A DNA stretch of 64,000 nt from Ignavibacteria bacterium. GTDB lineage: Bacteria > Bacteroidota > Ignavibacteria > Tepidaquicellales > Tepidaquicellaceae. This document shows positions 1-64,000 of the stretch, in pieces (position 1 is the stretch's first letter; every line of letters begins with the position of its first letter). The stretch lies in the NCBI GenBank assembly GCA_028714695.1, contig JAQTLX010000002.1, positions 290,975 through 354,974 on the forward strand, read 5' to 3'. A model generated the notes under the pieces. That model searched no databases. It saw only the letters and a program-made list of their open reading frames with translations, and was not told where the DNA came from. The translations under genes were made by a program, and so were the position numbers.

Positions 1-133
1 TGAGTAATGAGTAATGAGTAATGAGTAATGAGTAATGAGTAATGAGTAATGAGTAATGAGTAATGAGTAATGAGTAATGAGTAATGAGTAATGAGTAATG
101 AGTAATGAGTAATGAGTAATGAGTAATGAGTAA
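1..133. repeat. Heptamer tandem array (TGAGTAA)19
   Basis: Nineteen perfect copies of TGAGTAA run from the first base of the window, so the array may extend further left. It is followed by AT-rich spacer, and at about 203-240 by a second short heptamer run (TTACTAA twice, then TTATTAA twice) that reaches the stop codon of the mutase gene. The unit is 7 bp, not a multiple of 3 in frame with any gene, and nothing suggests it is translated. It belongs to the same class as the arrays at 27396, 55487, 56120 and 60932. Confidence 0.97.
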
Positions 134-241
134 TTGGAATCGAGTTTATTTGATTAATCAAATATATTAATAATTGAAAATATACATTATTATATCTTGG
201 ATTATTTAATTACTAATTACTAATTATTAATTATTAATTGA

Positions 242-1888
242 CTAAAAGACCGCGCTCTCGTGGTACACTCCGAATATTTCCTTGAGTTCAGCGCACATCT
301 CGCCGAGTGTAACGTAATTTCTTGCGCAGTTGAGTATTTCAGGCATTAGATTTCTGCCGTCTTTTGCAGCGTTCATCAATCCTTTGATTGCACTACTTGC
401 ATTATATTTGTTCCGGGATTGTTTAAGTTCCTTAAGTCTCTTTACCTGCAGTTCCTCGACAGATTTTGAGATTTGAAGTATCGGTATATCAATCTGTTCG
501 TTCTCTTCAATGAAATCATTTACGCCGACAACTATTTTTCCTTTATTGTCGAGTTCTTTTTGAAATCTGTATGCAGCATTCGCAATTTCCTTCTGGAAGA
601 ATCCGTTTTCAATGCATTCTATTACGCCGCCTTGAGCGTCAATCATATTGAAATATTTTTCCGCTTCCGCTTCGATGTCATCAGTTAGTTTTTCGACATA
701 GTAACTTCCGCCAAGCGGATCTGCTACGTTTATCACTCCGTGCTCGTATGCTATAATTTGTTGTGTCCTTAATGCTATCTTTACGGCTTTGTCGGATGGT
801 AATGCAAGTGTCTCATCCATTGAATTTGTATGCAGACTCTGCGTTCCTCCTATTACCGCTGCAAGCGCTTCAATAGCGGTCCTGACAATGTTATTCTCCG
901 GCTGCTGGGCAGTTAGCGAGCATCCGGCAGTCTGTGTGTGGAATCTGAGCGTCCAACTTTTAGGATTTTTCGCGCCGTATTTGTTTTTCATTCTGTTTGC
1001 ATATATCCTTCTCGCGGCTCTGAATTTCGATATTTCTTCGAAGAAATCAAGATGCGAGTTGAAAAAGTAAGAAATTCTCGGAGCAAATGCATCAACATCC
1101 ATCCCTCTTTCAATACATGCTTCCACGTATGCGAATCCGTCAGCAAGTGTGAATGCAAGTTCCTGTGCGGCTGTCGACCCCGCCTCGCGGATATGATAAC
1201 CGCTTACACTGACAGGATTGAACTGCGGAACTTCGTTTGTGCAGTATTCTATCATATCGGTTATAATTCTCATCGATTCTTTAGGCGGATAGATAAATTC
1301 TTTCTGTGCTATATATTCTTTTAGTATATCATTTTGCAATGTACCTCTTAATTTATTAAACGGTACATTTTGTTTTTCACCCACGGCAAGATAGAATGCA
1401 AAAACCATCGCGGCAGGGGAGTTTATGGTCATCGAAGTCGAAACCCTGTCAAGCGGTATCCCGTTGAACAATAGTTCCATATCTGCAAGTGATGAAATCG
1501 ACACGCCGCAAATACCGACTTCGCCTTCTGATAAAGGTGCATCGGCATCCCATCCCATCAAGGTCGGCATATCGAAAGCCGTTGAAAGTCCCGTCTGTCC
1601 GTGCTCGAGCAGGTATTTGAATCTGTTGTTGGTGTCTTCCGGTGTTCCGAAACCTGCAAACTGCCTCATCGTCCAAATCTTGCCCCTGTACATATTGTTG
1701 TGTATTCCCCGTGTATAAGGGAATTCGCCGGGATAACCCAGTTTATCGTTGTAATTGAAATCTTTAATGTCTTCGGGTGTGTAACATATGTCGAGTTCTT
1801 TACCGCTGAGTGAAGTGAATTTCATTCCGTTGGTTTTGGAATTTCCGGCTTCTTCGGACCATTCTTTTTTGCTTTTGCTTTTCTTCAT
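242..1888 (-). CDS. Methylmalonyl-CoA mutase family, large (catalytic) subunit
   Basis: A 548-residue acyl-CoA mutase large subunit. The family uses adenosylcobalamin to rearrange methylmalonyl-CoA and succinyl-CoA, or related acyl-CoA pairs such as isobutyryl-CoA. Family motifs visible include YTRGIH near residue 58, GLSTAFDMPT near 100, and the substrate-region stretches RFHTQTAG and GGTQSLHTNS in the second half. The length matches separate alpha subunits: the protein ends after the TIM-barrel part, and the B12-binding DxHxxG domain is absent, so a small cobalamin-binding partner should lie elsewhere. The ATG follows a GGAG-like sequence. The substrate cannot be fixed from sequence; methylmalonyl-CoA is the default. 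An unusual hairpin lies in the leader (1915-1966). Confidence 0.93.
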   Translation of the reverse strand: MKKSKSKKEWSEEAGNSKTNGMKFTSLSGKELDICYTPEDIKDFNYNDKLGYPGEFPYTRGIHNNMYRGKIWTMRQFAGFGTPEDTNNRFKYLLEHGQTGLSTAFDMPTLMGWDADAPLSEGEVGICGVSISSLADMELLFNGIPLDRVSTSMTINSPAAMVFAFYLAVGEKQNVPFNKLRGTLQNDILKEYIAQKEFIYPPKESMRIITDMIEYCTNEVPQFNPVSVSGYHIREAGSTAAQELAFTLADGFAYVEACIERGMDVDAFAPRISYFFNSHLDFFEEISKFRAARRIYANRMKNKYGAKNPKSWTLRFHTQTAGCSLTAQQPENNIVRTAIEALAAVIGGTQSLHTNSMDETLALPSDKAVKIALRTQQIIAYEHGVINVADPLGGSYYVEKLTDDIEAEAEKYFNMIDAQGGVIECIENGFFQKEIANAAYRFQKELDNKGKIVVGVNDFIEENEQIDIPILQISKSVEELQVKRLKELKQSRNKYNASSAIKGLMNAAKDGRNLMPEILNCARNYVTLGEMCAELKEIFGVYHESAVF

Positions 1889-1914
1889 CTCCGTATTTTT
1901 TGTTTATATAATAA

Positions 1915-1966
1915 AAAGAGGTAATCGGGTGAACATTTACATGCCAGTAACCCCCGACACCTCTTT
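1915..1966 (-). promoter_or_regulatory. Leader hairpin upstream of the mutase gene
   Basis: On the minus strand an 8-bp stem (AAAGAGGT with ACCTCTTT) continues, after a small internal loop, into a 5-bp stem (TCGGG with CCCGA) and closes on a loop of about 23 nt. A run of five U residues follows directly. It ends about 27 nt before the mutase ATG. This is the shape of an attenuator or riboswitch expression platform. I do not recognise a known riboswitch; the conserved B12-box sequence is not visible. Confidence 0.45.
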
Positions 1967-2150
1967 GCTTAGGAGGAATAAAACTTTAATATTATAACAA
2001 TATTAAGCATTATAAAAGTTCACGCTCTTATGCAAATTCGATGAAATACTCGTATTCGGATTTATGTCATAGAAGTTAAATGAAACGCATTAAATAAAAT
2101 GTTTCAGGGAGGGCGCAGGGATATTAATTAAAATATTAACTGCCGGTTAT

Positions 2151-2184
2151 AAAAAAACGGCTGACCGACAGAATCAACCGTTTT
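2151..2184 (-). terminator. Intrinsic terminator of the 2210-3361 gene
   Basis: Read on the minus strand, an 11-bp stem (AAAACGGTTGA with TCAGCCGTTTT, one G-U pair) with a 9-nt loop is followed by seven T residues. It lies about 25 bp past the stop codon of the secreted protein gene. Confidence 0.8.
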
Positions 2185-2209
2185 AAATCAAAAGAAGAAT
2201 GTGAAAAAA

Positions 2210-3361
2210 TTACTTTATAAAACTCATTTTCTTTGTCAGTACTGTTTCTGTACCTTTAGAACTTGCCGTGAGCCTGTAGAAATAAATTCCTGAAGCGATT
2301 CCCTGAGGATTATAGTTAATTGTGTGCGAACCCGCCTTTTCAAACTGATTTTCCAGAACCGAGACTTCTCTTCCTGTCTCATCATAAAGAACTATCTTCA
2401 CTTTGCTGTCCTGCGGTAAATCAAAATCTATCTTTGTAGAAGGATTGAAAGGATTAGGATAATTCTGTGATAATGCGAAATTTTTCGGTGCCGCTATTTC
2501 TGCATCTGCATTCATATTATTGTAAGTGAAATTGCCGTTCAAATCCATCTGTTTCAGTCTGTATTGATATTTTCCTGTGTTTAATTTTCTGTCTTCATAA
2601 GTGTATTTTTGCATGTTATTCGAATTTCCCGAACCTTTTACGAATCCTACAGATGTCCATGTGTTTTCCGTAATGTTCTTTCTTTCGACTTCAAATCCGC
2701 TGTTGTTAATTTCCTGAGTCGTTGACCAGTTGAGCGTTACGTTCTGACCGTTAACTTTGTGCGTAAAACTTGCAAGCACAACCGGCAGAGGACTTTCAAG
2801 CAAATTTACCGGATCCGATAACTTTATATTGTTTATTTCAAAAGTGTTTGGTGAATTATTTGCATTAGCAAAAAGACCTGCCTGATTTGTTAAAGTTTTA
2901 ATAATAAGTGTCGCTGTCTTCGTATTATTAAGTATTATGAAATGTAGTCTTACTAATGTTCTGTAAGTCGTTTCTATATCGTATCCCATTGCATTGTTAT
3001 CATTGTTGACATCGGGTCCCGTTACGAAAATCCTTACCGCTTTTGTATCCCATTCTGAAATTGAATTCGAAGTTACATTATCTGAATAACCGTTTGATGA
3101 ACTTAAATTGCTTAACCAGTTGCTTCCGCTTGAGAATCTTATTGCGGTTGAATCGTATAATATGTCTGCATTTAATGATGCAAGTGTCTTTGCTGTCTGA
3201 AGATTTGTACCTTTCACCTGATAATCTACGACAAATTCGCCTCCGTTTTGACTGGAATTGGAAACAAGGGTGATTTTCTGATCTATTGTGGTCTGCTGAG
3301 CACTCAATGTGCACGTGATCGAGATTAGAACTACTGTTATTATTTGTCGTAAAGTTTTCAT
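2210..3361 (-). CDS. T9SS-exported protein with possible cohesin-like domain
   Basis: A 383-residue secreted protein. A signal peptide ends near residue 21 (LSAQ). Residues about 25-190 form a beta-rich domain whose pattern (LNADILYDSTAIRF, then a later strand RTLVRLHFIIL) resembles cohesin-type domains; this is a pattern match only. Residues about 192-290 look like the fibronectin-like module common in these bacteria (VTLNWSTTQEINNSGFEVER). The C-terminus is a type A T9SS sorting domain with NYPNPFNPSTKI and a final KKMSFIK. It should be secreted through T9SS and attached to or released from the outer surface. The next gene upstream encodes a dockerin-bearing protease, which makes a scaffold role worth testing. 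Confidence 0.85.
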   Translation of the reverse strand: MKTLRQIITVVLISITCTLSAQQTTIDQKITLVSNSSQNGGEFVVDYQVKGTNLQTAKTLASLNADILYDSTAIRFSSGSNWLSNLSSSNGYSDNVTSNSISEWDTKAVRIFVTGPDVNNDNNAMGYDIETTYRTLVRLHFIILNNTKTATLIIKTLTNQAGLFANANNSPNTFEINNIKLSDPVNLLESPLPVVLASFTHKVNGQNVTLNWSTTQEINNSGFEVERKNITENTWTSVGFVKGSGNSNNMQKYTYEDRKLNTGKYQYRLKQMDLNGNFTYNNMNADAEIAAPKNFALSQNYPNPFNPSTKIDFDLPQDSKVKIVLYDETGREVSVLENQFEKAGSHTINYNPQGIASGIYFYRLTASSKGTETVLTKKMSFIK

Positions 3362-3453
3362 TCTTATCTATTATTATTCAATATGCGTGCCATAAATAAA
3401 ACAGTAAATATATAACAATATCAGCGTTTTCAGTATATTCATACTTACAATTA

Positions 3454-3537
3454 TGAGAAGATATTCTCATAATGAGAATTATAATTTAGTCTTTTTTTAA
3501 AAGGATTTTCCGAAATATAAAAGTCTCATAATGAGAA
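3454..3537. promoter_or_regulatory. Operator-like cluster of TGAGAA inverted repeats
   Basis: TGAGAA at 3454, TTCTCA at 3464 and TGAGAA at 3473 are spaced about 10 bp apart, i.e. on one helix face. A further copy, TCTCATAATGAGA, is at 3524-3536. The block sits 90-175 bp upstream of the 2210-3361 gene. A nearly identical 18-bp copy occurs at 21018-21035 in the spacer before another T9SS gene. The spacing is reminiscent of a dimeric repressor such as the Fur family, but the regulator is unknown. Confidence 0.4.
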
Positions 3538-3602
3538 AATGCTTCGAATGGTGAAAATCGATGTATTACTATTATGTGATTATTTAAGGGGGAATAAAAC
3601 AA

Positions 3603-3625
3603 AAACACCCCTTTTGAGGGTGTTT
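3603..3625 (-). terminator. Intrinsic terminator of the protease gene
   Basis: AAACACCC and GGGTGTTT form an 8-bp stem around a 7-nt loop. On the minus strand a T-rich run follows. It lies about 50 bp past the stop of the 3674-6301 gene. The flanking bases could also let it work on the plus strand. Confidence 0.75.
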
Positions 3626-3673
3626 CCGTTTTGTCGTGAAGATTTACTTCTCTTTCTTCTAACCTTTAAAATA

Positions 3674-6301
3674 TTATTTTCTGATATGATTTCTGATTGA
3701 TTTTTTTGCAGGAGAGAAAATCTTAGTTGTTATGCCGAGTTTCTTATTCGGCGCTATAAGCATAAAGTCGTATGAAGTTACGTATCCGTCAAGATTAAAA
3801 TCACTCAATATATAACCGTATACGGCATTTATACTTGAAGTATTATATGCTTTGAAATCATCTTCATCAATATTACCGTCATAATCGGCATCTCCCGCAT
3901 ACATGCCGTATAAATTATCTTTGAGGCGTTTCATATCATTGCCAAAAACCATATCCGTACTGTAAGTGAAGTCATACAGATCTGGATTTGTGCACGCATA
4001 TATCTGGTAATTTGAGAGTATTGCTATATGATTTCTTTGTCTTATTATAACATAATAATAATCAGGTAGTATCCCAAAATCAAGCGGGATAAGGGTTTCG
4101 CCAGTTGCTGTTATTACCTGCCCGTCGTTTCTGAGCAAAGCAGCAGTTGTATCGATTGGAACAAAATTATAGTCAAGAACTTCTATCGATATCCAATCAA
4201 CAACATTTGCCGGCTGTCCCGAATAAATATAAGGCTTATGAGGTTTAAATATAAACGGAGTCTGATAATTGCTGAAAGAATCGGGCGGAGTGGAAGGCAG
4301 GAATCCTCTTGAGTTCAAATCGGTTTTCATTGTATCGGAACCGTCCGAATAAGCGCCGCTTAAGAATACTTTCAAATTAAGATAGATAGTCGATATTTCC
4401 TGATAATCCTGATAATCGTTATTGCTGTAAAGAGATGTATAAACCCTTGAGCCCGGATTAAATCCTGAATTTAGTTTGTACGGATGAACTGTACCTGTCC
4501 AGCCCGAATCAAGGTATGATGTATAATATCCATAGTTGTTTGAAACAACATTTCCGGGAAGCCCCTGCATCTGTATATTGCTCATTGCGCCTCCGTTGCC
4601 GTCATATAAATATCCGCTTATTGTGAATCCGGCATTAATCGGGGTGTTAGTCGATGAACTTACCTTATTATAGTCTACCGAATACGGCTGAATATTCCAT
4701 CCGTCTTTTGACAAATAAACCGTGCCTGACCAGCCATGATAAAGATTTACAACGACTTTTCCGCTTTCGTCAGAGTAAGGTTCTCCTACCATTCCGGAGA
4801 GCGTTACTCCTGAAACTCCAATATGTTGAATGGGGGATTTAACGTTTACCGATACTTGGTAAATTTTCTTTGCTGCGCTGAAATCCTTTGTTATATTTCC
4901 TGATGCATTATTGACGGCAAATGACGATGGTGCGAATTCGTATCCTTCTCTTGCAGGTGTAATAGTCCCGCTCCAGCCCGCAGGCACAAAGGCAGTGTAA
5001 CTGCCGTTATAGTCGGTTTTTATATTTTCGCTTAATCCTTGCAAGGTTACGCCGCTTATATTATCCCGTGTCTGAGAAGAAGAAATACTTCCGGAAATAC
5101 GGACATAATTTGTACTTGCGATATTTATTTTAAAGGCGTCTCTGTAGTCGGTAGTATTGTTTGCTGAATTATTATCTCCCGAAAGTATTATACCCACCCA
5201 GTAGTTTCCGGAGCCGAGCCCGGAAAGATTGATGTCGGTCGACTTTATTTTAATTGATTTCTTAGCGCTTATGTAGTCTGTAATATTTATTGTATTAAGC
5301 AACTGATCCGCGTTTGTTATTATCGAATCTGTTGAAAGATAAATTTTTGCTGTTGCCTGTTGATTAGTATAGTTCTGCGTCGAGTAATTATGTACGTAGA
5401 ATGAAATTGAATCTGGACTATTGCCCTGTTTTATCACTTTGGGGTAAACGCTGGTAACCATTGGTATTAGGTCAAAACCGGCCGGAGTATTATTAGTTAT
5501 AATCTTCGTTATGCCATCGTACTTATTTGCATTAATTTTATTGAACTTAATGCCTGAACTTAAAAGAATTCCGTATGTGATCGGGATGTTGTTTTGGAAA
5601 GTGAAAAGTCCGCTGCCGCTCATACCCACTATACCTGTCCGGAAAGAATAAGCGTATTCCGTTGTTATGTATTCAAGTTTGCCTTTCCAATTATAAAGCA
5701 ATTCACCGTCGTATAAACCCGCGGAAGGATAGGATGTATTATAAAAATTATTCTGACTTAAAAAGAAATCCTGATTGTTATTGTATCCGTATCCGCTCCA
5801 CCCGGTCAATGCGCCGATTGGTCTGTCCAGTTTAATTATCGCTATATCTGATTGTGTAGTAACACTATAGTTTGTTAAGATATAAACATATTCCGGATAT
5901 GCATAGCCAAAAGGAGAATCTCCCTGAGAATATGCCGGCATAATTTTCGTGTTACCGAATCCCTGATTAAGGGAAACAGCGTGACCCGCCGTTAAGACAT
6001 GATACGGGTCGATAAGTAATCCGGTAGTATTGCCGAATTTAACAGTGATGCGCCAGGGATATGCATTAGGGTCATTTACTATATCAAGCGGAAAGAATTG
6101 TCTCGAAGTATCCGACGAAAAGTTAACGGGCAGAAATCCAGCGTCTCCGTTTGTGTTATTTGAAGAGGCGGTAGAAATCAGGGTAAACGGAATTTGAGTA
6201 ACTGTGTTAGTGGCTATGCTATATTGATTCCACGTATTCTGCGCATAAGAAATACCGGAGATTAAACATAGAAATATTATTATTGTAATTATTTTATTCA
6301 T
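3674..6301 (-). CDS. Secreted trypsin-like serine protease with dockerin-like C-terminus
   Basis: An 875-residue exported protein with a signal peptide of about 20 residues (SGISYA then QN). Residues about 80-260 form a chymotrypsin-fold protease of the V8/glutamyl-endopeptidase kind: His107 in TAGHA, Asp152 in SDIAIIKL and Ser228 in GMSGSG form the expected triad. The middle (about 280-640) has beta-sandwich modules, including carboxypeptidase-regulatory-like repeats. Near the end two calcium-loop motifs, DADYDGNIDEDD and DFNLDGYVTSYD, match a type I dockerin. There is no NYPNPFNP sorting domain, unlike its neighbours. The protease may therefore reach the surface by another route or through a cohesin partner. 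Substrate unknown. Confidence 0.82.
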   Translation of the reverse strand: MNKIITIIIFLCLISGISYAQNTWNQYSIATNTVTQIPFTLISTASSNNTNGDAGFLPVNFSSDTSRQFFPLDIVNDPNAYPWRITVKFGNTTGLLIDPYHVLTAGHAVSLNQGFGNTKIMPAYSQGDSPFGYAYPEYVYILTNYSVTTQSDIAIIKLDRPIGALTGWSGYGYNNNQDFFLSQNNFYNTSYPSAGLYDGELLYNWKGKLEYITTEYAYSFRTGIVGMSGSGLFTFQNNIPITYGILLSSGIKFNKINANKYDGITKIITNNTPAGFDLIPMVTSVYPKVIKQGNSPDSISFYVHNYSTQNYTNQQATAKIYLSTDSIITNADQLLNTINITDYISAKKSIKIKSTDINLSGLGSGNYWVGIILSGDNNSANNTTDYRDAFKINIASTNYVRISGSISSSQTRDNISGVTLQGLSENIKTDYNGSYTAFVPAGWSGTITPAREGYEFAPSSFAVNNASGNITKDFSAAKKIYQVSVNVKSPIQHIGVSGVTLSGMVGEPYSDESGKVVVNLYHGWSGTVYLSKDGWNIQPYSVDYNKVSSSTNTPINAGFTISGYLYDGNGGAMSNIQMQGLPGNVVSNNYGYYTSYLDSGWTGTVHPYKLNSGFNPGSRVYTSLYSNNDYQDYQEISTIYLNLKVFLSGAYSDGSDTMKTDLNSRGFLPSTPPDSFSNYQTPFIFKPHKPYIYSGQPANVVDWISIEVLDYNFVPIDTTAALLRNDGQVITATGETLIPLDFGILPDYYYVIIRQRNHIAILSNYQIYACTNPDLYDFTYSTDMVFGNDMKRLKDNLYGMYAGDADYDGNIDEDDFKAYNTSSINAVYGYILSDFNLDGYVTSYDFMLIAPNKKLGITTKIFSPAKKSIRNHIRK

Positions 6302-6503
6302 TTTTGGCTATATGTCAATTATTAATCAATTAATGTGCCAGATGGTTTGTGGATTATTAAGGAAAAAAAGACCTTTGCGAAAATAATTGCTGAAAATATG
6401 TCTCAATATGATACGCTATTCTTAAATTGAAAAACGGAATTATTTCCATTCTATTTTGTTTATAAATTTTAAGACAATTGAAAACAATCAAAAACAGTAC
6501 TTT

Positions 6504-7142
6504 ATGTCGAAAAGACTTTTTGTATCTAACAGGGATGAATCGGTACGCCTTTTTAAAAACCCCGTTTTGGAGTATTTTTCGCACATTCATCCGGCAATGC
6601 CAATTATTGTTTACATACCTGTTGTGGCAATAATTCTATTTTTCGCTTATACCTATACAACGATAACTAATATTATTGCGTTCTTCGCGGGAGGAATTGT
6701 TTTGTGGTCATTATTCGAATATGTCTTTCACAGGTTCGTATTTCACTACAATCCTAAAACGGATTTCGGAAAGAGAATTCATTTTCTTTCGCATGGTGTC
6801 CATCATGATTATCCGCGTGACAGGACGCGTCTTGTTATGCCGCTGCTTGTAAGTGTACCGCTTGCGATAATTTTCTATTTTATTTTCTATTATGTATTCG
6901 GACCTGTTTTTTATTTGCCGATATTTGCAGGATTCATTTTCGGATATGTATGTTATGATTCAATTCATTACGCGACGCATCATATCAAGTTACCCGGAAA
7001 AGCGGGAAGTTATATCAAGGAATATCATCTGAAGCATCATTACGTAAATCCCGATTCTGCATACGGAGTTTCAAGTCCTCTCTGGGATTTTGTTTTTATG
7101 ACGGTTCCTATAAAGGCAGGAACGGGAAATGAAAATCAGTAA
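6504..7142 (+). CDS. Fatty acid hydroxylase / sterol desaturase family membrane protein
   Basis: An integral membrane di-iron enzyme of about 212 residues. Hydrophobic segments are followed by the histidine boxes HRFVFH, HGVHH, HYATHH and HLKHHY, which bind the two irons in this superfamily. Members hydroxylate lipid chains, for example the 2-position of ceramide fatty acids or carotenoid rings; the substrate here is unknown. The reading frame is open upstream to a TTG at 6456, but the ATG at 6504 (MSKRLF) begins nearer the first family-like residues, so I chose it. Neither start has a clear Shine-Dalgarno sequence. It is a lone plus-strand gene between minus-strand units. Confidence 0.85.
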   Translation: MSKRLFVSNRDESVRLFKNPVLEYFSHIHPAMPIIVYIPVVAIILFFAYTYTTITNIIAFFAGGIVLWSLFEYVFHRFVFHYNPKTDFGKRIHFLSHGVHHDYPRDRTRLVMPLLVSVPLAIIFYFIFYYVFGPVFYLPIFAGFIFGYVCYDSIHYATHHIKLPGKAGSYIKEYHLKHHYVNPDSAYGVSSPLWDFVFMTVPIKAGTGNENQ

Positions 7143-7231
7143 TAAATTAACAATTAGCGATTAGCAATAAACTGTTTTCGATTAGTAATTAATAATTGGC
7201 GGATGAGATTTAGATATTAATAGTATTTATT

Positions 7232-9067
7232 TTACGTTCTGGAAAATCGCTTATCAAGTTCGTCTGTTGTAAGCCTTATGACAGTAGGTCTGCCGTGAGG
7301 GCAGACATAAGGCATCTTGCAGCCGAATAGTGAATCAATCAGGTTTACCATTTCTTCCGTCTGCAGTCTTTCACCTGATTTTATTGCGCTTCTGCACGCG
7401 AATGATTTTGCGAGATTGTCGCGTTTATCGAGACTAAGTTTTATTTCGTACTCTTTGTATTGGTCGATTAATTCCTGAAAAATTTTACTCTCATTTCCCG
7501 GTTTTACGTCAGATGGTATTCCCGTAATGTCAACAATGTCGCCGGGCATGAACTTCAGCGCGAAACCCAGATTATGAATTTCATCTTCAAGTGATTTCGC
7601 TATTTGATAATCAATTTTTGTAAGCCGTACACTAATAGGAATCAGCAATTGCTGCGAGAATGCCGACTGTGAGTTCAGCATCATAACGGCTTTTTCATAT
7701 AATACTCTTTCATGCGCGGCATGCTGGTCTAAAATCATCAATCCCGTTTCGGTCTCGCACATGATATATTTGTTTTGGTACTGCCAGACGTTGAACCTGT
7801 CCTCATCGTTTCTTGTATGTTCGAAAATATCCGTTTGTTTCTCTTCCTTCTTAATTTCTTCCTGTCCCGGAAAATCCATAAAGACCCTGTCATCGTCTTT
7901 TTCTTCAACCGGTCTTGACGCCTGAAATATCGAATGTATGTTCGAACTCCTGTTAAGACTTCTGTCTGTAAATTTAAATCTGCTGAAATCCTTGTCCATA
8001 GGGGAGTTGGAGTGTGTATGCTCGAGGGATTCGGTTTCGCCCGAACGCGAACTACCAAATGACATGTCAAAAGACAGATTGCTGGTTCTTAATGTGTCTT
8101 TGACTGATTTTCTAATGAAACCGAACATTGCTCCTTCATCCTCGAATTTAACTTCGAGTTTCGAAGGGTGCACGTTCACGTCAACTTTTTGAGGGTCTAT
8201 TTCAATGAAGAGAAAGAAAGACGGATAATCTCCTTTTTCAATCAAATCATCGTAACCCGAATAAACAGCGTAATTTAGATTCTTGTTTGTGAAAAATCTT
8301 TTGTTAAGATAAAAGAACTGGTCCTGCCTCGTTTTCTTTGTGAATCCGGGTTTTGATACAAATCCGTTAAGTTTTACAAGCGAGTTCTCCGAAGAAATTA
8401 CAATCAATGAATCGGAAAAATCTTTTCCAAATAAACCTTCAAGCCTTAGTTGGAGTGTCGCGGGCTTCAAATCGAAAACTATTTCTTCGTTATTGTAGAA
8501 TCTGAATTCAATTGCAGGATTCGAGACGGCAAGCCTTACGAATGTATCGTATATGTGCCTGAATTCCGTCTGATTTGACTTCAGGAAATTTCTTCTTCCC
8601 GGAGTGTTGTAAAAAATATTTTTTACGGATATTGAAGTGCCGTCATCGATTATTGTCTTCGATACTTCCTTAACTTCGTTTCCTTCGATCCGCACAAGCG
8701 TTCCGACCTCATCGCTTCTTGTTTTGGTCTTAAGTTCAATCTGCGATATGGCTGCAATGGATGCAAGAGCCTCGCCCCTGAATCCGAGTGTTTGAATATT
8801 CTCAAGATCTTCGTATGTTGATATCTTGCTTGTGGAATGTCTTTGAAATGAAATAACAGCGTCATCCTCGTTCATGCCGCTGCCGTTATCTATCACCTGT
8901 ACAAGAGTTTTTCCAGCATCTTTTATCAATACGTAAATCTCAGTTGCGCCGGCATCGATTGAATTCTCAATCAATTCCTTTACGACCGATTCGGGTCTTC
9001 CTACAACTTCGCCCGCTGCTATTTTGTTGTATAACTGCTGTGGTAATATTTGTATCGTTTTATTCAA
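7232..9067 (-). CDS. mutL: DNA mismatch repair protein MutL
   Basis: MutL couples MutS mismatch recognition to strand cleavage. The N-terminal GHKL ATPase shows ENSIDAGATEI, DNGSGM and GFRGEALASI. The C-terminal domain carries the endonuclease signature DQHAAHERVLYE, with ACRSAIKSGE and CPHGRP, so it should be a nicking MutL as in bacteria lacking MutH. I place the start at a TTG (9065-9067) because it gives MNKTIQILP, the normal distance from NKIAAGEVV, and overlaps the previous stop by only 8 bp. An ATG at 9133 would add 22 residues and a 74-bp overlap. It is the last gene of an acyl-CoA dehydrogenase-ftsY-DUF421-mutL operon. Confidence 0.95.
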   Translation of the reverse strand: MNKTIQILPQQLYNKIAAGEVVGRPESVVKELIENSIDAGATEIYVLIKDAGKTLVQVIDNGSGMNEDDAVISFQRHSTSKISTYEDLENIQTLGFRGEALASIAAISQIELKTKTRSDEVGTLVRIEGNEVKEVSKTIIDDGTSISVKNIFYNTPGRRNFLKSNQTEFRHIYDTFVRLAVSNPAIEFRFYNNEEIVFDLKPATLQLRLEGLFGKDFSDSLIVISSENSLVKLNGFVSKPGFTKKTRQDQFFYLNKRFFTNKNLNYAVYSGYDDLIEKGDYPSFFLFIEIDPQKVDVNVHPSKLEVKFEDEGAMFGFIRKSVKDTLRTSNLSFDMSFGSSRSGETESLEHTHSNSPMDKDFSRFKFTDRSLNRSSNIHSIFQASRPVEEKDDDRVFMDFPGQEEIKKEEKQTDIFEHTRNDEDRFNVWQYQNKYIMCETETGLMILDQHAAHERVLYEKAVMMLNSQSAFSQQLLIPISVRLTKIDYQIAKSLEDEIHNLGFALKFMPGDIVDITGIPSDVKPGNESKIFQELIDQYKEYEIKLSLDKRDNLAKSFACRSAIKSGERLQTEEMVNLIDSLFGCKMPYVCPHGRPTVIRLTTDELDKRFSRT

Positions 9068-9572
9068 CTTTTGAAATAATTTTATGTGCTTTTCTGTGTT
9101 TTGAAACGTGATACTGGTGGTCCTTGGACACAATACTTATATTTCCGTCAGGCTCCATCATCGCAAGTTTAACTTCGTGTATCGAATCAAGGCTGTGTTC
9201 CCTTATTGCGGATTGGAGTTCTTCTATTGTCAGTTTTTCTTTCTTAAGATTTTCCTGATTCAGTACTCCGTTATGTATCAGCAGTACGGGTTCTTCGTTT
9301 ATAAATTGGCTGACTTTTTTGTTCCTGTACGTAATTAATTTTAAAATGTAATTGACGAGAAACAACGATGTTGCTGCTACTATGCCCCCGAGCAGCGACG
9401 AATCGGGACCGACCATTGCATTCTGAACGGAGTTGCTCAGCAATAAAATGAACACAAGGTCAATCACTGAAATCTGCGACAACTCTCTTTTCCCGAATAT
9501 CCGGATTGCCGCTACTATGAACACGTAAACAACTACGCTTCGCAGTACAATAATGCCTATGTCATCAAACAT
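9060..9572 (-). CDS. DUF421 (YetF-like) membrane protein
   Basis: A 170-residue protein with about three hydrophobic segments (residues about 5-85), including the family stretch AIRIFGKREL. A soluble C-terminal alpha/beta domain carries EEPVLLIHNGVL and LREH-type helices. YetF-family proteins are widespread in bacteria and function is poorly known. The gene starts 1 bp after ftsY ends and its stop overlaps the mutL start, so it is translated within that operon. The length is somewhat shorter than Bacillus YetF but typical of single-domain relatives. Confidence 0.88.
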   Translation of the reverse strand: MFDDIGIIVLRSVVVYVFIVAAIRIFGKRELSQISVIDLVFILLLSNSVQNAMVGPDSSLLGGIVAATSLFLVNYILKLITYRNKKVSQFINEEPVLLIHNGVLNQENLKKEKLTIEELQSAIREHSLDSIHEVKLAMMEPDGNISIVSKDHQYHVSKHRKAHKIISKVE

Positions 9573-9573
9573 A

Positions 9574-10521
9574 TTATTTTTCTCCGAAAATTGCTTTGAT
9601 AAAATCTTCGCTGTTAAAAACCTGCAGGTCGTCGATTTGCTCGCCGACTCCTATGAACCTAACGGGTATTTTCATTTCGTTATTAATCTTTACCACAATT
9701 CCGCCTTTGGCGGTTCCGTCAAGTTTTGTAAGTATGATTCCCGTCACCTTGCCGAGTGCATTCGCAAATTCTTTAACCTGATTCAATCCGTTCTGTCCCG
9801 TTGTTGCATCGATGACAATAAAAACTTCATTCGGTGTATCGGGAATAACTTTCTTCATAACTCTTTGTATCTTTTTCAGTTCTTCCATCAGATGCGATTT
9901 GTTATGAAGCCTGCCGGCTGTATCGATTATCACAACATCGATATTTCTTGAAACCGCCGCTTTAACGGTATCGTATGCAACCGAAGCAGGGTCTCCCGTG
10001 CCGGGATTTTGTATGATTCCGACGTCCGCTCTCTTTGCCCAAATCTCAAGTTGCTCGTTTGCCGCTGCGCGGAAAGTATCCGCTGAACCAATCAAAACGG
10101 ATTTGCCCGCTTTTTTAAAATTGTAGGCAAGTTTTCCGATCGAGGTTGTTTTCCCGACGCCGTTGACGCCCGCAACCATTATTACAAAAGGTTTCTGATG
10201 GAGTTCGAAATCAAATGATTTGAAAGCCGAAGTCGATACCGCGAAAACTTTCTTAATCTCTTCGTAAATTAGATTATTCAGTTCTTCATCATTTTCGTAT
10301 TTATCTTCTTTTGCTCTTTCTTTTATATTGCCGATTAAAGTTTCGACAGTGTCATAACCGAAATCAGCCGATAAAAAAATCTCTTCAAGTTCATTTAAAA
10401 ACTCATCGTCAATCTTTTTCTTTGCATTCACCAGCCTGTTAATCTTGCCGAACAAATCATCTTTGGTCTTCGTTAATCCTTCTTTTAACTTTGTTAATCC
10501 AATCTTATCAAGAAACGACAT
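9574..10521 (-). CDS. ftsY: Signal recognition particle receptor FtsY
   Basis: A 315-residue SRP GTPase that docks ribosome-SRP complexes at the SecYEG translocon. The short N domain (residues about 1-85) lacks the long acidic A domain found in E. coli. The G domain shows GVNGVGKTT (G1), DTFRAAA (G2), DTAGR (G3) and TKLDGTAKGG (G4). It lies 15 bp after the acyl-CoA dehydrogenase gene and 1 bp before the DUF421 gene on the same strand. Confidence 0.97.
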   Translation of the reverse strand: MSFLDKIGLTKLKEGLTKTKDDLFGKINRLVNAKKKIDDEFLNELEEIFLSADFGYDTVETLIGNIKERAKEDKYENDEELNNLIYEEIKKVFAVSTSAFKSFDFELHQKPFVIMVAGVNGVGKTTSIGKLAYNFKKAGKSVLIGSADTFRAAANEQLEIWAKRADVGIIQNPGTGDPASVAYDTVKAAVSRNIDVVIIDTAGRLHNKSHLMEELKKIQRVMKKVIPDTPNEVFIVIDATTGQNGLNQVKEFANALGKVTGIILTKLDGTAKGGIVVKINNEMKIPVRFIGVGEQIDDLQVFNSEDFIKAIFGEK

Positions 10522-10536
10522 TATTCCTCCGAAATA

Positions 10537-11682
10537 TTAAAATATTTTTGTTAAATTCTTTGCTATAATCATTCTTTGAACTTCCGATGTGCCTTCGCCT
10601 ATGGTCATGAGTTTAACATCGCGGTAAAGTTTTTCAACCGGAAATTCCTTTATGAAACCGTAACCGCCGTGAATCTGAACGGCTTCATTTGTGGCTTTGA
10701 CTGCAACTTCGCTCGCAAAAAGTTTCGCCATCGATGCGATTGAATTTATGTTTTCTCCAGCATCTTTCATTGCAGCCGCTTTTAGTACCAGCAATCTGGC
10801 GGCATCGGCTTCTGTTGCGATTTCGGCAATCTTAAATTGCGTTGCCTGAAATTCGCTCAGCGTCTTGCCGAATTGTTTTCTTTGTTTCGAATATTTAATC
10901 GAATTATCAAGCGCGCCCTGTGCAATACCGAGTGAAAGCGCCGCTATCGCGATTCTTCCGCCGTCGAGTATTTTCATTACCTGCTTGAAGCCTTCGTTTT
11001 CTTTACCTATCAAATTTTCTTCCGGTATTTCAACGTTTTCGAAAATAAGTTCGGCCGTATCCGAGGCGCGCATGCCGAGTTTATTTTCTTTTTTCCCGAC
11101 TCTGAATCCGGGCATTCCCGGTTCAAGAATGAAAGCGGAAATTCCGTTCTTTGGATTTGTTTTATCCGTAACCGCAGTTACCACGAAAACGCCGGCGACT
11201 GTACCCTGAGTAATGAACATCTTTCCGCCGTTGAGAATATATTTATTTCCTTTCTTTTCGGCGTATGAAGACATTGATGCGGCATCGCTGCCGGAAATAT
11301 TTTCCGTAAGCCCCCAGGCTCCCATCTTTTTGCCTGAGGTAAGGTCGGGGAGATATTTCATTTTCTGTTCTTCGTTCGCGAAGGAATAAATATGGTTTGT
11401 GCAAAGCCCGTTATGCGAGGCGACTATCAGACCGACCGAAGGGTCAATTTTGGAAATCTCTTCAATTATTATGGCGTAATCAACCGTAGTAAACCCGGAA
11501 CCTCCGTACTTTTCAGGGAAGATGACGCCAAGGAAACCCATATCGCCGAGTTTCTTTGCAATCTCATGCGGAAATTCCTGCGATTCGTCAAATTTCATCA
11601 CAAAAGGTGCAATCTCGTTTTGTGCAAAATCTCTCGCGAGTTTTTGTATCTCTTTCTGATGTTCCGATAATTGAAAATCCAT
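10537..11682 (-). CDS. Acyl-CoA dehydrogenase
   Basis: A 381-residue FAD flavoenzyme that oxidises an acyl-CoA to the trans-2-enoyl-CoA. The family order is complete: helical N-terminal domain, the FAD/substrate stretch WGLTENISGSD near residue 125, the mid beta domain, and the C-terminal helical domain with KQRKQFGKTLSEFQ and QIHGGYGF. The catalytic base is the glutamate in the IGEGTSEVQ stretch, as in butyryl- and medium-chain enzymes. Chain-length preference cannot be read by eye. It is the first gene of the operon with ftsY, DUF421 and mutL; no functional link is evident. Confidence 0.94.
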   Translation of the reverse strand: MDFQLSEHQKEIQKLARDFAQNEIAPFVMKFDESQEFPHEIAKKLGDMGFLGVIFPEKYGGSGFTTVDYAIIIEEISKIDPSVGLIVASHNGLCTNHIYSFANEEQKMKYLPDLTSGKKMGAWGLTENISGSDAASMSSYAEKKGNKYILNGGKMFITQGTVAGVFVVTAVTDKTNPKNGISAFILEPGMPGFRVGKKENKLGMRASDTAELIFENVEIPEENLIGKENEGFKQVMKILDGGRIAIAALSLGIAQGALDNSIKYSKQRKQFGKTLSEFQATQFKIAEIATEADAARLLVLKAAAMKDAGENINSIASMAKLFASEVAVKATNEAVQIHGGYGFIKEFPVEKLYRDVKLMTIGEGTSEVQRMIIAKNLTKIF

Positions 11683-12241
11683 GCTAAAAATTAATTAAAT
11701 TTGTTTTTAAGTTAAATGATTTTAAACATTTAAACAATAGAAAGGGTATAAAATTCAGGGGAAAAATATTACGGCAGTTGCAGGATTTTTTACGAGTAGT
11801 GAGAAGTTAGAATTTAGGAGTTGGAAGAACAGAGAGAGGCAAGAGTAATATTACCGCAATGGACGCAAAGAACGCAAAGAAATTTTAGTTAAAAGAGCAA
11901 AAACAAAAAGTATAATCATGAATCAATAATAAAAACTTTATTTGTCTCATATAATATTACTATAATATTTCCATTATGTGTATTCTATCGTTTCTTTTTC
12001 CGAATTCCTTATTCTTTTATACAAATCAACCTGCGAATCATTATAAGCCGGTGCTTTAGTTGGGAACATTTTGGCATTACAGTGTTCACTTTAGTATTGC
12101 GGAAACCGGGTTGGTCGTCTGCCGGGCAAATATTTCACCCGGCAGAATAACCTGTATATTGAATAAATATCAGTTCGTACTTTTTTTGTTTATGTTTAAT
12201 AATTTCTAAATTATCGTACTCTTCGGATTCTTGTGATTTAT
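11683..12241. other. Intergenic spacer 11683-12241
   Basis: AT-rich spacer of about 560 bp. Around 11800-11830 there is a degenerate heptamer run (GAAGTTA, GAATTTA, GGAGTTG). A perfect 8-bp hairpin, CTGCCGGG with CCCGGCAG (12119-12145), lies about 100 bp past the Ntn-hydrolase gene but has no T-run on either strand. No ORF with coding character was seen. Confidence 0.6.
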
Positions 12242-13291
12242 TTACTTTACTCCGAATTTAAAGGGAGTTGTTTCTTTGAAATTTGTCGAAGCGTCCCCGG
12301 AATAGAAATCATGTTCGGATACTTCCAGCATTTTCACTTTGCCTTTTTCCGAGAAATCAACATTTTTCAAATCAATCCAGAATATATCAGGCACAAGTGC
12401 GTGACTGAAATAGTATTTCATATGCTTGTGGTCGGCGACTGTTGTCCATCTTGTCGAAGCAACATTCGGTTCCGTAGGGGTTGTAACACCGTAGGGAACG
12501 GATACGTTTCTCATAATACTGAAAGCGGTGGCAACCGATACAAGTTCATCATCTGTTTTCGGAAGTGAATTTAAATAGAACGACGCCCTTACAAACCTGT
12601 CCGAAGGTCTATGTGTTCCCGGAAGCATTCCGTCTCCAACCGTTTTCCAATATTCAGTAAGCGCTAACTGCTGGTCGAATGTTGGTGAATTAGTCATAAC
12701 AGCATAAGATTTGTCGTGATGGATGACAAGTTTTCCGTTTATGTATTCAAAAATAGCATTATCACCTGATGCATCAGATATTGATACATGTACCGTTGCT
12801 TTATAACCTGATACAGGAACTATCATAGTCGTCATATTAAATGTTCCGTTTTTCATGGCATCAACCGCTTCATTAACATTGGCAAAATTATCAAGAAGAT
12901 ATTGCGCCCAACTTGCAATTGTCAGTTCGGGTTTGCTGCTCTCTACTTCCGGATATGTTGATTCATCTAACCATAGCGTGTTTGCAACAAGACCTTTTTC
13001 ATTTATGCCGTCAACTGTTGCAATTCGATATGATGAAACGATTACACTTCCGTATTTTGATGTCCATTGTAAGGCATTTGACGAGGAAGAGGCTGTTCTG
13101 TTCATGCCTCTCGGAAATATCCAGAGGTCGGGGTCGATTTTATCAACCCAGTCCATTGTGCGTCCGGTTATAACAGTGTTGTTAGTGCCGACATAGACCA
13201 CTCTGGAACAAGCGCCGGCAAAATTCTGATTAAATAAAAAAACAAGTGCGAGAATAGTGATTACCAGAGAAATTTTTGTCTTAGTATTCAT
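12242..13291 (-). CDS. Exported choloylglycine hydrolase / penicillin acylase-like Ntn amide hydrolase
   Basis: A 349-residue member of the linear amide C-N hydrolase family (bile salt hydrolase, penicillin V acylase, and relatives that cleave N-acyl bonds). A signal sequence ends at FAGA, and the next residue, Cys28, is the expected N-terminal nucleophile after cleavage (ACSRVVY). The family stretch ITGRTMDW follows, and a domain continues to the end. Export with cleavage directly at Cys28 would activate the enzyme. Substrate unknown; an N-acyl amide is likely. It lies downstream of three exported amidohydrolases on the same strand. Confidence 0.85.
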   Translation of the reverse strand: MNTKTKISLVITILALVFLFNQNFAGACSRVVYVGTNNTVITGRTMDWVDKIDPDLWIFPRGMNRTASSSSNALQWTSKYGSVIVSSYRIATVDGINEKGLVANTLWLDESTYPEVESSKPELTIASWAQYLLDNFANVNEAVDAMKNGTFNMTTMIVPVSGYKATVHVSISDASGDNAIFEYINGKLVIHHDKSYAVMTNSPTFDQQLALTEYWKTVGDGMLPGTHRPSDRFVRASFYLNSLPKTDDELVSVATAFSIMRNVSVPYGVTTPTEPNVASTRWTTVADHKHMKYYFSHALVPDIFWIDLKNVDFSEKGKVKMLEVSEHDFYSGDASTNFKETTPFKFGVK

Positions 13292-13391
13292 GTCTTTAAT
13301 TTTGATTTTTATTGAATAATCGTTTTATTCAGTCAAGTTTTTTAAATTTGTATCTTATTCATTGTATTGTTTTTTCAGTTGCAGGTAAATT

Positions 13392-15125
13392 TTAATTTGC
13401 CTGAAATGTAATCTTCCCGTTCATCATAGTAAGTGTCACTTTTGTTGTGCTTATATCACCGGGTTTAATTTTGTAAAGGTCTTTTTCCAGCACTACAATA
13501 TCCGCTAACTTGCCCACTTGAAGCGAACCGATTTTCTCTTCAAGTCCGAGCACATACGCTGCATCCAGTGTGTAAGCCTTCAGCGCCTGAGCCAGAGTGA
13601 TTATTTCGTCAACGGGCGGCAGTATAGGTGTAAACTGGTCCTTGCCATACTTCGGCAATATCGCCCTGGTTATTGCTACCTGTATTGCGTCCAGCGGTTG
13701 GAATGTGGCTACATATCCTGAAGCGGGCCAGTCAGTCCCAAAAGCAACGCGCCCGCCTGTCTTCAGGACTGAGTTCAGCCGGTGCAATTCTTTAAATGCT
13801 ATATCATTTCCGACGATCTTTGATGTTCTTTCCATAGTCGGGTCGGGCATTATCCATTCTGCTGAACTTTGCATTGTAACATTCAACTTTGCAAAACGCG
13901 GGACATCCTGGTCGGCAAGGAAAATCACATGAGCAGCAGTGTGCCTGGACTTGCTATCAGGATACATTTTTTGCGCGGCTTCTATCGCGTCAAGGTATGT
14001 CCTGATGGTTGCATCTCCATAACAGTGTGCATGAGTGTTAAGACCAATTGATTGTGCTTTAAGAATTGCCGCTTCGACAAGTTTCTTGTCAACCGCATAC
14101 TCGCCAAGAAAGCCCGGTTGGTCTGCGTACTCCTGAAGCATTACCGCTGTGTGCTGGGCTTCGCCGCCGTCGAACATAATTTTCAGTGCACCTACTTGCA
14201 ATAATTCGGAGTTGAATTTTTCTTTCAACGCCAGCGTTCTTTCCACGGGGTCTTTTATAGTTGGAGTGTTCCAGTAATAACTTGCTACTATACGTATTGG
14301 AAGTTTGTTTTCTTTCTCCATTCGCTGATATTCTTCCAGAGCATTTTCGGTCGGTATTATACCAATTCCTGCATCAAAGGCTGAAGTAATGCCGGCTGCA
14401 GAAAAACGCGGCATGAATTCTTTTACTGCATTCATTACAACTTCAGCGCTCAATGGTTCAATTTTGCTAAGAATCTCTTGTTCAGCAGGAGTTTCTACTA
14501 CCCACCCGGTCGGTTCATTAGTTTTGGGGTCACGCTGGTAAAAACTCACTCCGGGCATTGGGTCCGGGTGTTTCGCGTCAATGCCAGCCATTTGCAGTGC
14601 TTTGCTGTTTACCCATGCGCTATGGCAGTCTATTCCAATCAAAATTACGGGCCGGTCCGGAAATAACTTATCAAGCACTTCTTTCCTGGGACCTGTAGTC
14701 GGAAACATTGTGTATCTCCATCCAAAGCCGCGTATAATTTTAGAATTTGGATTAGCATCTGCCCATGCTTTTACGCTCGCAAGAAGTTCATCCATTGAAT
14801 CGGTTTGCAAATCTGCACCCATGGCGAGAACTGCCATTGTTGTGTGGATGTGAGACTCTACAAAGCCGGGCAAGAGCATCTGCCCTTGTAGGTCGATGAC
14901 TTTAGTGTCTTTTCCGATAAAAGCATCGGCTCCCTTATTGTCTCCGACGTACGTAATAATCTTGCCGCTGACTGCAATTGCCTCAGCATTTGGATTCCGA
15001 TCGTCTATAGTATAAATCGAACCATTTTTGAAAACAAAGTCTGCATGTTTCTGGGCAAATGTCACTTGTGCTGTTAAGAATAGAACAGCCGCTAAACAAG
15101 TACTAAAAATTATAATTATTTTCAT
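13392..15125 (-). CDS. Exported YtcJ-like metal-dependent amidohydrolase (copy 1)
   Basis: A 577-residue amidohydrolase of the YtcJ (COG1574) type with a signal peptide of about 25 residues (VTFAQ). Metal-binding motifs: HIH at 92-94 (GFVESHIH), FDGGEAQHTA in the middle, THAHCYGD, AAHVIFLAD and the late GTDWP aspartate. The family hydrolyses cyclic or linear amides and related bonds; the substrate is unknown. It closely resembles the next gene, 15348-17078, over its whole length and less so the third copy. Export is unusual for this family outside Bacteroidota-type lineages and suggests use of environmental amides or peptides. Confidence 0.87.
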   Translation of the reverse strand: MKIIIIFSTCLAAVLFLTAQVTFAQKHADFVFKNGSIYTIDDRNPNAEAIAVSGKIITYVGDNKGADAFIGKDTKVIDLQGQMLLPGFVESHIHTTMAVLAMGADLQTDSMDELLASVKAWADANPNSKIIRGFGWRYTMFPTTGPRKEVLDKLFPDRPVILIGIDCHSAWVNSKALQMAGIDAKHPDPMPGVSFYQRDPKTNEPTGWVVETPAEQEILSKIEPLSAEVVMNAVKEFMPRFSAAGITSAFDAGIGIIPTENALEEYQRMEKENKLPIRIVASYYWNTPTIKDPVERTLALKEKFNSELLQVGALKIMFDGGEAQHTAVMLQEYADQPGFLGEYAVDKKLVEAAILKAQSIGLNTHAHCYGDATIRTYLDAIEAAQKMYPDSKSRHTAAHVIFLADQDVPRFAKLNVTMQSSAEWIMPDPTMERTSKIVGNDIAFKELHRLNSVLKTGGRVAFGTDWPASGYVATFQPLDAIQVAITRAILPKYGKDQFTPILPPVDEIITLAQALKAYTLDAAYVLGLEEKIGSLQVGKLADIVVLEKDLYKIKPGDISTTKVTLTMMNGKITFQAN

Positions 15126-15347
15126 CTTCTTTTATTAATTAGTTTTATACCAAAAGGATTCTTGACTGTTTTCCGAATCGGCTTGCAGATTTTGGCAATA
15201 TTTAATTGAAACAAAAACAAACGCGCGGCCAATCCGGATAATGTATTTAACATTAATGATTTCATGATATTTCAGATATAAGTAATTCCATATTTCACTT
15301 TTCACAATAGATTTGTCATTATGTTTTTTTTCGGTCATCGGTTTTAT

Positions 15348-17078
15348 TTATTTAGTCTGAAATGTAATCTTCCCGTTCATCATAGTGAGTTTAATTTTTG
15401 TTCCACTTATATCACCCGGTTTAATATTGTGAAGGTCTTTTTCCAGCACGACAATATCCGCTAACTTGCCGACTTGAAGCGAACCGATTTTCTCTTCAAG
15501 TCCGAGCACATACGCTGCATCCAGAGTGTAAGCCTTCAGCGCCTGATCAAGTGTCACTATCTCGTCAACAGGCGGCAGAACCGGAGTGAAATAGTCGTTT
15601 CCATATTTCTGTAAAATCATACGTGTTACTGCTACCTGTATTGCATCCAGCGGTTGAAATGTGGATACATATCCTGCTGCAGGCCAATCAGTACCAAAAG
15701 CTACGCGACCGCCAGTTTTCAGGACTGAGTTAATTCGGTTTAATTCCTTAAAAGCAATATCATTTCCTACTATTTGCGCTGTTCTTTCCATTGGCGGATC
15801 AGGTGTCATCCATTGGGCTGAACATTGCATAGTTACGTTGAGTTTTGCAAAACGAGGTACATCAGAGTCTGCAAGGAACATAACATGTGCTGCAGTGTGT
15901 CTTGAAGTGCTGTTCGGATACATTTTCTGAGCGGCTTCTATTGCATCAAGGTATGCCCTTGTTGTTGCGTCTCCGTAACTGTGTGCGTGTGTATTGATAT
16001 TATTCGCCTCTGCCTTTAAGATTGCTTCCTCGATAAGTTTTTTATCGATTGAATAATCACCAAAGAAACCGGGTCGGTCAGCATATTCCTGAATCATAAC
16101 AGCTGTGTGTTGTGCTTCGCCGCCATCGAACATAATTTTCAGTGCACCAACTTGCAATAACTCGGATTTGAATTTTTCTTTTAATGCCATTGTTCTTTCC
16201 ACCGGGTCTGTTACCGAAGCATTATTCCAGAAATAGCTTGCGACGATTCTAATTGGTAATTTGCCTTCTTTTTCCATCTGGACAAATTGCTCAAGAACAT
16301 TTTCTGTCTGAATGATTGCAATTCCGGCATCGAAGGCTGAGGTAATACCTGCAGCAGAGAATTTTGGCAGTATGTCTTTTATTGCATTCAATATTAAATC
16401 AGGTGTCATTAACTTTAGTTTGTCGAACATTTCCTGTTCGGCAAGTGTTTCAACAACCCAGCCTGTCGGTTCATTTGTTTTAGGGTCACGCTGATAGTAA
16501 CTCACACCGGGTAAAGGGTCGGGATGTTTTGCTTCTATACCTGACATTTGCAGGGCTTTGCTGTTTACCCAGGCGCTGTGACCATCTATGGCAATCAAAA
16601 AAACCGGTTTGTCAGGAAATATCTTGTCCAGCACTTCCTTTGTGGGACCAGTAGTGGAAAACATATTATATCTCCAGCCAAATCCGCGTATTATTTTGGA
16701 ATCGGGGTTAGCATCCGCCCACGCTTTTACTCTCGAAAGGAGTTCCTCCATTGAGTCAGTCTGGAGGTCTGCACCATTTGTCAGTATAGCCATTGAGGGG
16801 TGGATGTGTGACTCGACAAAGCCCGGTAAAAGCATCTGACCTTTGAGGTCTATGACTTTAGTGTCTTTGCCGATATAAGCATCGGCTCCATTGTTGCTGC
16901 CGACATATGAAATTAACTTACCGTTGATCGCAATCGCCTCAGCTTTGGGATTCTTTTCATCAATAGTGTAGATTGCGCCGTTTTTGAAAACATAGTCTGC
17001 ATTCTGGGCAAAAACAACTTGCGCTGTAAATATTAAAACAACCGCTAGAAAAAATCTGAAAACTGTATTAAGTTTCAT
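15348..17078 (-). CDS. Exported YtcJ-like metal-dependent amidohydrolase (copy 2)
   Basis: A 576-residue paralog of copy 1 with the same signal peptide layout (VVFAQ), HIH at 91-93, FDGGEAQHTA, THAHSYGD, AAHVMFLAD and GTDWPAAGY. Long identical blocks at both ends (for example LEEKIGSLQVGKLADIVVLE) show a fairly recent tandem duplication. Differences cluster in the middle helical region that shapes the substrate pocket. It is separated from copy 1 by 222 bp with no convincing gene. Confidence 0.87.
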   Translation of the reverse strand: MKLNTVFRFFLAVVLIFTAQVVFAQNADYVFKNGAIYTIDEKNPKAEAIAINGKLISYVGSNNGADAYIGKDTKVIDLKGQMLLPGFVESHIHPSMAILTNGADLQTDSMEELLSRVKAWADANPDSKIIRGFGWRYNMFSTTGPTKEVLDKIFPDKPVFLIAIDGHSAWVNSKALQMSGIEAKHPDPLPGVSYYQRDPKTNEPTGWVVETLAEQEMFDKLKLMTPDLILNAIKDILPKFSAAGITSAFDAGIAIIQTENVLEQFVQMEKEGKLPIRIVASYFWNNASVTDPVERTMALKEKFKSELLQVGALKIMFDGGEAQHTAVMIQEYADRPGFFGDYSIDKKLIEEAILKAEANNINTHAHSYGDATTRAYLDAIEAAQKMYPNSTSRHTAAHVMFLADSDVPRFAKLNVTMQCSAQWMTPDPPMERTAQIVGNDIAFKELNRINSVLKTGGRVAFGTDWPAAGYVSTFQPLDAIQVAVTRMILQKYGNDYFTPVLPPVDEIVTLDQALKAYTLDAAYVLGLEEKIGSLQVGKLADIVVLEKDLHNIKPGDISGTKIKLTMMNGKITFQTK

Positions 17079-17360
17079 AATTTATTTAATAATTAATTTT
17101 ATTAAAAATCTTTTAACTAGTCTATAACAGAAAATATAACGAGTCGATTTCTACCACTTTATATTTTGCATATGCTGTTAAAGAATAAATCATAGATAAA
17201 ACTAGAAGAAAACAAAATATAATATTATTCATAAGACTAATTAATATCTGTTCGAAAAATTTAAATATGATTATAACATCTTTTTTTCAATAAATAAATC
17301 ATCAAAATACATTACTTATGACATAGAAATTCCTCTAAATTCTGAATCTACTTTAATTAA

Positions 17361-19112
17361 TTATTTAGAATCTAAATTATAAATGATTTTACCATTCACC
17401 ATTTTAAACATTACTTTAGAATTTACAAGTTGATTAATGGGTATTTCAAATATATTTTTATCAAGTATAATAATATCGGCATATTTCCCAACCTCAATTG
17501 AACCGATTTTATCCTCCATATGCAATTGGTAAGCACCGGCATATGTATAAGAATAAACCATTTGCTCAAGAGAAGGTAATTTACCTGCCAATGAAACGGA
17601 ACCCATACCAAATCTGCTCCCTGGAATATTTCCGGTAACAACTGATTGAATTTGGAATAAAGGATTAATTTCGTCCGGATCTGTTCCGGGAATATCACTT
17701 CCGCTTGAAATATTAACACCTTCATCCATTAATTTTTTCTGAATTCCATATTCTAAATCCATTTTCTTCTGTCCAAATATCTTCAGTAAGTCATCCATCT
17801 GTCCTTTGTAATTTACAAGCCAAACAGGTGTAATATTACCACCGACACCTAGAGATTTGAATCTAGAAAAATCGTCTGGATGAATCAGGCTTGTATGACA
17901 GATTTCGTCACGACGGTCAGATTTCCCGTATTTCTTCTGTACAATCTCTATGGCGTCTAAAGTCCGCCTAACCGAACCATCACCTTCACTATGAATGTGC
18001 GTATCAAAACCTGCAATTTGAGCAAGTCCTATCCATTTTGCTAGAACCTCAATTGTCCACTCACTTACTCCGTTAGTTTCGGGTTTATCAAAATACGGTT
18101 CAATTTGAAGACCGGTGTGTGCATTCATTGTTCCGTCTGCCCATATTTTTAATGAATTTACGTGAACTAATTCAGTATTATATTTTTGGCTCCATTTAGT
18201 AAGTATCGGAATGAATTTCTCAGGGTCCTTTTCTGCATCCCTGACACCATACGTTCCAAACACTCTGAAAGGGAGCTTTCCTTCTTTTTCCCACTCCAGT
18301 GCCAAATCATATCCGACATATGCTTCGTCGAGGGTAGGTGCTAATATACCCATTTCGTGATATGCCGTGACTCCGAATTTTGAAGCCAGAGAGTATATTT
18401 CTTCCATAGACTGCTCAATAATTTTCTTCATTTCAACCGATTGCCCCGACATCGCATCTTTTATGCGCAGCCATGACTCCAATTCTATTCCGATTCCCGA
18501 AGGGGTTCCGTCGGATTCTCTTTTATAATAATAACTTGTTCCGGGAATGGGGTCCTTTGTTTCTTTTGTTACACCTCCCATTTCCATGGCTTTGGTGTTG
18601 AACCAGCCGTGATGACTATCTTCATTTACAAAAAGCATTGGTTTATCTTTGCAAATTTTATCGAGATCCTGTCTAATACCCGGTACATCGTTGCCAAAAT
18701 TTAAGAAAGACCAATTAAATCCGAAGTAAAAGGGTTTTTCAGGATTATCTTTAACATATTGCGAGATAAGTTTGAGCATTTCTGCTTTACTACTGCAAGG
18801 ATCGAGATTAAGACCACTTTTTTGTAATCCTCCCATTATATAATGATTATGACCATCTACAAATCCGGGCATAAGCATTTTTCCTTTAAGATCTGTAACT
18901 TTTGTATCTGTACCGATATATTTTTCAGCATCCGCATTATTGCCGACAAAGATTATTTTATTATCCTTAATCGCTATCGCTTCTGCCCAAGGAGTACTTT
19001 TGTTGACGGTATATACTTTCCCATTTTTAAAAACATAGGTTGCCGTTTGGGACTGCACCAGCGAACTGAAAAAATTTATCAAACAAAAAAGTAACACTAA
19101 AAATATTTTCAT
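17361..19112 (-). CDS. Exported YtcJ-like amidohydrolase (divergent copy 3)
   Basis: A 583-residue amidohydrolase with a signal peptide (residues about 1-21, SLVQSQ) and the same fold signature. Here the first metal motif is HNH (88-90) instead of HIH, followed by WADGTMNAHTG, THIHSEGD, TSLIHPDDF and SGSDIPGTDP. It is clearly older than the copy 1/copy 2 split. It follows the two outer-membrane genes with a 72-bp gap and precedes copy 2 by 282 bp. Confidence 0.86.
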   Translation of the reverse strand: MKIFLVLLFCLINFFSSLVQSQTATYVFKNGKVYTVNKSTPWAEAIAIKDNKIIFVGNNADAEKYIGTDTKVTDLKGKMLMPGFVDGHNHYIMGGLQKSGLNLDPCSSKAEMLKLISQYVKDNPEKPFYFGFNWSFLNFGNDVPGIRQDLDKICKDKPMLFVNEDSHHGWFNTKAMEMGGVTKETKDPIPGTSYYYKRESDGTPSGIGIELESWLRIKDAMSGQSVEMKKIIEQSMEEIYSLASKFGVTAYHEMGILAPTLDEAYVGYDLALEWEKEGKLPFRVFGTYGVRDAEKDPEKFIPILTKWSQKYNTELVHVNSLKIWADGTMNAHTGLQIEPYFDKPETNGVSEWTIEVLAKWIGLAQIAGFDTHIHSEGDGSVRRTLDAIEIVQKKYGKSDRRDEICHTSLIHPDDFSRFKSLGVGGNITPVWLVNYKGQMDDLLKIFGQKKMDLEYGIQKKLMDEGVNISSGSDIPGTDPDEINPLFQIQSVVTGNIPGSRFGMGSVSLAGKLPSLEQMVYSYTYAGAYQLHMEDKIGSIEVGKYADIIILDKNIFEIPINQLVNSKVMFKMVNGKIIYNLDSK

Positions 19113-19184
19113 ATGAATTTCCTTTAAGATTAATATACTTATTAAAATTTGAATTTTTATAAATTAGTATACATATAATTTCTC

Positions 19185-19949
19185 CTAAAGATAAAATGTC
19201 GCACCGAGTCTGAATGAGTTAGTTTTATTAGTGAAGTTTGGTCCCCAGTATAAACTCATAAGAAGTTTACCGGGAATAAATGTGTGATTCAGACTCGTTT
19301 CTCCGGCCCAGTACGTTTTCCAGATTCCGTTTGTACTCAATATGGACGGAGTAGGATTTACAAAAATATAAGTTTTGCTACTGAATGAGTAACTTGCGTT
19401 AAACTGAAAAGCCACGCCGGTGCTGGTAAATTTCATATCGTCGGGAATCAGGTCTGTTGAGGGTTTTGTCATATGTATTATACCGATGCCCGGAAACAAA
19501 CCGAATTTTTCAGAAAACATAAGTCCAATAACGCTGCCCGCTGAAATTGACCATGAAGAGCCGCCGAGACCATTTTCAAAACTTCCCGTCGGCATTGTAA
19601 CGTCGAGGAATGGAGCAATGGCAATAAAAGTGGGAGTTATATCTCTCTTTAACGCAGTGAAATATCTTACCCTTATGTCGCTCAGACCGGTTTTACCTGT
19701 GAGGTCATTTCTTAAAACAGGTATCTCAGCCATTAAAAGATTGTCCGGATTAATCGCGTATGAAATACTTCCTCTTACGCCGTATAAATTTTCTTCGTCA
19801 GATTTTTTGTAATCAAGATTGACGCTGACTTCAGTGTACATATTAGTAGGCTTTGATGGATCGATTTCCTGCTCTTTGTGCTGAGCGGATATAGTCAGGG
19901 GAAATACAACCATCAGTATAAACCCGAGGAGAAAGTAGATTTTGTTCAT
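19185..19949 (-). CDS. Outer-membrane beta-barrel protein (paralog B)
   Basis: A 254-residue protein with a signal peptide (LTISAQ) followed by many amphipathic strands and a terminal aromatic-ending strand (LGATFYL), as in outer-membrane barrels of the transporter/MetA-pathway kind. It matches the neighbouring 20024-20788 product along its length (IDPSKPTN near the start, AYSF and WAGE later). It stands between that gene and the amidohydrolases, so a role in letting their substrates or products through the outer membrane is a reasonable inference. Confidence 0.75.
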   Translation of the reverse strand: MNKIYFLLGFILMVVFPLTISAQHKEQEIDPSKPTNMYTEVSVNLDYKKSDEENLYGVRGSISYAINPDNLLMAEIPVLRNDLTGKTGLSDIRVRYFTALKRDITPTFIAIAPFLDVTMPTGSFENGLGGSSWSISAGSVIGLMFSEKFGLFPGIGIIHMTKPSTDLIPDDMKFTSTGVAFQFNASYSFSSKTYIFVNPTPSILSTNGIWKTYWAGETSLNHTFIPGKLLMSLYWGPNFTNKTNSFRLGATFYL

Positions 19950-20023
19950 ATGTTTGTTTATGATTTTTATTTAAAAGTTGTGCATAGACCTGTATAATAT
20001 GGTTATTAGTTTTCATCTTTTTC

Positions 20024-20788
20024 TCAGAGGAAAGACGAAATTCCAAGTCTGAATGAGTTTGTTTTATCAGTAAAATTCGGTCCCCAGTAGAGGCCGAGTT
20101 GAAGTTTGTTTGGAATTATAACCCTGTTAAAACTAATTTCGCCTGCCCAGTAAGTTTTCCAGGTTCCGTTCGTATTCATTATAGAAGGTGTCGGATTTAA
20201 GAAGACATAAGTATCTTTATCGAATGAGTAACTTGCGTTAAACTGAAAAGATATTCCGGTGCTCGTAAATTTATCTTCGTCGGGTATCAGGTCGGTTCCG
20301 GGTTTGGTAACATACATAATGCCTACGCCGGGGAAAAGACCGAATTGTTCCGAAAACATGAGTCCGACAACGCCGCCCGCAGATAATACCCATGAAGATG
20401 TTCCGAGACCATCCTCAAACTTGCCTGTGGGAATTGTAATATCAACGAAAGGTGCAACGGCAATAAGATGATTAGTGATATTTCTTTTTACTGCAGTAAA
20501 ATATCTCACACGTATATCACTCAAACCGGTTTTCTTAGTAAGGGAGTTTCTTAATAAAGGGACTTCTGCGACAAGCAGATTGTCCGAATTTATTGCGTAT
20601 GAAACACTTGCTCTTCCTCCATAAAGATCCTGCAGGTCGGATGTTTTGTAATCAAACGCGAGGCTTACTTGTGTGTACAAATTCGTTGGTTTGGAAGGGT
20701 CAATATCCTTTCCCGTATGCTGTGCTGACACTGTTAAAGGGAATAACGCTGTAAGAAAAAGCGAAAACAAAAGATAGATTCTGTTCAT
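20024..20788 (-). CDS. Outer-membrane beta-barrel protein (paralog A)
   Basis: A 254-residue paralog of the next gene, with signal peptide LTVSAQ, the stretch IDPSKPTN and a final LGISSFL. The open frame begins at 20833, but the ATG at 20788 (MNRIYL) aligns exactly with the start of the paralog (MNKIYF) and gives the same length, so I chose it. It is the first gene of the minus-strand run of exported hydrolases. No enzyme motif is seen. Confidence 0.75.
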   Translation of the reverse strand: MNRIYLLFSLFLTALFPLTVSAQHTGKDIDPSKPTNLYTQVSLAFDYKTSDLQDLYGGRASVSYAINSDNLLVAEVPLLRNSLTKKTGLSDIRVRYFTAVKRNITNHLIAVAPFVDITIPTGKFEDGLGTSSWVLSAGGVVGLMFSEQFGLFPGVGIMYVTKPGTDLIPDEDKFTSTGISFQFNASYSFDKDTYVFLNPTPSIMNTNGTWKTYWAGEISFNRVIIPNKLQLGLYWGPNFTDKTNSFRLGISSFL

Positions 20789-21468
20789 TGTCTGATTGTT
20801 TAATTGAAATTTTATGTCTTTGTAAATATTCACTTTTTTATTTTAAAAAAAAATTCATTTTTATTCGAGTATTTGACTTAAGCCGATATTGAATTTAGAA
20901 TATTTCCTGCATGTCATTTTTTTGCACGTTCTGTTTATTTTTTAATAAACAATCAATTAACATGCCATTCCAAACCTTAATAAATCACTCGTTTTTTTTC
21001 TATTATTGAACATAATAAGTCTCAAAATGAGAAAGGATTATCATTTTAAAAAAAAATAGTGGAAATTCTGTGTGGAAACGGTATTATCAATTATTTCTAT
21101 TTTGTTATGCCGGGGTAGAGGAAGTGTTGCCGGAACATGGTGGTGCGACAATGCTAAATGACGTATTGCTTTTGCAATTTATCGTAACACATCATCTGCG
21201 TTTTATGTAAACATTTATAATGAGGAGGAAATACCAGATAACACTCGAAAGTTGTTACCCGTAATTTTATTGCTTTTTTGTGAAAAGTTTTATTTATATT
21301 TAAATATAGGTGCTGTTATTTCATTGTATTATTATATACAAACTGATGATATACGTACAGGTGTTTTCGGGAATTTTGAATTCGTCTGAGGAGTGCAGGT
21401 CTGACAGGAATAAAATTTACGAAATTTAAGTTTTTAAATTATATTTTTTAAAATTTTATTTTACCGCT
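20789..21468. other. Divergent intergenic region 20789-21468
   Basis: About 680 bp between the divergent outer-membrane and T9SS genes. It holds the operator-like TCTCAAAATGAGA (21020-21032) within a longer match to 3522-3539. The middle part around 21090-21250 is less AT-rich but shows no ORF or RNA gene I can name. Confidence 0.6.
21018..21035. promoter_or_regulatory. Operator-like palindrome matching the 3522 copy
   Basis: AAGTCTCAAAATGAGAAA differs by one base from the sequence at 3522-3539 (AAGTCTCATAATGAGAAA). It lies about 230 bp upstream of the outer-membrane gene start and about 430 bp upstream of the Omp28-like T9SS gene. Two near-identical 18-mers in spacers before secreted proteins suggest a shared regulator. 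Confidence 0.4.
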
Positions 21469-23484
21469 ATGAGGAACTTTACAATTATTACATCTCTACT
21501 GCTCACCGCAATTATTTTATCTTTCGGATTTCAGGGGGATAAATCCGACTGCCTTGTGGTGAACAATGTTGTCATTCAGTTTGAAGCAACGAACGGCAAC
21601 GGAAATAATTTATGGCTGGACAATTTTTCGTTCGGCACGAGATATACAAACGATCTCACTATCGCTTCGATGAATATCCGGGATAAGAATTATATGATGC
21701 CCGGTGTAACAAACATGAACATTACTCCGGTTGTTACGGTGTTAAATTCCGGCAGAACTGCTCCGTCAGGCGCTACAATCACGCTGACAGACCAGTCCGC
21801 TTATACTTCCACGAAGCCAATCAGTTCCGTTTCAGCGGGAGGAACAATCGATGTATCGTTCGATGCATTGCCTTTCTCAATAAACGCATCTAAAAATCTG
21901 AAAGCGTATATCAACTGGTCCTCAGACCAGAATCATATGAATGACACACTTACGCAGGCGAGCGTTTACCTTGCGGGCGTTCAGAAAAAAATATTGTTCG
22001 AAGCGCATACTGCAACCACATGCGGACCGTGCGCGTCCCAGAATCCCGCGCTTGACGCATTCGTGCAGACGCACTTTGATTCAATTATCGCAATCAAATA
22101 TCATGTATGGTGGCCGGCGCTCGGCGACCCGATGTACAATGCAAATGTTCCGCAGGCAAGAATAAGAACGCAGTATAATTCCGTGAGCGCGGTTCCGTGC
22201 CTCATGGTTGACGGCATTATTCAGCAGGTCAGCGGTTATACGACAATCACAAATCTTCAGACTCCCTTTGACACAAGAAGGGCGAAAGCATCACCTATAG
22301 CAATTTCCGTTACCGATACGCGGCTTGCGGGCGATACAATAAAAGCAACAATAAGCATTAATGTTGTTTCTGCGCTTCCTTCAAATATCGATTACAGGCT
22401 GAGAATCAATGCAATCGAAAGAAAGATTACATACTCATCTCCTCCGGGTTCGAACGGCGAGACTGTATTCTACGATGTATTCAGAAGGATGTATCCATCG
22501 ATGGACGGAATACCGATTAACTATTCGCCCGGCACTTATACTGTTGAGTATAAATACAAGAGAGATGCAGCATGGGTGGATTCGATGTTATACACAGCAG
22601 TATTCATACAGGATGAATTCAATCATGAGGTTATCAACTGTGAAAAAGCAAGAAATTATTATGCGGACGAAAAAATTACGGTTCCTTCGGTCGTCGATAA
22701 TTCCGTAATACCGATGACAAATAATTTATCCGATTCACCGCTTTTGCAGGGTAACGGAGTGTCAATGGAAAATATGGAAAGCCCGTTCCCGCCTCCGGGA
22801 TGGAGAGTAATCAATGCTGATTCTAACTTTACTTTCTGGCAGTACACATATTCCGCTGTAAACGGTCCGTCAATGCCCGGTTCAAGGTGCCTGAGAATAA
22901 ATTATTATTCATACGCCGAGAATGTAGGGTCAAAGGATTATATAAGAACGAAAGTATTTAATAATGTTAATCCGGGCGATACAATCAGTTTCGACTGGGC
23001 ATACGCGCAACGGCCCGGATACAACGACAGGCTTGCCGTAAAAATTTCGACTGACGGCGGGAATACGTTCCCTTACACGCTGTTCGACAGGCAGGGCTCG
23101 GTACTCGGAACGGCGCCGAGTTCATCATCGGGATTTGTGCCGACTGCAAGTCAGTGGGGGACATTCTCGATATCTTATGCGAATGCTCTGGGCGTAAATC
23201 CGTCCGGTGCAATTACGCCTGTGAAATATTCGCTTTCTCAGAATTATCCTAATCCGTTCAACCCGTTCACGCGGATAAAATTTGAAATACCGAAAAATAG
23301 TTTCGTTACACTGAGAGTATTTGATATACTCGGAAGGGAAACCGCGGTTATTCTGAGCGAGAACATGAAAGCCGGCTCTTATGACGTGCCGTTTGACGCA
23401 TCGAATTTAACGTCAGGCGTGTATTTCTATAAGATTACGGCTGGTGATTTTTCATCAATAAGAAAAATGCTGCTGATAAAATAA
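21469..23484 (+). CDS. T9SS-exported Omp28/thioredoxin-like protein
   Basis: A 671-residue secreted protein. After a hydrophobic signal (residues about 5-20) and a beta-rich N-terminal part, residues about 170-290 form a thioredoxin-like Omp28 domain with CGPC at 185-188 and a following cis-Pro stretch (SAVPCLMVDG). A beta-sandwich region around 410-560 (WQYTYSAVN) looks like a cleaved-adhesin type module. The end is a T9SS type A sorting domain (NYPNPFNPFTRI, then KMLLIK). A redox-active surface protein is plausible; the partner is unknown. Two terminators follow. Confidence 0.87.
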   Translation: MRNFTIITSLLLTAIILSFGFQGDKSDCLVVNNVVIQFEATNGNGNNLWLDNFSFGTRYTNDLTIASMNIRDKNYMMPGVTNMNITPVVTVLNSGRTAPSGATITLTDQSAYTSTKPISSVSAGGTIDVSFDALPFSINASKNLKAYINWSSDQNHMNDTLTQASVYLAGVQKKILFEAHTATTCGPCASQNPALDAFVQTHFDSIIAIKYHVWWPALGDPMYNANVPQARIRTQYNSVSAVPCLMVDGIIQQVSGYTTITNLQTPFDTRRAKASPIAISVTDTRLAGDTIKATISINVVSALPSNIDYRLRINAIERKITYSSPPGSNGETVFYDVFRRMYPSMDGIPINYSPGTYTVEYKYKRDAAWVDSMLYTAVFIQDEFNHEVINCEKARNYYADEKITVPSVVDNSVIPMTNNLSDSPLLQGNGVSMENMESPFPPPGWRVINADSNFTFWQYTYSAVNGPSMPGSRCLRINYYSYAENVGSKDYIRTKVFNNVNPGDTISFDWAYAQRPGYNDRLAVKISTDGGNTFPYTLFDRQGSVLGTAPSSSSGFVPTASQWGTFSISYANALGVNPSGAITPVKYSLSQNYPNPFNPFTRIKFEIPKNSFVTLRVFDILGRETAVILSENMKAGSYDVPFDASNLTSGVYFYKITAGDFSSIRKMLLIK

Positions 23485-23501
23485 CGCTGGTACTTAATTG
23501 G

Positions 23502-23527
23502 GCCCGCCGGTTTTACGGCGGGCTGTT
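23502..23527 (+). terminator. Hairpin after the Omp28-like gene
   Basis: GCCCGCCG (23502-23509) pairs with CGGCGGGC (23516-23523) around a 6-nt loop, followed by TGTTT. It is 17 bp past the stop codon. Confidence 0.75.
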
Positions 23528-23610
23528 TAAAAGATGACGCAGCAATATTATTTACTTCCGCCTGTTTTGGGTTAGTATAATATTAAATACACAATTAATA
23601 ATGAATTATA

Positions 23611-23632
23611 AGCGGCTTTACGCCGCTTTTTT
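23611..23632 (+). terminator. Second intrinsic terminator
   Basis: AGCGGC pairs with GCCGCT around TTTAC, followed by a run of T residues. It backs up the hairpin at 23502. Confidence 0.75.
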
Positions 23633-23888
23633 GCTTTTGAACTGGTTTTGAATATATTTTATGACAAAATTATTATAATAATTCCCTTTAAATAATAATA
23701 TAATATTGGATTTTAACATATTAATTCAATAAATTAGCATATATTAATTAATCCTCACGCAGGTTCTGTAAAAGGTAATAGGGCGTAATTTATTTCGGAT
23801 TCATGCATGCATCTGATTATATATTGAATTTTCTATACTTCACGGAGCGTATGGCAATCTTCATTTTCAAATTTCAATCCATCTCAAA

Positions 23889-26800
23889 ATGAAATCGAGC
23901 GACAAAAAATTTCTCGAAATCTTCGATATTCACGGCGCAGTAATGCTTATAATAGATCCTGATTCGGGAAAAATAATCCGGGCAAATAATTCTGCAGAAA
24001 GATTCTATGGGTACAAAAAGGACGAATTCTCGAAGATGTCCATTCAGGACATTAATACTCTTGCACCAGGAGAGGTTGCTGAAAAGAGAAAGCAGGCGGC
24101 CGAAGAAAAACAGAATTATTTTATTTTCAAACACAAAACAGCCGGTAATATAATCCGGGATGTTCAGGTATATTCATATCCGATGGTATTCGACGACAAT
24201 CAAGTTCTATATTCAATCGTTTACGATATTACGGACAAACTTAAGGCGGAAACGGAATTAAAGGAAAATGAATCGCAGCTAAGTTCGTTGTTTGAAAGTA
24301 CTAATGACAGAAAATGGGCTGTGGATACCGATTACAGGCTCATTAAGGGCAATAAGAAATTTCTTGAATATTACGAACTCTTAACGGGACGAACTTTATT
24401 GAAGGGCGAAAGCGTATTGCAGGATTGTATAAAGGAAGAGATAAACCTGAAATGGAAAGGATATTACGACAGAACGTTGATGTATGGAGAAAGATTTCAG
24501 ATCGAAACAACCGTAAAAATAAACGAAGATAAAATATTTTACGAATATAATTTCTTTCCTATTACTGAAGATGACGGTAAAGTCTCAGGTGTTGTTGTTA
24601 CCGGACATGACATAACAGAGCATAAAAAAACCCGGAAAAAACTTAATTATAAAATTCAGAATGAATCGGTGCTGCTGCAGAATATTTCCATGGCATTATA
24701 TTCCGCTCCTGTTAATCCGAATGAAGATACAATGTGGACAAGCGACAATATTGTCAGTGTTACAGGGTTCTCAAGAAATGAATTTAAATCGAAACCGTAT
24801 TTCTGGAGGGAAAGAATACATCCCGAAGATAAGGAAAGAGTAATTAATGCATTTACAAATATCGGAACTTCAATGTCGGTTAATGTTGAATACCGTTGGA
24901 AAGTTAAGAGCGGAGAATACAGGTGGTTTCATGATATTGCTAATGTAATTAAAACCGATACTCAGGAAATATACTCGGGTTTTCTAATTGATATAACCGA
25001 AAATAAAGCTGAGGCTGAGGAAAAACGCGAGACCGAAGAAAAATTCAAGAAAATATTCAAATATTCAGCCGTAGGCAAAGCCATCGTCGATTTAAATGGA
25101 AAATTTCTTGAGGTCAACGATTCGTTTTGCAAGATTGTAGGATATTCGCCTGAAGAACTTAGTAAGATGTTCTTTAAGAATATTACGCATCCTGAAGACC
25201 TCGCAAAGGGTTATCAATTTGTAAAAGATCTTGAGAATGGTAAAATCGAATTCGGATATCAGGAAAAACGATATATACATAAAGACGGACATGTCGTTTG
25301 GGCGATACTTAGTCTCTCAATAATGAAAGATACAAAAGGCGTTCCGCTCTATTTGGTTGCGCAAATACAGGATATCACAGACAGAAAAAATGTTGAAACA
25401 CTGCTGGCAGAACGAGAGGTCATATACAGGGCTGTTGTGAATTCCTCCAGCGACGGGATAATTCTTCAGGAGAAAACCGGTAAAATAATAACATGGAATG
25501 AAGGCGCGGAAGAAGTATTCGGCATTCCGGAGGAAGAAGCGGTAGGAATTAATTCACTCGGGATAAAATGGGATACGTTTCGGGAAGACGGTTCCCAATA
25601 CCCGCCTGAGGAGCATCCTTCTATGATTACTCTGAAAACCGGAAAACCTCTGCGGGACGAAATAATGAGTGTGAAGAATCGGAATGACGGAACATTACAC
25701 TGGATTTCGGTTAATACTAATCCTTTGTTCAGGGAAAATGAAAATAGTGCGTACGCAGTCGCAATAACATTTTCGGATATTACTGAAAGGAAAGAGTACA
25801 TAGACAATCTGAAGAACAGTGAAGAGAGGTATAGGACGCTTATTAATAATGCCAACGAAGCAATTTATGTTGTGCAGAACTTCAAGATCGTTTTTGCAAA
25901 TAAAATGACTGAGTATCTTTCCGGATATTCAGGCGATGAATTGATAGGGATGGATATTATGAAACTGGTCGGCAAATCCGAGGTGGATTATCTGAAAAAA
26001 CATCATTCTGATTTGCTGGCAGGAGTATTAAATAACGATACATTTACTATTCCCGTAATAACTAAAAATAATAACAGGCGTTTTATTAAAGTTAATGCTG
26101 TGAAAATAGATTATAACGGCAGTCCGGCTACGCTTAATCTTGCCGCTGATATTACAATGAAAACCAGAACGGAAGAATTATTTAAAGCACGAATGAACAT
26201 CCTTGAGTATTCCGAAGGCTATTGCATGGATGATCTGCTGCAAAAAACCATTGATGAAGCGGAAAGGATTACCGATAGTAAAATCGGATTTTATCATTTC
26301 GTGCAGGACGACATGAAAAGTCTGACGCTTCAGCAGTGGTCCACAAATACGAAAAACTATTTTTGCAAAGCAATTCCCGACGAAAAACATTATTCTTTGG
26401 AAAAGGCAGGTGTTTGGGCAGATTGCGCAAGAGAAGGCAGAGTAATTATACACAACGAATTTTCAAAAGTGCAGAATAAAAAAGGTATGCCTTCGGGACA
26501 TGCGGATGTATTCCGTGAATTAACTGTTCCGATAATGAGAGGCGGAAAAGTGGTGGCAATACTGGGTGTTGGAAATAAAGAAACGGATTACAACGAATAT
26601 GACGTTTCGTCGGTATCGCAGCTCGCCGATCTTGCCTGGGACATCACGCAGAAAAAATTGTCGGAAGAATATCTGATAAACAGCGAGAATAATCTGAGGA
26701 AACTCAATGAGGAGAAAGATAAGTTCTTTTCTATTATCGCGCACGATTTGAGAAGCCCGTTTACGGCGTTCATCGGTCTTACGGAAACAATTGCGGAAAA

Positions 26801-27395
26801 TATTAACAGTTTGACGTTATCTGAAATCACAAGTTACCTGAACAGGATTAACGATGCGGCGGTAAATCTGTTCGGACTGCTGAATAATCTTCTGGAATGG
26901 TCTTTGAACCAAAGGGGACTAAGCAGTTTCGAGCCGAAAGATTATGATTTGAAAAAAATTATTGAGGAAAGCATAGAATCGCTTGAAGAGAGCATAAAAC
27001 GGAAAAATATAAACGTGTCATTCGTTCAGCAGGAAGATATTCATTTGAAAGTTGATAAGAGTATGTTTGAAACAATCATGAGAAACCTTATTTCAAACGC
27101 GGTGAAGTTTAACCACAGGGGCGGGAATCTGAATATAAGCGCCGGATACGGCAAAAAAGGAAATGTCGATATATGCGTCGAAGATACGGGAATAGGCATG
27201 GACGATGACTTGATGAACAAAATATTCAACATCGCGGAGAAGACAAAACGGCCGGGCACTGAAGGAGAACCCAGTTCAGGATTGGGTCTTCCGCTTTGCA
27301 AAGAATATGTAGAAAAACACGGCGGTACAATCAGCATAGAGAGCGAACAAGATAAAGGAACCACGATTTGTGTAACTCTTCCAATTGGTAATTAG
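23889..27395 (+). CDS. Multi-PAS/GAF sensor histidine kinase
   Basis: A 1168-residue cytoplasmic-looking sensor kinase with no clear transmembrane segment. About six PAS/PAC units fill residues 10-760; several end with DIT(D/E)RK-type linkers, and the third (about 270-370) is a PAS_3 type with IHPEDKERV. A GAF domain follows (about 780-925, LADLAWDITQKKL at its end). The transmitter has His952 in the H box (IIAHDLRSPF), then NLISNAVKFN, DTGIGM and GLGLPL of the ATPase. No receiver domain is attached and no response regulator is adjacent, so it is an orphan. Signals may be redox, ligand or light; none can be assigned. Confidence 0.93.
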   Translation: MKSSDKKFLEIFDIHGAVMLIIDPDSGKIIRANNSAERFYGYKKDEFSKMSIQDINTLAPGEVAEKRKQAAEEKQNYFIFKHKTAGNIIRDVQVYSYPMVFDDNQVLYSIVYDITDKLKAETELKENESQLSSLFESTNDRKWAVDTDYRLIKGNKKFLEYYELLTGRTLLKGESVLQDCIKEEINLKWKGYYDRTLMYGERFQIETTVKINEDKIFYEYNFFPITEDDGKVSGVVVTGHDITEHKKTRKKLNYKIQNESVLLQNISMALYSAPVNPNEDTMWTSDNIVSVTGFSRNEFKSKPYFWRERIHPEDKERVINAFTNIGTSMSVNVEYRWKVKSGEYRWFHDIANVIKTDTQEIYSGFLIDITENKAEAEEKRETEEKFKKIFKYSAVGKAIVDLNGKFLEVNDSFCKIVGYSPEELSKMFFKNITHPEDLAKGYQFVKDLENGKIEFGYQEKRYIHKDGHVVWAILSLSIMKDTKGVPLYLVAQIQDITDRKNVETLLAEREVIYRAVVNSSSDGIILQEKTGKIITWNEGAEEVFGIPEEEAVGINSLGIKWDTFREDGSQYPPEEHPSMITLKTGKPLRDEIMSVKNRNDGTLHWISVNTNPLFRENENSAYAVAITFSDITERKEYIDNLKNSEERYRTLINNANEAIYVVQNFKIVFANKMTEYLSGYSGDELIGMDIMKLVGKSEVDYLKKHHSDLLAGVLNNDTFTIPVITKNNNRRFIKVNAVKIDYNGSPATLNLAADITMKTRTEELFKARMNILEYSEGYCMDDLLQKTIDEAERITDSKIGFYHFVQDDMKSLTLQQWSTNTKNYFCKAIPDEKHYSLEKAGVWADCAREGRVIIHNEFSKVQNKKGMPSGHADVFRELTVPIMRGGKVVAILGVGNKETDYNEYDVSSVSQLADLAWDITQKKLSEEYLINSENNLRKLNEEKDKFFSIIAHDLRSPFTAFIGLTETIAENINSLTLSEITSYLNRINDAAVNLFGLLNNLLEWSLNQRGLSSFEPKDYDLKKIIEESIESLEESIKRKNINVSFVQQEDIHLKVDKSMFETIMRNLISNAVKFNHRGGNLNISAGYGKKGNVDICVEDTGIGMDDDLMNKIFNIAEKTKRPGTEGEPSSGLGLPLCKEYVEKHGGTISIESEQDKGTTICVTLPIGN

Positions 27396-27535
27396 GAATT
27401 AATAATTAGTAATTAGTAATTAATAATTAAAAAATTGGCAATTGGTAATTGGTTATACGTAATTGGTAATTGGTAATTGGTAATTGGTTATACGTAATTG
27501 GTAATTGGTAATTGGTAATTGGTAAATGGTAATTA
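27396..27535. repeat. Heptamer tandem array (TTGGTAA type)
   Basis: Directly after the kinase stop codon runs of TTGGTAA and related heptamers (TTAGTAA, TTAATAA) alternate with a repeated GTTATACG interruption. It is the same class of 7-bp intergenic repeat as 1-133. The terminal codons of the kinase (IGN) already fall in the repeat-like sequence, so the array may have trimmed or extended the gene end. Confidence 0.85.
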
Positions 27536-27579
27536 ATAATAATCCGAAGTCTTAATTTTTCGACGATTTTGAATTTCCC

Positions 27580-27655
27580 ATTTTGTCATACCGGCGAACC
27601 CGCAAAGCAGCTCGCATTTAAAAGTCGAAGAACTGCCGCGGCAGGACGGAATTTT
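27580..27655. repeat. Dispersed palindromic repeat, family B copy 1
   Basis: Contains GTCATACCGGCGAA and the palindrome CTGCCGCGGCAG flanked by AAAAGTCGAAGAA and GACGGAAT. The reverse-complement arrangement occurs near 60780-60910, with the same CCGTCCTGCCGCGGCAG core and GGTATGACAAA. It looks like a non-coding interspersed repeat. Confidence 0.6.
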
Positions 27656-27677
27656 GTGTCTATATATTTTTTATAAA

Positions 27678-29849
27678 TTATTTTAGCAGAATCATTTTTC
27701 TTGTTTCTGAATACGAGCCATATGAAAGTTTGTAAAAATAAACGCCGCTTGGAAGAGCGCTGCCGTCAAATATAATTTCATATATGCCTGCGCGTAAAGG
27801 TTCGTTTACCAATGCTGCAATTTCTTTGCCTGTTATATCATAAACTTTTAAAACGACGCTGCCGTGTCCCATTTTCAAATTTCTGTTTTCAGTTTTCAAA
27901 TATCCGTTTTCCGTTTTCCAATTTCCCTTCCTGATTGCATTATGCAGGCAAGCATTTTCAGGAATCGAAAATATTATTTTTGTAGAAGGGTTAAAAGGAT
28001 TCGGATAGTTCTGTCTTAGAAAACAGGTTGAAGGAATTTCAACACTCGAGTTATTAGTAAAAGTCAGTCCGCCTGATGTTGTTTTAACTATTATACCGTT
28101 CGTTCCCGATAGATAGCCTGTATTGGCGTCAGTAAAATATGAACCGTAATATGCCTGATAGGTGAATTCCGGCTGCAAAGCCCATGTCTCTCCGGCATCT
28201 GTTGTTTTTATTATCGAGCCTGAATTGCCAGCGGCATAACCCGTTTGCGAGTTCGGAAAATTAATTGTCCAGAGATGTGAGGTTGTCGGTGTGGTTTTTA
28301 TTATCCAGTTCGTTCCGCCGTTTGTTGTCTTATATATTGTGCCTGTATATCCGCAGGCGAATCCCGTGATTTCGTTTATAAAATCAATGCCGGTAAGATT
28401 CCACGGAATGCCCGTTCCTGTGTTTGCCCAGTTCGTTCCGCCGTTATTTGTTTTCAGAATCACTCCGCCGTAACCTGAAATATAACCCGTGTTTGCATTA
28501 AGAAATTTCGATTTAGTAAGCCATTGCGGCGTGCCTGAAATTTGTAAAGTCCAGTTAACGCCGCCGTTTGTTGATTTCAGGATTTTACCGCTGTCGCCGA
28601 TTGCATATCCGGTCGAATTATCAGTGAAAAATACATCGTTCAACTGTCGGTACGAACTTCCGGCGTTTATGCTCTGCCAGTTTGCGCCGTCGTTTGTCGA
28701 ACGCGATATTGACATATTCTCTCCGACAGCAATAAGAAATGAAGAATTGGAAAACAATCCCTGAATACCTTTGTAAACCGGTGTCTGGCTTGTAGTCCAG
28801 TTTGAGCCAGAGTTTGAGGAAATATATACTCTGCCGCTGTCACCCGCTGTGAAGACTTTGCCCGAAGAATTTACAATAATTTTGTTTAAAGTATTTTTTG
28901 TAATATAATTTGTTATCTGATTCCAGTTAGTGCCGTTATTATTCGAGTAAAGCATCATGCCGATATAACCGCCCGCAACAATATTGCCGGTCTCCGAAGC
29001 GGATAAGGAATATATTTCAAAAGGTAATGCCGTATAAACATTTGTCCAGTTTGTCCCGCCGTTTGTAGTTCTGAATATACCGTTCCATCCGCATACAAAT
29101 GCATTATCTGCGCCTGCCATTACAACCGACGACAGATAATTGACTGTTCCGGAGGTTTGTAATGTCCAGTTTATACCGCCGTTCGTTGTCCGCTTTATAA
29201 TACCGTCATTGCCGACGACAGTTCCCGTGCCAGCATTAATAAAATAAATTGATTTGTACGTTTTTGTTGTGTCGAAAGACAGATTTGTCCAGTTCAATCC
29301 GGAATTTGTGGTAGCCATGAACAATCCGTAATTACCGCACAGATATCCGGTATTTGAATTCACAAAAAAAACATCCAATATATCTTTCGTCGTACCTGAA
29401 CTTATTGAAGTCCAGTTCGTTCCGCCGTTTACCGTTCTGTAAATTTTCCCTGTATTACCTGCCGCAATTCCTGTTTCCGAACTTTTAAATGCAATTCCGT
29501 AAAATGAATATGAAGAGCCGACATTAATAAGATTGAAGGAATACCCGCCGTTTGTTGTTTTCAAAATATAGCCGTTGGCGCAGCCTATCCATCCGGTCTG
29601 AGAGTTTATGAACGATAAACTAAGAACCCCCTGAGAAAAAGTGTATCCGAGCGGGGACCAGGTCTCTCCGCTGTTTACGGATTTAATCACGATGTTATTG
29701 GCAAGCCCGAACGCAGTATTAGATGAAGTACATAATAATTTATTTACGTTGTTCCCTTGCGGGAGGGGATTCAGCCAGAACCAGCCTGTCTGCGCATTAA
29801 GAAACGTAGAACATAAAATAAAAATTATTACGAATGAATATTTTTTCAT
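27678..29849 (-). CDS. T9SS-exported YCF48-like beta-propeller protein (3 of 3)
   Basis: A 723-residue secreted protein with a signal peptide (FLNAQ) and about a dozen repeats of the YCF48/BNR-like propeller pattern (TTNGGTNW, followed by a TGY/TGF turn), residues about 20-610. The end is a T9SS type A sorting domain (NYPNPFNPSTKI to KMILLK). Between the FSIPEN and VVLKVYD strands of the sorting domain there is an in-frame insertion of about 31 residues rich in KTEN-type heptads, encoded by a repeat (27861-27953). The start overlaps the previous stop by 4 bp (ATGA). Such proteins are surface-exposed; the ligand is unknown. Confidence 0.88.
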   Translation of the reverse strand: MKKYSFVIIFILCSTFLNAQTGWFWLNPLPQGNNVNKLLCTSSNTAFGLANNIVIKSVNSGETWSPLGYTFSQGVLSLSFINSQTGWIGCANGYILKTTNGGYSFNLINVGSSYSFYGIAFKSSETGIAAGNTGKIYRTVNGGTNWTSISSGTTKDILDVFFVNSNTGYLCGNYGLFMATTNSGLNWTNLSFDTTKTYKSIYFINAGTGTVVGNDGIIKRTTNGGINWTLQTSGTVNYLSSVVMAGADNAFVCGWNGIFRTTNGGTNWTNVYTALPFEIYSLSASETGNIVAGGYIGMMLYSNNNGTNWNQITNYITKNTLNKIIVNSSGKVFTAGDSGRVYISSNSGSNWTTSQTPVYKGIQGLFSNSSFLIAVGENMSISRSTNDGANWQSINAGSSYRQLNDVFFTDNSTGYAIGDSGKILKSTNGGVNWTLQISGTPQWLTKSKFLNANTGYISGYGGVILKTNNGGTNWANTGTGIPWNLTGIDFINEITGFACGYTGTIYKTTNGGTNWIIKTTPTTSHLWTINFPNSQTGYAAGNSGSIIKTTDAGETWALQPEFTYQAYYGSYFTDANTGYLSGTNGIIVKTTSGGLTFTNNSSVEIPSTCFLRQNYPNPFNPSTKIIFSIPENACLHNAIRKGNWKTENGYLKTENRNLKMGHGSVVLKVYDITGKEIAALVNEPLRAGIYEIIFDGSALPSGVYFYKLSYGSYSETRKMILLK
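27861..27953 (-). repeat. In-frame repeat insertion inside the sorting domain
   Basis: The 723-residue protein has about 31 extra residues here relative to the usual spacing of the T9SS domain. On the minus strand the DNA shows repeated GGAAAAC/TGAAAAC heptamers and a short GCATAATGC-type palindrome. The second propeller gene carries a shorter version (about 30029-30084), and the third lacks it. Confidence 0.6.
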
Positions 29850-31981
29850 TTTATTAAAATCATTTTTTTTGTTTCGGAGAAATTATTTGTTTGCAGTTTA
29901 TAGAAATAAATGCCGCTGCATAAATTACCCGCGTCGAAAACTACTTCATAAGTGCCGGCTCGCAGCGGTTCATTTACCAATGCTGCAATTTCTTTGCCTG
30001 TTATATCATAAACTTTTAAAACGACGCTGCCGCTTCCTGTTTTCAAATATCCCTGCCTGACTGCATCATGCAGGCCGGCGTTTTCCGTAATTGAAAATTT
30101 TATTTTTGTCGAAGGATTAAACGGGTTGGGGTAATTTTGGAAAAGTATAAAATTATCAGGAACACCTTCAGAAATATTATGAATTCCGATAGGCTCACCA
30201 CCGTTCGTAGTTTTCATTATTGTCCCGTATGCTCCGAAGACATAGCCCGTATTCCGGTTGATAAAATCAATATCGTACAGTGTATTGGATGTGCCTGTTG
30301 CGAATACACTCCAGTTTAAACCCTGATTTGTTGTCTTTAATATTGATCCGATTGATGCAGCGATGTATGCTGTATTTGTTTCCGTGATATCAAGAGACAT
30401 AAGAGAACATGAAACAGGAATCGAGATTAAACTCCATTGTAATCCGCCATTTATTGAACGCAAAAGTGTGCCTTGCGACCCGGCAATTATCATTGTATTG
30501 TTATCGAAATAACCGATTGAATTTAAATCTTTCGTTGTACCTGACGTTATTGCATTCCAGTTATTACCGGAATTTGTCGTTCTGAGAATTAACCCGGAGG
30601 AGCCGCAGACAAAACCTGTCAGAGAATTTAAGAAAACAATTTTATAAATATCACCGGAAGTTCCGGATGCAATATTAATCCAATTTAATCCCGAATTTGA
30701 AGTAAATAATATTTTTCCGTTCCATCCGCCGACAAATCCTGAATCTTTGTTGAAGAAATACGAAGCCAGTAAAGTAACGGTTGTATTTGCATTAAAACTA
30801 TTCCAGGATATTCCTCCGTTAGTGGTTCGTATTACCATACCGGAAGAACCTCCTGCAAACACTACATTTTGGTTTAAAGCAAATAATGTCCAGAGTTCGT
30901 TATTAACTCCGGTATTGAGTAAATTCCAGTTGTTACCTTCATTAGTTGTTTTAAATATTGCACCGTTGTATCCGCCTGCATAACCTGTATAGTTATCGGC
31001 GAATTTTGCACTCATTAATCCGGCACAATTTCCGGATGTAATCTGCGTCCAATTATTACCTCCGTTAGTTGTTGATATTGCAATGCCGCCGCCCCCTGAT
31101 ATAACTCCTGTATTTGCATTTATGAAATTCACTCCGAATAATTGATTCATAGTAAACGATTGTTGATTAATCCAGTTTGTACCTCCGTTTGTAGTTGATA
31201 TTATTTTGCCGGAATTACCGCATGCGAATCCGGTATTATTGTCATAGAAATTGACAGAATATAAAGAACCCGTTGCAGGTGTTGTTTGCGTAATCCAATT
31301 AACGCCTGCATTTGTAGTTTTAAGAATTTTCCCGTAATCGGCGCAAATATATCCTGTGTTCACAGACGGGAAGCAAATGGAGTAAAGAAAATCGCTTAAA
31401 CCTGAGTTTTGCTGAATCCAGTTTGCTCCGCCATTTGTAGTTTTAACAATAATTCCTGATGTTCCGCAGGCATATCCGGTATTTGCATTTGTAAAAGCAA
31501 TTGAATAAAATTGCGTGCTTAATCCTGTATTTTGAGTAATCCAGTTCAAGCCTCCATTGGTAGTTTTTAAAATGGAATTACCGAGCAGAGCAGCATAACC
31601 CGTGTCTGCCGTTATAAATGATAATGCTCTAACTCTGTAAAGGGAACCTGTAAGTATTGTAGTCCAGTTATTCCCTCCATTTACAGATTTTATAATCTTA
31701 CCGTTATCGGCGGAACAATAAACTACGCTGGAGTTCACAATGGCGATAGAATACAAGTCTTCGGTTGTTCCGGAATTCAAGACACTCCATGTTTGTCCGC
31801 CATTATTGGTCCTGACGACAGTACCGTATTGTCCGGCATAAAATCCGGTTGATGCATTCAGGTATTTAACATCGTAAATTGTATTGCCCTGCGGGTTCGG
31901 GTTTTGCCAGAACCAACCTGTCTGCGCATTTAGAAGCGCGGCGAAAAAAATAAAAACCAATAGGAATAAATATTTTTTCAT
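29846..31981 (-). CDS. T9SS-exported YCF48-like beta-propeller protein (2 of 3)
   Basis: A 711-residue paralog with signal peptide (LLNAQ), repeated TTNGGxNW/TGY(A/V)CG propeller blades over most of its length, and a T9SS sorting domain (NYPNPFNPSTKI, final KMILIK). A shorter insertion (AGLHDAVRQGYLKTGSG) sits at the same place in the sorting domain as in the next gene. The start codon overlaps the preceding stop in ATGA, implying coupled translation of the three genes. Confidence 0.88.
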   Translation of the reverse strand: MKKYLFLLVFIFFAALLNAQTGWFWQNPNPQGNTIYDVKYLNASTGFYAGQYGTVVRTNNGGQTWSVLNSGTTEDLYSIAIVNSSVVYCSADNGKIIKSVNGGNNWTTILTGSLYRVRALSFITADTGYAALLGNSILKTTNGGLNWITQNTGLSTQFYSIAFTNANTGYACGTSGIIVKTTNGGANWIQQNSGLSDFLYSICFPSVNTGYICADYGKILKTTNAGVNWITQTTPATGSLYSVNFYDNNTGFACGNSGKIISTTNGGTNWINQQSFTMNQLFGVNFINANTGVISGGGGIAISTTNGGNNWTQITSGNCAGLMSAKFADNYTGYAGGYNGAIFKTTNEGNNWNLLNTGVNNELWTLFALNQNVVFAGGSSGMVIRTTNGGISWNSFNANTTVTLLASYFFNKDSGFVGGWNGKILFTSNSGLNWINIASGTSGDIYKIVFLNSLTGFVCGSSGLILRTTNSGNNWNAITSGTTKDLNSIGYFDNNTMIIAGSQGTLLRSINGGLQWSLISIPVSCSLMSLDITETNTAYIAASIGSILKTTNQGLNWSVFATGTSNTLYDIDFINRNTGYVFGAYGTIMKTTNGGEPIGIHNISEGVPDNFILFQNYPNPFNPSTKIKFSITENAGLHDAVRQGYLKTGSGSVVLKVYDITGKEIAALVNEPLRAGTYEVVFDAGNLCSGIYFYKLQTNNFSETKKMILIK

Positions 31982-34092
31982 TTTAATAAAATCATTTTTT
32001 TTGTTTCGGAGAAATTATTAGTTTGAAGTTTATAGAAATAAATGCCGCTGCATAAATTACCCGCATCGAATTCTACTTCATAAGTGCCGGCTCGCAGCGG
32101 TTCGTTTACCAATGTAGTAATTTCTTTTCCGGCAACATCATAAACTTTTAAAACCACATTGCTATTATCAATTTTAGATTTGATATTATTCGTAATCGAA
32201 AATTTTATTTTTGTCGAAGGATTGAAAGGGTTCGGATAGTTCTGGCTTAATGAAAAAGAAGAGGGGACTTCAGTTGAAATATTTCTTACAAATACATTTC
32301 CTCCGTTAGTGGTTTTCATAATCATTCCGCCCCCGCCGAAAATCCAGCCTGTGTTAGGATTTATGAATGAAATTATGTTTGTGGTTTGTCCCGTATTAAT
32401 TATTTCCTGAACCCAGTTCAGGCCTGCATTTGTAGTTCTGAAAACTTTTCCGTTATAACCTCCTGTCCAGCCCGTATATTGGTCTTTAAAGCCGACTGTA
32501 TACAGATGCTCAGTTGACCCAACAGATATTTCTGTCCAGTTAACGCCGCTGTTTGTTGTTCTGTGAATTTTTCCGAGATTCGAAGCGATAAAGCCCGTAT
32601 TATCATTTACGAAATGTAAATAATTTAAATTTGTAATTCCGCTTGAAGAAATTTGAGTCCAGATGTTTCCGGAATCGGTAGTTTTTAAAACAAAGCCGTT
32701 ATTGTATGTAATCCAGCCTGTCGAGTTATTAATGAAATATCCTGATGTAAAATATCCGGTCGGAGTTATGTTTTGCGTATTCCAACTTATACCGGCATTA
32801 GTTGTACGTTTGCATAAACCGTAATTACTGAAAACAATACCTGTATTGGAATTAAAGAACTTCATGAACAACAGATTTTGTGTTGTTCCCATTGACATTT
32901 CTGTCCAGTTATTGCCGCTGTTAGTCGATTTAAATGCTTTTCCGTATCCTCCAACAGCATATATTGTTTGTGCGTTAATTCCTGTTATTGAATAAATAGC
33001 ATAATCATTTGCGAGAATGGGCTGTTCGGTCCAGGTAATTCCTCCGTTTGTTGTATTGAGAACCATGCCGTTATCTTCGCCTGCCCATAGATTAAGCGAA
33101 TCGGCGGCATAATAGCAATGGAGTTCTTCAGTAAATCCGTATGAAATCTTTGACCATGACTGACCTGAATTTGTAGATTTTAAAACTATACCTTCGCCGC
33201 CAACAATATAACCCGTTATTGAATTAACGAAACGAATACCGTACAAACCGTTTGTTACGGGGGAGTTTATCTGCGACCAGTTGGAACCTGCATCGGTTGT
33301 TTTCATGTATATCCCGTTTTCACCGGTTATGAATCCGGTAGAGGAATTTAGAAATGCAAAATTCTTTAAATACTGTGCAGTCCAGTTCAATGCCGGTTTA
33401 GTCCAGTTCGTACCGCCGTTAGTAGTTTTAAGTATGAACCCGTTTTCGCCTGCCGCAAAGCCTGTATTGGCGTCAAGCGTATAAACCGACCAGATATGTT
33501 TATTGTGTCCGGCTGGCTGTGTTGTCCAGTTTATACCGCCGTTTGTTGTTTTAATAATTGTTCCTGTCTGTCCTGAAGCCCAGCCTGTATTGTCGTTTAC
33601 GAAATAGACCGAAAACAGAACAAGCGAAACTGACGTCGAATACTGTATCCAGTTTACACCGGCATTTGTTGTCTTCAGCACTTTACCGCCGTCGCCGGCA
33701 ATGAAACCCGTATTGGCATTAACGAAGAATACATCTCTCAGCATGCCGCCGATAGGGGAGTTTTGCACAATCCAGTTGCTGCCGCCGTCAATAGTATATC
33801 TTATTACTCCGTAATCTCCGACAACCCATCCGGTATTGGCATTAACGAAATAAATTCCGAAAATATCATTTATGGAACCGGAGTTCTGATACAGCCAGTT
33901 CAACCCGCCGTTTGTAGATTTTATTATATTGCCGCCTCCGCCGACTGCAAAAAAATTATTCCCGTCAATAGCAAACGTATTAATTAATGTGCTTGCGCAA
34001 GGGGAGGGATTCTGCCAGAACCAGTTGTTTTGAGAATAAGTATTTGATGAAGATATGATGAAAATTACTAAAGCATAATATAAATACTTCAT
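31978..34092 (-). CDS. T9SS-exported YCF48-like beta-propeller protein (1 of 3)
   Basis: The 704-residue first gene of the tandem trio, with a signal peptide ending near NTYSQ, the WFWQNPSP motif shared by all three after the signal, propeller repeats, and a T9SS sorting domain lacking the insertion (SITNNIKSKIDNSNVVLKVYD). It sets the ancestral-looking state for that position. A 294-bp spacer upstream holds its promoter, which I cannot pinpoint. Confidence 0.88.
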   Translation of the reverse strand: MKYLYYALVIFIISSSNTYSQNNWFWQNPSPCASTLINTFAIDGNNFFAVGGGGNIIKSTNGGLNWLYQNSGSINDIFGIYFVNANTGWVVGDYGVIRYTIDGGSNWIVQNSPIGGMLRDVFFVNANTGFIAGDGGKVLKTTNAGVNWIQYSTSVSLVLFSVYFVNDNTGWASGQTGTIIKTTNGGINWTTQPAGHNKHIWSVYTLDANTGFAAGENGFILKTTNGGTNWTKPALNWTAQYLKNFAFLNSSTGFITGENGIYMKTTDAGSNWSQINSPVTNGLYGIRFVNSITGYIVGGEGIVLKSTNSGQSWSKISYGFTEELHCYYAADSLNLWAGEDNGMVLNTTNGGITWTEQPILANDYAIYSITGINAQTIYAVGGYGKAFKSTNSGNNWTEMSMGTTQNLLFMKFFNSNTGIVFSNYGLCKRTTNAGISWNTQNITPTGYFTSGYFINNSTGWITYNNGFVLKTTDSGNIWTQISSSGITNLNYLHFVNDNTGFIASNLGKIHRTTNSGVNWTEISVGSTEHLYTVGFKDQYTGWTGGYNGKVFRTTNAGLNWVQEIINTGQTTNIISFINPNTGWIFGGGGMIMKTTNGGNVFVRNISTEVPSSFSLSQNYPNPFNPSTKIKFSITNNIKSKIDNSNVVLKVYDVAGKEITTLVNEPLRAGTYEVEFDAGNLCSGIYFYKLQTNNFSETKKMILLK

Positions 34093-34331
34093 GTTGAAAA
34101 TATTTATTTAATGGTTTAAGTGCGAATTATAATTATTCAGAAAAAATCGCTAAGTGCAGCAGGAGATACAGGATTACTTTGCGAATATGAAACTTACCGC
34201 CCTGTTACTTAAAAATTAGAAATAGAATTATTGGTTTTCTTAAAAGTGCATTAACTAAAATAAAATTATTTACATTTATACTTAAATTCAAGATAATTTA
34301 TTGCAGCAATAGCCAATATCGGGCAGGTAAA

Positions 34332-34364
34332 ATAAAAAAGCCTGACGGTAAATCCGCAGGCTTT
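34332..34364 (-). terminator. Intrinsic terminator of the 34387-34860 gene
   Basis: Minus strand: AAAGCCTG with CAGGCTTT plus an inner CGG/CCG pair set (one bulge) around ATTTA, followed by a T-run. It lies about 23 bp past the stop. Confidence 0.8.
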
Positions 34365-34386
34365 AATAAAACAGCATAAATAAAAT

Positions 34387-34860
34387 TTATTCGTTTACAT
34401 TGGCAATGCTTTCGCTGCCGTGAAGCAGGTTCTGTATATTAACTGTTGATGATTTTGTTTTGGAAGCAAGCGACACATAAGTTCTTGCCAGATTATCTTT
34501 TCCCGCGCCGAGAATTGTGCTTACAAGTCCGAGTGCGATTGCAAGTTTTTCCGGCTTAACGTTCTTGAAAATTTTCTGCCAGATAAGTTCTTCAAGTGTA
34601 TTTATCGCTGTCTGCACTTCATATAAATCATATCCGCTGTTAAACCTGTCTTTCGCGATTTTTTCCGTATACTGAAGCATTGGTATCAGTTCTTTTGTTT
34701 TTACGCAGTCAATTAATTTTTTGTAGAGGCTGTTGAGTTTTTGTTTTGTGATAGAACTTCCTTCTTTAGCATAACCTTTTAATTTTACTTCGCAGATTTG
34801 CTTGCAGGATACTTCCACAATTTCGTCCATGTTTTTTTCAAGAAGTGTTATTAATTCCAT
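34387..34860 (-). CDS. Helical protein, RsbRD_N-like (weak)
   Basis: A 157-residue all-helical soluble protein. The central stretch DRFNSGYDLYEVQTAIN and the flanking helices recall the N-terminal globin-like domain of RsbR/RsbRD sensor proteins and related histidine-kinase N-terminal domains, but this is a weak match. It is monocistronic with its own terminator. Function is not recognised. Confidence 0.6.
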   Translation of the reverse strand: MELITLLEKNMDEIVEVSCKQICEVKLKGYAKEGSSITKQKLNSLYKKLIDCVKTKELIPMLQYTEKIAKDRFNSGYDLYEVQTAINTLEELIWQKIFKNVKPEKLAIALGLVSTILGAGKDNLARTYVSLASKTKSSTVNIQNLLHGSESIANVNE

Positions 34861-34938
34861 AACTTTTCCGTGGTTTTTTCGTTAATTTAATTATGAAACA
34901 TTAGGCTTTCAAGGATAATTTAAATACTATATCAAAAT

Positions 34939-35208
34939 ATGGATACATTATTTTTGGTTCTCAGTCTCTTTTTACCGAGAATAACATTAATTTACTGCTA
35001 CTTTACACACCATATCCCCTTTAATAATGTTCCTTTCATCGGGGATGCACTGCTGACAGTATTTTTACCGCGCGTTCTGGTATTAATTTATATCGTCGAT
35101 AATCTTGGAACCGATAGTCCGTGGTTCTGGATTCATCTTGTTGCGGCAGTTGCGGTGTATTTAAGCGGCGGTAAGTATTCGCATAAGAGATACAAAAAAC
35201 GGGGCTAA
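34939..35208 (+). CDS. Small membrane protein
   Basis: An 89-residue protein with three likely membrane segments (residues about 3-20, 35-55, 60-78) and a basic tail (KYSHKRYKKRG). The ATG at 34939 is the only reasonable start. The stop overlaps the convergent tsaD stop by 4 bp. I do not recognise the family. Confidence 0.6.
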   Translation: MDTLFLVLSLFLPRITLIYCYFTHHIPFNNVPFIGDALLTVFLPRVLVLIYIVDNLGTDSPWFWIHLVAAVAVYLSGGKYSHKRYKKRG

Positions 35209-36245
35209 AAGTTCGCGAAATCCAGTCTTGGTCTTGCGTTTACGTTGAGGGATTTATCGTCGAAATATTTTTTATCCTGTGAATTTATGTATTTGTAATA
35301 AGCGGTTATGCCTATCATTGCGGCGTTATCGGTTGAGTATATAAGTTCAGGGATAAAAATCCTGTATCCTTTGTCTTCAAGTTTTCCGAAAGTTTTCTTC
35401 AGATAACTGTTCGCCGATACGCCCCCCGATATTGTTATATCTTTTATGCCGTATTCTTTTGCGGCAAGCAATACTTTATCGTATAGTGTTTTGATTACAG
35501 CGTGCTGAAATGAAGCACAGATATCGTTTATAAGTTTACTGCTTTTAATTTCCTGAAAATTACTGCTTCTCAGAAAGTACAAAACTGAGGTTTTTATTCC
35601 GGAGAATGAAAAATTATATTTTGAATCTTTCAAACGCGAAATCGGAAATTTATGAAAATTAATATCGCCGTCCGATGCATGCTTGTCGATTAAAGGTCCT
35701 CCCGGATATCCGAGTCCGAGCATCTTCGCGACTTTGTCGAATGCTTCTCCTGCGGCATCATCAACAGTTGTTCCGAGAATTTTATGCTTGAAGAAATCTT
35801 CAACAAGTATAAGCAGTGTATGCCCGCCTGAAACTATCAGACCGAGAAACGGAAATTCAGGTTTTGTGTCTTTTATGAATGACGAATATAAATGAGCCTG
35901 AATGTGGTTTACGTGAACGAAAGGTACGTTCAGTGTTGCAGCAACGGACTTCGCAAAACTCAAACCTATAAGAACAGCCCCGATAAGACCCGGCTCGGAT
36001 GTCGCGGCAATCATGTTTATGTCGTTAATCTTCATTCCTGCCTTCTCAAGCGCAGATGCCGTTATATCCGTAATTCTCTTTAAATGCTCTCTGGAAGCGA
36101 CTTCCGGCACTACACCGCCGAATTTAATATGATATTCCTGCGAAAGAATTATATTCGAAAGAACCCTGTCGTTTTCAAGAACGGCGACCGAAGTTTCGTC
36201 GCAAGAGGTTTCAAAAGCGAGAATATTTATTTTTTTGTCCTGCAA
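35205..36245 (-). CDS. tsaD: tRNA N6-threonylcarbamoyladenosine synthase subunit TsaD
   Basis: A 346-residue Kae1/TsaD ATPase that, with TsaB, TsaC and TsaE, makes t6A at position 37 of ANN-decoding tRNAs. Motifs: ETSCDETSVAV near the N-terminus, PEVASREHL, the metal-binding HVNHIQAH, the glycine-rich VSGGHTLL, and SGGVSAN. Normal length for bacterial TsaD. It is divergent from the 36298 gene. Confidence 0.97.
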   Translation of the reverse strand: MQDKKINILAFETSCDETSVAVLENDRVLSNIILSQEYHIKFGGVVPEVASREHLKRITDITASALEKAGMKINDINMIAATSEPGLIGAVLIGLSFAKSVAATLNVPFVHVNHIQAHLYSSFIKDTKPEFPFLGLIVSGGHTLLILVEDFFKHKILGTTVDDAAGEAFDKVAKMLGLGYPGGPLIDKHASDGDINFHKFPISRLKDSKYNFSFSGIKTSVLYFLRSSNFQEIKSSKLINDICASFQHAVIKTLYDKVLLAAKEYGIKDITISGGVSANSYLKKTFGKLEDKGYRIFIPELIYSTDNAAMIGITAYYKYINSQDKKYFDDKSLNVNARPRLDFANF

Positions 36246-36297
36246 ATAAATTTATTATAACATTGAACATTTACCGCTCGTAAATTAATTTGATATT

Positions 36298-37569
36298 ATG
36301 ATTAAAAATAGTTTAAAATTTTTACTGTTGTGCATGCTTGCGGTATCGACGGTTTATTCTCAGACGAAACTGCTGATTCCCATGGATAACGGATATCAGA
36401 CAAATCATCTCAAGGCATACGGGATTGCATACAGGCATTTGCTCGAAGGCGGAGAACTTGACTGGCTTCTGAATTACAGGAACGGTTCGTTCATGTTCGG
36501 ATATAATTCGAGAATAGAAGACGAATGTAAATCAAAAGGCGTCAGTTACGAACTTATCGACGGGACTATGACGGCGCAGATATACGCTGAAGTGAAAGAT
36601 GAAAAGAACAATATGGACGTCATACGGCTTGAGAAGGCTGCGAAGATTGCTGTTTATGTTCCTCCGAATGCTTTGCCGTGGGACGATGCGGTGCAGTTAG
36701 TGCTCGACTATGCCGAAATACCCTACGAAAAAATGTGGGATGAGGAAGTATTGACAGGTAAATTGAAAGGTGTAGATTGGATTCATCTGCATCATGAAGA
36801 CTTTACGGGGCAATACGGGAAATTTTTTGCGACATACGGAGCATCGCCATGGTATCTGACGCAGAAATCGACGAATGAAGAGATGGCTAAGAAACTTGGA
36901 TTTTCGAAAGTATCTAAACTCAAACTCGCAGTTGTGAAAAAACTTAAAGAGTATATTTCAAACGGCGGTTTCCTGTTTACGATGTGCAGTGCAACAGATA
37001 CATACGATATAGCGCTTGCAAGCCAGTTCACGGATATCTGCGACGTTGTTTATGACGGCGATCCGTTCGACCCGGACGCGAACAGCAAACTTGACTTCGA
37101 CGAAACAATCGCGCTTCAGAATTTTACGGTGGAACTAAACCCTTATGTTTATAAATATTCCAATATTGATATAACACAGGACCTGCTTATGATAGGGCAG
37201 TTTAACGACTATTTCAAACTTGTGGATTTTTCGGCTAAATATGACCCTGTCCCGACAATGCTTACGCAGTGTCATACAGCGCTTGTAGCGGGTTTTCTCG
37301 GGCAGACAAGCGGATTTAAAAAACAGTTTCTGAAAAGCAATGTAGTGATACTCGGAATGAACGAAGGCACCGAACTAGTTAAGTACATTCACGGCAATTA
37401 CGGTAAAGGAACATTCACATTCCTTGGCGGACATGACCCTGAAGATTATGCTCACCTTGTTGGAGCGCCTGCAACGGATTTAAATAAATACCCTAATTCG
37501 CCCGGGTACAGACTTATTTTAAATAATGTGCTTTTTCCTGCGGCCAAAAAGAAAAAATTAAAGACCTGA
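36298..37569 (+). CDS. Exported conserved protein (family often labelled asparagine synthetase B)
   Basis: A 423-residue exported protein with a signal peptide (VSTVYSQ). It begins with LLIPMD and NHLKAYGIAYRHL, which I associate with a Bacteroidota family commonly mislabelled asparagine synthetase B; no AsnB glutaminase or synthetase motif is present (no N-terminal catalytic Cys, no SGGLDS). A Rossmann/glutamine-amidotransferase-like layout is possible (HHEDFTGQYGKF, MCSATDTYDIALA, FLGGHDPEDY). Function unknown. Its stop overlaps the next start by 1 bp (TGATG), so the two are co-translated. Confidence 0.75.
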   Translation: MIKNSLKFLLLCMLAVSTVYSQTKLLIPMDNGYQTNHLKAYGIAYRHLLEGGELDWLLNYRNGSFMFGYNSRIEDECKSKGVSYELIDGTMTAQIYAEVKDEKNNMDVIRLEKAAKIAVYVPPNALPWDDAVQLVLDYAEIPYEKMWDEEVLTGKLKGVDWIHLHHEDFTGQYGKFFATYGASPWYLTQKSTNEEMAKKLGFSKVSKLKLAVVKKLKEYISNGGFLFTMCSATDTYDIALASQFTDICDVVYDGDPFDPDANSKLDFDETIALQNFTVELNPYVYKYSNIDITQDLLMIGQFNDYFKLVDFSAKYDPVPTMLTQCHTALVAGFLGQTSGFKKQFLKSNVVILGMNEGTELVKYIHGNYGKGTFTFLGGHDPEDYAHLVGAPATDLNKYPNSPGYRLILNNVLFPAAKKKKLKT

Positions 37570-38450
37570 TGAAAAGAATTGTTTTACTGCTAATTGTAAT
37601 TTCTTTATTTTCCTGTAAGAATCCCGGAAAAGGTAACTTAGAAGTTGAATTGAAAGACGATTTGGGAAAATCGTTCAAAATAGACAGAAGTCCCGAAAAA
37701 GTTATATCGCTTGCACCAAGTATTACGGAGATTATTTATTTCATCGGTGCGGATTCACGGCTTGCCGGTGTTACAAAGTATTGCGACTATCCTCCCGAAG
37801 CAAAGAATAAAACGATAATTGGAGGGCTGCTTGACCCCAATCTTGAACTGATTTCGCAGATAAAGCCCGACTTAATCTTTTTAACTACCGAGGGCAATTC
37901 GCAGATGACATATAAATCATTGACCGATATCGGCTATAAAGTATTTGTAATGAACCCAAGAAATATTGATGATATTGTAATAACGATGGAAAAACTGAAT
38001 AAAATATTAAATCCTCCGGGCGGCGGGAATAAAATTTCCGAATTCAAAAAAAGTATTCAGGCGTATAAGGATAATCCGAAAACCAACTCCACATATGCTG
38101 CATTTCTTTCTGTAAAACCATTGATTACATTCAATGATAATACTTTTATCGGAGATATCTTTAAGCAATCAGGATTTAATAATTTATTCGGAAAAGAGAA
38201 ACTTGATTATCCGGGAATTTACGAAGAGGATATTTTACTAAAAAATCCGGATTATTTATTTGTGCTGTCCGATACTTCTCTCGCTGCGCATCAGCGATTA
38301 AATGATGAAATAGGGAACAGATTTAACGATATAAAAGCGTATAAAGAAAAGAAATTCTATTATCTGGATGAAAATGTATTCTCGAGACCGGGTCCGAGAG
38401 TACTTGATGCGTTGAAAAAACTATATGAAGTTAAAAATATCGGGAATTAA
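37569..38450 (+). CDS. BtuF-like ABC transporter substrate-binding lipoprotein
   Basis: A 293-residue lipoprotein (lipobox LFSC, Cys16) of the periplasmic binding family that serves vitamin B12 or iron-siderophore ABC importers. The opening VISLAPSITEIIYFIGA and GGLLDPNLELI are BtuF-like. No permease or ATPase gene is in the window. Cobalamin import would fit the B12-dependent mutase at the left end, but the ligand is inferred. Confidence 0.85.
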   Translation: MKRIVLLLIVISLFSCKNPGKGNLEVELKDDLGKSFKIDRSPEKVISLAPSITEIIYFIGADSRLAGVTKYCDYPPEAKNKTIIGGLLDPNLELISQIKPDLIFLTTEGNSQMTYKSLTDIGYKVFVMNPRNIDDIVITMEKLNKILNPPGGGNKISEFKKSIQAYKDNPKTNSTYAAFLSVKPLITFNDNTFIGDIFKQSGFNNLFGKEKLDYPGIYEEDILLKNPDYLFVLSDTSLAAHQRLNDEIGNRFNDIKAYKEKKFYYLDENVFSRPGPRVLDALKKLYEVKNIGN

Positions 38451-38767
38451 GATGCTTCTTTATTAATCAGAGGATTTTGGTTAATGATTTTAGAATAATT
38501 TGTGCGTATTTCGTTAAAATTGATTTTTGAGTTTTTATTAAGTGTGTTTTCCTGATTTTGAAATGAAAACATCTTTGTAAGAGATAAATAAAACTTATAA
38601 AGTAAATTATCGATTTCCACCTGTTCTTCGTTTGTCACTTCGCTTAACTCTTCAATGTTAATATTTTTCAGGCAATCATTATTCTTACGGATCTGGTTTT
38701 CGATATCGTAGTTAAGAAGACAAGAAAATTCCTGAAATAATGTTTTTTGTATATTCAAAATGTCCAT
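38447..38767 (-). CDS. Hypothetical small helical protein
   Basis: A 106-residue, Asn/Glu/Lys-rich, helix-predicted protein. It converges with the BtuF-like gene with a 4-bp overlap of stops. No recognised motif. Coding status is moderate: ATG start, reasonable codon use, but no homologs known to me. Confidence 0.4.
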   Translation of the reverse strand: MDILNIQKTLFQEFSCLLNYDIENQIRKNNDCLKNINIEELSEVTNEEQVEIDNLLYKFYLSLTKMFSFQNQENTLNKNSKINFNEIRTNYSKIINQNPLINKEAS

Positions 38768-38945
38768 CCTTGTGGTATTTATTTATTACTATGTTTAGCA
38801 AAATGTGTACCAAAAAAAGATTCGATTTTACTCTAATTTCGGCATTCGCAATCCAAAAATCATAGTATCCATGCTTCCTTTATAATTAAAAGGTTTATTT
38901 TTTGCGTCATCAGATGTGTTTTTCCGTAAATTTTACTGTTAAATT

Positions 38946-38960
38946 TGGCACGAGTATTGA
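38946..38960 (+). promoter_or_regulatory. Second sigma54-like site (imperfect -12)
   Basis: TGGCACGAGTATTGA matches TGGCACG-N4-TTGC except that the last base of the -12 element is A. A terminator 85-105 bp downstream (39044-39067) could end a short transcript from it. This could be a small RNA promoter or just a decayed duplicate. Confidence 0.35.
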
Positions 38961-38993
38961 TATTGTTTATATAAACATCAAAGAGTTACAGAA

Positions 38994-39012
38994 TTCAATG
39001 AACTTCATTGAA
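38994..39012. promoter_or_regulatory. Perfect 19-bp palindrome, candidate activator site
   Basis: TTCAATGAACTTCATTGAA is perfectly symmetric around C39003. It lies about 168 bp upstream of the -24 element of the sigma54 promoter, a usual distance for a bacterial enhancer-binding protein. Confidence 0.5.
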
Positions 39013-39043
39013 TAAGGAAAACATAGTGACTACATAAAATTAA

Positions 39044-39067
39044 GTAGTGATAGCACTACGTTTTTTT
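39044..39067 (+). terminator. Intrinsic terminator upstream of the operon
   Basis: GTAGTG pairs with CACTAC around ATAG, followed by G and seven T residues. No plus-strand gene ends immediately before it. It may end read-through from the BtuF-like gene or a short RNA from the 38946 site. Confidence 0.75.
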
Positions 39068-39168
39068 GTATTTTTTGAAAGAATCTTCTCTAAAAAAAAT
39101 TATAAAGATTTCTCCTAACTATCTTATTTTTTACTGCTTTAAAAAATAATTCCAAAATCTCTGCTATT

Positions 39169-39184
39169 CGGCACGGTAATTGCA
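39169..39184 (+). promoter_or_regulatory. Sigma54 (-24/-12) promoter of the NfrA/NfrB/WecB-like operon
   Basis: CGGCACGGTAATTGCA carries GG at 39170-39171 and GC at 39182-39183 with exactly 10 bp between, and matches GGCACG-N4-TTGC. Expected transcription start is about 39195, leaving a short leader with the AAAGGG ribosome site (39211-39216). Sigma54 requires an ATP-driven activator, so expression should be conditional. Confidence 0.65.
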
Positions 39185-39221
39185 AAATGCTTGATAAGTT
39201 TTAAATTAAGAAAGGGTAGAT

Positions 39222-40913
39222 TTGAACAAGGTATATATATATACGGCGTTTTTAATTATTATTGCATTAGCAGTATTAAGTTCTAAAGCGAACTCACAAG
39301 TCCTCAACGAATCCACAAACAGCGATACAGAACTGCTTAATCAGGGTTATGCTTATATCAACAGCAATCAATATGAAGATGCAATCTCTTCGTTTAATAC
39401 ATATCTGAAATCAAATCCAAACGACGTAAAAGTTAACCTGCAACTCGGTTATCTGTATTCGAATATGCATGATTATGAAAAAGCATATGAAAAATTCAAA
39501 TTCGTTTCAGAGAATTCAACAAATTCTGACGAAGCAGAAAAAGCAAAGATTTCGATGTCCTACATAAATCAACTGATTAAGGAATCGGAAAAGAAGGATT
39601 CGACTAAAATAAAAAATGATTTGGTTGACAAAGGTTATTACTTTATCAACAATAAACAATACGATGATGCAATAAATGCATTTGAAACATATCTTTTAAC
39701 GAATCCGGGCGACACAAAAGTCAATTTGCAACTTGGGTATTTATACAGTCAGAAACAAAATTATGATAAGGCAAACGATAAATTCAAATATGTATCCGAA
39801 AATTCGAATAACACGGAAGACGTTGAAAATGCCAAAACAGCAATGCTGAATATAAAAGGACTTTTGAAGAATACAAATCCGGGTTTGACGCCTTCAAAAG
39901 ATTCACTGAATAACAATATAAACGGCAGCGGAACTGAATTGTTGAACAAGGGATATGATTATGTCAACAAAAAACAATACAGCGAGGCTATAGCGGTGTT
40001 TAAAACATATTTGATTTCGAACCCCGGGGATACAAAAATCAATATGCAGTTGGGTTATTTATACAGTGAAACGAAAAGTTATGAAAATGCATACGACAGA
40101 TTTTCATATGTCGCTGAAAATTCAACAAATCCGGATGAAGTTGACAAGTCGAGAACATCGATGTGGTATATGAGAGATTTAATGATTCGAAATGCAAAGT
40201 CATCTTTCGATTTGTATTTCTATAATATGTTCGATTCTTATTATCACAATTATGTTTCTAATCTGCTTGCGCATATCAATTTCAAACTGACAAAAGGAAT
40301 TTATGCCGGACCGTATGTTGAAACGTACCTTGATTCGAAATCATCAGCGGATAACATTATAAACGACAGATTCTTCGATATCGGAGGATTCACGAAATTC
40401 CAGTTAACCGACTATATGAATCTGGAAGTAAGAGTCGGTTATGTAAGAGAAATTGATAAGAAAATTAACAGCGTCAGTTTCAAACCGATATTATCTCTCG
40501 GCACCAGACTCGGAAATGCAAGTTTCTACAAAGACAGAAAAACAAGCAAAACAGAGAATTTTTATTTCGACATATACGGCGTCGGATTGTATGATTACAA
40601 GTTCCGAAACGTATTTGCGATGTTACAATTAAAAGAAGTCCTCCGCTATATGACCGGCGGTTATTCATACATGGAATTTTACACCAAGCAGGAAGCATCG
40701 CTCGATTCCAAGCAGTTATATTATAATAACTATCTTGATTTCGGAGCGGGAATCGCTTTCAAACCAAATTTAGTAAGTTTTCCGACATTATTCGTTGAAG
40801 CCGTAAGCAGAAATTTTCTCGTCGATGAAAACGGAGTATGGCTTAACGGTAGTTTCAAAAGTATTTTTCAGTTTAGAGGGGGTTTTATAATTTACTTTAA
40901 TACAAAATTATGA
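39222..40913 (+). CDS. NfrA-like outer-membrane protein with TPR repeats
   Basis: A 563-residue exported protein: signal peptide (residues about 1-26, KANSQ), three homologous TPR-containing modules (about 34-115, 125-215, 225-315; each with GY..(I/V)N..QY..AI..F..YL..NP.D.K), then a beta-barrel-like C-terminal half. TPR followed by a barrel is the layout of NfrA and other exopolysaccharide exporters such as PgaA. The start is a TTG at 39222, supported by AAAGGG 5-6 bp upstream and a leader nearly identical to that of 42439. It overlaps the next gene by 4 bp (ATGA). The NfrA assignment is by layout and context. Confidence 0.72.
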   Translation: MNKVYIYTAFLIIIALAVLSSKANSQVLNESTNSDTELLNQGYAYINSNQYEDAISSFNTYLKSNPNDVKVNLQLGYLYSNMHDYEKAYEKFKFVSENSTNSDEAEKAKISMSYINQLIKESEKKDSTKIKNDLVDKGYYFINNKQYDDAINAFETYLLTNPGDTKVNLQLGYLYSQKQNYDKANDKFKYVSENSNNTEDVENAKTAMLNIKGLLKNTNPGLTPSKDSLNNNINGSGTELLNKGYDYVNKKQYSEAIAVFKTYLISNPGDTKINMQLGYLYSETKSYENAYDRFSYVAENSTNPDEVDKSRTSMWYMRDLMIRNAKSSFDLYFYNMFDSYYHNYVSNLLAHINFKLTKGIYAGPYVETYLDSKSSADNIINDRFFDIGGFTKFQLTDYMNLEVRVGYVREIDKKINSVSFKPILSLGTRLGNASFYKDRKTSKTENFYFDIYGVGLYDYKFRNVFAMLQLKEVLRYMTGGYSYMEFYTKQEASLDSKQLYYNNYLDFGAGIAFKPNLVSFPTLFVEAVSRNFLVDENGVWLNGSFKSIFQFRGGFIIYFNTKL

Positions 40914-42379
40914 TATACGAAATATTTCAAATATTGCTTTGGGTGACCGCCATTATGCTGTTCATTAGCGGCATCGATGACCTTTACCTTGATGTACTGT
41001 ACTGGCTTCAGAGAAGAAAATATAAAAAGAAAATGCCTGATTTTTCGGAAATGTTCGATAAACCTGAAAAACCTATTGCAATTTTCTTAGGTGCATGGAA
41101 AGAGTCTCCGGTTATCGGAAGAACACTAAGTTATGCGATAAGAAACCTCAACTATACAAATTTCAGATTTTTTGTAGGTGTTTATCCGAATGATCCTGAT
41201 ACTTTGAGAGTTGTACAGGAAATATCAAGAAAAGACGCCAGAGTGATTCCATGTGTTAACAGCCAGAACGGTCCTACAACAAAAGCCGACAATCTTAATT
41301 GTCTGTTCTCGGGTGTAGGAGAATACGAAAAACGTTACGGTCAGTTTGAAGTTATACTCGTTCATGATGCCGAGGATTTCATTCATCCGAATTCATTGAA
41401 GTTGTATAATTTCCTTCTCGGATACAAAGGTTATCATGCGGTACAGATTCCCGTAATTCCGATTAAAAGCAGTCTTGGAAAATTATTCCATAGAACTTAC
41501 TGCGACGCTTTTGCGGAAGTCCATACAAAGGATATGATAGTAAGACAGGCTATGGGTACGTTTATACCTTTCGCGGGCACGGGAATGGGATTCCACAGGA
41601 AAACATTCAACTATCTTGAGAAATACAACTGGGACCTTGAAACTGCCAAGAGGCATAGAAGCGAAATGGATGATCCATTTAACGTTGAATCAAAGAAAGA
41701 CGTTATCGCGGAAGCGGAAACAAAATTCTCCGAAGATGATTTTGTTTTTTCGAACGATGAAAGCCAGAGGTCGGGAATATATATCAACGAAACAAGTTAT
41801 CACGATGATCCGTTCGTAAGTCTCAATGACGACCATGTACAGCCGGGAAGCAAAAAAGTCCCTGAATCAATCAAGGGTTATACATTCATGTTTCTCGCTA
41901 TGGTACTCGGATGGATATCATTCCTGATTTATACGGGAAATACTGAAGCAAGCCAGGAAAATATGATTACTGACGCGCAGGTCATTGAAAAATTCAATCT
42001 TGCTCCGAGCGAATTGAAAGCAAGTGAATTAACAAACAGCGTATCCGCGAATCTTGAAAAGGAAATGAACAGTTCCAGAATTATCAAAGACGGTATTATC
42101 AGTGTAAGCAACGGATTCTCCGATGAAAAATATAACGTTCTTTATATAAAGGACAAAAATGACAAGTTTATAATTCAGGAATCCGTCTGGAGTTCTGAAG
42201 AGGCTGCAAAAAGCAGAGTTGAAGTTCTCAATACTACGGAATACTTCAACAACAAATCAATAGAAATACAGGATGTCAACAGCAACGGCGCTTTGATTTA
42301 TAAAGTGTTCATATCCGGTTACAAATCAATAGACGAAGCAAGACTGGATGTTGCAAAAATTAAAAAACAGGTACAATAA
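40910..42379 (+). CDS. NfrB-like glycosyltransferase, N-terminal half fused to TM-SPOR
   Basis: A 489-residue membrane protein. Residues 1-240 match the first half of NfrB-type family 2 glycosyltransferases: membrane-proximal helix with ISGIDDLYLD (19-28), PIAIFLGAWKES, VGVYPNDPD, GPTTKADNLN, the metal/nucleotide motif HDAED (152-156) and FAGTGMGFHRK (221-231). Then the domain stops: an acidic linker (240-320), a membrane segment (324-341) and a C-terminal SPOR domain (about 408-487, KFIIQESVWSSEEAA to YKVFISGYKSIDEARLDVA) follow. The acceptor motifs TED and QxxRW are missing and occur in the next gene. Predicted to function only with it. No c-di-GMP-binding MshEN-type domain is visible. Confidence 0.85.
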   Translation: MIYEIFQILLWVTAIMLFISGIDDLYLDVLYWLQRRKYKKKMPDFSEMFDKPEKPIAIFLGAWKESPVIGRTLSYAIRNLNYTNFRFFVGVYPNDPDTLRVVQEISRKDARVIPCVNSQNGPTTKADNLNCLFSGVGEYEKRYGQFEVILVHDAEDFIHPNSLKLYNFLLGYKGYHAVQIPVIPIKSSLGKLFHRTYCDAFAEVHTKDMIVRQAMGTFIPFAGTGMGFHRKTFNYLEKYNWDLETAKRHRSEMDDPFNVESKKDVIAEAETKFSEDDFVFSNDESQRSGIYINETSYHDDPFVSLNDDHVQPGSKKVPESIKGYTFMFLAMVLGWISFLIYTGNTEASQENMITDAQVIEKFNLAPSELKASELTNSVSANLEKEMNSSRIIKDGIISVSNGFSDEKYNVLYIKDKNDKFIIQESVWSSEEAAKSRVEVLNTTEYFNNKSIEIQDVNSNGALIYKVFISGYKSIDEARLDVAKIKKQVQ

Positions 42380-42438
42380 TTAATACTGTACCGTACAAGG
42401 GTACAAAAAAAAGGTTTTAAATAAGAAAGGGTAAATTT

Positions 42439-43791
42439 ATGACTCCGTCAAAAGATCAAAACATCTTTTCGGAAAAAGATGAGAACATGTCAAACGGCGA
42501 TGCAAGAAAAACACCGTCAATTGATAACAAGATATCGGAAATAGAAGATAGGATAAAGAATTTATACGAAAAGAGCATACCGGACTTTATTAACGTAAAC
42601 ACTGCAAAAAAAGAGGAAGAATCTTTTCTCAGGAAAAAACTTGAAGTCGTCAGCGATAACATCAAACAGATATCCGGCGAAGTCAGAACAACCGCTCCCG
42701 AACAGAAATCGGCAGAAGTCAGAAAAACCACTCTCGCAGGCGCAAATGAATATGATTACCTGCCTGAAGGTCCTCAATCCGATACCCTTGAAAGAACAAT
42801 CGAAGATATTGAAAAAAAGATAGAAAGTCTGAACAATCTTACCGCCGAATATAAATCTTTAAAGGATCCGATGCCCGTATCAAACGATAAAGATTTGTCA
42901 AAGAAAGTTTTCAATAACTTCTATAAAGATGATGAAATAATCGGAAATAAAGACAACGTTGTAAAAGACAAACTTGAAAGAATTGACGAACAAATCAAAG
43001 AGTTAAAAAATAGTATCTCATCACTTCATACGGCGCAGAGGGTAACGCATTCATCGGTTGTTGAAGAGAGACTTAAAAGCATAGAAGAAAAACTTACCGA
43101 AGAAGACAAATCCGGGAAACAAAAAGTTGTTCCTCACGGCGCGATTACACTTCGTCCGAAATCAAAAAAAGAAGGATTGTTCAACGATGTGAACCTTACC
43201 GAGGACTATGAACTCGGATTCAGATTCTATCAGTTGGGTTTCAAGACGGGTTTCTTTAACGTTAAACTGGACAGAGACGACGAAGCATCAAGAATCGCGA
43301 CAGCGGAATTTTTCCCGAACACGTTCTGGTCATCCGTAAAGCAAAGATCAAGATGGGTTGCGGGAATCGTTTTCCAGAACTGGAAGGCCCACAAATGGGC
43401 TGGAAATCTTTCAACAAAATATTTCCTGTTCAGGGACAGAAAATCAATTTTCAGTTTCTTCAGCGCGTTCCTTTCAAATATTGTTATTGTATATTTCATA
43501 TATTCAATAGTCAGCAAACTGATGGGGTGGCCGCACGTTAATTCACTCGTGGGACACAGTTCGGTATTATGGTATCTTATGATTGCAAATCTGTTCTTCA
43601 TGATTTCCAGACTTTCGCACAGATTCGTATTTACGTACAACTGGTACGGATTCAGATATGCATTCTTCAGCATTTTCAGGCTTCCGCTGGATACTATTAT
43701 CAATTTCTTTGCCATTGCCCGTTCGCTGAACGTGTATAAAAACACAAAAACAAAAACGAAGGCAGTTTGGGATTCAACATCACACTATTAA
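42439..43791 (+). CDS. NfrB-like glycosyltransferase, C-terminal half with coiled-coil N-terminus
   Basis: A 450-residue protein. Residues about 25-225 are hydrophilic and coiled-coil-rich (KISEIEDRIKNLYEK, LERIDEQIKELKNSIS, EERLKSIEEKL). From 247 the second half of the glycosyltransferase resumes: FNDVNLTEDYELGFRF with TED at 254-256, FFPNTFWSSV, QRSRW at 302-306, then RDRKSIFSF and three membrane segments (about 337-362, 374-395, 405-428). The frame differs from the upstream gene, and a 59-bp spacer with AAAGGG precedes its ATG, so it is a separate gene, not a frameshift artefact of a few bases. The coiled coil could bind the first half or a regulator. Confidence 0.85.
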   Translation: MTPSKDQNIFSEKDENMSNGDARKTPSIDNKISEIEDRIKNLYEKSIPDFINVNTAKKEEESFLRKKLEVVSDNIKQISGEVRTTAPEQKSAEVRKTTLAGANEYDYLPEGPQSDTLERTIEDIEKKIESLNNLTAEYKSLKDPMPVSNDKDLSKKVFNNFYKDDEIIGNKDNVVKDKLERIDEQIKELKNSISSLHTAQRVTHSSVVEERLKSIEEKLTEEDKSGKQKVVPHGAITLRPKSKKEGLFNDVNLTEDYELGFRFYQLGFKTGFFNVKLDRDDEASRIATAEFFPNTFWSSVKQRSRWVAGIVFQNWKAHKWAGNLSTKYFLFRDRKSIFSFFSAFLSNIVIVYFIYSIVSKLMGWPHVNSLVGHSSVLWYLMIANLFFMISRLSHRFVFTYNWYGFRYAFFSIFRLPLDTIINFFAIARSLNVYKNTKTKTKAVWDSTSHY

Positions 43792-43840
43792 TAAATATAT
43801 TTCAAAGCATATTAATTAATTAAAAAAGATAAGATAAGAA

Positions 43841-44974
43841 ATGAAAAGCGGGGAAAAAAAGAATATTCTGATAGTTCTGGGTACAAGACCGGAGATAATA
43901 AAACTTTTCGTACTTTACCGTGAACTCAAAAAATCAAAAGAATTTAATCCGATATTATTCAATTCTGCGCAGCAGACAATTTCAGAGGATATCCTTTCAT
44001 ACCTCGATTTGAAGTTTGATATGTCGGCGGAAGAAATTCCAAACAGAAGCGCTGATCTGGAATTATTTATTGCGCATCTGATGAAAGATCTGAATACGAA
44101 ATTCGTGAAAGGCGAATCAGGATTCAAAGTGAACGATATTTCGGGAGTTGTTGTTCAAGGTGATACGGTATCGGCATATACCGGTGCCATCTGGGGATTC
44201 CTTAATGAAATCCCCGTGTTTCACGTCGAAGCGGGTCTGCGTACTTTTGACCATCAGAATCCATTCCCCGAAGAGTTTTTCAGAGAATCTGTCGGCAGAG
44301 TTGCAAGTTTGAATTTCTGTCCGACACACATAAGTTACGGCAATCTGATTAGAGAAGGAATAAATGAATCAAAGTGCTTTATTGTGGGGAATACAATAAA
44401 CGATGCAATTGTGACATTAATAAATGAAAATAAAATAAAAGATTATTCTTCGGAAGATTACATATTAAGTACTCTTCACAGAAGAGAAAACTGGGATAAA
44501 GTTCAGGACTATTCGAAAATTCTGAACAAACTTTTAAACGAGAAAAAAACATCGAGAAAAATTATACATTTACTGCATCCGAATCCTGCAATAAGAAAGA
44601 GTTTTTACGGAGGATTAAACGGAAATACAAACGAAAATCTTGTCATTAACGATCCTGTTAATGATTATTTCCAGATGCTTGGTATGGTCAGAAATGCTCA
44701 TACTATCATTTCAGACTCGGGCGGTCTGCAGGAAGAATCATTGTTCTTTAATATTCCCTGCGGAATTATGAGAAAAGTAACGGAAAGACCCGAAGTACTT
44801 TCTAAAAACGCAAAACTTCTGAATTTTGATTTCGCGGAAGTTTCAAGTTTTATTGATTATTCAGAATATTATAAAAATAACGTTGAAAAAGGGTATGACT
44901 ATACCTTTGGCAGGGGAGATACAAGCGTGAAAATTTATAATATTTTTCTAAATTATTTTAAATTAAAACCTTGA
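43841..44974 (+). CDS. wecB: UDP-N-acetylglucosamine 2-epimerase (non-hydrolysing)
   Basis: A 377-residue WecB/MnaA-type enzyme interconverting UDP-GlcNAc and UDP-ManNAc. Key stretches are GTRPEIIK, VVQGDT (Asp), HVEAGLRT (Glu), PEEFFRE (Glu), TLHRRENW (His) and SDSGGLQEES, so the catalytic residues described for E. coli WecB are retained. The usual AQH near residue 40 reads AQQ. Its place after the split NfrB genes suggests it supplies UDP-ManNAc for the polymer. In E. coli this enzyme is shared with enterobacterial common antigen synthesis. The symbol reflects the family. Confidence 0.9.
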   Translation: MKSGEKKNILIVLGTRPEIIKLFVLYRELKKSKEFNPILFNSAQQTISEDILSYLDLKFDMSAEEIPNRSADLELFIAHLMKDLNTKFVKGESGFKVNDISGVVVQGDTVSAYTGAIWGFLNEIPVFHVEAGLRTFDHQNPFPEEFFRESVGRVASLNFCPTHISYGNLIREGINESKCFIVGNTINDAIVTLINENKIKDYSSEDYILSTLHRRENWDKVQDYSKILNKLLNEKKTSRKIIHLLHPNPAIRKSFYGGLNGNTNENLVINDPVNDYFQMLGMVRNAHTIISDSGGLQEESLFFNIPCGIMRKVTERPEVLSKNAKLLNFDFAEVSSFIDYSEYYKNNVEKGYDYTFGRGDTSVKIYNIFLNYFKLKP

Positions 44975-44985
44975 GGAGAGGCAAA

Positions 44986-47004
44986 ATGAACGCTATTTTA
45001 AAAACTATTTCCATCTTTATTATCATATTCTGTGTTTCCAATATTTACTCACAGGATTTCGTAAAAAACAGCCGGACAGAACAATACAGACTGCCGCAGC
45101 TTCCTAATCTCTACAAATATTTCGATAAAGATTATGCCGTAAGGGATAATCCCAATTCTGTTCTGAAACAGGATTTCTTTTTAACACTGAGAGACAATGT
45201 GCAGATGGATGCATCGAAATTTTATCCGTCCGAAGCAAATCCTTATCTGCCGAACGGTTATCCGGTAGTAATAATGGTACACGGTTACGGCGACAGAAAA
45301 GAAACTCTTGAAAACTTTGCGCTTGCGCAGGCATCATACGGTTATGTTGTCTATACATACAGCGTAAGAGGGCAGGGAAATTCAGGCGGATTGTCAAATT
45401 TAATCAGCAGAACTGAAGCGCAGGATTTGATTGAATTTGTAAATTACGTAAAACACGATAATACGGCAACAGGTTCTGATTCGAGCAACGTTCTTATAAT
45501 GGGCGGTTCACAAGGAGGCACGCTTCCTTATATGGCTGCATCTATGGGAATGAATGTAAAAGCAATCATCTCCGCTTTGGCTTCTCCCGAATTCGGTACA
45601 AGTTGGATTGAGAACGGCTGCGTCAAAATGACAATGCTGTGGACAAGCGATTATACTTCAGATACAGCGAGATATACACCGCTGGTTTCAAGATTTCCGG
45701 CATGGATTTATTCCAATGCAGCGGATAAATGGGATAGTCTTGCATACTGGGTGCCTTTAAACAGAGACTTTAAATCAATCATTGCAAACAACAGGGTTCC
45801 GATGTTGCTCGAGAATTCATGGCAGGATATGTTCTTCAATGCTCTCGGCAATATCAACGGCATCTCCTTGTTAACAGCGCCTTCAAGATATTATTTCGGA
45901 GCAGTTACCGGACACGGCGGCGATACATCGCCGACTGAAGATACATGGCACATGAATTTCTTCAACGAATGGTTCTTCTACTGGCTCTTCGGAATCGAGA
46001 ACAATATATTAACCCGTCCGAAATATCATTATGCTTATACATCAGCGCCGATAACATCGAGCGGTACATGGTCGTTTGTTCATGACAGTTCGACAGTATT
46101 TCCGCCCGCAGGTGTAAATAATTTCAGATTATATTTCAATACAAATAAGAAACTAAAAAAGACAGTTAATCCGCTTCAGACACAGTACGTAACGATTACA
46201 AACACTGTTAAATCCGGTTATACTCTTGAAAAAGCGGTAATGGATGAATTCAAAGGTTCAACATTCAAAGCAGGATTCAAGAAAGACTCCACAGTATTCG
46301 ATTCCGATATTCTTACATCGGATGCAAAGTTGATTGGCACACCAAGCCTTAAACTCGATTATTATTCAAACGTAAACGCATGCCAGTATAACTTCCAGAT
46401 TTTCGAAGTGAACAGCGCAGGCGTGAGCAAATTTGTAACAAGCATAAATTATACAGACAGGAAAAACGTAAAGAATACAAGAAGACAGAAAGTAATAACG
46501 GGAAATTCACATGCTCATATTTTCAAAGCCGGAAGCAAGATAAGAATTATACTCACAAATCTTGACCAGAGATGGAATTATCCATTCCTCGGCACGAATC
46601 CATTTGTACTGCCGGTTGTTGCTTCAGCATCGAACAGAATGTACTTAAGTTCAAATTCATATATCGATATGCCGATAATCGGAACATCACCGTTGATGCA
46701 TCCGATGTTAAGCGGTCCTGAAGGAACAGAGCCGACCGTATTCGCTTTATCGCAGAACTATCCGAATCCGTTCAATCCCGTAACGAAGATTAGTTTCAAT
46801 CTTCCGAAAGATTTCAGCGGAAACGTAACTCTGAAGATTTTTGATATGACAGGTAAAGAAGTTGCTCAGTTGATGAATGAAAGCCTTACAACAGGTCTGT
46901 ACGAAGCAAGATGGGATGCATCGAAGTTCTCGAGCGGTATCTATTTCTACAAACTTACCGCAGGCAGTTTCTCGGATGTTAAGAAAATGATTTTAGTAAA
47001 ATAA
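44986..47004 (+). CDS. T9SS-exported X-Pro dipeptidyl-peptidase-like hydrolase
   Basis: A 672-residue alpha/beta hydrolase of the CocE/X-Pro peptidase (S15) type. Signal peptide (residues about 1-23, SNIYSQ), then VIMVHGYGDR, the nucleophile elbow GGSQGG (Ser175), Asp281 in SWQDMFF and His310 in TGHGGD as likely triad, and a C-terminal jelly-roll domain. It ends in a T9SS sorting domain (NYPNPFNPVTKI, KKMILVK). The open frame begins with a TTG at 44971, but GAGGAG at 44973-44978 sits just before the ATG at 44986, which I chose. It closes the operon; the link to the polysaccharide is unknown. Confidence 0.87.
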   Translation: MNAILKTISIFIIIFCVSNIYSQDFVKNSRTEQYRLPQLPNLYKYFDKDYAVRDNPNSVLKQDFFLTLRDNVQMDASKFYPSEANPYLPNGYPVVIMVHGYGDRKETLENFALAQASYGYVVYTYSVRGQGNSGGLSNLISRTEAQDLIEFVNYVKHDNTATGSDSSNVLIMGGSQGGTLPYMAASMGMNVKAIISALASPEFGTSWIENGCVKMTMLWTSDYTSDTARYTPLVSRFPAWIYSNAADKWDSLAYWVPLNRDFKSIIANNRVPMLLENSWQDMFFNALGNINGISLLTAPSRYYFGAVTGHGGDTSPTEDTWHMNFFNEWFFYWLFGIENNILTRPKYHYAYTSAPITSSGTWSFVHDSSTVFPPAGVNNFRLYFNTNKKLKKTVNPLQTQYVTITNTVKSGYTLEKAVMDEFKGSTFKAGFKKDSTVFDSDILTSDAKLIGTPSLKLDYYSNVNACQYNFQIFEVNSAGVSKFVTSINYTDRKNVKNTRRQKVITGNSHAHIFKAGSKIRIILTNLDQRWNYPFLGTNPFVLPVVASASNRMYLSSNSYIDMPIIGTSPLMHPMLSGPEGTEPTVFALSQNYPNPFNPVTKISFNLPKDFSGNVTLKIFDMTGKEVAQLMNESLTTGLYEARWDASKFSSGIYFYKLTAGSFSDVKKMILVK

Positions 47005-47042
47005 TTGGTTCTTTAAACATAGTTTTGATTCATTAATCCCTC

Positions 47043-47066
47043 GCGGCCGGGTTCTCCCCCGGCCGC
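47043..47066 (+). terminator. GC-rich hairpin after the hydrolase gene
   Basis: GCGGCCGGG pairs with CCCGGCCGC around a 6-nt loop; the following T-run is weak (TAAAA). Lies about 40 bp past the stop. Confidence 0.6.
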
Positions 47067-47228
47067 TAAAAGGGAAATCACCAGATTAAATTTAATTAAG
47101 TTAAGGGTATTTATAAGAAAAAGGTAATTCGGGAATTAATAGGTACAGGGTAAACTTATTATTGTATTTCCGGATTATATGAATACAAAGCAAGCAGTAT
47201 TCTATGAAGTACTTTTTCATTTTGTTCG

Positions 47229-47262
47229 AAAAGCCGGATATATATTTTTGTCCGGCTTTTTT
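47229..47262 (+). terminator. Intrinsic terminator before the ABC-F gene
   Basis: AAAAGCCGGA pairs with TCCGGCTTTT across a 12-nt loop with a following T-run. It separates the exopolysaccharide operon from the ABC-F gene. Confidence 0.8.
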
Positions 47263-47308
47263 ATTTCTGCGTTTCTACTTCCTGTCAATTTAGGTATTTT
47301 GAAAAAAT

Positions 47309-49267
47309 ATGGTAATACTGGAAAATATATCGGTTAATTTCGGAACGAGAAAACTTCTTGATAACGTAAACCTCAGAATCGGCGGTAAAGACAGATTGTC
47401 GCTTGTCGGCGTCAATGGCGCGGGCAAGAGCACTCTGCTTAAGATTATAATCGGCGGATTTAATCATGACAGCGGAAAAGTTATTAAGTCGCGGCACTCT
47501 ACTTACGGATATCTTCCTCAGGAAACCGTAAGGCTCAAGGGACGTAAATTGTACGACGAAGTGTACGATTCGGCGGAAGATATTAAATTGATTCAGACCG
47601 AACTTGCGGAAGTTGAAGAGGACATGAAAACGTATGATAACAATGAAGATGAGAATTACATGGACCTGCTTACGACTTATTCGGAACTGCAGGAGCAGTT
47701 TGCGCTTCTTGAAGGACATAAACTTAAATCAAAAATAGAAAAAATTCTTTCGGGGCTGGGATTCGAACACGATGAATTTGAGAAGGATGTGGAAACATTC
47801 AGCGGAGGCTGGCAGATGAGAATTGAACTTGCGAAACTGCTTCTTAAGAATCCTTCTGTCCTCCTTCTTGACGAACCGACTAACCATCTTGATTTCGAAT
47901 CGCTCGTCTGGTTTGAGAGGTATCTGATTAATTATAAAGGAGCAATCGTTGTTGTTTCTCACGATAAAGAATTTTTGAATAATCTCACCAACAAGACCGC
48001 TGAGATTCATAACGGCGAAATGACGATCTTTAACGGAAATTACGGTTTCTATGTAGAAGAAAAACAAAAGAGGAAAGAACTCCTCGAAAATCAGTATAAG
48101 AATCAGCAGAAGTATCTTCAACAGCAGGAAAAATTTATAGAGAGATTCAGGTATAAAGCAACGAAAGCAAGAGCAGTGCAGAGCAGAATAAAGATGCTCG
48201 ATAAAATTGACAAGATTGAAATAGAACAGGATACCGAAAAAATTCGATTCCGTTTTCCGCCCGCGGTACATTCGGGACGCATACTTTTTGAAATTGAAAA
48301 TCTGACCAAATCATATGACGGCATAAGAAATGTTCTTGATAATATAAACTTATCAATCGAAAGAGGAGAAAAGATTGCAATCGTGGGAAAGAACGGCGCG
48401 GGAAAATCCACTCTAACAAGAATAATAGCGGGATTAGAATCTTATAATTCCGGTGAATTGAAATTCGGACATAATGTAATCCCAAGATATTTTGCACAGA
48501 ATCAGGCAGAGGAAATGAATCAGGAAAGAAATGCGCTGGAGATAATGCTCGAAGTGAAAAGCGGTGAGAATATGACGGAACTGAGAAAAATTCTCGGCGG
48601 TTTCCTTTTCCACGGGGACGATGTTGAAAAAAAGGTCGCGGTTCTTTCAGGAGGTGAAAAATCACGTCTTGCGCTTGCTAAGATGCTGATTGAACCCTCG
48701 AATCTTCTGATACTTGATGAACCTACTAACCATCTTGATATTCGCTCAAAAGAAGTGCTTCAGAAAGCGTTATCTGATTATGCCGGTACGGTAATTATAG
48801 TTTCACATGACAGGGAATTCATCGACGGCATAATTACAAAAATAATTGAAGTTAAGGACGGCGGAATAAAAACGTATCTCGGCAAATCATCGGAGTATAT
48901 ATCGATTCTTGAAACAGATAATGCGCCTGCAAACGATAAACCGAAAACAGAAAAAGAAAATACGTCAGCAGGTTATAAAGAAGGAATTGAAACCAAAAAA
49001 CGAAAAAAAGAATTCAGCAAGATTTCTGCTTCGGTGCGAAAGAAAATTTCTGAAGCGGAAAAAGAAATAGGGGAACTTGAAAGAAAAAAAATATATTTAG
49101 AACAGGAGATGAGCAAAACCGATTTCTTCAAAGATTCGGATTTTGCAATTGAAATTAAGTATGAGTATCTTGAAATTTCTCAAAAAATAGAAGACCTTAA
49201 CCTTAAATGGGAAAAAGCGGCGGAAGAACTCACTCAACTTGAAAAAACATATTTAAACAATAATTAA
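47309..49267 (+). CDS. ABC-F family ATPase
   Basis: A 652-residue soluble protein with two ABC modules and no membrane domain. Walker A GVNGAGKST and GKNGAGKST; signatures SGGWQMR and SGGEKSR; Walker B LLLDEPTNHLD and LILDEPTNHLD. The linker between the modules (residues about 245-330) is charged, and a C-terminal coiled coil (about 565-650) resembles Uup/YdiF members. ABC-F proteins act on ribosomes or nucleic acids; the exact subgroup is uncertain. The next gene starts 13 bp later. Confidence 0.94.
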   Translation: MVILENISVNFGTRKLLDNVNLRIGGKDRLSLVGVNGAGKSTLLKIIIGGFNHDSGKVIKSRHSTYGYLPQETVRLKGRKLYDEVYDSAEDIKLIQTELAEVEEDMKTYDNNEDENYMDLLTTYSELQEQFALLEGHKLKSKIEKILSGLGFEHDEFEKDVETFSGGWQMRIELAKLLLKNPSVLLLDEPTNHLDFESLVWFERYLINYKGAIVVVSHDKEFLNNLTNKTAEIHNGEMTIFNGNYGFYVEEKQKRKELLENQYKNQQKYLQQQEKFIERFRYKATKARAVQSRIKMLDKIDKIEIEQDTEKIRFRFPPAVHSGRILFEIENLTKSYDGIRNVLDNINLSIERGEKIAIVGKNGAGKSTLTRIIAGLESYNSGELKFGHNVIPRYFAQNQAEEMNQERNALEIMLEVKSGENMTELRKILGGFLFHGDDVEKKVAVLSGGEKSRLALAKMLIEPSNLLILDEPTNHLDIRSKEVLQKALSDYAGTVIIVSHDREFIDGIITKIIEVKDGGIKTYLGKSSEYISILETDNAPANDKPKTEKENTSAGYKEGIETKKRKKEFSKISASVRKKISEAEKEIGELERKKIYLEQEMSKTDFFKDSDFAIEIKYEYLEISQKIEDLNLKWEKAAEELTQLEKTYLNNN

Positions 49268-49280
49268 AAAAGGGGAAAGA

Positions 49281-50039
49281 ATGAAATTGTTTTCGAAAAT
49301 TATAATTGTGCTGTTCGTTTTGTCATTCGGCATGAACTTGTTCGCGGAAGGCGACCCGGGAAAACCTTACGGTACCAATGATTACAAAATCAGTTTGAAG
49401 ATGAAAAATGATTACGATAAGGCAAAAAAAGAATTTGCTTACAGAACAACAGGCAAAGGTCTCGACTTTTATATAGATTTTCAATTAGGCGTCGGCTCTA
49501 CTTCTCCTAATATCACATCAAGACCCGGAAATTCTTATACCGAGAAAGCGAAACTCGGATATACTGTCGGCGGTCTTCTTTATCTTAGTGTTTTCGACCT
49601 GTTTAGTTTCACTACCGGTCTTACATTCGACGGAAAAAGTTTCGGTGTACAGAAACCCGCTCTTACACAGGGATTCGGTACACTGGATTCAAGCGCATCT
49701 ACAAATTATGTAGCGGCTAACTATATTAACATTCCCTTATTCATTGACCTGGGCGGTATGGTTTCCAAAGACGTCGGTCTTTGGTTCACAGGCGGTCCGT
49801 ATCTCGGATTTTTAATTTCGAAACCCGACAATACATACAAAAATCTCGGATATAAAAGTTTTGATTTAGGACTTAGCGGTACACTCACCGCAAACTATGT
49901 CGTAATGTATCCTTTCAGTATTATATTCGGGACCACATTCAAATACGGCGGTTTGAATAATCTTATGAGCACTGATAAAATCGAAAAAATAACAACTACA
50001 AATTTCACATTCTTTTCAGGAGTGAGATTCGGTCTGTAA
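49281..50039 (+). CDS. Outer-membrane beta-barrel (porin-like) protein
   Basis: A 252-residue exported protein with signal peptide (GMNLFAEG) and alternating strand pattern ending in a phenylalanine-rich strand (FFSGVRFGL), as in PF13568-type barrels. The ATG follows AAGGGGAAAG. A terminator follows at 50062-50097. Function unknown. Confidence 0.75.
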   Translation: MKLFSKIIIVLFVLSFGMNLFAEGDPGKPYGTNDYKISLKMKNDYDKAKKEFAYRTTGKGLDFYIDFQLGVGSTSPNITSRPGNSYTEKAKLGYTVGGLLYLSVFDLFSFTTGLTFDGKSFGVQKPALTQGFGTLDSSASTNYVAANYINIPLFIDLGGMVSKDVGLWFTGGPYLGFLISKPDNTYKNLGYKSFDLGLSGTLTANYVVMYPFSIIFGTTFKYGGLNNLMSTDKIEKITTTNFTFFSGVRFGL

Positions 50040-50061
50040 GAAAATAAATTGAATTTTAATG

Positions 50062-50097
50062 AACCCGTTTTTTGTTCCTATAAAGACGGGTTTTTTA
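50062..50097 (+). terminator. Intrinsic terminator of the porin-like gene
   Basis: AACCCGT pairs with ACGGGTT, followed by a T-run. It lies about 25 bp past the stop and about 20 bp before the MBL-fold gene start. Confidence 0.8.
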
Positions 50098-50116
50098 TTA
50101 ATTAAAATTCATTTTA

Positions 50117-50959
50117 ATGCAGATAGGCGATTATAAAATTTACTCGATTCAGGCGGGGCTGTTCAAACTCGACGGAGGCGCTATGTTCGGTGTTGTGCCG
50201 AAATTATTATGGGACCGCACTAATCCTTCCGATGAATCGAACAGAATTGAAATGTGCACGCGTACGCTCCTGCTTGTAAGCGATGAAAGGAAAATTCTGA
50301 TAGATACGGGAATTGGTTATAAGATGCCGCAGAAACTAAATGAAATTTATGCCGTGGATTATTCTCAATATACGCTCGAAGGCGCGCTTGAAAAACTGAA
50401 TATAAAAAGTTCTGAAATTACGGATGTGATACTTACCCATCTTCATTTCGACCATACGGGCGGCTCAACAAAAATGATTGACGGTAAAATAATACCTGCT
50501 TATGAAAATGCAGTGTACTACGTGCAGGAAAAACATCTCGATTGGGCAATGAACCCTTCCGAACGCGATAAAGCCAGTTTCTTTCCAAATACATTTGAAC
50601 CTCTTCTGCTGAAAAAGCAATTAAAGACTGTAAGGGATGATTATAAATTCGATGACTTTATAACTCTGCACCCGCTGAACGGGCACACGAGAAACATGCA
50701 ATTGGTAAAAATCAGCGACGGATATGAAGGACTTATCTATCTTGCCGATTTGGTTCCTATGGCGTCTCATGTCCCTCTTCCTTATATAATGGGATATGAT
50801 TTGTTTCCGCTTGTGACTCTCGAAGAGAAAAGAAAGTATCTGAACGAAATATGCGAAAAAAACTACACTGTTTTTTTTGAACATGACCCTTATGTTGAAG
50901 CAGGAAAAATCGGATTTGACGGCAAATCCTTTTTCCTGAAAGAAAAGTTCAACATATAA
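50117..50959 (+). CDS. MBL-fold metallo-hydrolase
   Basis: A 280-residue metallo-beta-lactamase-fold enzyme with the metal motif THLHFDHTGG (HxHxDH) near residue 115, a further histidine in NGHTRNM and an aspartate in YLADLVP. Such enzymes include lactonases, thioesterases and glyoxalases; the substrate is unknown. It is 3 bp before the symporter gene and probably co-transcribed with it. Confidence 0.88.
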   Translation: MQIGDYKIYSIQAGLFKLDGGAMFGVVPKLLWDRTNPSDESNRIEMCTRTLLLVSDERKILIDTGIGYKMPQKLNEIYAVDYSQYTLEGALEKLNIKSSEITDVILTHLHFDHTGGSTKMIDGKIIPAYENAVYYVQEKHLDWAMNPSERDKASFFPNTFEPLLLKKQLKTVRDDYKFDDFITLHPLNGHTRNMQLVKISDGYEGLIYLADLVPMASHVPLPYIMGYDLFPLVTLEEKRKYLNEICEKNYTVFFEHDPYVEAGKIGFDGKSFFLKEKFNI

Positions 50960-50962
50960 TAA

Positions 50963-52456
50963 ATGAAATTTTCCCTAATTGACTATCTCATTGTCGTAAT
51001 TTATCTTATCGGAACTGTCGCGGCGGGTTTTCTCACGTCAAAAAAACAAAAAAATTCACGTGATTATTTTCTCGGCGGGAAAGAACTTAAATGGTGGGCA
51101 GTCGGATTTTCAATCGTGGCAAGCGAAACCAGTACTCTCACGTTCATAAGTATTCCGGGTCTCGCTTATAAAAGCGATATGACATTCATGCAGTTGATTT
51201 TCGGATATTTCATAGGCCGTATAATTGTATCTTTAGTATTTATTCCCGCCTACTATAAAGGGAATATTGAGACCGCTTATGATTTTCTCGGGAAAAGATT
51301 CGGACAGAAATTAAGAAAACTTACGTCATCCGTATTTATCGTAACGCGCGTGCTTGCTTCGGGCGTCAGACTTTTCGCGACCGCTATTCCGGTACATATT
51401 ATTACAGGCCTCGATTATCCTGCAAGTATAGCGATTATAGGAATCTTCACTCTACTATATACCTACATGGGCGGTTTGAAAGCGGTTGTTACAATGGACG
51501 TTATTCAGATGTTCATTTATATCGGCGGCGCTGTTGCGGCGCTGTATGTTATTATGAACGGACTCCCGAACGGATTTAACGACGTATTATATTATGCGCA
51601 CCTGAACGGACTGAATAAATTTACAATTCTGAATTTCAATTTCGGAAATTCTTTCATGGAATTTCTTTCTTCGCCTTACACTATTATAGGAGGACTTCTC
51701 GGCGGTACTTTCCTTACTATGGCTTCGCATGGAACCGACCAATTGCTTGTGCAAAGATTGCTCGGCTGCAAGACGAAAAAGGAAAGCCAGAAAGCGCTCA
51801 TGCTCGATGCAACTTTAATAGTTGTGCAGTTTGCATTTTTCCTTTTTCTGGGACTTTGTCTGTTCGCTTTTTATAAAGGCGTTTCGTTCAATACGCTTGT
51901 GCTGAACTCTACAGGTCTTAACCTGACTTCATCTGACGAAATATTCCCGAAATTCATTGTCGAGAATCTGCCGTCGGGTATATCGGGATTTGTGATTGCA
52001 GGCATTCTTGCCTCAGCAATGGGAACATTGTCTTCGGCAATCAGTTCGCTTGCATCTTCAACATATCTCGATTTATTTCATTCTGTAAAGTCACGGAAAT
52101 TCCGCGATAAAGAAATATTCTGGTCGAGAATATTCACGCTCATTTGGGGTGTTGTGCTTATAGGAGGAGCGATGCTCTTCCGCGATGCCAGAAATCCTGT
52201 TGTTGAAATCGGACTCTCAATAGCATCATTCACATACGGCGGTCTGCTTGGAGTATTTTTCCTCGGTTTGTTCTTTAAAAAGGTGAATGAAACTGACGCG
52301 ATTATCGGATTCATTGCGGGAATTCTTGTTATGGTTTTTATTATTTACTACACAAAAGTTGCATATACGTGGTATGTGATTACAGGCGTAAGCGTCACAT
52401 TAATTGCTGCAAACCTGGTTTTCTTTTTCAGATTTTTAAAAAGCAAAAATTCCTGA
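50963..52456 (+). CDS. Sodium:solute symporter family protein
   Basis: A 497-residue SSS-family transporter with about 13 membrane segments. The early DYFLGGKELKWWAVGFSIVASETS stretch (cited in part: YFLGGKELKWWAVG) and the central GGTFLTMASHGTDQLLVQR are characteristic. Imports a small organic solute with sodium; the substrate cannot be told, though the adjacent hydrolase suggests a shared pathway. Confidence 0.9.
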   Translation: MKFSLIDYLIVVIYLIGTVAAGFLTSKKQKNSRDYFLGGKELKWWAVGFSIVASETSTLTFISIPGLAYKSDMTFMQLIFGYFIGRIIVSLVFIPAYYKGNIETAYDFLGKRFGQKLRKLTSSVFIVTRVLASGVRLFATAIPVHIITGLDYPASIAIIGIFTLLYTYMGGLKAVVTMDVIQMFIYIGGAVAALYVIMNGLPNGFNDVLYYAHLNGLNKFTILNFNFGNSFMEFLSSPYTIIGGLLGGTFLTMASHGTDQLLVQRLLGCKTKKESQKALMLDATLIVVQFAFFLFLGLCLFAFYKGVSFNTLVLNSTGLNLTSSDEIFPKFIVENLPSGISGFVIAGILASAMGTLSSAISSLASSTYLDLFHSVKSRKFRDKEIFWSRIFTLIWGVVLIGGAMLFRDARNPVVEIGLSIASFTYGGLLGVFFLGLFFKKVNETDAIIGFIAGILVMVFIIYYTKVAYTWYVITGVSVTLIAANLVFFFRFLKSKNS

Positions 52457-52601
52457 GTTATCACGCCGTATAATTCAAATTAGAATCGGTCTGAATGAGC
52501 GTAAATAAAGGGATTTTCCGTATTTTAACAGATAACTGCACTCGATAACAAGGTATAAATCTTTCCTTAATGTTTTATTTCACAGCGCATTTAAAATTTC
52601 A

Positions 52602-52632
52602 TTGAGATACAAATTTAGATTCGATAATTTTG
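52602..52632 (+). promoter_or_regulatory. Bacteroidota-type promoter (-33/-7)
   Basis: TTG at 52602-52604 and TAATTTTG at 52625-52632 fit the TTTG / TAnnTTTG primary promoter of Bacteroidota with a 20-bp spacer. The ATG of the dehydrogenase gene follows 40 bp downstream after a GGAGG-like site. Confidence 0.4.
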
Positions 52633-52672
52633 AATATTACAAATTCAAATTATTAATTATTCGGAGGAATTT

Positions 52673-53791
52673 ATGTCCAAGTATAAAATTGCGTATCTAC
52701 CCGGTGATGGCGTAGGAGTTGAAGTATTAGAAGCAGCAAAAATCGTTCTTGATAAAGCGGGATTTGATGCTGAATATATCCATGGCGATATCGGATGGGA
52801 ATTCTGGTGCAAAGAAGGCGATGCGTTTCCCGAAAGAACAGTCGAACTGCTGAAAAATGTTGATGCTGCGCTGTTCGGAGCAATCACTTCAAAACCCGTA
52901 AAAGCCGCACAGGCAGAACTCGTTCCTGAATTGCAGGGAAAAGGATTGGTGTATCGTTCACCGATAGTGAGAATGAGACAAATGTTCGATTTATATACCT
53001 GCCTCAGACCGTGCAAGGGATATAAAGGCAATTCATTAAACTTCAAAGAAAATATAGACCTCGTTATATTCAGAGAAAACACCGAAGGCATGTATTCGGG
53101 TGTTGAATTCAATCCTGTTCCCGATGAACTTATTGAATTGCTCTCGAAAATTTCAAAACCGTTTGCGCACTTCAAAGGCATCCCGGGCGATCAGTTTGCA
53201 ATTTCATGCAAGATTAATACAAGGAAAGGTTCTGAAAGAATTATCAGAAAGGCATTTGAATTTGCAAAGCAATTCAACCGCAAAAAAGTAACGGTAGTCC
53301 ATAAATCGAACGTGGTAAGGGCTACAGACGGTTTGTTCCTTGAAATTGCGAAAGAAGTTGCAAAAGAATATCCCGATATTAAGATGGACGATGCAAACAT
53401 CGACGCTATTACAATGTGGCTTCTCAAAAATCCGTTTAACTACGACGTTCTTGTCGCGCCTAATTTATTCGGCGATATTATTTCGGACTTATGCGCTCAG
53501 ATGGTCGGCGGTCTCGGATTCGGCTGCTCCGGAAATATCGGCGATAAACTCGCTGTCTTCGAACCGACTCACGGCTCCGCTCCGAAATATGTCGGAATGT
53601 ATAAAGTTAACCCGATCGCGACTGTTCTTTCCGCAAAGATGATGCTTGAATGGCTCGGCGAAAAAGAAAAAGCCGCAGTTATCGAAAACGCAACTGCGAA
53701 AGTAATAGAAGAAGGCAAAGTGAAGACATACGATATGGGAGGCATCAGTACAACTATTGAAATGGCTAAGGCTATCGCGGATAAAATATAA
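52673..53791 (+). CDS. Isocitrate/isopropylmalate dehydrogenase family (likely NAD-isocitrate dehydrogenase)
   Basis: A 372-residue beta-decarboxylating dehydrogenase. Substrate and metal residues lie in LYTCLRPCKGY, the FRENTEGMYSG stretch, VVHKSNVVRATDG and the metal aspartates near the NLFGDIISDLC stretch; the nucleotide region is EPTHGSAPKY. The ENTEGMYSG form and FRENTEG order favour isocitrate over isopropylmalate. It could instead be a homoisocitrate or tartrate enzyme. GGAGG precedes the ATG. Confidence 0.85.
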   Translation: MSKYKIAYLPGDGVGVEVLEAAKIVLDKAGFDAEYIHGDIGWEFWCKEGDAFPERTVELLKNVDAALFGAITSKPVKAAQAELVPELQGKGLVYRSPIVRMRQMFDLYTCLRPCKGYKGNSLNFKENIDLVIFRENTEGMYSGVEFNPVPDELIELLSKISKPFAHFKGIPGDQFAISCKINTRKGSERIIRKAFEFAKQFNRKKVTVVHKSNVVRATDGLFLEIAKEVAKEYPDIKMDDANIDAITMWLLKNPFNYDVLVAPNLFGDIISDLCAQMVGGLGFGCSGNIGDKLAVFEPTHGSAPKYVGMYKVNPIATVLSAKMMLEWLGEKEKAAVIENATAKVIEEGKVKTYDMGGISTTIEMAKAIADKI

Positions 53792-53826
53792 ATTGAAATT
53801 TGTTTAAACCGTAATATTGTTTATTA

Positions 53827-53861
53827 AATTTACCCCGTGCATTTAATACGCGGGGTAAATT
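53827..53861 (+). terminator. Hairpin after the dehydrogenase gene
   Basis: An 11-bp perfect stem, AATTTACCCCG with CGGGGTAAATT, about 35 bp past the stop. There is no strong T-run, so termination may be weak or bidirectional. Confidence 0.6.
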
Positions 53862-53892
53862 AATTAAAAATAACCGCTAATATCTCATACAT

Positions 53893-54526
53893 CCGGCCCA
53901 CGATTCAATCACGTGGAAAATAGTTTAAGTATAAATAATTTTATCTTTTAGATACAGCCCACGATTAATTTACGTGGAAAATAGTTTAAGTGTAAATAAT
54001 TTTATCTTTTAGATACAGCCCACGATTAAATCACGTGGAAAATAGTTTAAGTGTAAATAATTTTATCTTTTAGATACAGCTCGCGATTAAATCACGTGGA
54101 AAATAGTTTAAGTATAAATAATTTTATCTTTTAGATACAGCCCGCGATTAAATCACGTGGAAAATAGTTTAAGTGTAAATAATTTTATCTTTTAGATACA
54201 GCCCGCGATTAAATCACGTGGAAAATAGTTTAAGTGTAAATAATTTTATCTTTTAGATACAGCCCACGATTCAATCACGTGGAAAATAGTTTAAGTATAA
54301 ATAATTTTATCTTTTAGATACAGCCCACGATTAATTTACGTGGAAAATAGTTTAAGTGTAAATAATTTTATCTTTTAGATACAGCCCACGATTAAATCAC
54401 GTGGAAAATAGTTTAAGTGTAAATAATTTTATCTTTTAGATACAGCTCGCGATTAAATCACGTGGAAAATAGTTTAAGTGTAAATAATTTTATCTTTTAG
54501 ATACAGCCCACGACTTCAGTCGTGGG
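53893..54526. repeat. 61-bp tandem array with higher-order period and REP-like terminal hairpin
   Basis: Ten units of exactly 61 bp (phase starts at 53951, 54012, 54073, 54134, 54195, 54256, 54317, 54378, 54439, 54500). Each carries a degraded CCACG...CGTGG hairpin and an identical AT-rich segment ending in TATCTTTTAGATACAG. Units vary only in the hairpin: the series TTCAATC, TTAATTT, TTAAATC, then CTCGCG occurs twice, six units (366 bp) apart. The right end is the perfect palindrome CCCACGACTTCAGTCGTGGG (54507-54526), like REP/IS200-IS605 terminal hairpins. No transposase is nearby, and identical units rule out CRISPR. Confidence 0.9.
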
Positions 54527-54586
54527 TAAATGTAAACAAAAAATTATAACCGTTTTAACGGTTTAAAAAAAAATCCTAAAAATAAT

Positions 54587-55489
54587 ATGGAAAAGATTAT
54601 AATTCACGAAGTAGGCATGCGCGACGGCTTGCAGGTTGAGCAGCAAACAGTTCCTACTGATAAAAAAATCGAATGGATTAAAAGTCTGATGCAGACAGGC
54701 GTTGACATAATTCAGGTCGGTTCATTCGTTCATCCCGTCAAAGTGCCTACAATGGCTGATACTGACAAACTGTTCGAATATTTTTCGAAACCCGAAAACA
54801 AAACAACGAATACGGTTCTTTCCGGTCTGGTTCTGAATGAAAAAGGACTCGAGAGGGGAATGGGCGTTGGTGTCGAAATGTTTTGCATGGGTGTTTCGGC
54901 AAGCGAAACTCACAGCAAAAAGAACACAGGCATGACAACCGAAGAAGCGCTTGTCAGAATCATTGCAATGGCGAAGAACGCATTAGCGGCAGGCAAGAGC
55001 GTGCAGGTATCGGTTCAGTCGGCTTTCGGATGCGGATTCGAAGGCGTTGTACCGAAAGAAAGAGTAATAAGCATAATCGAAAAATATCTTGAAAACGGAA
55101 TTGAATTCATCAGTCTTGCGGATACAGCAGGGCATGCATTCCCTTCGCAGGTAGAAGAACTTATTGCTTCGATATACAAAATTAATCCAAATGTGAAACT
55201 TGCATGCCATTTCCACGACACATACGGACTTGGAATTGCAAATTGCTACTCCGCGTATAAGAACGGCGTAAAATATTTTGAATCCGCGTTCGCCGGACTC
55301 GGCGGATGCCCGTTCACGGCAAAAGCCAGCGGAAACGTATGCACCGAGGACATGGTAAATATGTTCAACAGGATTGGAATCAGAAAAGACATCAATCTCG
55401 AAACACTCATATCAGTCGGCAAAGAAGCCGAAGAATTCTTCGGCAGGGAATTGCCGGGGAAATTGCTGAAGGTAGGAATTCTGAAATAA
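54587..55489 (+). CDS. Hydroxymethylglutaryl-CoA lyase family protein
   Basis: A 300-residue TIM-barrel lyase. The HMG-CoA lyase marks are EVGMRDGLQ at the N-terminus, SETHSKKN, the metal residues in ACHFHDTYGLG, and the active-site loop GLGGCPFTAKASGNV with its cysteine. HMG-CoA lyase splits HMG-CoA to acetyl-CoA and acetoacetate in leucine breakdown. The methionine in EVGMRDG differs from the more common proline and may mark a related acyl-CoA lyase. The CoA-transferase two genes on could make its substrate. Confidence 0.87.
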   Translation: MEKIIIHEVGMRDGLQVEQQTVPTDKKIEWIKSLMQTGVDIIQVGSFVHPVKVPTMADTDKLFEYFSKPENKTTNTVLSGLVLNEKGLERGMGVGVEMFCMGVSASETHSKKNTGMTTEEALVRIIAMAKNALAAGKSVQVSVQSAFGCGFEGVVPKERVISIIEKYLENGIEFISLADTAGHAFPSQVEELIASIYKINPNVKLACHFHDTYGLGIANCYSAYKNGVKYFESAFAGLGGCPFTAKASGNVCTEDMVNMFNRIGIRKDINLETLISVGKEAEEFFGRELPGKLLKVGILK

Positions 55490-55680
55490 AGAATCTAGAA
55501 TCAAGAATCAAGAATCAAGAATTCGAAGATTCGCTTTGGCGAACAAGAATCAAGAATTAAGAATTAAGAATTAAGAATTAAGAATTAAGAATTAAGAATC
55601 CAGATTTAAGATCTTAGATTTAATTATCAAGAATTAAGAAATCGAAGATTCACTGTGGCGAACAATAATCAAGAATCTTT
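55487..55680. repeat. Heptamer array (AAGAATC/AAGAATT) with palindromic element
   Basis: Runs of AAGAATC and six consecutive AAGAATT units start at the HMG-CoA lyase stop. Two copies of a TTCGAAGATTC(G/A)C...GGCGAACAA element are embedded (55522-55547, 55642-55665). The array lies on the left side of the four-helix-bundle gene. Confidence 0.9.
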
Positions 55681-55722
55681 AATATAGAATTGCAGTATTT
55701 TTCTAAATTTAAAAATAGAAAA

Positions 55723-56088
55723 ATGGATAATAGGAATTCAAGTTTTGAAGATTTGGTAATGTGGCAGAAAATGCATAATATTGTTCTCGATATTTATAAA
55801 ATCACAAAATCTTTTCCAAAAGAAGAGATATTTGGTGTTACAAATCAAATTAGAAGAGCATCGGTCTCTGTAGCGGCAAACATTGTAGAGGGATACGGCA
55901 AAAAAAGTAAAGCGGATAAATTACGATTCTTTAATATTTCACAAGGTTCGCTTGAAGAGACCAAATATTTTTTACGATTAGCAAAAGACTTGGGTTATTA
56001 TAACACAGATGATTTGAGAATTGGTTTGGATGAAGTAGGGAAAATGCTTAAAGGATATGTTCGGGCGATTTCGGGGTCAGATAACTAA
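55723..56088 (+). CDS. Four-helix-bundle protein (23S rRNA intervening-sequence protein type)
   Basis: A 121-residue helical protein: the family run FEDLVMWQKMHNIVLDIYK, then RRASVSVAANIVEGYGK and FFNISQGSLEETKYFLRLAKDLGY. These proteins were first seen in intervening sequences within 23S rRNA genes and also occur alone in many genomes. The frame opens at a TTG (55690), but the ATG at 55723 (MDNRNS) gives the usual N-terminus. Heptamer arrays lie on both sides in opposite orientation, as if the gene moved in as a cassette. Function unknown. Confidence 0.88.
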   Translation: MDNRNSSFEDLVMWQKMHNIVLDIYKITKSFPKEEIFGVTNQIRRASVSVAANIVEGYGKKSKADKLRFFNISQGSLEETKYFLRLAKDLGYYNTDDLRIGLDEVGKMLKGYVRAISGSDN

Positions 56089-56119
56089 TTATGTATCGTA
56101 AAATGATTATGTTCTTTAT

Positions 56120-56152
56120 AACTTGATTCTTGATTCTTGCTTCTTGATTCTC
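56120..56152. repeat. Heptamer array (TTGATTC), inverted relative to the left array
   Basis: TTGATTC repeats (one unit TTGCTTC) are the complement of the CAAGAATC array at 55487-55560. Together they bracket the four-helix-bundle gene as inverted repeats. Confidence 0.8.
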
Positions 56153-56207
56153 AATAATAACGAAACGTAAAATCAATCATTCATAAAATTTTGTAAAGAA
56201 AAAAAGT

Positions 56208-57410
56208 ATGACGACAGAAAAATCACTTAACGGTCTCCGCGTCCTCGACCTTACTAACGTTCTCGCAGGACCTTTCGCAACTCTTCATCTCGCACTTTGC
56301 GGCGCTGAAGTAATTAAAATTGAAACGCCGGGCTCGGGCGACCTTGCAAGAAAACTAGGAAACGTTCCCGAATACAATAAAGTGAATATGGGTACAAGTT
56401 TCCTTGCTCAAAATTCAAATAAAAAATCTTTAACTCTTAATCTTAAAGACCCGAAAGCAAAAGAAATATTCAAGCAGTTGGTGAAAAAAGCCGATGTGGT
56501 TGTTGAGAATTTCAGACCGGGCGTAATGGAAAGGCTCGGACTTTCTTACAAAATATTATCCGAAATAAATCCCTCGATAATTTACTGCGCAATTTCGGGA
56601 TTCGGACAAACGGGACCCGATGCTTTCAAACCCGCATACGACCAGATTATTCAGGGGCTCAGCGGCGTTATGGCAATTAACGGCGACGAAACGCTCAATC
56701 CGCTCAGAACCGGATTTCCGGTCTGTGATACCGTCGGCGGTCTGAATGCCGCGTTCGCAATTATGGTCGCTTTGTTCTATAAGGAAAAAACAGGCAAAGG
56801 TCAGTTTATCGATATATCGATGCTCGATTCAATCATGCCGTTCATGGGCTGGGTTGCTGCGAATCTGCTTATCGGAGGCAAACATCCCGTATTAATGGGA
56901 AATGATAATTTCACTGCGGCGCCGTCGGGTACATTCGTTACAAAAGACGGCTACATTAATATTGCGGCTAATAAACAGGAACAATGGGAAGAATTATGCA
57001 ACGTTGTCGGCGTTCCCGAACTAAAAGAAGACGCAAGATTTAAAGAACGCGATACAAGAAAAGGAAACAGAAAACTTCTTACTCCGTTACTCGAAGCAAA
57101 ACTTAAAGAAAAAGATACTGCATTCTGGGCTGAAGCATTGAACGCCAAAGGAATACCATCGGGCGAAATATTAAGTTTGAATGACGCGCTGAATCAACCG
57201 CAGGTGAAACACAGAAACGCGATAGCGGAAGTAGAAACTCCAAATGTCGGAAACATAAAAGTTTTCAACCTGACTGCAAAATTCGATAAGACAAACGCCG
57301 ACGTCGAAACTCCTCCGCCGACACTGTCACAGCATACAGAGGAAATACTTAAAGAACTCGGATACACTGACGCGGAAATTGCAAAATTCAAAGAAGATAA
57401 GGTAGTTTAG
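56208..57410 (+). CDS. CaiB/BaiF family III CoA-transferase
   Basis: A 400-residue CoA-transferase moving CoA between carboxylic acids through an aspartyl-CoA thioester. The opening LRVLDLTNVLAGPFAT, then EVIKIETPGSGD, VVENFRPGVMERLGL, and the catalytic Asp in FPVCDTVGG match the family. The close neighbour encodes an HMG-CoA-lyase-like enzyme, so a CoA-activated hydroxy-dicarboxylate pathway is possible; the acids involved are not known. Confidence 0.92.
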   Translation: MTTEKSLNGLRVLDLTNVLAGPFATLHLALCGAEVIKIETPGSGDLARKLGNVPEYNKVNMGTSFLAQNSNKKSLTLNLKDPKAKEIFKQLVKKADVVVENFRPGVMERLGLSYKILSEINPSIIYCAISGFGQTGPDAFKPAYDQIIQGLSGVMAINGDETLNPLRTGFPVCDTVGGLNAAFAIMVALFYKEKTGKGQFIDISMLDSIMPFMGWVAANLLIGGKHPVLMGNDNFTAAPSGTFVTKDGYINIAANKQEQWEELCNVVGVPELKEDARFKERDTRKGNRKLLTPLLEAKLKEKDTAFWAEALNAKGIPSGEILSLNDALNQPQVKHRNAIAEVETPNVGNIKVFNLTAKFDKTNADVETPPPTLSQHTEEILKELGYTDAEIAKFKEDKVV

Positions 57411-57462
57411 AACAGAATCTAGAATTCGAAGATTCGCCTTGGCGAACAAGAATCAAGAATTA

Positions 57463-57786
57463 TTAGTTAGAGCAAAATATTTTTGGATTTGTCATCCTGA
57501 GTGCCGAAGGCTCGCCGTGGCGAGTTTTTATCGGGGATCTTAAAAATCTAAATTAAGAATCAGGAATAACTTAGTTAGAGCAAAATATTTTTGGATTTGT
57601 CATCCCGAGTGCCGAAGGCTCGCCGTGGCGAGTTTTTATCGGGGATCTTAAAAATCTAAATTAAGAATCAGGAATAACTTAGTTAGAGCAAAATATTTTT
57701 GGATTTGTCATCCCGAGTGCCGAAGGCTCGCCGTGGCGAGTTTTTATCGGGGATCTTAAAAATCTAATTTAAGTATAAGTAATAAC
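57463..57786. repeat. Three direct 108-bp repeats with palindromic core
   Basis: Units start at 57463, 57571 and 57679 (period 108). Each contains the hairpin CTCGCCGTGGCGAG (57511, 57619, 57727) inside GTCATCC(C/T)GAG...TCGGGGATCTT. The first two are almost identical and the third diverges at its end. Degenerate copies occur at 59520-59600 and 59646-59740. Confidence 0.95.
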
Positions 57787-57819
57787 TTAGTAAGATTAAA
57801 ATGTTTTTTTAATATTTCC

Positions 57820-57852
57820 GGTGACTGCGCTCCTGTGTAGTCACCTTTTTTT
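57820..57852 (+). terminator. Terminator after the CoA-transferase gene and repeats
   Basis: GGTGACT pairs with AGTCACC, followed by a T-run of seven. A related copy (59760-59790) lies past the lipoprotein gene, within the duplicated segment. Confidence 0.7.
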
Positions 57853-57888
57853 CTAGCAAACCGTAAGTGTGAGTCAATAAAAATATCC

Positions 57889-59298
57889 CTATCCGACGAT
57901 CATCCTCTCCACCCAGTTCTTCACAAACTCCAAATATCCTTCCTTAACACGAGGCCAGTCATAATCCGGATACTTCCGCGGATTAAAAGTTTTTTTCAGC
58001 ATATGATTTGCGCCGCTGAATATCTTAGTTTCGATTTTATTATTCTTTAGACTATTTATTATTGAATCATTTCGAACAGGATTGACCAAATCATCATCCT
58101 CGCCGAACAACACTAATGTATTCACAGTCAAATTTTTCCAGTAAGGATAAAAATTGTATTTCCGCCCCGACCAGTAAAGACCTTGATAATCTTCCTGACT
58201 GATTGTGATATTTCTGTACAGCGCCGTATTTTCCATGAAACTGTATTTCTGTGCATTTTGAATAATGAATGATTCAACTTCCTTGCTGTTACTTCCGCTT
58301 GAAATCATTCGCGCAACCGTCCTGTGGCTTTCCGCCGCGATGTGACCGTTTTCCGGTGAGTTGCCGGAATTAACGATTCGGATACTGTCGGCAAAAGCCG
58401 CGGCTTCCGAAGTACCGTTCACTTCTGCGGATATTGCAATCAGAAAAGAAGGTATCTTAGTCTTCGATGCAATAAACGGCAGAAGCATACCGCCCTGACT
58501 GATTCCCCAGAGTCCGATTTTATTTTTATCAACCGATTCGCGCTTAAACATCGTTTCAAGGCAGGCAATAACGTCATTAGCAAGATCTTCGTAAGTTGCT
58601 GTTGAATTGTTTCCTGTTGACTCTCCGTTACCCCGTTTATCGAATATCAAAACCTCAAATCCGAGATTTGCAAAAAAATCCGCATAGCCGGAATACATGT
58701 TTTTAAGATTCCCGCTCGAACCGTGCAGCAGAATAATTGCAGGATGAAGTTTCTCTGTATTGGGTTTAAATATCTCCGCGGAAATATTCGCTCCCGAACT
58801 TTTTATAACACGCTTCTCGACCGAATATGATTTAACCGGAGGTACTTCCGATTTCTTTGAAAGTTCGAAACTGATTTTCATATCAGGAGGCATATCCCTC
58901 ATATTTACAATACCGTTAATCTTATCATTGTCAACTTTTCCTTCAAACGAAAAATTTGCATCTCCCGTCGTATATGAAAAACTGACAGACCTTCCGTTGT
59001 TTTTCATATTTGTCAGAGGTATTTCCAGCATCATCAAATCATTGCTTGAAATAGTGTTGTCCTGGGTAGTACTGCCCGAATTAGTACTGCTCGAATTAGT
59101 ACTGCCCGAATTAGTACTGCCCGAATTAGTACTGCCTGAGTTAGTACTGCCATCAGTTCTGAAGTTTATAGAAATATCCACGGTTTTGCCGTTCATCATC
59201 ATTGTACCAGTCCAGAAACCTGTCACCGGATTTGATTTTGTGCATCCGCAAACGAATGTAAGGAGCAAGAGTGAAATCAGAATCAGTTTAAACTTCAT
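57889..59298 (-). CDS. Alpha/beta-hydrolase lipoprotein with variable GSTNS repeat
   Basis: A 469-residue lipoprotein (lipobox VCGC, Cys19). A small beta-barrel-like N-terminal domain (residues about 20-150) contains five GSTNS-type repeats encoded by a 15-bp minisatellite. The hydrolase part (about 155-465) shows ILLHGSSGN, FDKRGNGESTG, the nucleophile elbow GISQGG, a late Asp (GEDDD) and His (GANHM). Dienelactone/BAAT-type peptide or ester hydrolases are the nearest idea. It is flanked by direct repeats of about 145 bp (57707-57852, 59646-59790). Confidence 0.85.
   Translation of the reverse strand: MKFKLILISLLLLTFVCGCTKSNPVTGFWTGTMMMNGKTVDISINFRTDGSTNSGSTNSGSTNSGSTNSSSTNSGSTTQDNTISSNDLMMLEIPLTNMKNNGRSVSFSYTTGDANFSFEGKVDNDKINGIVNMRDMPPDMKISFELSKKSEVPPVKSYSVEKRVIKSSGANISAEIFKPNTEKLHPAIILLHGSSGNLKNMYSGYADFFANLGFEVLIFDKRGNGESTGNNSTATYEDLANDVIACLETMFKRESVDKNKIGLWGISQGGMLLPFIASKTKIPSFLIAISAEVNGTSEAAAFADSIRIVNSGNSPENGHIAAESHRTVARMISSGSNSKEVESFIIQNAQKYSFMENTALYRNITISQEDYQGLYWSGRKYNFYPYWKNLTVNTLVLFGEDDDLVNPVRNDSIINSLKNNKIETKIFSGANHMLKKTFNPRKYPDYDWPRVKEGYLEFVKNWVERMIVG
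59067..59152 (-). repeat. 15-bp in-frame minisatellite
   Basis: AGTACTGCCCGAATT-type units (plus strand), about five copies with single-base variants, encode GSTNS repeats in the lipoprotein N-terminal domain. Unit length is a multiple of 3, so copy-number changes would only vary the linker length. Confidence 0.9.
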
Positions 59299-59645
59299 AA
59301 TTATGGTTTATTATTTATTCGATTATTAATTTATCGTTTTAATTAATCATTTCAATAAATCGTTTCAATTAATCATACGCAAAATACTATCATTAGTTGT
59401 GCATTTATAAACAGTTATATGCATAATTATTACATATTTAAACTACTTAAACTAATACTATATTTTAAACCAAAAAATAAAAATAGTAAAACATTGAACA
59501 TTGAAGATTGTGCGTTCTTCGTCGCAGACCCGCAGTCCAAAGGCTCGCCGTGGCGAGTTGGGAGGGCATCCGCTGTGGTGGACTCTTACCGGGGATCCAC
59601 ATTACAAGTCTCCTCAAATTTAATCATACCGTATCATTTCCGCCT

Positions 59646-59790
59646 GTCATCCCCGAGCGCCGAAGGCTCGCCCTGACGAGCTCTTATCGGGGATCTTAAA
59701 AATCAAAATTAAGAATCAGGAATAACTTAGTAAGAATAAAATATTTTATTGATTTTCCTTGTGACTACGCTCCTGCGTTGTCACCTTTTC
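59646..59790. repeat. Second copy of the 145-bp segment flanking the lipoprotein gene
   Basis: Matches 57707-57852 in order: GTCATCC, CGAAGGCTCGCC hairpin, ATCGGGGATCTTAAAAATC, AACTTAGTAAGA, and a GTGAC...GTCACC terminator-like hairpin. The two copies are in direct orientation on either side of the lipoprotein gene. Confidence 0.85.
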
Positions 59791-60075
59791 TATTTATGTT
59801 CATCCTGTTACTACAATCAAAAATGAACCAAACAAATATCAGACATGTAAATTATAAATCTTAGGCTGCCAACTTCTGTTTTTACATTAACTTAATCGCC
59901 CCTCTGGTCATTTATTAACGAATTAAAACAACTATTTATTATATTTGTATGGTAGAAAAAAATATGAATACATATATAAAGTATGATTTGATTAGATCAC
60001 ATTTAATCTTAATATCCGTTTTTTCTGTGTGCCTGATATTCATTTTGTAAGTCATGTGCTATTTTATTAATACGG

Positions 60076-60105
60076 TGAGCCACAATGAGCCATAATGAGC
60101 CATTT
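60076..60105. repeat. 10-bp direct repeats TGAGCCANAA
   Basis: Three consecutive 10-bp units: TGAGCCACAA, TGAGCCATAA, TGAGCCATTT. A period near one helical turn suggests a protein-binding array. Confidence 0.75.
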
Positions 60106-60365
60106 TTTAAAAAGTTTATTCTTGTCTCAAATGTGAAAAATATTTTGACTTTGGTTTTACAATTTTTGTTCTTTGACATTGTCGGTAATACGATGTAACG
60201 ATAACGGATATCCAATTTGCTTTCTAATTGCGTTGTAGGGGATCGTTCTATTATTTGGATATTCCTGGTAAACTGTAATCGTAAAAGTTGTATTTTTTTG
60301 CCTGTCCCCGCCATCATAATGTCATTTCTTAAATTGCTCTTTTATCAATCTGTTATCTCTGAAAA

Positions 60366-60497
60366 TGACACTTTATGACACTTTTTGGAACTTTTTTCTG
60401 AAAATATTCAATAAGTTATTGTTATATCAATATAAACAAAAAAAGAATTGACACTTTTTGTGTCATTCATGACAGGTTTTGATATGCTGCCTGTCAT
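60366..60497. repeat. TGACAC word cluster with two palindromes
   Basis: TGACACTTT occurs twice near 60366-60385 and again in the perfect palindrome TGACACTTTTTGTGTCA (60449-60465). A second inverted repeat, ATGACAGG (60469-60476) with CCTGTCAT (60490-60497), follows within a few bases. Confidence 0.75.
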
Positions 60498-60537
60498 GTT
60501 TTTTTCTTTGTTTCTATACTCGCACTGTTTTTCAAAA

Positions 60538-60693
60538 TGATACCTGAAATGATACCTCAGGTATCATTGTTAAAATCAAGAATAAACAATCACTTAACGA
60601 TAAAATGATACCTGAATGATACCTTTTTTGAAAAATCATCGGTATCTGTGATTCCGAACCGTTTTCCGATAATTTGAATGATACCAGGTATCA
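60538..60693. repeat. TGATACC word cluster with two palindromes
   Basis: TGATACCT at 60538, 60550, 60606 and 60617. Perfect palindromes TGATACCTCAGGTATCA (60550-60566) and TGATACCAGGTATCA (60679-60693). Layout of half-sites next to full palindromes is typical of operator or iteron arrays. Confidence 0.75.
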
Positions 60694-60931
60694 TGCTTAT
60701 CAATTATTTTTCCTATTTTAAATCTGATAGTAATATTTCCTGACGGCACGTAATATTTGTGTTTAGCAAATATATGTATGTTAGTGATGGATACCGGTTT
60801 TCACCGGTATGACAAACCGAGAGCCTCATTCAATGTGGCATCAAAATATGTTTAATGGATACCGTCCTGCCGCGGCAGTTTTTCAACTTTTGCTGATATG
60901 ACAAACGGAGTGTGTTAAGTTCTGTCCTTTA

Positions 60932-61071
60932 TTCTAATTTCTAATTTCTAACTTCTAACTTCTAACTTCTATCTCCTAATTCCTAATTCCTAATTCCTAA
61001 TTCCTAATTCCTAACTTTTATCTTCTAGCTTCTAGCTCCTAGATTCTAGATTCTAGATTCTAGATTCTGCT
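60932..61071. repeat. Graded heptamer array
   Basis: About 20 consecutive 7-bp units drift in order: TTCTAAT, TTCTAAC, TCCTAAT (five), then TTCTAGC, TCCTAGA and TTCTAGA. The frame of 7 is unbroken. Local runs of identical variants indicate stepwise expansion. A shorter run recurs at 61140-61175. Confidence 0.95.
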
Positions 61072-61214
61072 CTTAAAATTCGTGATAATCCGTGGCGAAA
61101 GTTCTTGCTCTTAAAGTCCATGCCTAAAGTTCTTGTTCTTCTTCTATATTCTAACTCCTAGATTCTAGATTCTATTTTTTGTTTTTTAGCCTTTCTTAAA
61201 ATTATTAATTTTTA

Positions 61215-61222
61215 TACCTTTG
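61215..61222 (+). promoter_or_regulatory. Bacteroidota-type -7 element (TACCTTTG)
   Basis: TACCTTTG fits TAnnTTTG and lies 27 bp upstream of the ATG at 61249. The -33 element is weak (TTTC at 61192). Confidence 0.4.
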
Positions 61223-61248
61223 TTGTTTACAAAAATTGTATAAGAACA

Positions 61249-61944
61249 ATGGCAAAACTCGGAAAATCACAGGGTAAAGCATCAAAGGCAAATACTGAAG
61301 AAAAAATGATGCTTTATTATTATAAAGCACAGGAATATTTTGAAAAAAATAAGAACAGAGTTTATACTGTCCTGACCGTACTTGTTGTAATTATCGCGGT
61401 TATATTTATATACTTCAGAAATCAGGGTCAAAAGAACGAAACAGCAGCCCTGGAACTCTCGAAAGTAAAACAGATTTACGCGGCGGATATGTACCAGATG
61501 GCTATTACAGGCGATTCGCTCGGCATGACAAAAGGTCTTCAGTTTATAGTTGATAATTACGGTTCAACCGAAAGCGGCGAATCTGCAAAATTAATGCTTG
61601 CAAACTGTTATTATAATCTGAGAGATTTCGATAAAGCGGAAAAATATTACAGGGATTTTTCAGGTAAAAGCGATATGATGAAAGCGGCAGCATTTGCAGG
61701 CATAGGCGCTGTGCTCGAAGTGAAAAATGATTATGTCAACGCTGCTAAATTCTACGATAAAGCGTCGAAAGTCAGCAAAAATATTTTTAACAACGACGAA
61801 TATATTTATTACGAAATAAGAAGCCTTTACTTTGCCAAAGATACTGAAAATCTTAAAAAGACAGCAAAGTTACTGAAGACCGAATACCCCAAATCGAAAT
61901 ATAACGGTATGGTCGCAAGATATGATGTCGGAGATGTTTTTTAA
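61249..61944 (+). CDS. Membrane-anchored TPR protein (YfgM-like)
   Basis: A 231-residue protein with a cytoplasmic basic start, one membrane segment (residues about 38-57, VLTVLVVIIAVIFIYF) and a TPR region behind it (LANCYYNLRDFDKAEKYY, AFAGIGAVLEVKNDYVNAAKFYDKAS). The layout is that of YfgM/TPR_21 proteins associated with SecYEG and periplasmic chaperones. First gene of a compact operon with yqeY, cvpA and mutS2. Confidence 0.82.
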   Translation: MAKLGKSQGKASKANTEEKMMLYYYKAQEYFEKNKNRVYTVLTVLVVIIAVIFIYFRNQGQKNETAALELSKVKQIYAADMYQMAITGDSLGMTKGLQFIVDNYGSTESGESAKLMLANCYYNLRDFDKAEKYYRDFSGKSDMMKAAAFAGIGAVLEVKNDYVNAAKFYDKASKVSKNIFNNDEYIYYEIRSLYFAKDTENLKKTAKLLKTEYPKSKYNGMVARYDVGDVF

Positions 61945-61956
61945 CAGGAGGTATCA

Positions 61957-62406
61957 ATGAGTCTGAAAGATAAAATCAACGAAGATTTAAAAAATTCTAT
62001 GAAAGCGCAGGATGCTTTCAGAACTGAAACTCTGCGCAGTATAAGAGCCGAAATCCTCAAAATGGATAAATCGGGAATGAACAGGGAAATGAATGAAGAA
62101 GAAGAACTGCAATTATTAATGCGCCAGGTGAAGATGAGAAAAGAATCAATTGAAATGTTTGAAAATGCAGGAAGAACCGACCTCGTTGAAAAAGAATCGA
62201 AACAGGTTGAAATTATAAGCGAATATCTGCCGAAACAAATGGCAAGAGAAGACGCTGAAAAAATTATCTACGGCATTATAGAAAGCGTGGGCGCCCAATC
62301 ACCAAAAGATATCGGCAAAGTGATGGGTCCCGTGATGAAAGAACTCAAAGGCAAATTTGACGGAAAAATTATTCAGGAGATTGTTAAAAATCGTCTGGGC
62401 GGGTAA
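61957..62406 (+). CDS. yqeY: GatB/YqeY domain protein
   Basis: A 149-residue YqeY family protein resembling the tRNA-binding tail domain of GatB. The typical start MSLKDKINEDLKNSMKA, the ETLRSIRAEI stretch and ISEYLPKQM are all present. AGGAGG precedes the ATG. The role of free YqeY is unclear, perhaps in tRNA-related amidation. Gap of 12 bp from the previous gene. Confidence 0.93.
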   Translation: MSLKDKINEDLKNSMKAQDAFRTETLRSIRAEILKMDKSGMNREMNEEEELQLLMRQVKMRKESIEMFENAGRTDLVEKESKQVEIISEYLPKQMAREDAEKIIYGIIESVGAQSPKDIGKVMGPVMKELKGKFDGKIIQEIVKNRLGG

Positions 62407-62409
62407 GCC

Positions 62410-62943
62410 TTGAATGCTCTTGACATAATAATATTAATCCTCATACTGCTTCCCGCAGTGTTCGGTCTTAAAAAAGGTCTGATTAAATCCATATTTTCTT
62501 ATATCGGAATTATTGTCGGCATTATTCTCGCAGTAAAATTCAATTCAGGCGTTACGCTGATTCTTAAAAATGTAATTAAAGACCCCAAACTCGTTCAGAT
62601 TGCATCTTTCATCGTAATAATTTTAATCGTATATCTCGTTTTTGTTTTCATTGCAAGCAAGATTTCAAAACTAAATTTTGTTTCCGAGACAATAGATAAA
62701 ATAGGCGGATTCCTCTTCGGCGGACTGAAAGGAATACTCTTCACAAGTTTAATGTTCATATTGCTTGATTCTTATTCGATGATTCCGAATTCTCAAAAAG
62801 CAAATTCAAGTTTGTTCGGTTATGTGCATAATGCGGCGCCGGCTACATATAATTATGTGAAAGATTATGTGCCGCTCTCAAAGAAAGATTTCGATGATGT
62901 TATGAATTTTATAAAAAGCGATACTACAAACACTAAGAAGTAA
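62410..62943 (+). CDS. CvpA family membrane protein
   Basis: A 177-residue protein with four membrane segments (about 3-20, 25-45, 62-85, 100-125) and the family start NALDIIILI then GLKKGLIKS. The start is a TTG at 62410, 3 bp after yqeY; an ATG one base later is out of frame. CvpA relatives affect colicin V production and envelope robustness. Gene order cvpA-mutS2 is common in bacteria. Confidence 0.88.
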   Translation: MNALDIIILILILLPAVFGLKKGLIKSIFSYIGIIVGIILAVKFNSGVTLILKNVIKDPKLVQIASFIVIILIVYLVFVFIASKISKLNFVSETIDKIGGFLFGGLKGILFTSLMFILLDSYSMIPNSQKANSSLFGYVHNAAPATYNYVKDYVPLSKKDFDDVMNFIKSDTTNTKK

Positions 62944-62947
62944 AATT

Positions 62948-64000
62948 TTGGATATTAAGGAAATACAAAAAAAACTTGAGTTTGACAAAATTCAGGATAA
63001 ATTAAGAAATTACTGCTATTCGCCTCTCGGCGCGGGCAAAATAGATGATATTGAAACATTCTATTCCCGCACCGCTCTTATAAAAGAATTCGATAAATTA
63101 AGAAATCTAAGGAGTATTCTTGACGCCGGCGACGACATTCCTCTCGACGGTTTGAAAGATATCAGGGATTCGCTTGAACTGATAAGGATTTCCGGGAATT
63201 ATCTCCAGCCGGATAAATTCATCTGGATAAAAGATTTTCTTACAATCAGCAGACTGATTAAATCGCGCGTAACATCGTTCTTCGAAACTGAGAACGAACT
63301 TACCGCGCTTGCTGCTAACTTATATTCCGACAGGATTCTCGAACATAATATAGACTCGATTGTAGATGCAAGCGGAACCGTAAAAGATACGGCATCAAAA
63401 GATTTGAAGAAAATCCGCTCCGCACTAATTGAAAAAAGAGATACTCTAAGAAAGTCGCTTTCAAAATTGCTTAACAGAGTTTCGGAACAGGAATATTCGC
63501 AGGACGATATTATTACGCTCAGAGACGGCAGGTCCGTTATTCCGGTCAAAGTCGAAAACAAGAGAAAAGTTCCGGGAATAATACACAGTTCTTCATCTAC
63601 AGGCTATACGGTATTCATTGAGCCTGCGGAAACAATAGAACTTAACAACGAAATAACCGAGTTATATTTCGAAGAAAAACGCGAAGTCGAAAAAGTGCTC
63701 AGATATCTTTCCGAGGATATTTCGAAATACTATTATGAACTGAAGGTCAACTGCGATATTCTCGGAGAACTCGATTTCGTAAGGGCGAAAGCAAAATATG
63801 CCGTTGAATATGATTGCAGCGAACCGCAGATTTCAACGAATAAGATTTCTTACATAAAAGCATATCATCCGCTGCTGCTTCAGAAGTTCGGTGTGAAAGA
63901 AATTGTTCCTCTCGAATTTTCCGTGAAGGAAGGCATAAACACAATCGTTATAACGGGACCGAATGCAGGCGGTAAAACGGTTGCTCTTAAAACTGTGGGA
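62948..64000 (+). CDS. mutS2: MutS2, N-terminal part (cut by window end)
   Basis: The open frame runs from a TTG at 62948 through the last base (351 codons). It starts LDIKEIQKKLEFDKI, with the MutS2 core (DIITLRDGRSVIPVK, SSTGYTVFIEP, NNEITEL) and reaches the Walker A GPNAGGKT at residues 337-344. Walker B and the Smr nuclease domain lie beyond the window. MutS2 proteins act in ribosome rescue and in suppressing homologous recombination. It was not listed as a closed frame because it has no stop here. Confidence 0.93.
   Translation, partial: MDIKEIQKKLEFDKIQDKLRNYCYSPLGAGKIDDIETFYSRTALIKEFDKLRNLRSILDAGDDIPLDGLKDIRDSLELIRISGNYLQPDKFIWIKDFLTISRLIKSRVTSFFETENELTALAANLYSDRILEHNIDSIVDASGTVKDTASKDLKKIRSALIEKRDTLRKSLSKLLNRVSEQEYSQDDIITLRDGRSVIPVKVENKRKVPGIIHSSSSTGYTVFIEPAETIELNNEITELYFEEKREVEKVLRYLSEDISKYYYELKVNCDILGELDFVRAKAKYAVEYDCSEPQISTNKISYIKAYHPLLLQKFGVKEIVPLEFSVKEGINTIVITGPNAGGKTVALKTVG

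What the first reader, a model, noticed from the sequence alone, without database searches (positions are those of the whole stretch)
40910..43791. Processive glycosyltransferase split into two genes inside its catalytic domain
The NfrB-type GT2 domain is interrupted between GFHRK (residue 231 of the first protein) and NLTEDYELG (residue 252 of the second). The first half has HDAED; the second has TED and QRSRW. About 1.5 kb separates the breakpoints, encoding a linker, membrane segment and SPOR domain on one side and a coiled coil on the other. The genes are in different frames, each with its own start, so this is not a single base error. Motif assignment is from family knowledge; reassembly is inference.
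Basis: partly seen in the sequence, partly recalled or inferred. Interest (0 to 1): 0.87.

Follow-up and report, generated by a model that had tools for sequence, protein, structure and literature searches.

The report
Sugar-polymer synthase split across two genes
In a family of Ignavibacteriae bacteria, the enzyme that probably makes and exports a surface sugar polymer is encoded as two separate half-enzymes, apparently because a jumping gene once landed in the middle of its catalytic domain and the two halves were kept as partners instead of being lost.

Summary
The window encodes the donor-binding half (40910-42379: KADN, HDAED) and the acceptor/translocation half (42439-43791: TED, QRSRW, membrane helices) of one NfrB-type processive GT2 synthase, between an NfrA-like gene and a WecB-like epimerase gene. 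The same split occurs at 22 loci in 14 genomes of 8 genera of one Ignavibacteriae family. The genome has no intact copy, and its second copy is split too. Relatives in the same operon context (family f2, genus g16) and 60 other homologues are single genes. Both halves are under strong purifying selection. A model of a sister pair read through as one chain closes into one cellulose-synthase-like fold (Z about 22-24 over both halves). New here: in six split genera the second gene begins with an IS5-family transposase N-terminal domain (DUF772). On the tree this is ancestral to the split and lost in the window's lineage, so an insertion sequence most likely caused the fission and supplied the second gene's start. 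The first half gained a membrane segment and, in most copies, a periplasmic SPOR domain. Physical assembly and the polymer's identity remain inferred.

The parts
39222..40913 (+). NfrA-like outer-membrane partner: TPR repeats plus a conserved C-terminal half; its stop codon overlaps the N gene's ATG (ATGA)
   Evidence: TPR families; orthologues precede split and unsplit nfrB alike; 'NfrA-like' rests on position and architecture, as no NfrA model matched
40910..42379 (+). N gene, first half of the NfrB-type synthase: N-terminal membrane helix, GT-A donor-binding half with KADN and HDAED (residues 1-240), linker with NETSYHDDPF motif, membrane segment (~325-345), SPOR domain (~419-486)
41603..42379 (+). 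part of the N gene beyond the break: linker, membrane segment, SPOR; not present in unsplit NfrB
42439..43791 (+). C gene, second half of the synthase: coiled-coil-like linker (1-240), then TEDYE finger region, QRSRW and membrane helices (245-450)
42439..43168 (+). N-terminal extension of the C gene, not present in unsplit NfrB; the homologous position starts with a DUF772 transposase domain in six other genera, lost here
42425..42438 (+). ribosome-binding-site-like stretch AGAAAGGGTAAATTT before the C gene's ATG
   Evidence: sequence; similar AGAAAGGGTAAA stretch in congeners
43841..44974 (+). WecB-type UDP-GlcNAc 2-epimerase, likely donor-sugar (UDP-ManNAc) supply
   Evidence: TIGR00236 222.8 bits against cut-off 210.15; PF02350 7.9e-61

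Best explanation
The two genes encode the two obligate subunits of one membrane polysaccharide synthase of the NfrB (GT2, GT-A fold) type. N carries the nucleotide-sugar-binding half; C carries the catalytic-base finger (TED), the acceptor motif (QRSRW) and the membrane channel. They would assemble non-covalently at the inner membrane into one active site, polymerise a sugar (probably ManNAc, from UDP-ManNAc made by the adjacent WecB-type epimerase) and pass it to the NfrA-like protein for export. The arrangement arose once, by insertion of an IS5-family element into the surface loop between GFHRK and NLTED of a single-gene nfrB: the transposase's 5' part supplied the start and first domain of the downstream half, and the rest of the element was deleted. 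Later the first half gained a membrane segment with a periplasmic SPOR domain that may tether or position the synthase at the peptidoglycan, and some lineages, including the window's, lost the transposase domain and kept a coiled-coil-like linker. Shown by sequence: the split, its conservation, selection on both halves, the intact relatives, the transposase-derived domain. Inferred: assembly, catalysis, polymer, role of SPOR, order of events.
For: Complementary halves match consecutive parts of the same NfrB-type models. Catalytic motifs are invariant on both sides: K125-N130, H152-D156 in N; T254-D256, Q302-W306 (bar one position) in C. Experiments on E. coli NfrB show that D169, D267 and W330, the DxD, TED and QxxRW residues, are each needed (PMC8669469), so neither half could work alone. 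22 split loci in 14 genomes of 8 genera; 60 intact homologues have only 1-20 aa at the break. Same operon order A-nfrB-epimerase in unsplit f2 and g16. GT parts: dN 0.03-0.09 with dS near saturation, dN/dS 0.02-0.04 where it can be computed, both halves alike. Mirror-tree r 0.94, 0 of 2000 permutations. Fused model pLDDT above 90 in both GT halves, pTM 0.67, aligned end to end with BcsA and hyaluronan synthase, Z 21-24 over 367-377 residues. IS origin: DUF772/IS5 match in all ten C-gene N-termini tested, hhalign to a real transposase 98.3%, E 2e-14; parsimony on the tree puts DUF772 at the base of the split clade with two losses.
Against: No physical evidence for association. The closed model used a read-through chain of a sister paralogue pair (L057, G003) and intact homologues in the alignment; an earlier model of an orthologous pair with a shallow alignment was too poor to decide. 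Single origin of the split has only moderate branch support (77/84; 67/79 without long branches; AU test does not reject g16 inside, p 0.35). No inverted repeats of the element were sought or can be expected at this age. [quoted passage not shown] coli NfrB is absent.
Confidence: 0.78

Rival explanations
1. Both genes are a genuine two-subunit synthase, but the split arose by ordinary mutation (stop codon plus internal start in an enlarged loop), and the DUF772 domain was fused to the second gene later.
For: Genus g16 has a single gene with an enlarged loop (about 45 aa), a possible intermediate; the DUF772 match is weak in some lineages (L067).
Against: DUF772 sits at the extreme N-terminus, in the same orientation, in both deep branches of the split clade, and parsimony needs only two losses; in family f1 genomes DUF772 is otherwise found only in transposases or fragments.
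Confidence: 0.15
2. The halves no longer form one enzyme: the first half is a separate (perhaps SPOR-directed) glycosyltransferase or sensor and the second a membrane channel.
For: N carries its own new membrane segment and SPOR domain; one genome (G009) has a coil-TM-SPOR gene without the GT half next to a C gene.
Against: TED and QxxRW needed for catalysis stay invariant in C, donor motifs in N, with matched rates; 55-60% identity to the intact enzyme of f2 in both halves.
Confidence: 0.05
3. One protein is made after all, by recoding, trans-splicing or a split intein.
For: Two adjacent genes with complementary halves.
Against: Frame offset varies 0/1/2 and spacing varies 6-60 nt among species; no intein/Hint domain matched; the C gene has its own ATG with a ribosome-binding-site-like stretch in the window's genus and long lineage-specific N-terminal domains.
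Confidence: 0.02

Closest known systems
E. coli NfrB/NfrA/WecB (N4 glycan receptor synthase; PMC8669469, PMC8669472)
   Same: GT2 processive motifs DxD, TED, QxxRW; partner outer-membrane protein with TPRs; dependence on WecB-type epimerase
   Different: E. coli NfrB is one chain with a C-terminal MshEN c-di-GMP domain; here two chains, no MshEN, added SPOR and coiled-coil parts
BcsA cellulose synthase and hyaluronan synthase (PDB 5ej1, 9fnn, 7sp8)
   Same: fold of the fused model over both halves, Z 21-24
   Different: single chains; the split lies just before the TED-bearing segment
Alg13/Alg14 (eukaryotes) and EpsE/EpsF (PMC8993221)
   Same: a glycosyltransferase made of separate donor-binding and acceptor/membrane polypeptides
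   Different: GT-B fold divided between its two Rossmann domains and not processive; here a single GT-A domain of a processive synthase is cut
Insertional fission of mitochondrial cox2 into cox2a/cox2b (PMC5374615)
   Same: a mobile-element-like insertion proposed to divide one gene into two complementary subunits
   Different: organelle gene, homing-nuclease-like insert left between the halves; here the transposase's N-terminal domain is fused to the second half

Membership tests
NfrB-type processive GT2 synthase | DxD-type donor motif (HDAED) and KADN | tested here: met
   invariant in 21 N proteins
NfrB-type processive GT2 synthase | TED and QxxRW | tested here: met
   TED and Q..RW invariant in 18 C proteins
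NfrB-type processive GT2 synthase | all GT motifs in one polypeptide | tested here: not met
   two genes at 22 loci
E. coli-type NfrB equivalog (NF008411) | curated cut-off 1170 bits and C-terminal MshEN domain | tested here: not met
   188 bits (N) and 131 bits (C), no MshEN match
Nfr operon | WecB-type epimerase nearby | tested here: met
   TIGR00236 above cut-off; conserved in split and unsplit loci
Nfr operon | NfrA-type TPR plus outer-membrane barrel partner | tested here: inconclusive
   TPRs matched; no NfrA or barrel family matched
IS5-family transposase relic (relatives' C gene) | DUF772 N-terminal domain | tested here: met
IS5-family transposase relic (relatives' C gene) | DDE catalytic domain | tested here: not met
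   transposase models match only their N-terminal ~110-250 positions
DUF772 in the window's own C protein | DUF772 domain | tested here: not met
   no match nor in its genome; inferred loss
SPOR-domain protein (N tail) | SPOR domain after a membrane segment | tested here: met
   window E 0.00098 (sub-threshold), 12 of 21 orthologues, best 2.1e-8; confident fold in L065 model
SPOR-domain protein (N tail) | binding to denuded peptidoglycan | not testable with these tools
   needs experiment
Split intein | intein halves at the break | tested here: not met
   no such Pfam match

The most novel reading that the evidence does not exclude
A processive GT-A polysaccharide synthase that is an obligate heteromer cut inside its single catalytic domain, created by a domesticated insertion sequence, in which the separate halves allow regulated, SPOR-positioned assembly of the active site (activity only where and when the halves meet).
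Probability: 0.25. Interest if true: 0.9.

Novelty: new variant of a known kind. Interest (0 to 1): 0.74.

Why it matters
Glycosyltransferases made of two chains are known for the two-domain GT-B fold (Alg13/Alg14), but I found no report of a processive GT-A synthase cut within its one catalytic domain. The clade offers a datable series (short loop, long loop, split with transposase domain, split without it) showing how an insertion sequence can turn one enzyme into two subunits without loss of function. It also gives a natural split synthase whose donor and acceptor/channel halves can be mixed, a handle on how cellulose/NfrB-type synthases assemble and are switched on.

Tried and rejected
Assembly chimera or frameshift: rejected by 14 genomes and variable frame offsets. 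Extra breaks in G008 looked like further splits at the same residue in two loci, but each break holds an NN in the assembly. Recoding and intein: rejected. PDB sequence search with an unsplit homologue gave only chance hits to unrelated small proteins; DUF772 profile against PDB sequences found nothing. First structure model (L065 pair, 34 rows) was inconclusive around TED. Viral contigs hold no relative of the transposase used for comparison. No Rfam family in 38000-48000. Splits elsewhere: none among intact homologues of 61 other loci bar one cut by its contig end; sampled phylum search showed only frames long enough for a single gene outside family f1. Literature searches for a split processive GT2, domesticated DUF772 or SPOR-linked synthase found none.

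Full report
Observation. The first protein (N) matches NfrB-type glycosyltransferase models over their first ~240 positions and the second (C) matches the continuation to the end of the GT and membrane region, with almost nothing missing in between. Donor motifs (KADN, HDAED) lie in N, TED and QRSRW in C. The NfrA-like gene overlaps N's start by 4 nt, C starts 59 nt after N with a ribosome-binding-site-like stretch, and a WecB-type epimerase follows.

Reality of the split. In the window's genome the only other copy, on another contig (L050), is also split; no intact copy exists. Across the family the split is found at 22 loci in 14 genomes of 8 genera; in three cases the halves lie on different contigs broken between or within the genes and were paired by context. 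Genus g16 of the same family and family f2 have one gene of 485 and 444 aa in the same operon order. In 61 further homologues from Ignavibacteriae to Sphingomonas the domain is unbroken with 1-20 aa at the break site, apart from one cut by its contig end. Records named in genome contigs place all split loci in Ignavibacteriae (some labelled Bacteroidetes) metagenome bins. The frame of C relative to N is 0, 1 or 2 and the gap 6-60 nt, so a shared frameshift or recoding site is excluded.

Both halves are maintained. Among congeners the GT parts differ at 3-9% of nonsynonymous sites while synonymous sites are near saturation (dN/dS 0.02-0.04 where computable), the same for N and C; linkers evolve several times faster. 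Distances of N and C correlate at r 0.94, which mainly shows shared history without exchange of halves. In E. coli NfrB, residues of the DxD, TED and QxxRW motifs are each essential (PMC8669469); they fall on different sides of the split here.

Structure. A poor first model of the L065 pair showed a confident SPOR-like domain but not the TED region. A second, of the in-frame L057 pair read through its stop with 66 aligned sequences, reached pLDDT above 90 in both GT halves and pTM 0.67 with a disordered linker. It aligns from residue 1 to about 740, both halves included, with BcsA (Z 21.7-23.7, 367-374 residues, rmsd about 4.2) and hyaluronan synthases (Z about 21). So the halves can complete one fold; since intact homologues were in the alignment this shows compatibility, not association.

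Origin. In g3, g4, g5, g8, g11 and g14 the C protein starts with about 140 residues matching the N-terminal domain of IS5/IS1182 transposases: Pfam DUF772 up to 6e-10, IS5 model in all ten tested, profile match to a real transposase from a sister genome at 98.3% probability and 2e-14. Apart from transposases and fragments these C genes are the only DUF772 proteins found in the family. The GT tree gives one origin of the split (77/84; 67/79 after removing long branches; alternatives not rejected) and DUF772 at its base with two losses, one of them in the line to the window. The simplest history is insertion of an IS5-like element in the loop, use of the transposase's start by the second half, and deletion of the rest. 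The 45-aa loop of g16 suggests that the site tolerated growth first; that step is inference.

Function. By established knowledge of the NfrB pathway (PMC8669469, PMC8669472) the set NfrA-like, synthase, epimerase points to a ManNAc-type polymer made at the inner membrane and exported. In the window N's added membrane segment would put SPOR in the periplasm, where such domains generally bind peptidoglycan (family knowledge); this could anchor or position the synthase. Conserved linker motifs, NxTxYxDDPFxSLN in most N and LYKKLFDSFYxQL in most C proteins, are candidate docking segments; not tested.

Verdict. Ordinary explanations fail. A conserved two-gene synthase cut inside the GT-A domain, with a transposase-derived origin, is a new variant of known kinds (split glycosyltransferases, insertional gene fission).

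Noticed in passing
L050:7295-9683 (G000:C9), also L053, L055, L057, L066: Second, paralogous split pair (type B) without SPOR, DUF772, NfrA-like or epimerase genes; in G000 it sits beside GT4 genes and two GH130 beta-mannoside phosphorylase-like genes, so it may make a different, perhaps mannose-based, polymer.
   Followed up: partly
L028, L064 and L063 (G009): A three-gene form: A, N, then an extra gene with coil, SKDFSED tandem repeats, membrane segment and SPOR but no GT half, then C and epimerase; a second locus has only this extra gene plus C.
   Followed up: partly
L073:6982-8439, L074:7211-8668: Unsplit NfrB of genus g16 with about 45 extra residues exactly at the split site, a possible intermediate.
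   Followed up: partly
window 42439-43168 and relatives: Motif LYKKLFDSFYxQL in the C linker resembles the last helix of the DUF772 domain, as if duplicated, and persists where DUF772 was lost.
   Followed up: no
window 39222-40913: The NfrA-like protein has three diverged TPR units (563 aa) against 387-388 aa in four congeners and 325-349 aa in unsplit relatives.
   Followed up: no
window 44971-47004: Type IX secretion-sorted alpha/beta hydrolase (S15-like, Por_Secre_tail) after the epimerase; a similar gene follows the split pair in L072.
   Followed up: no
L061 and L062 (G008): Two-base N runs sit exactly where these split genes appear broken again; assembly gaps, not biology.
   Followed up: yes
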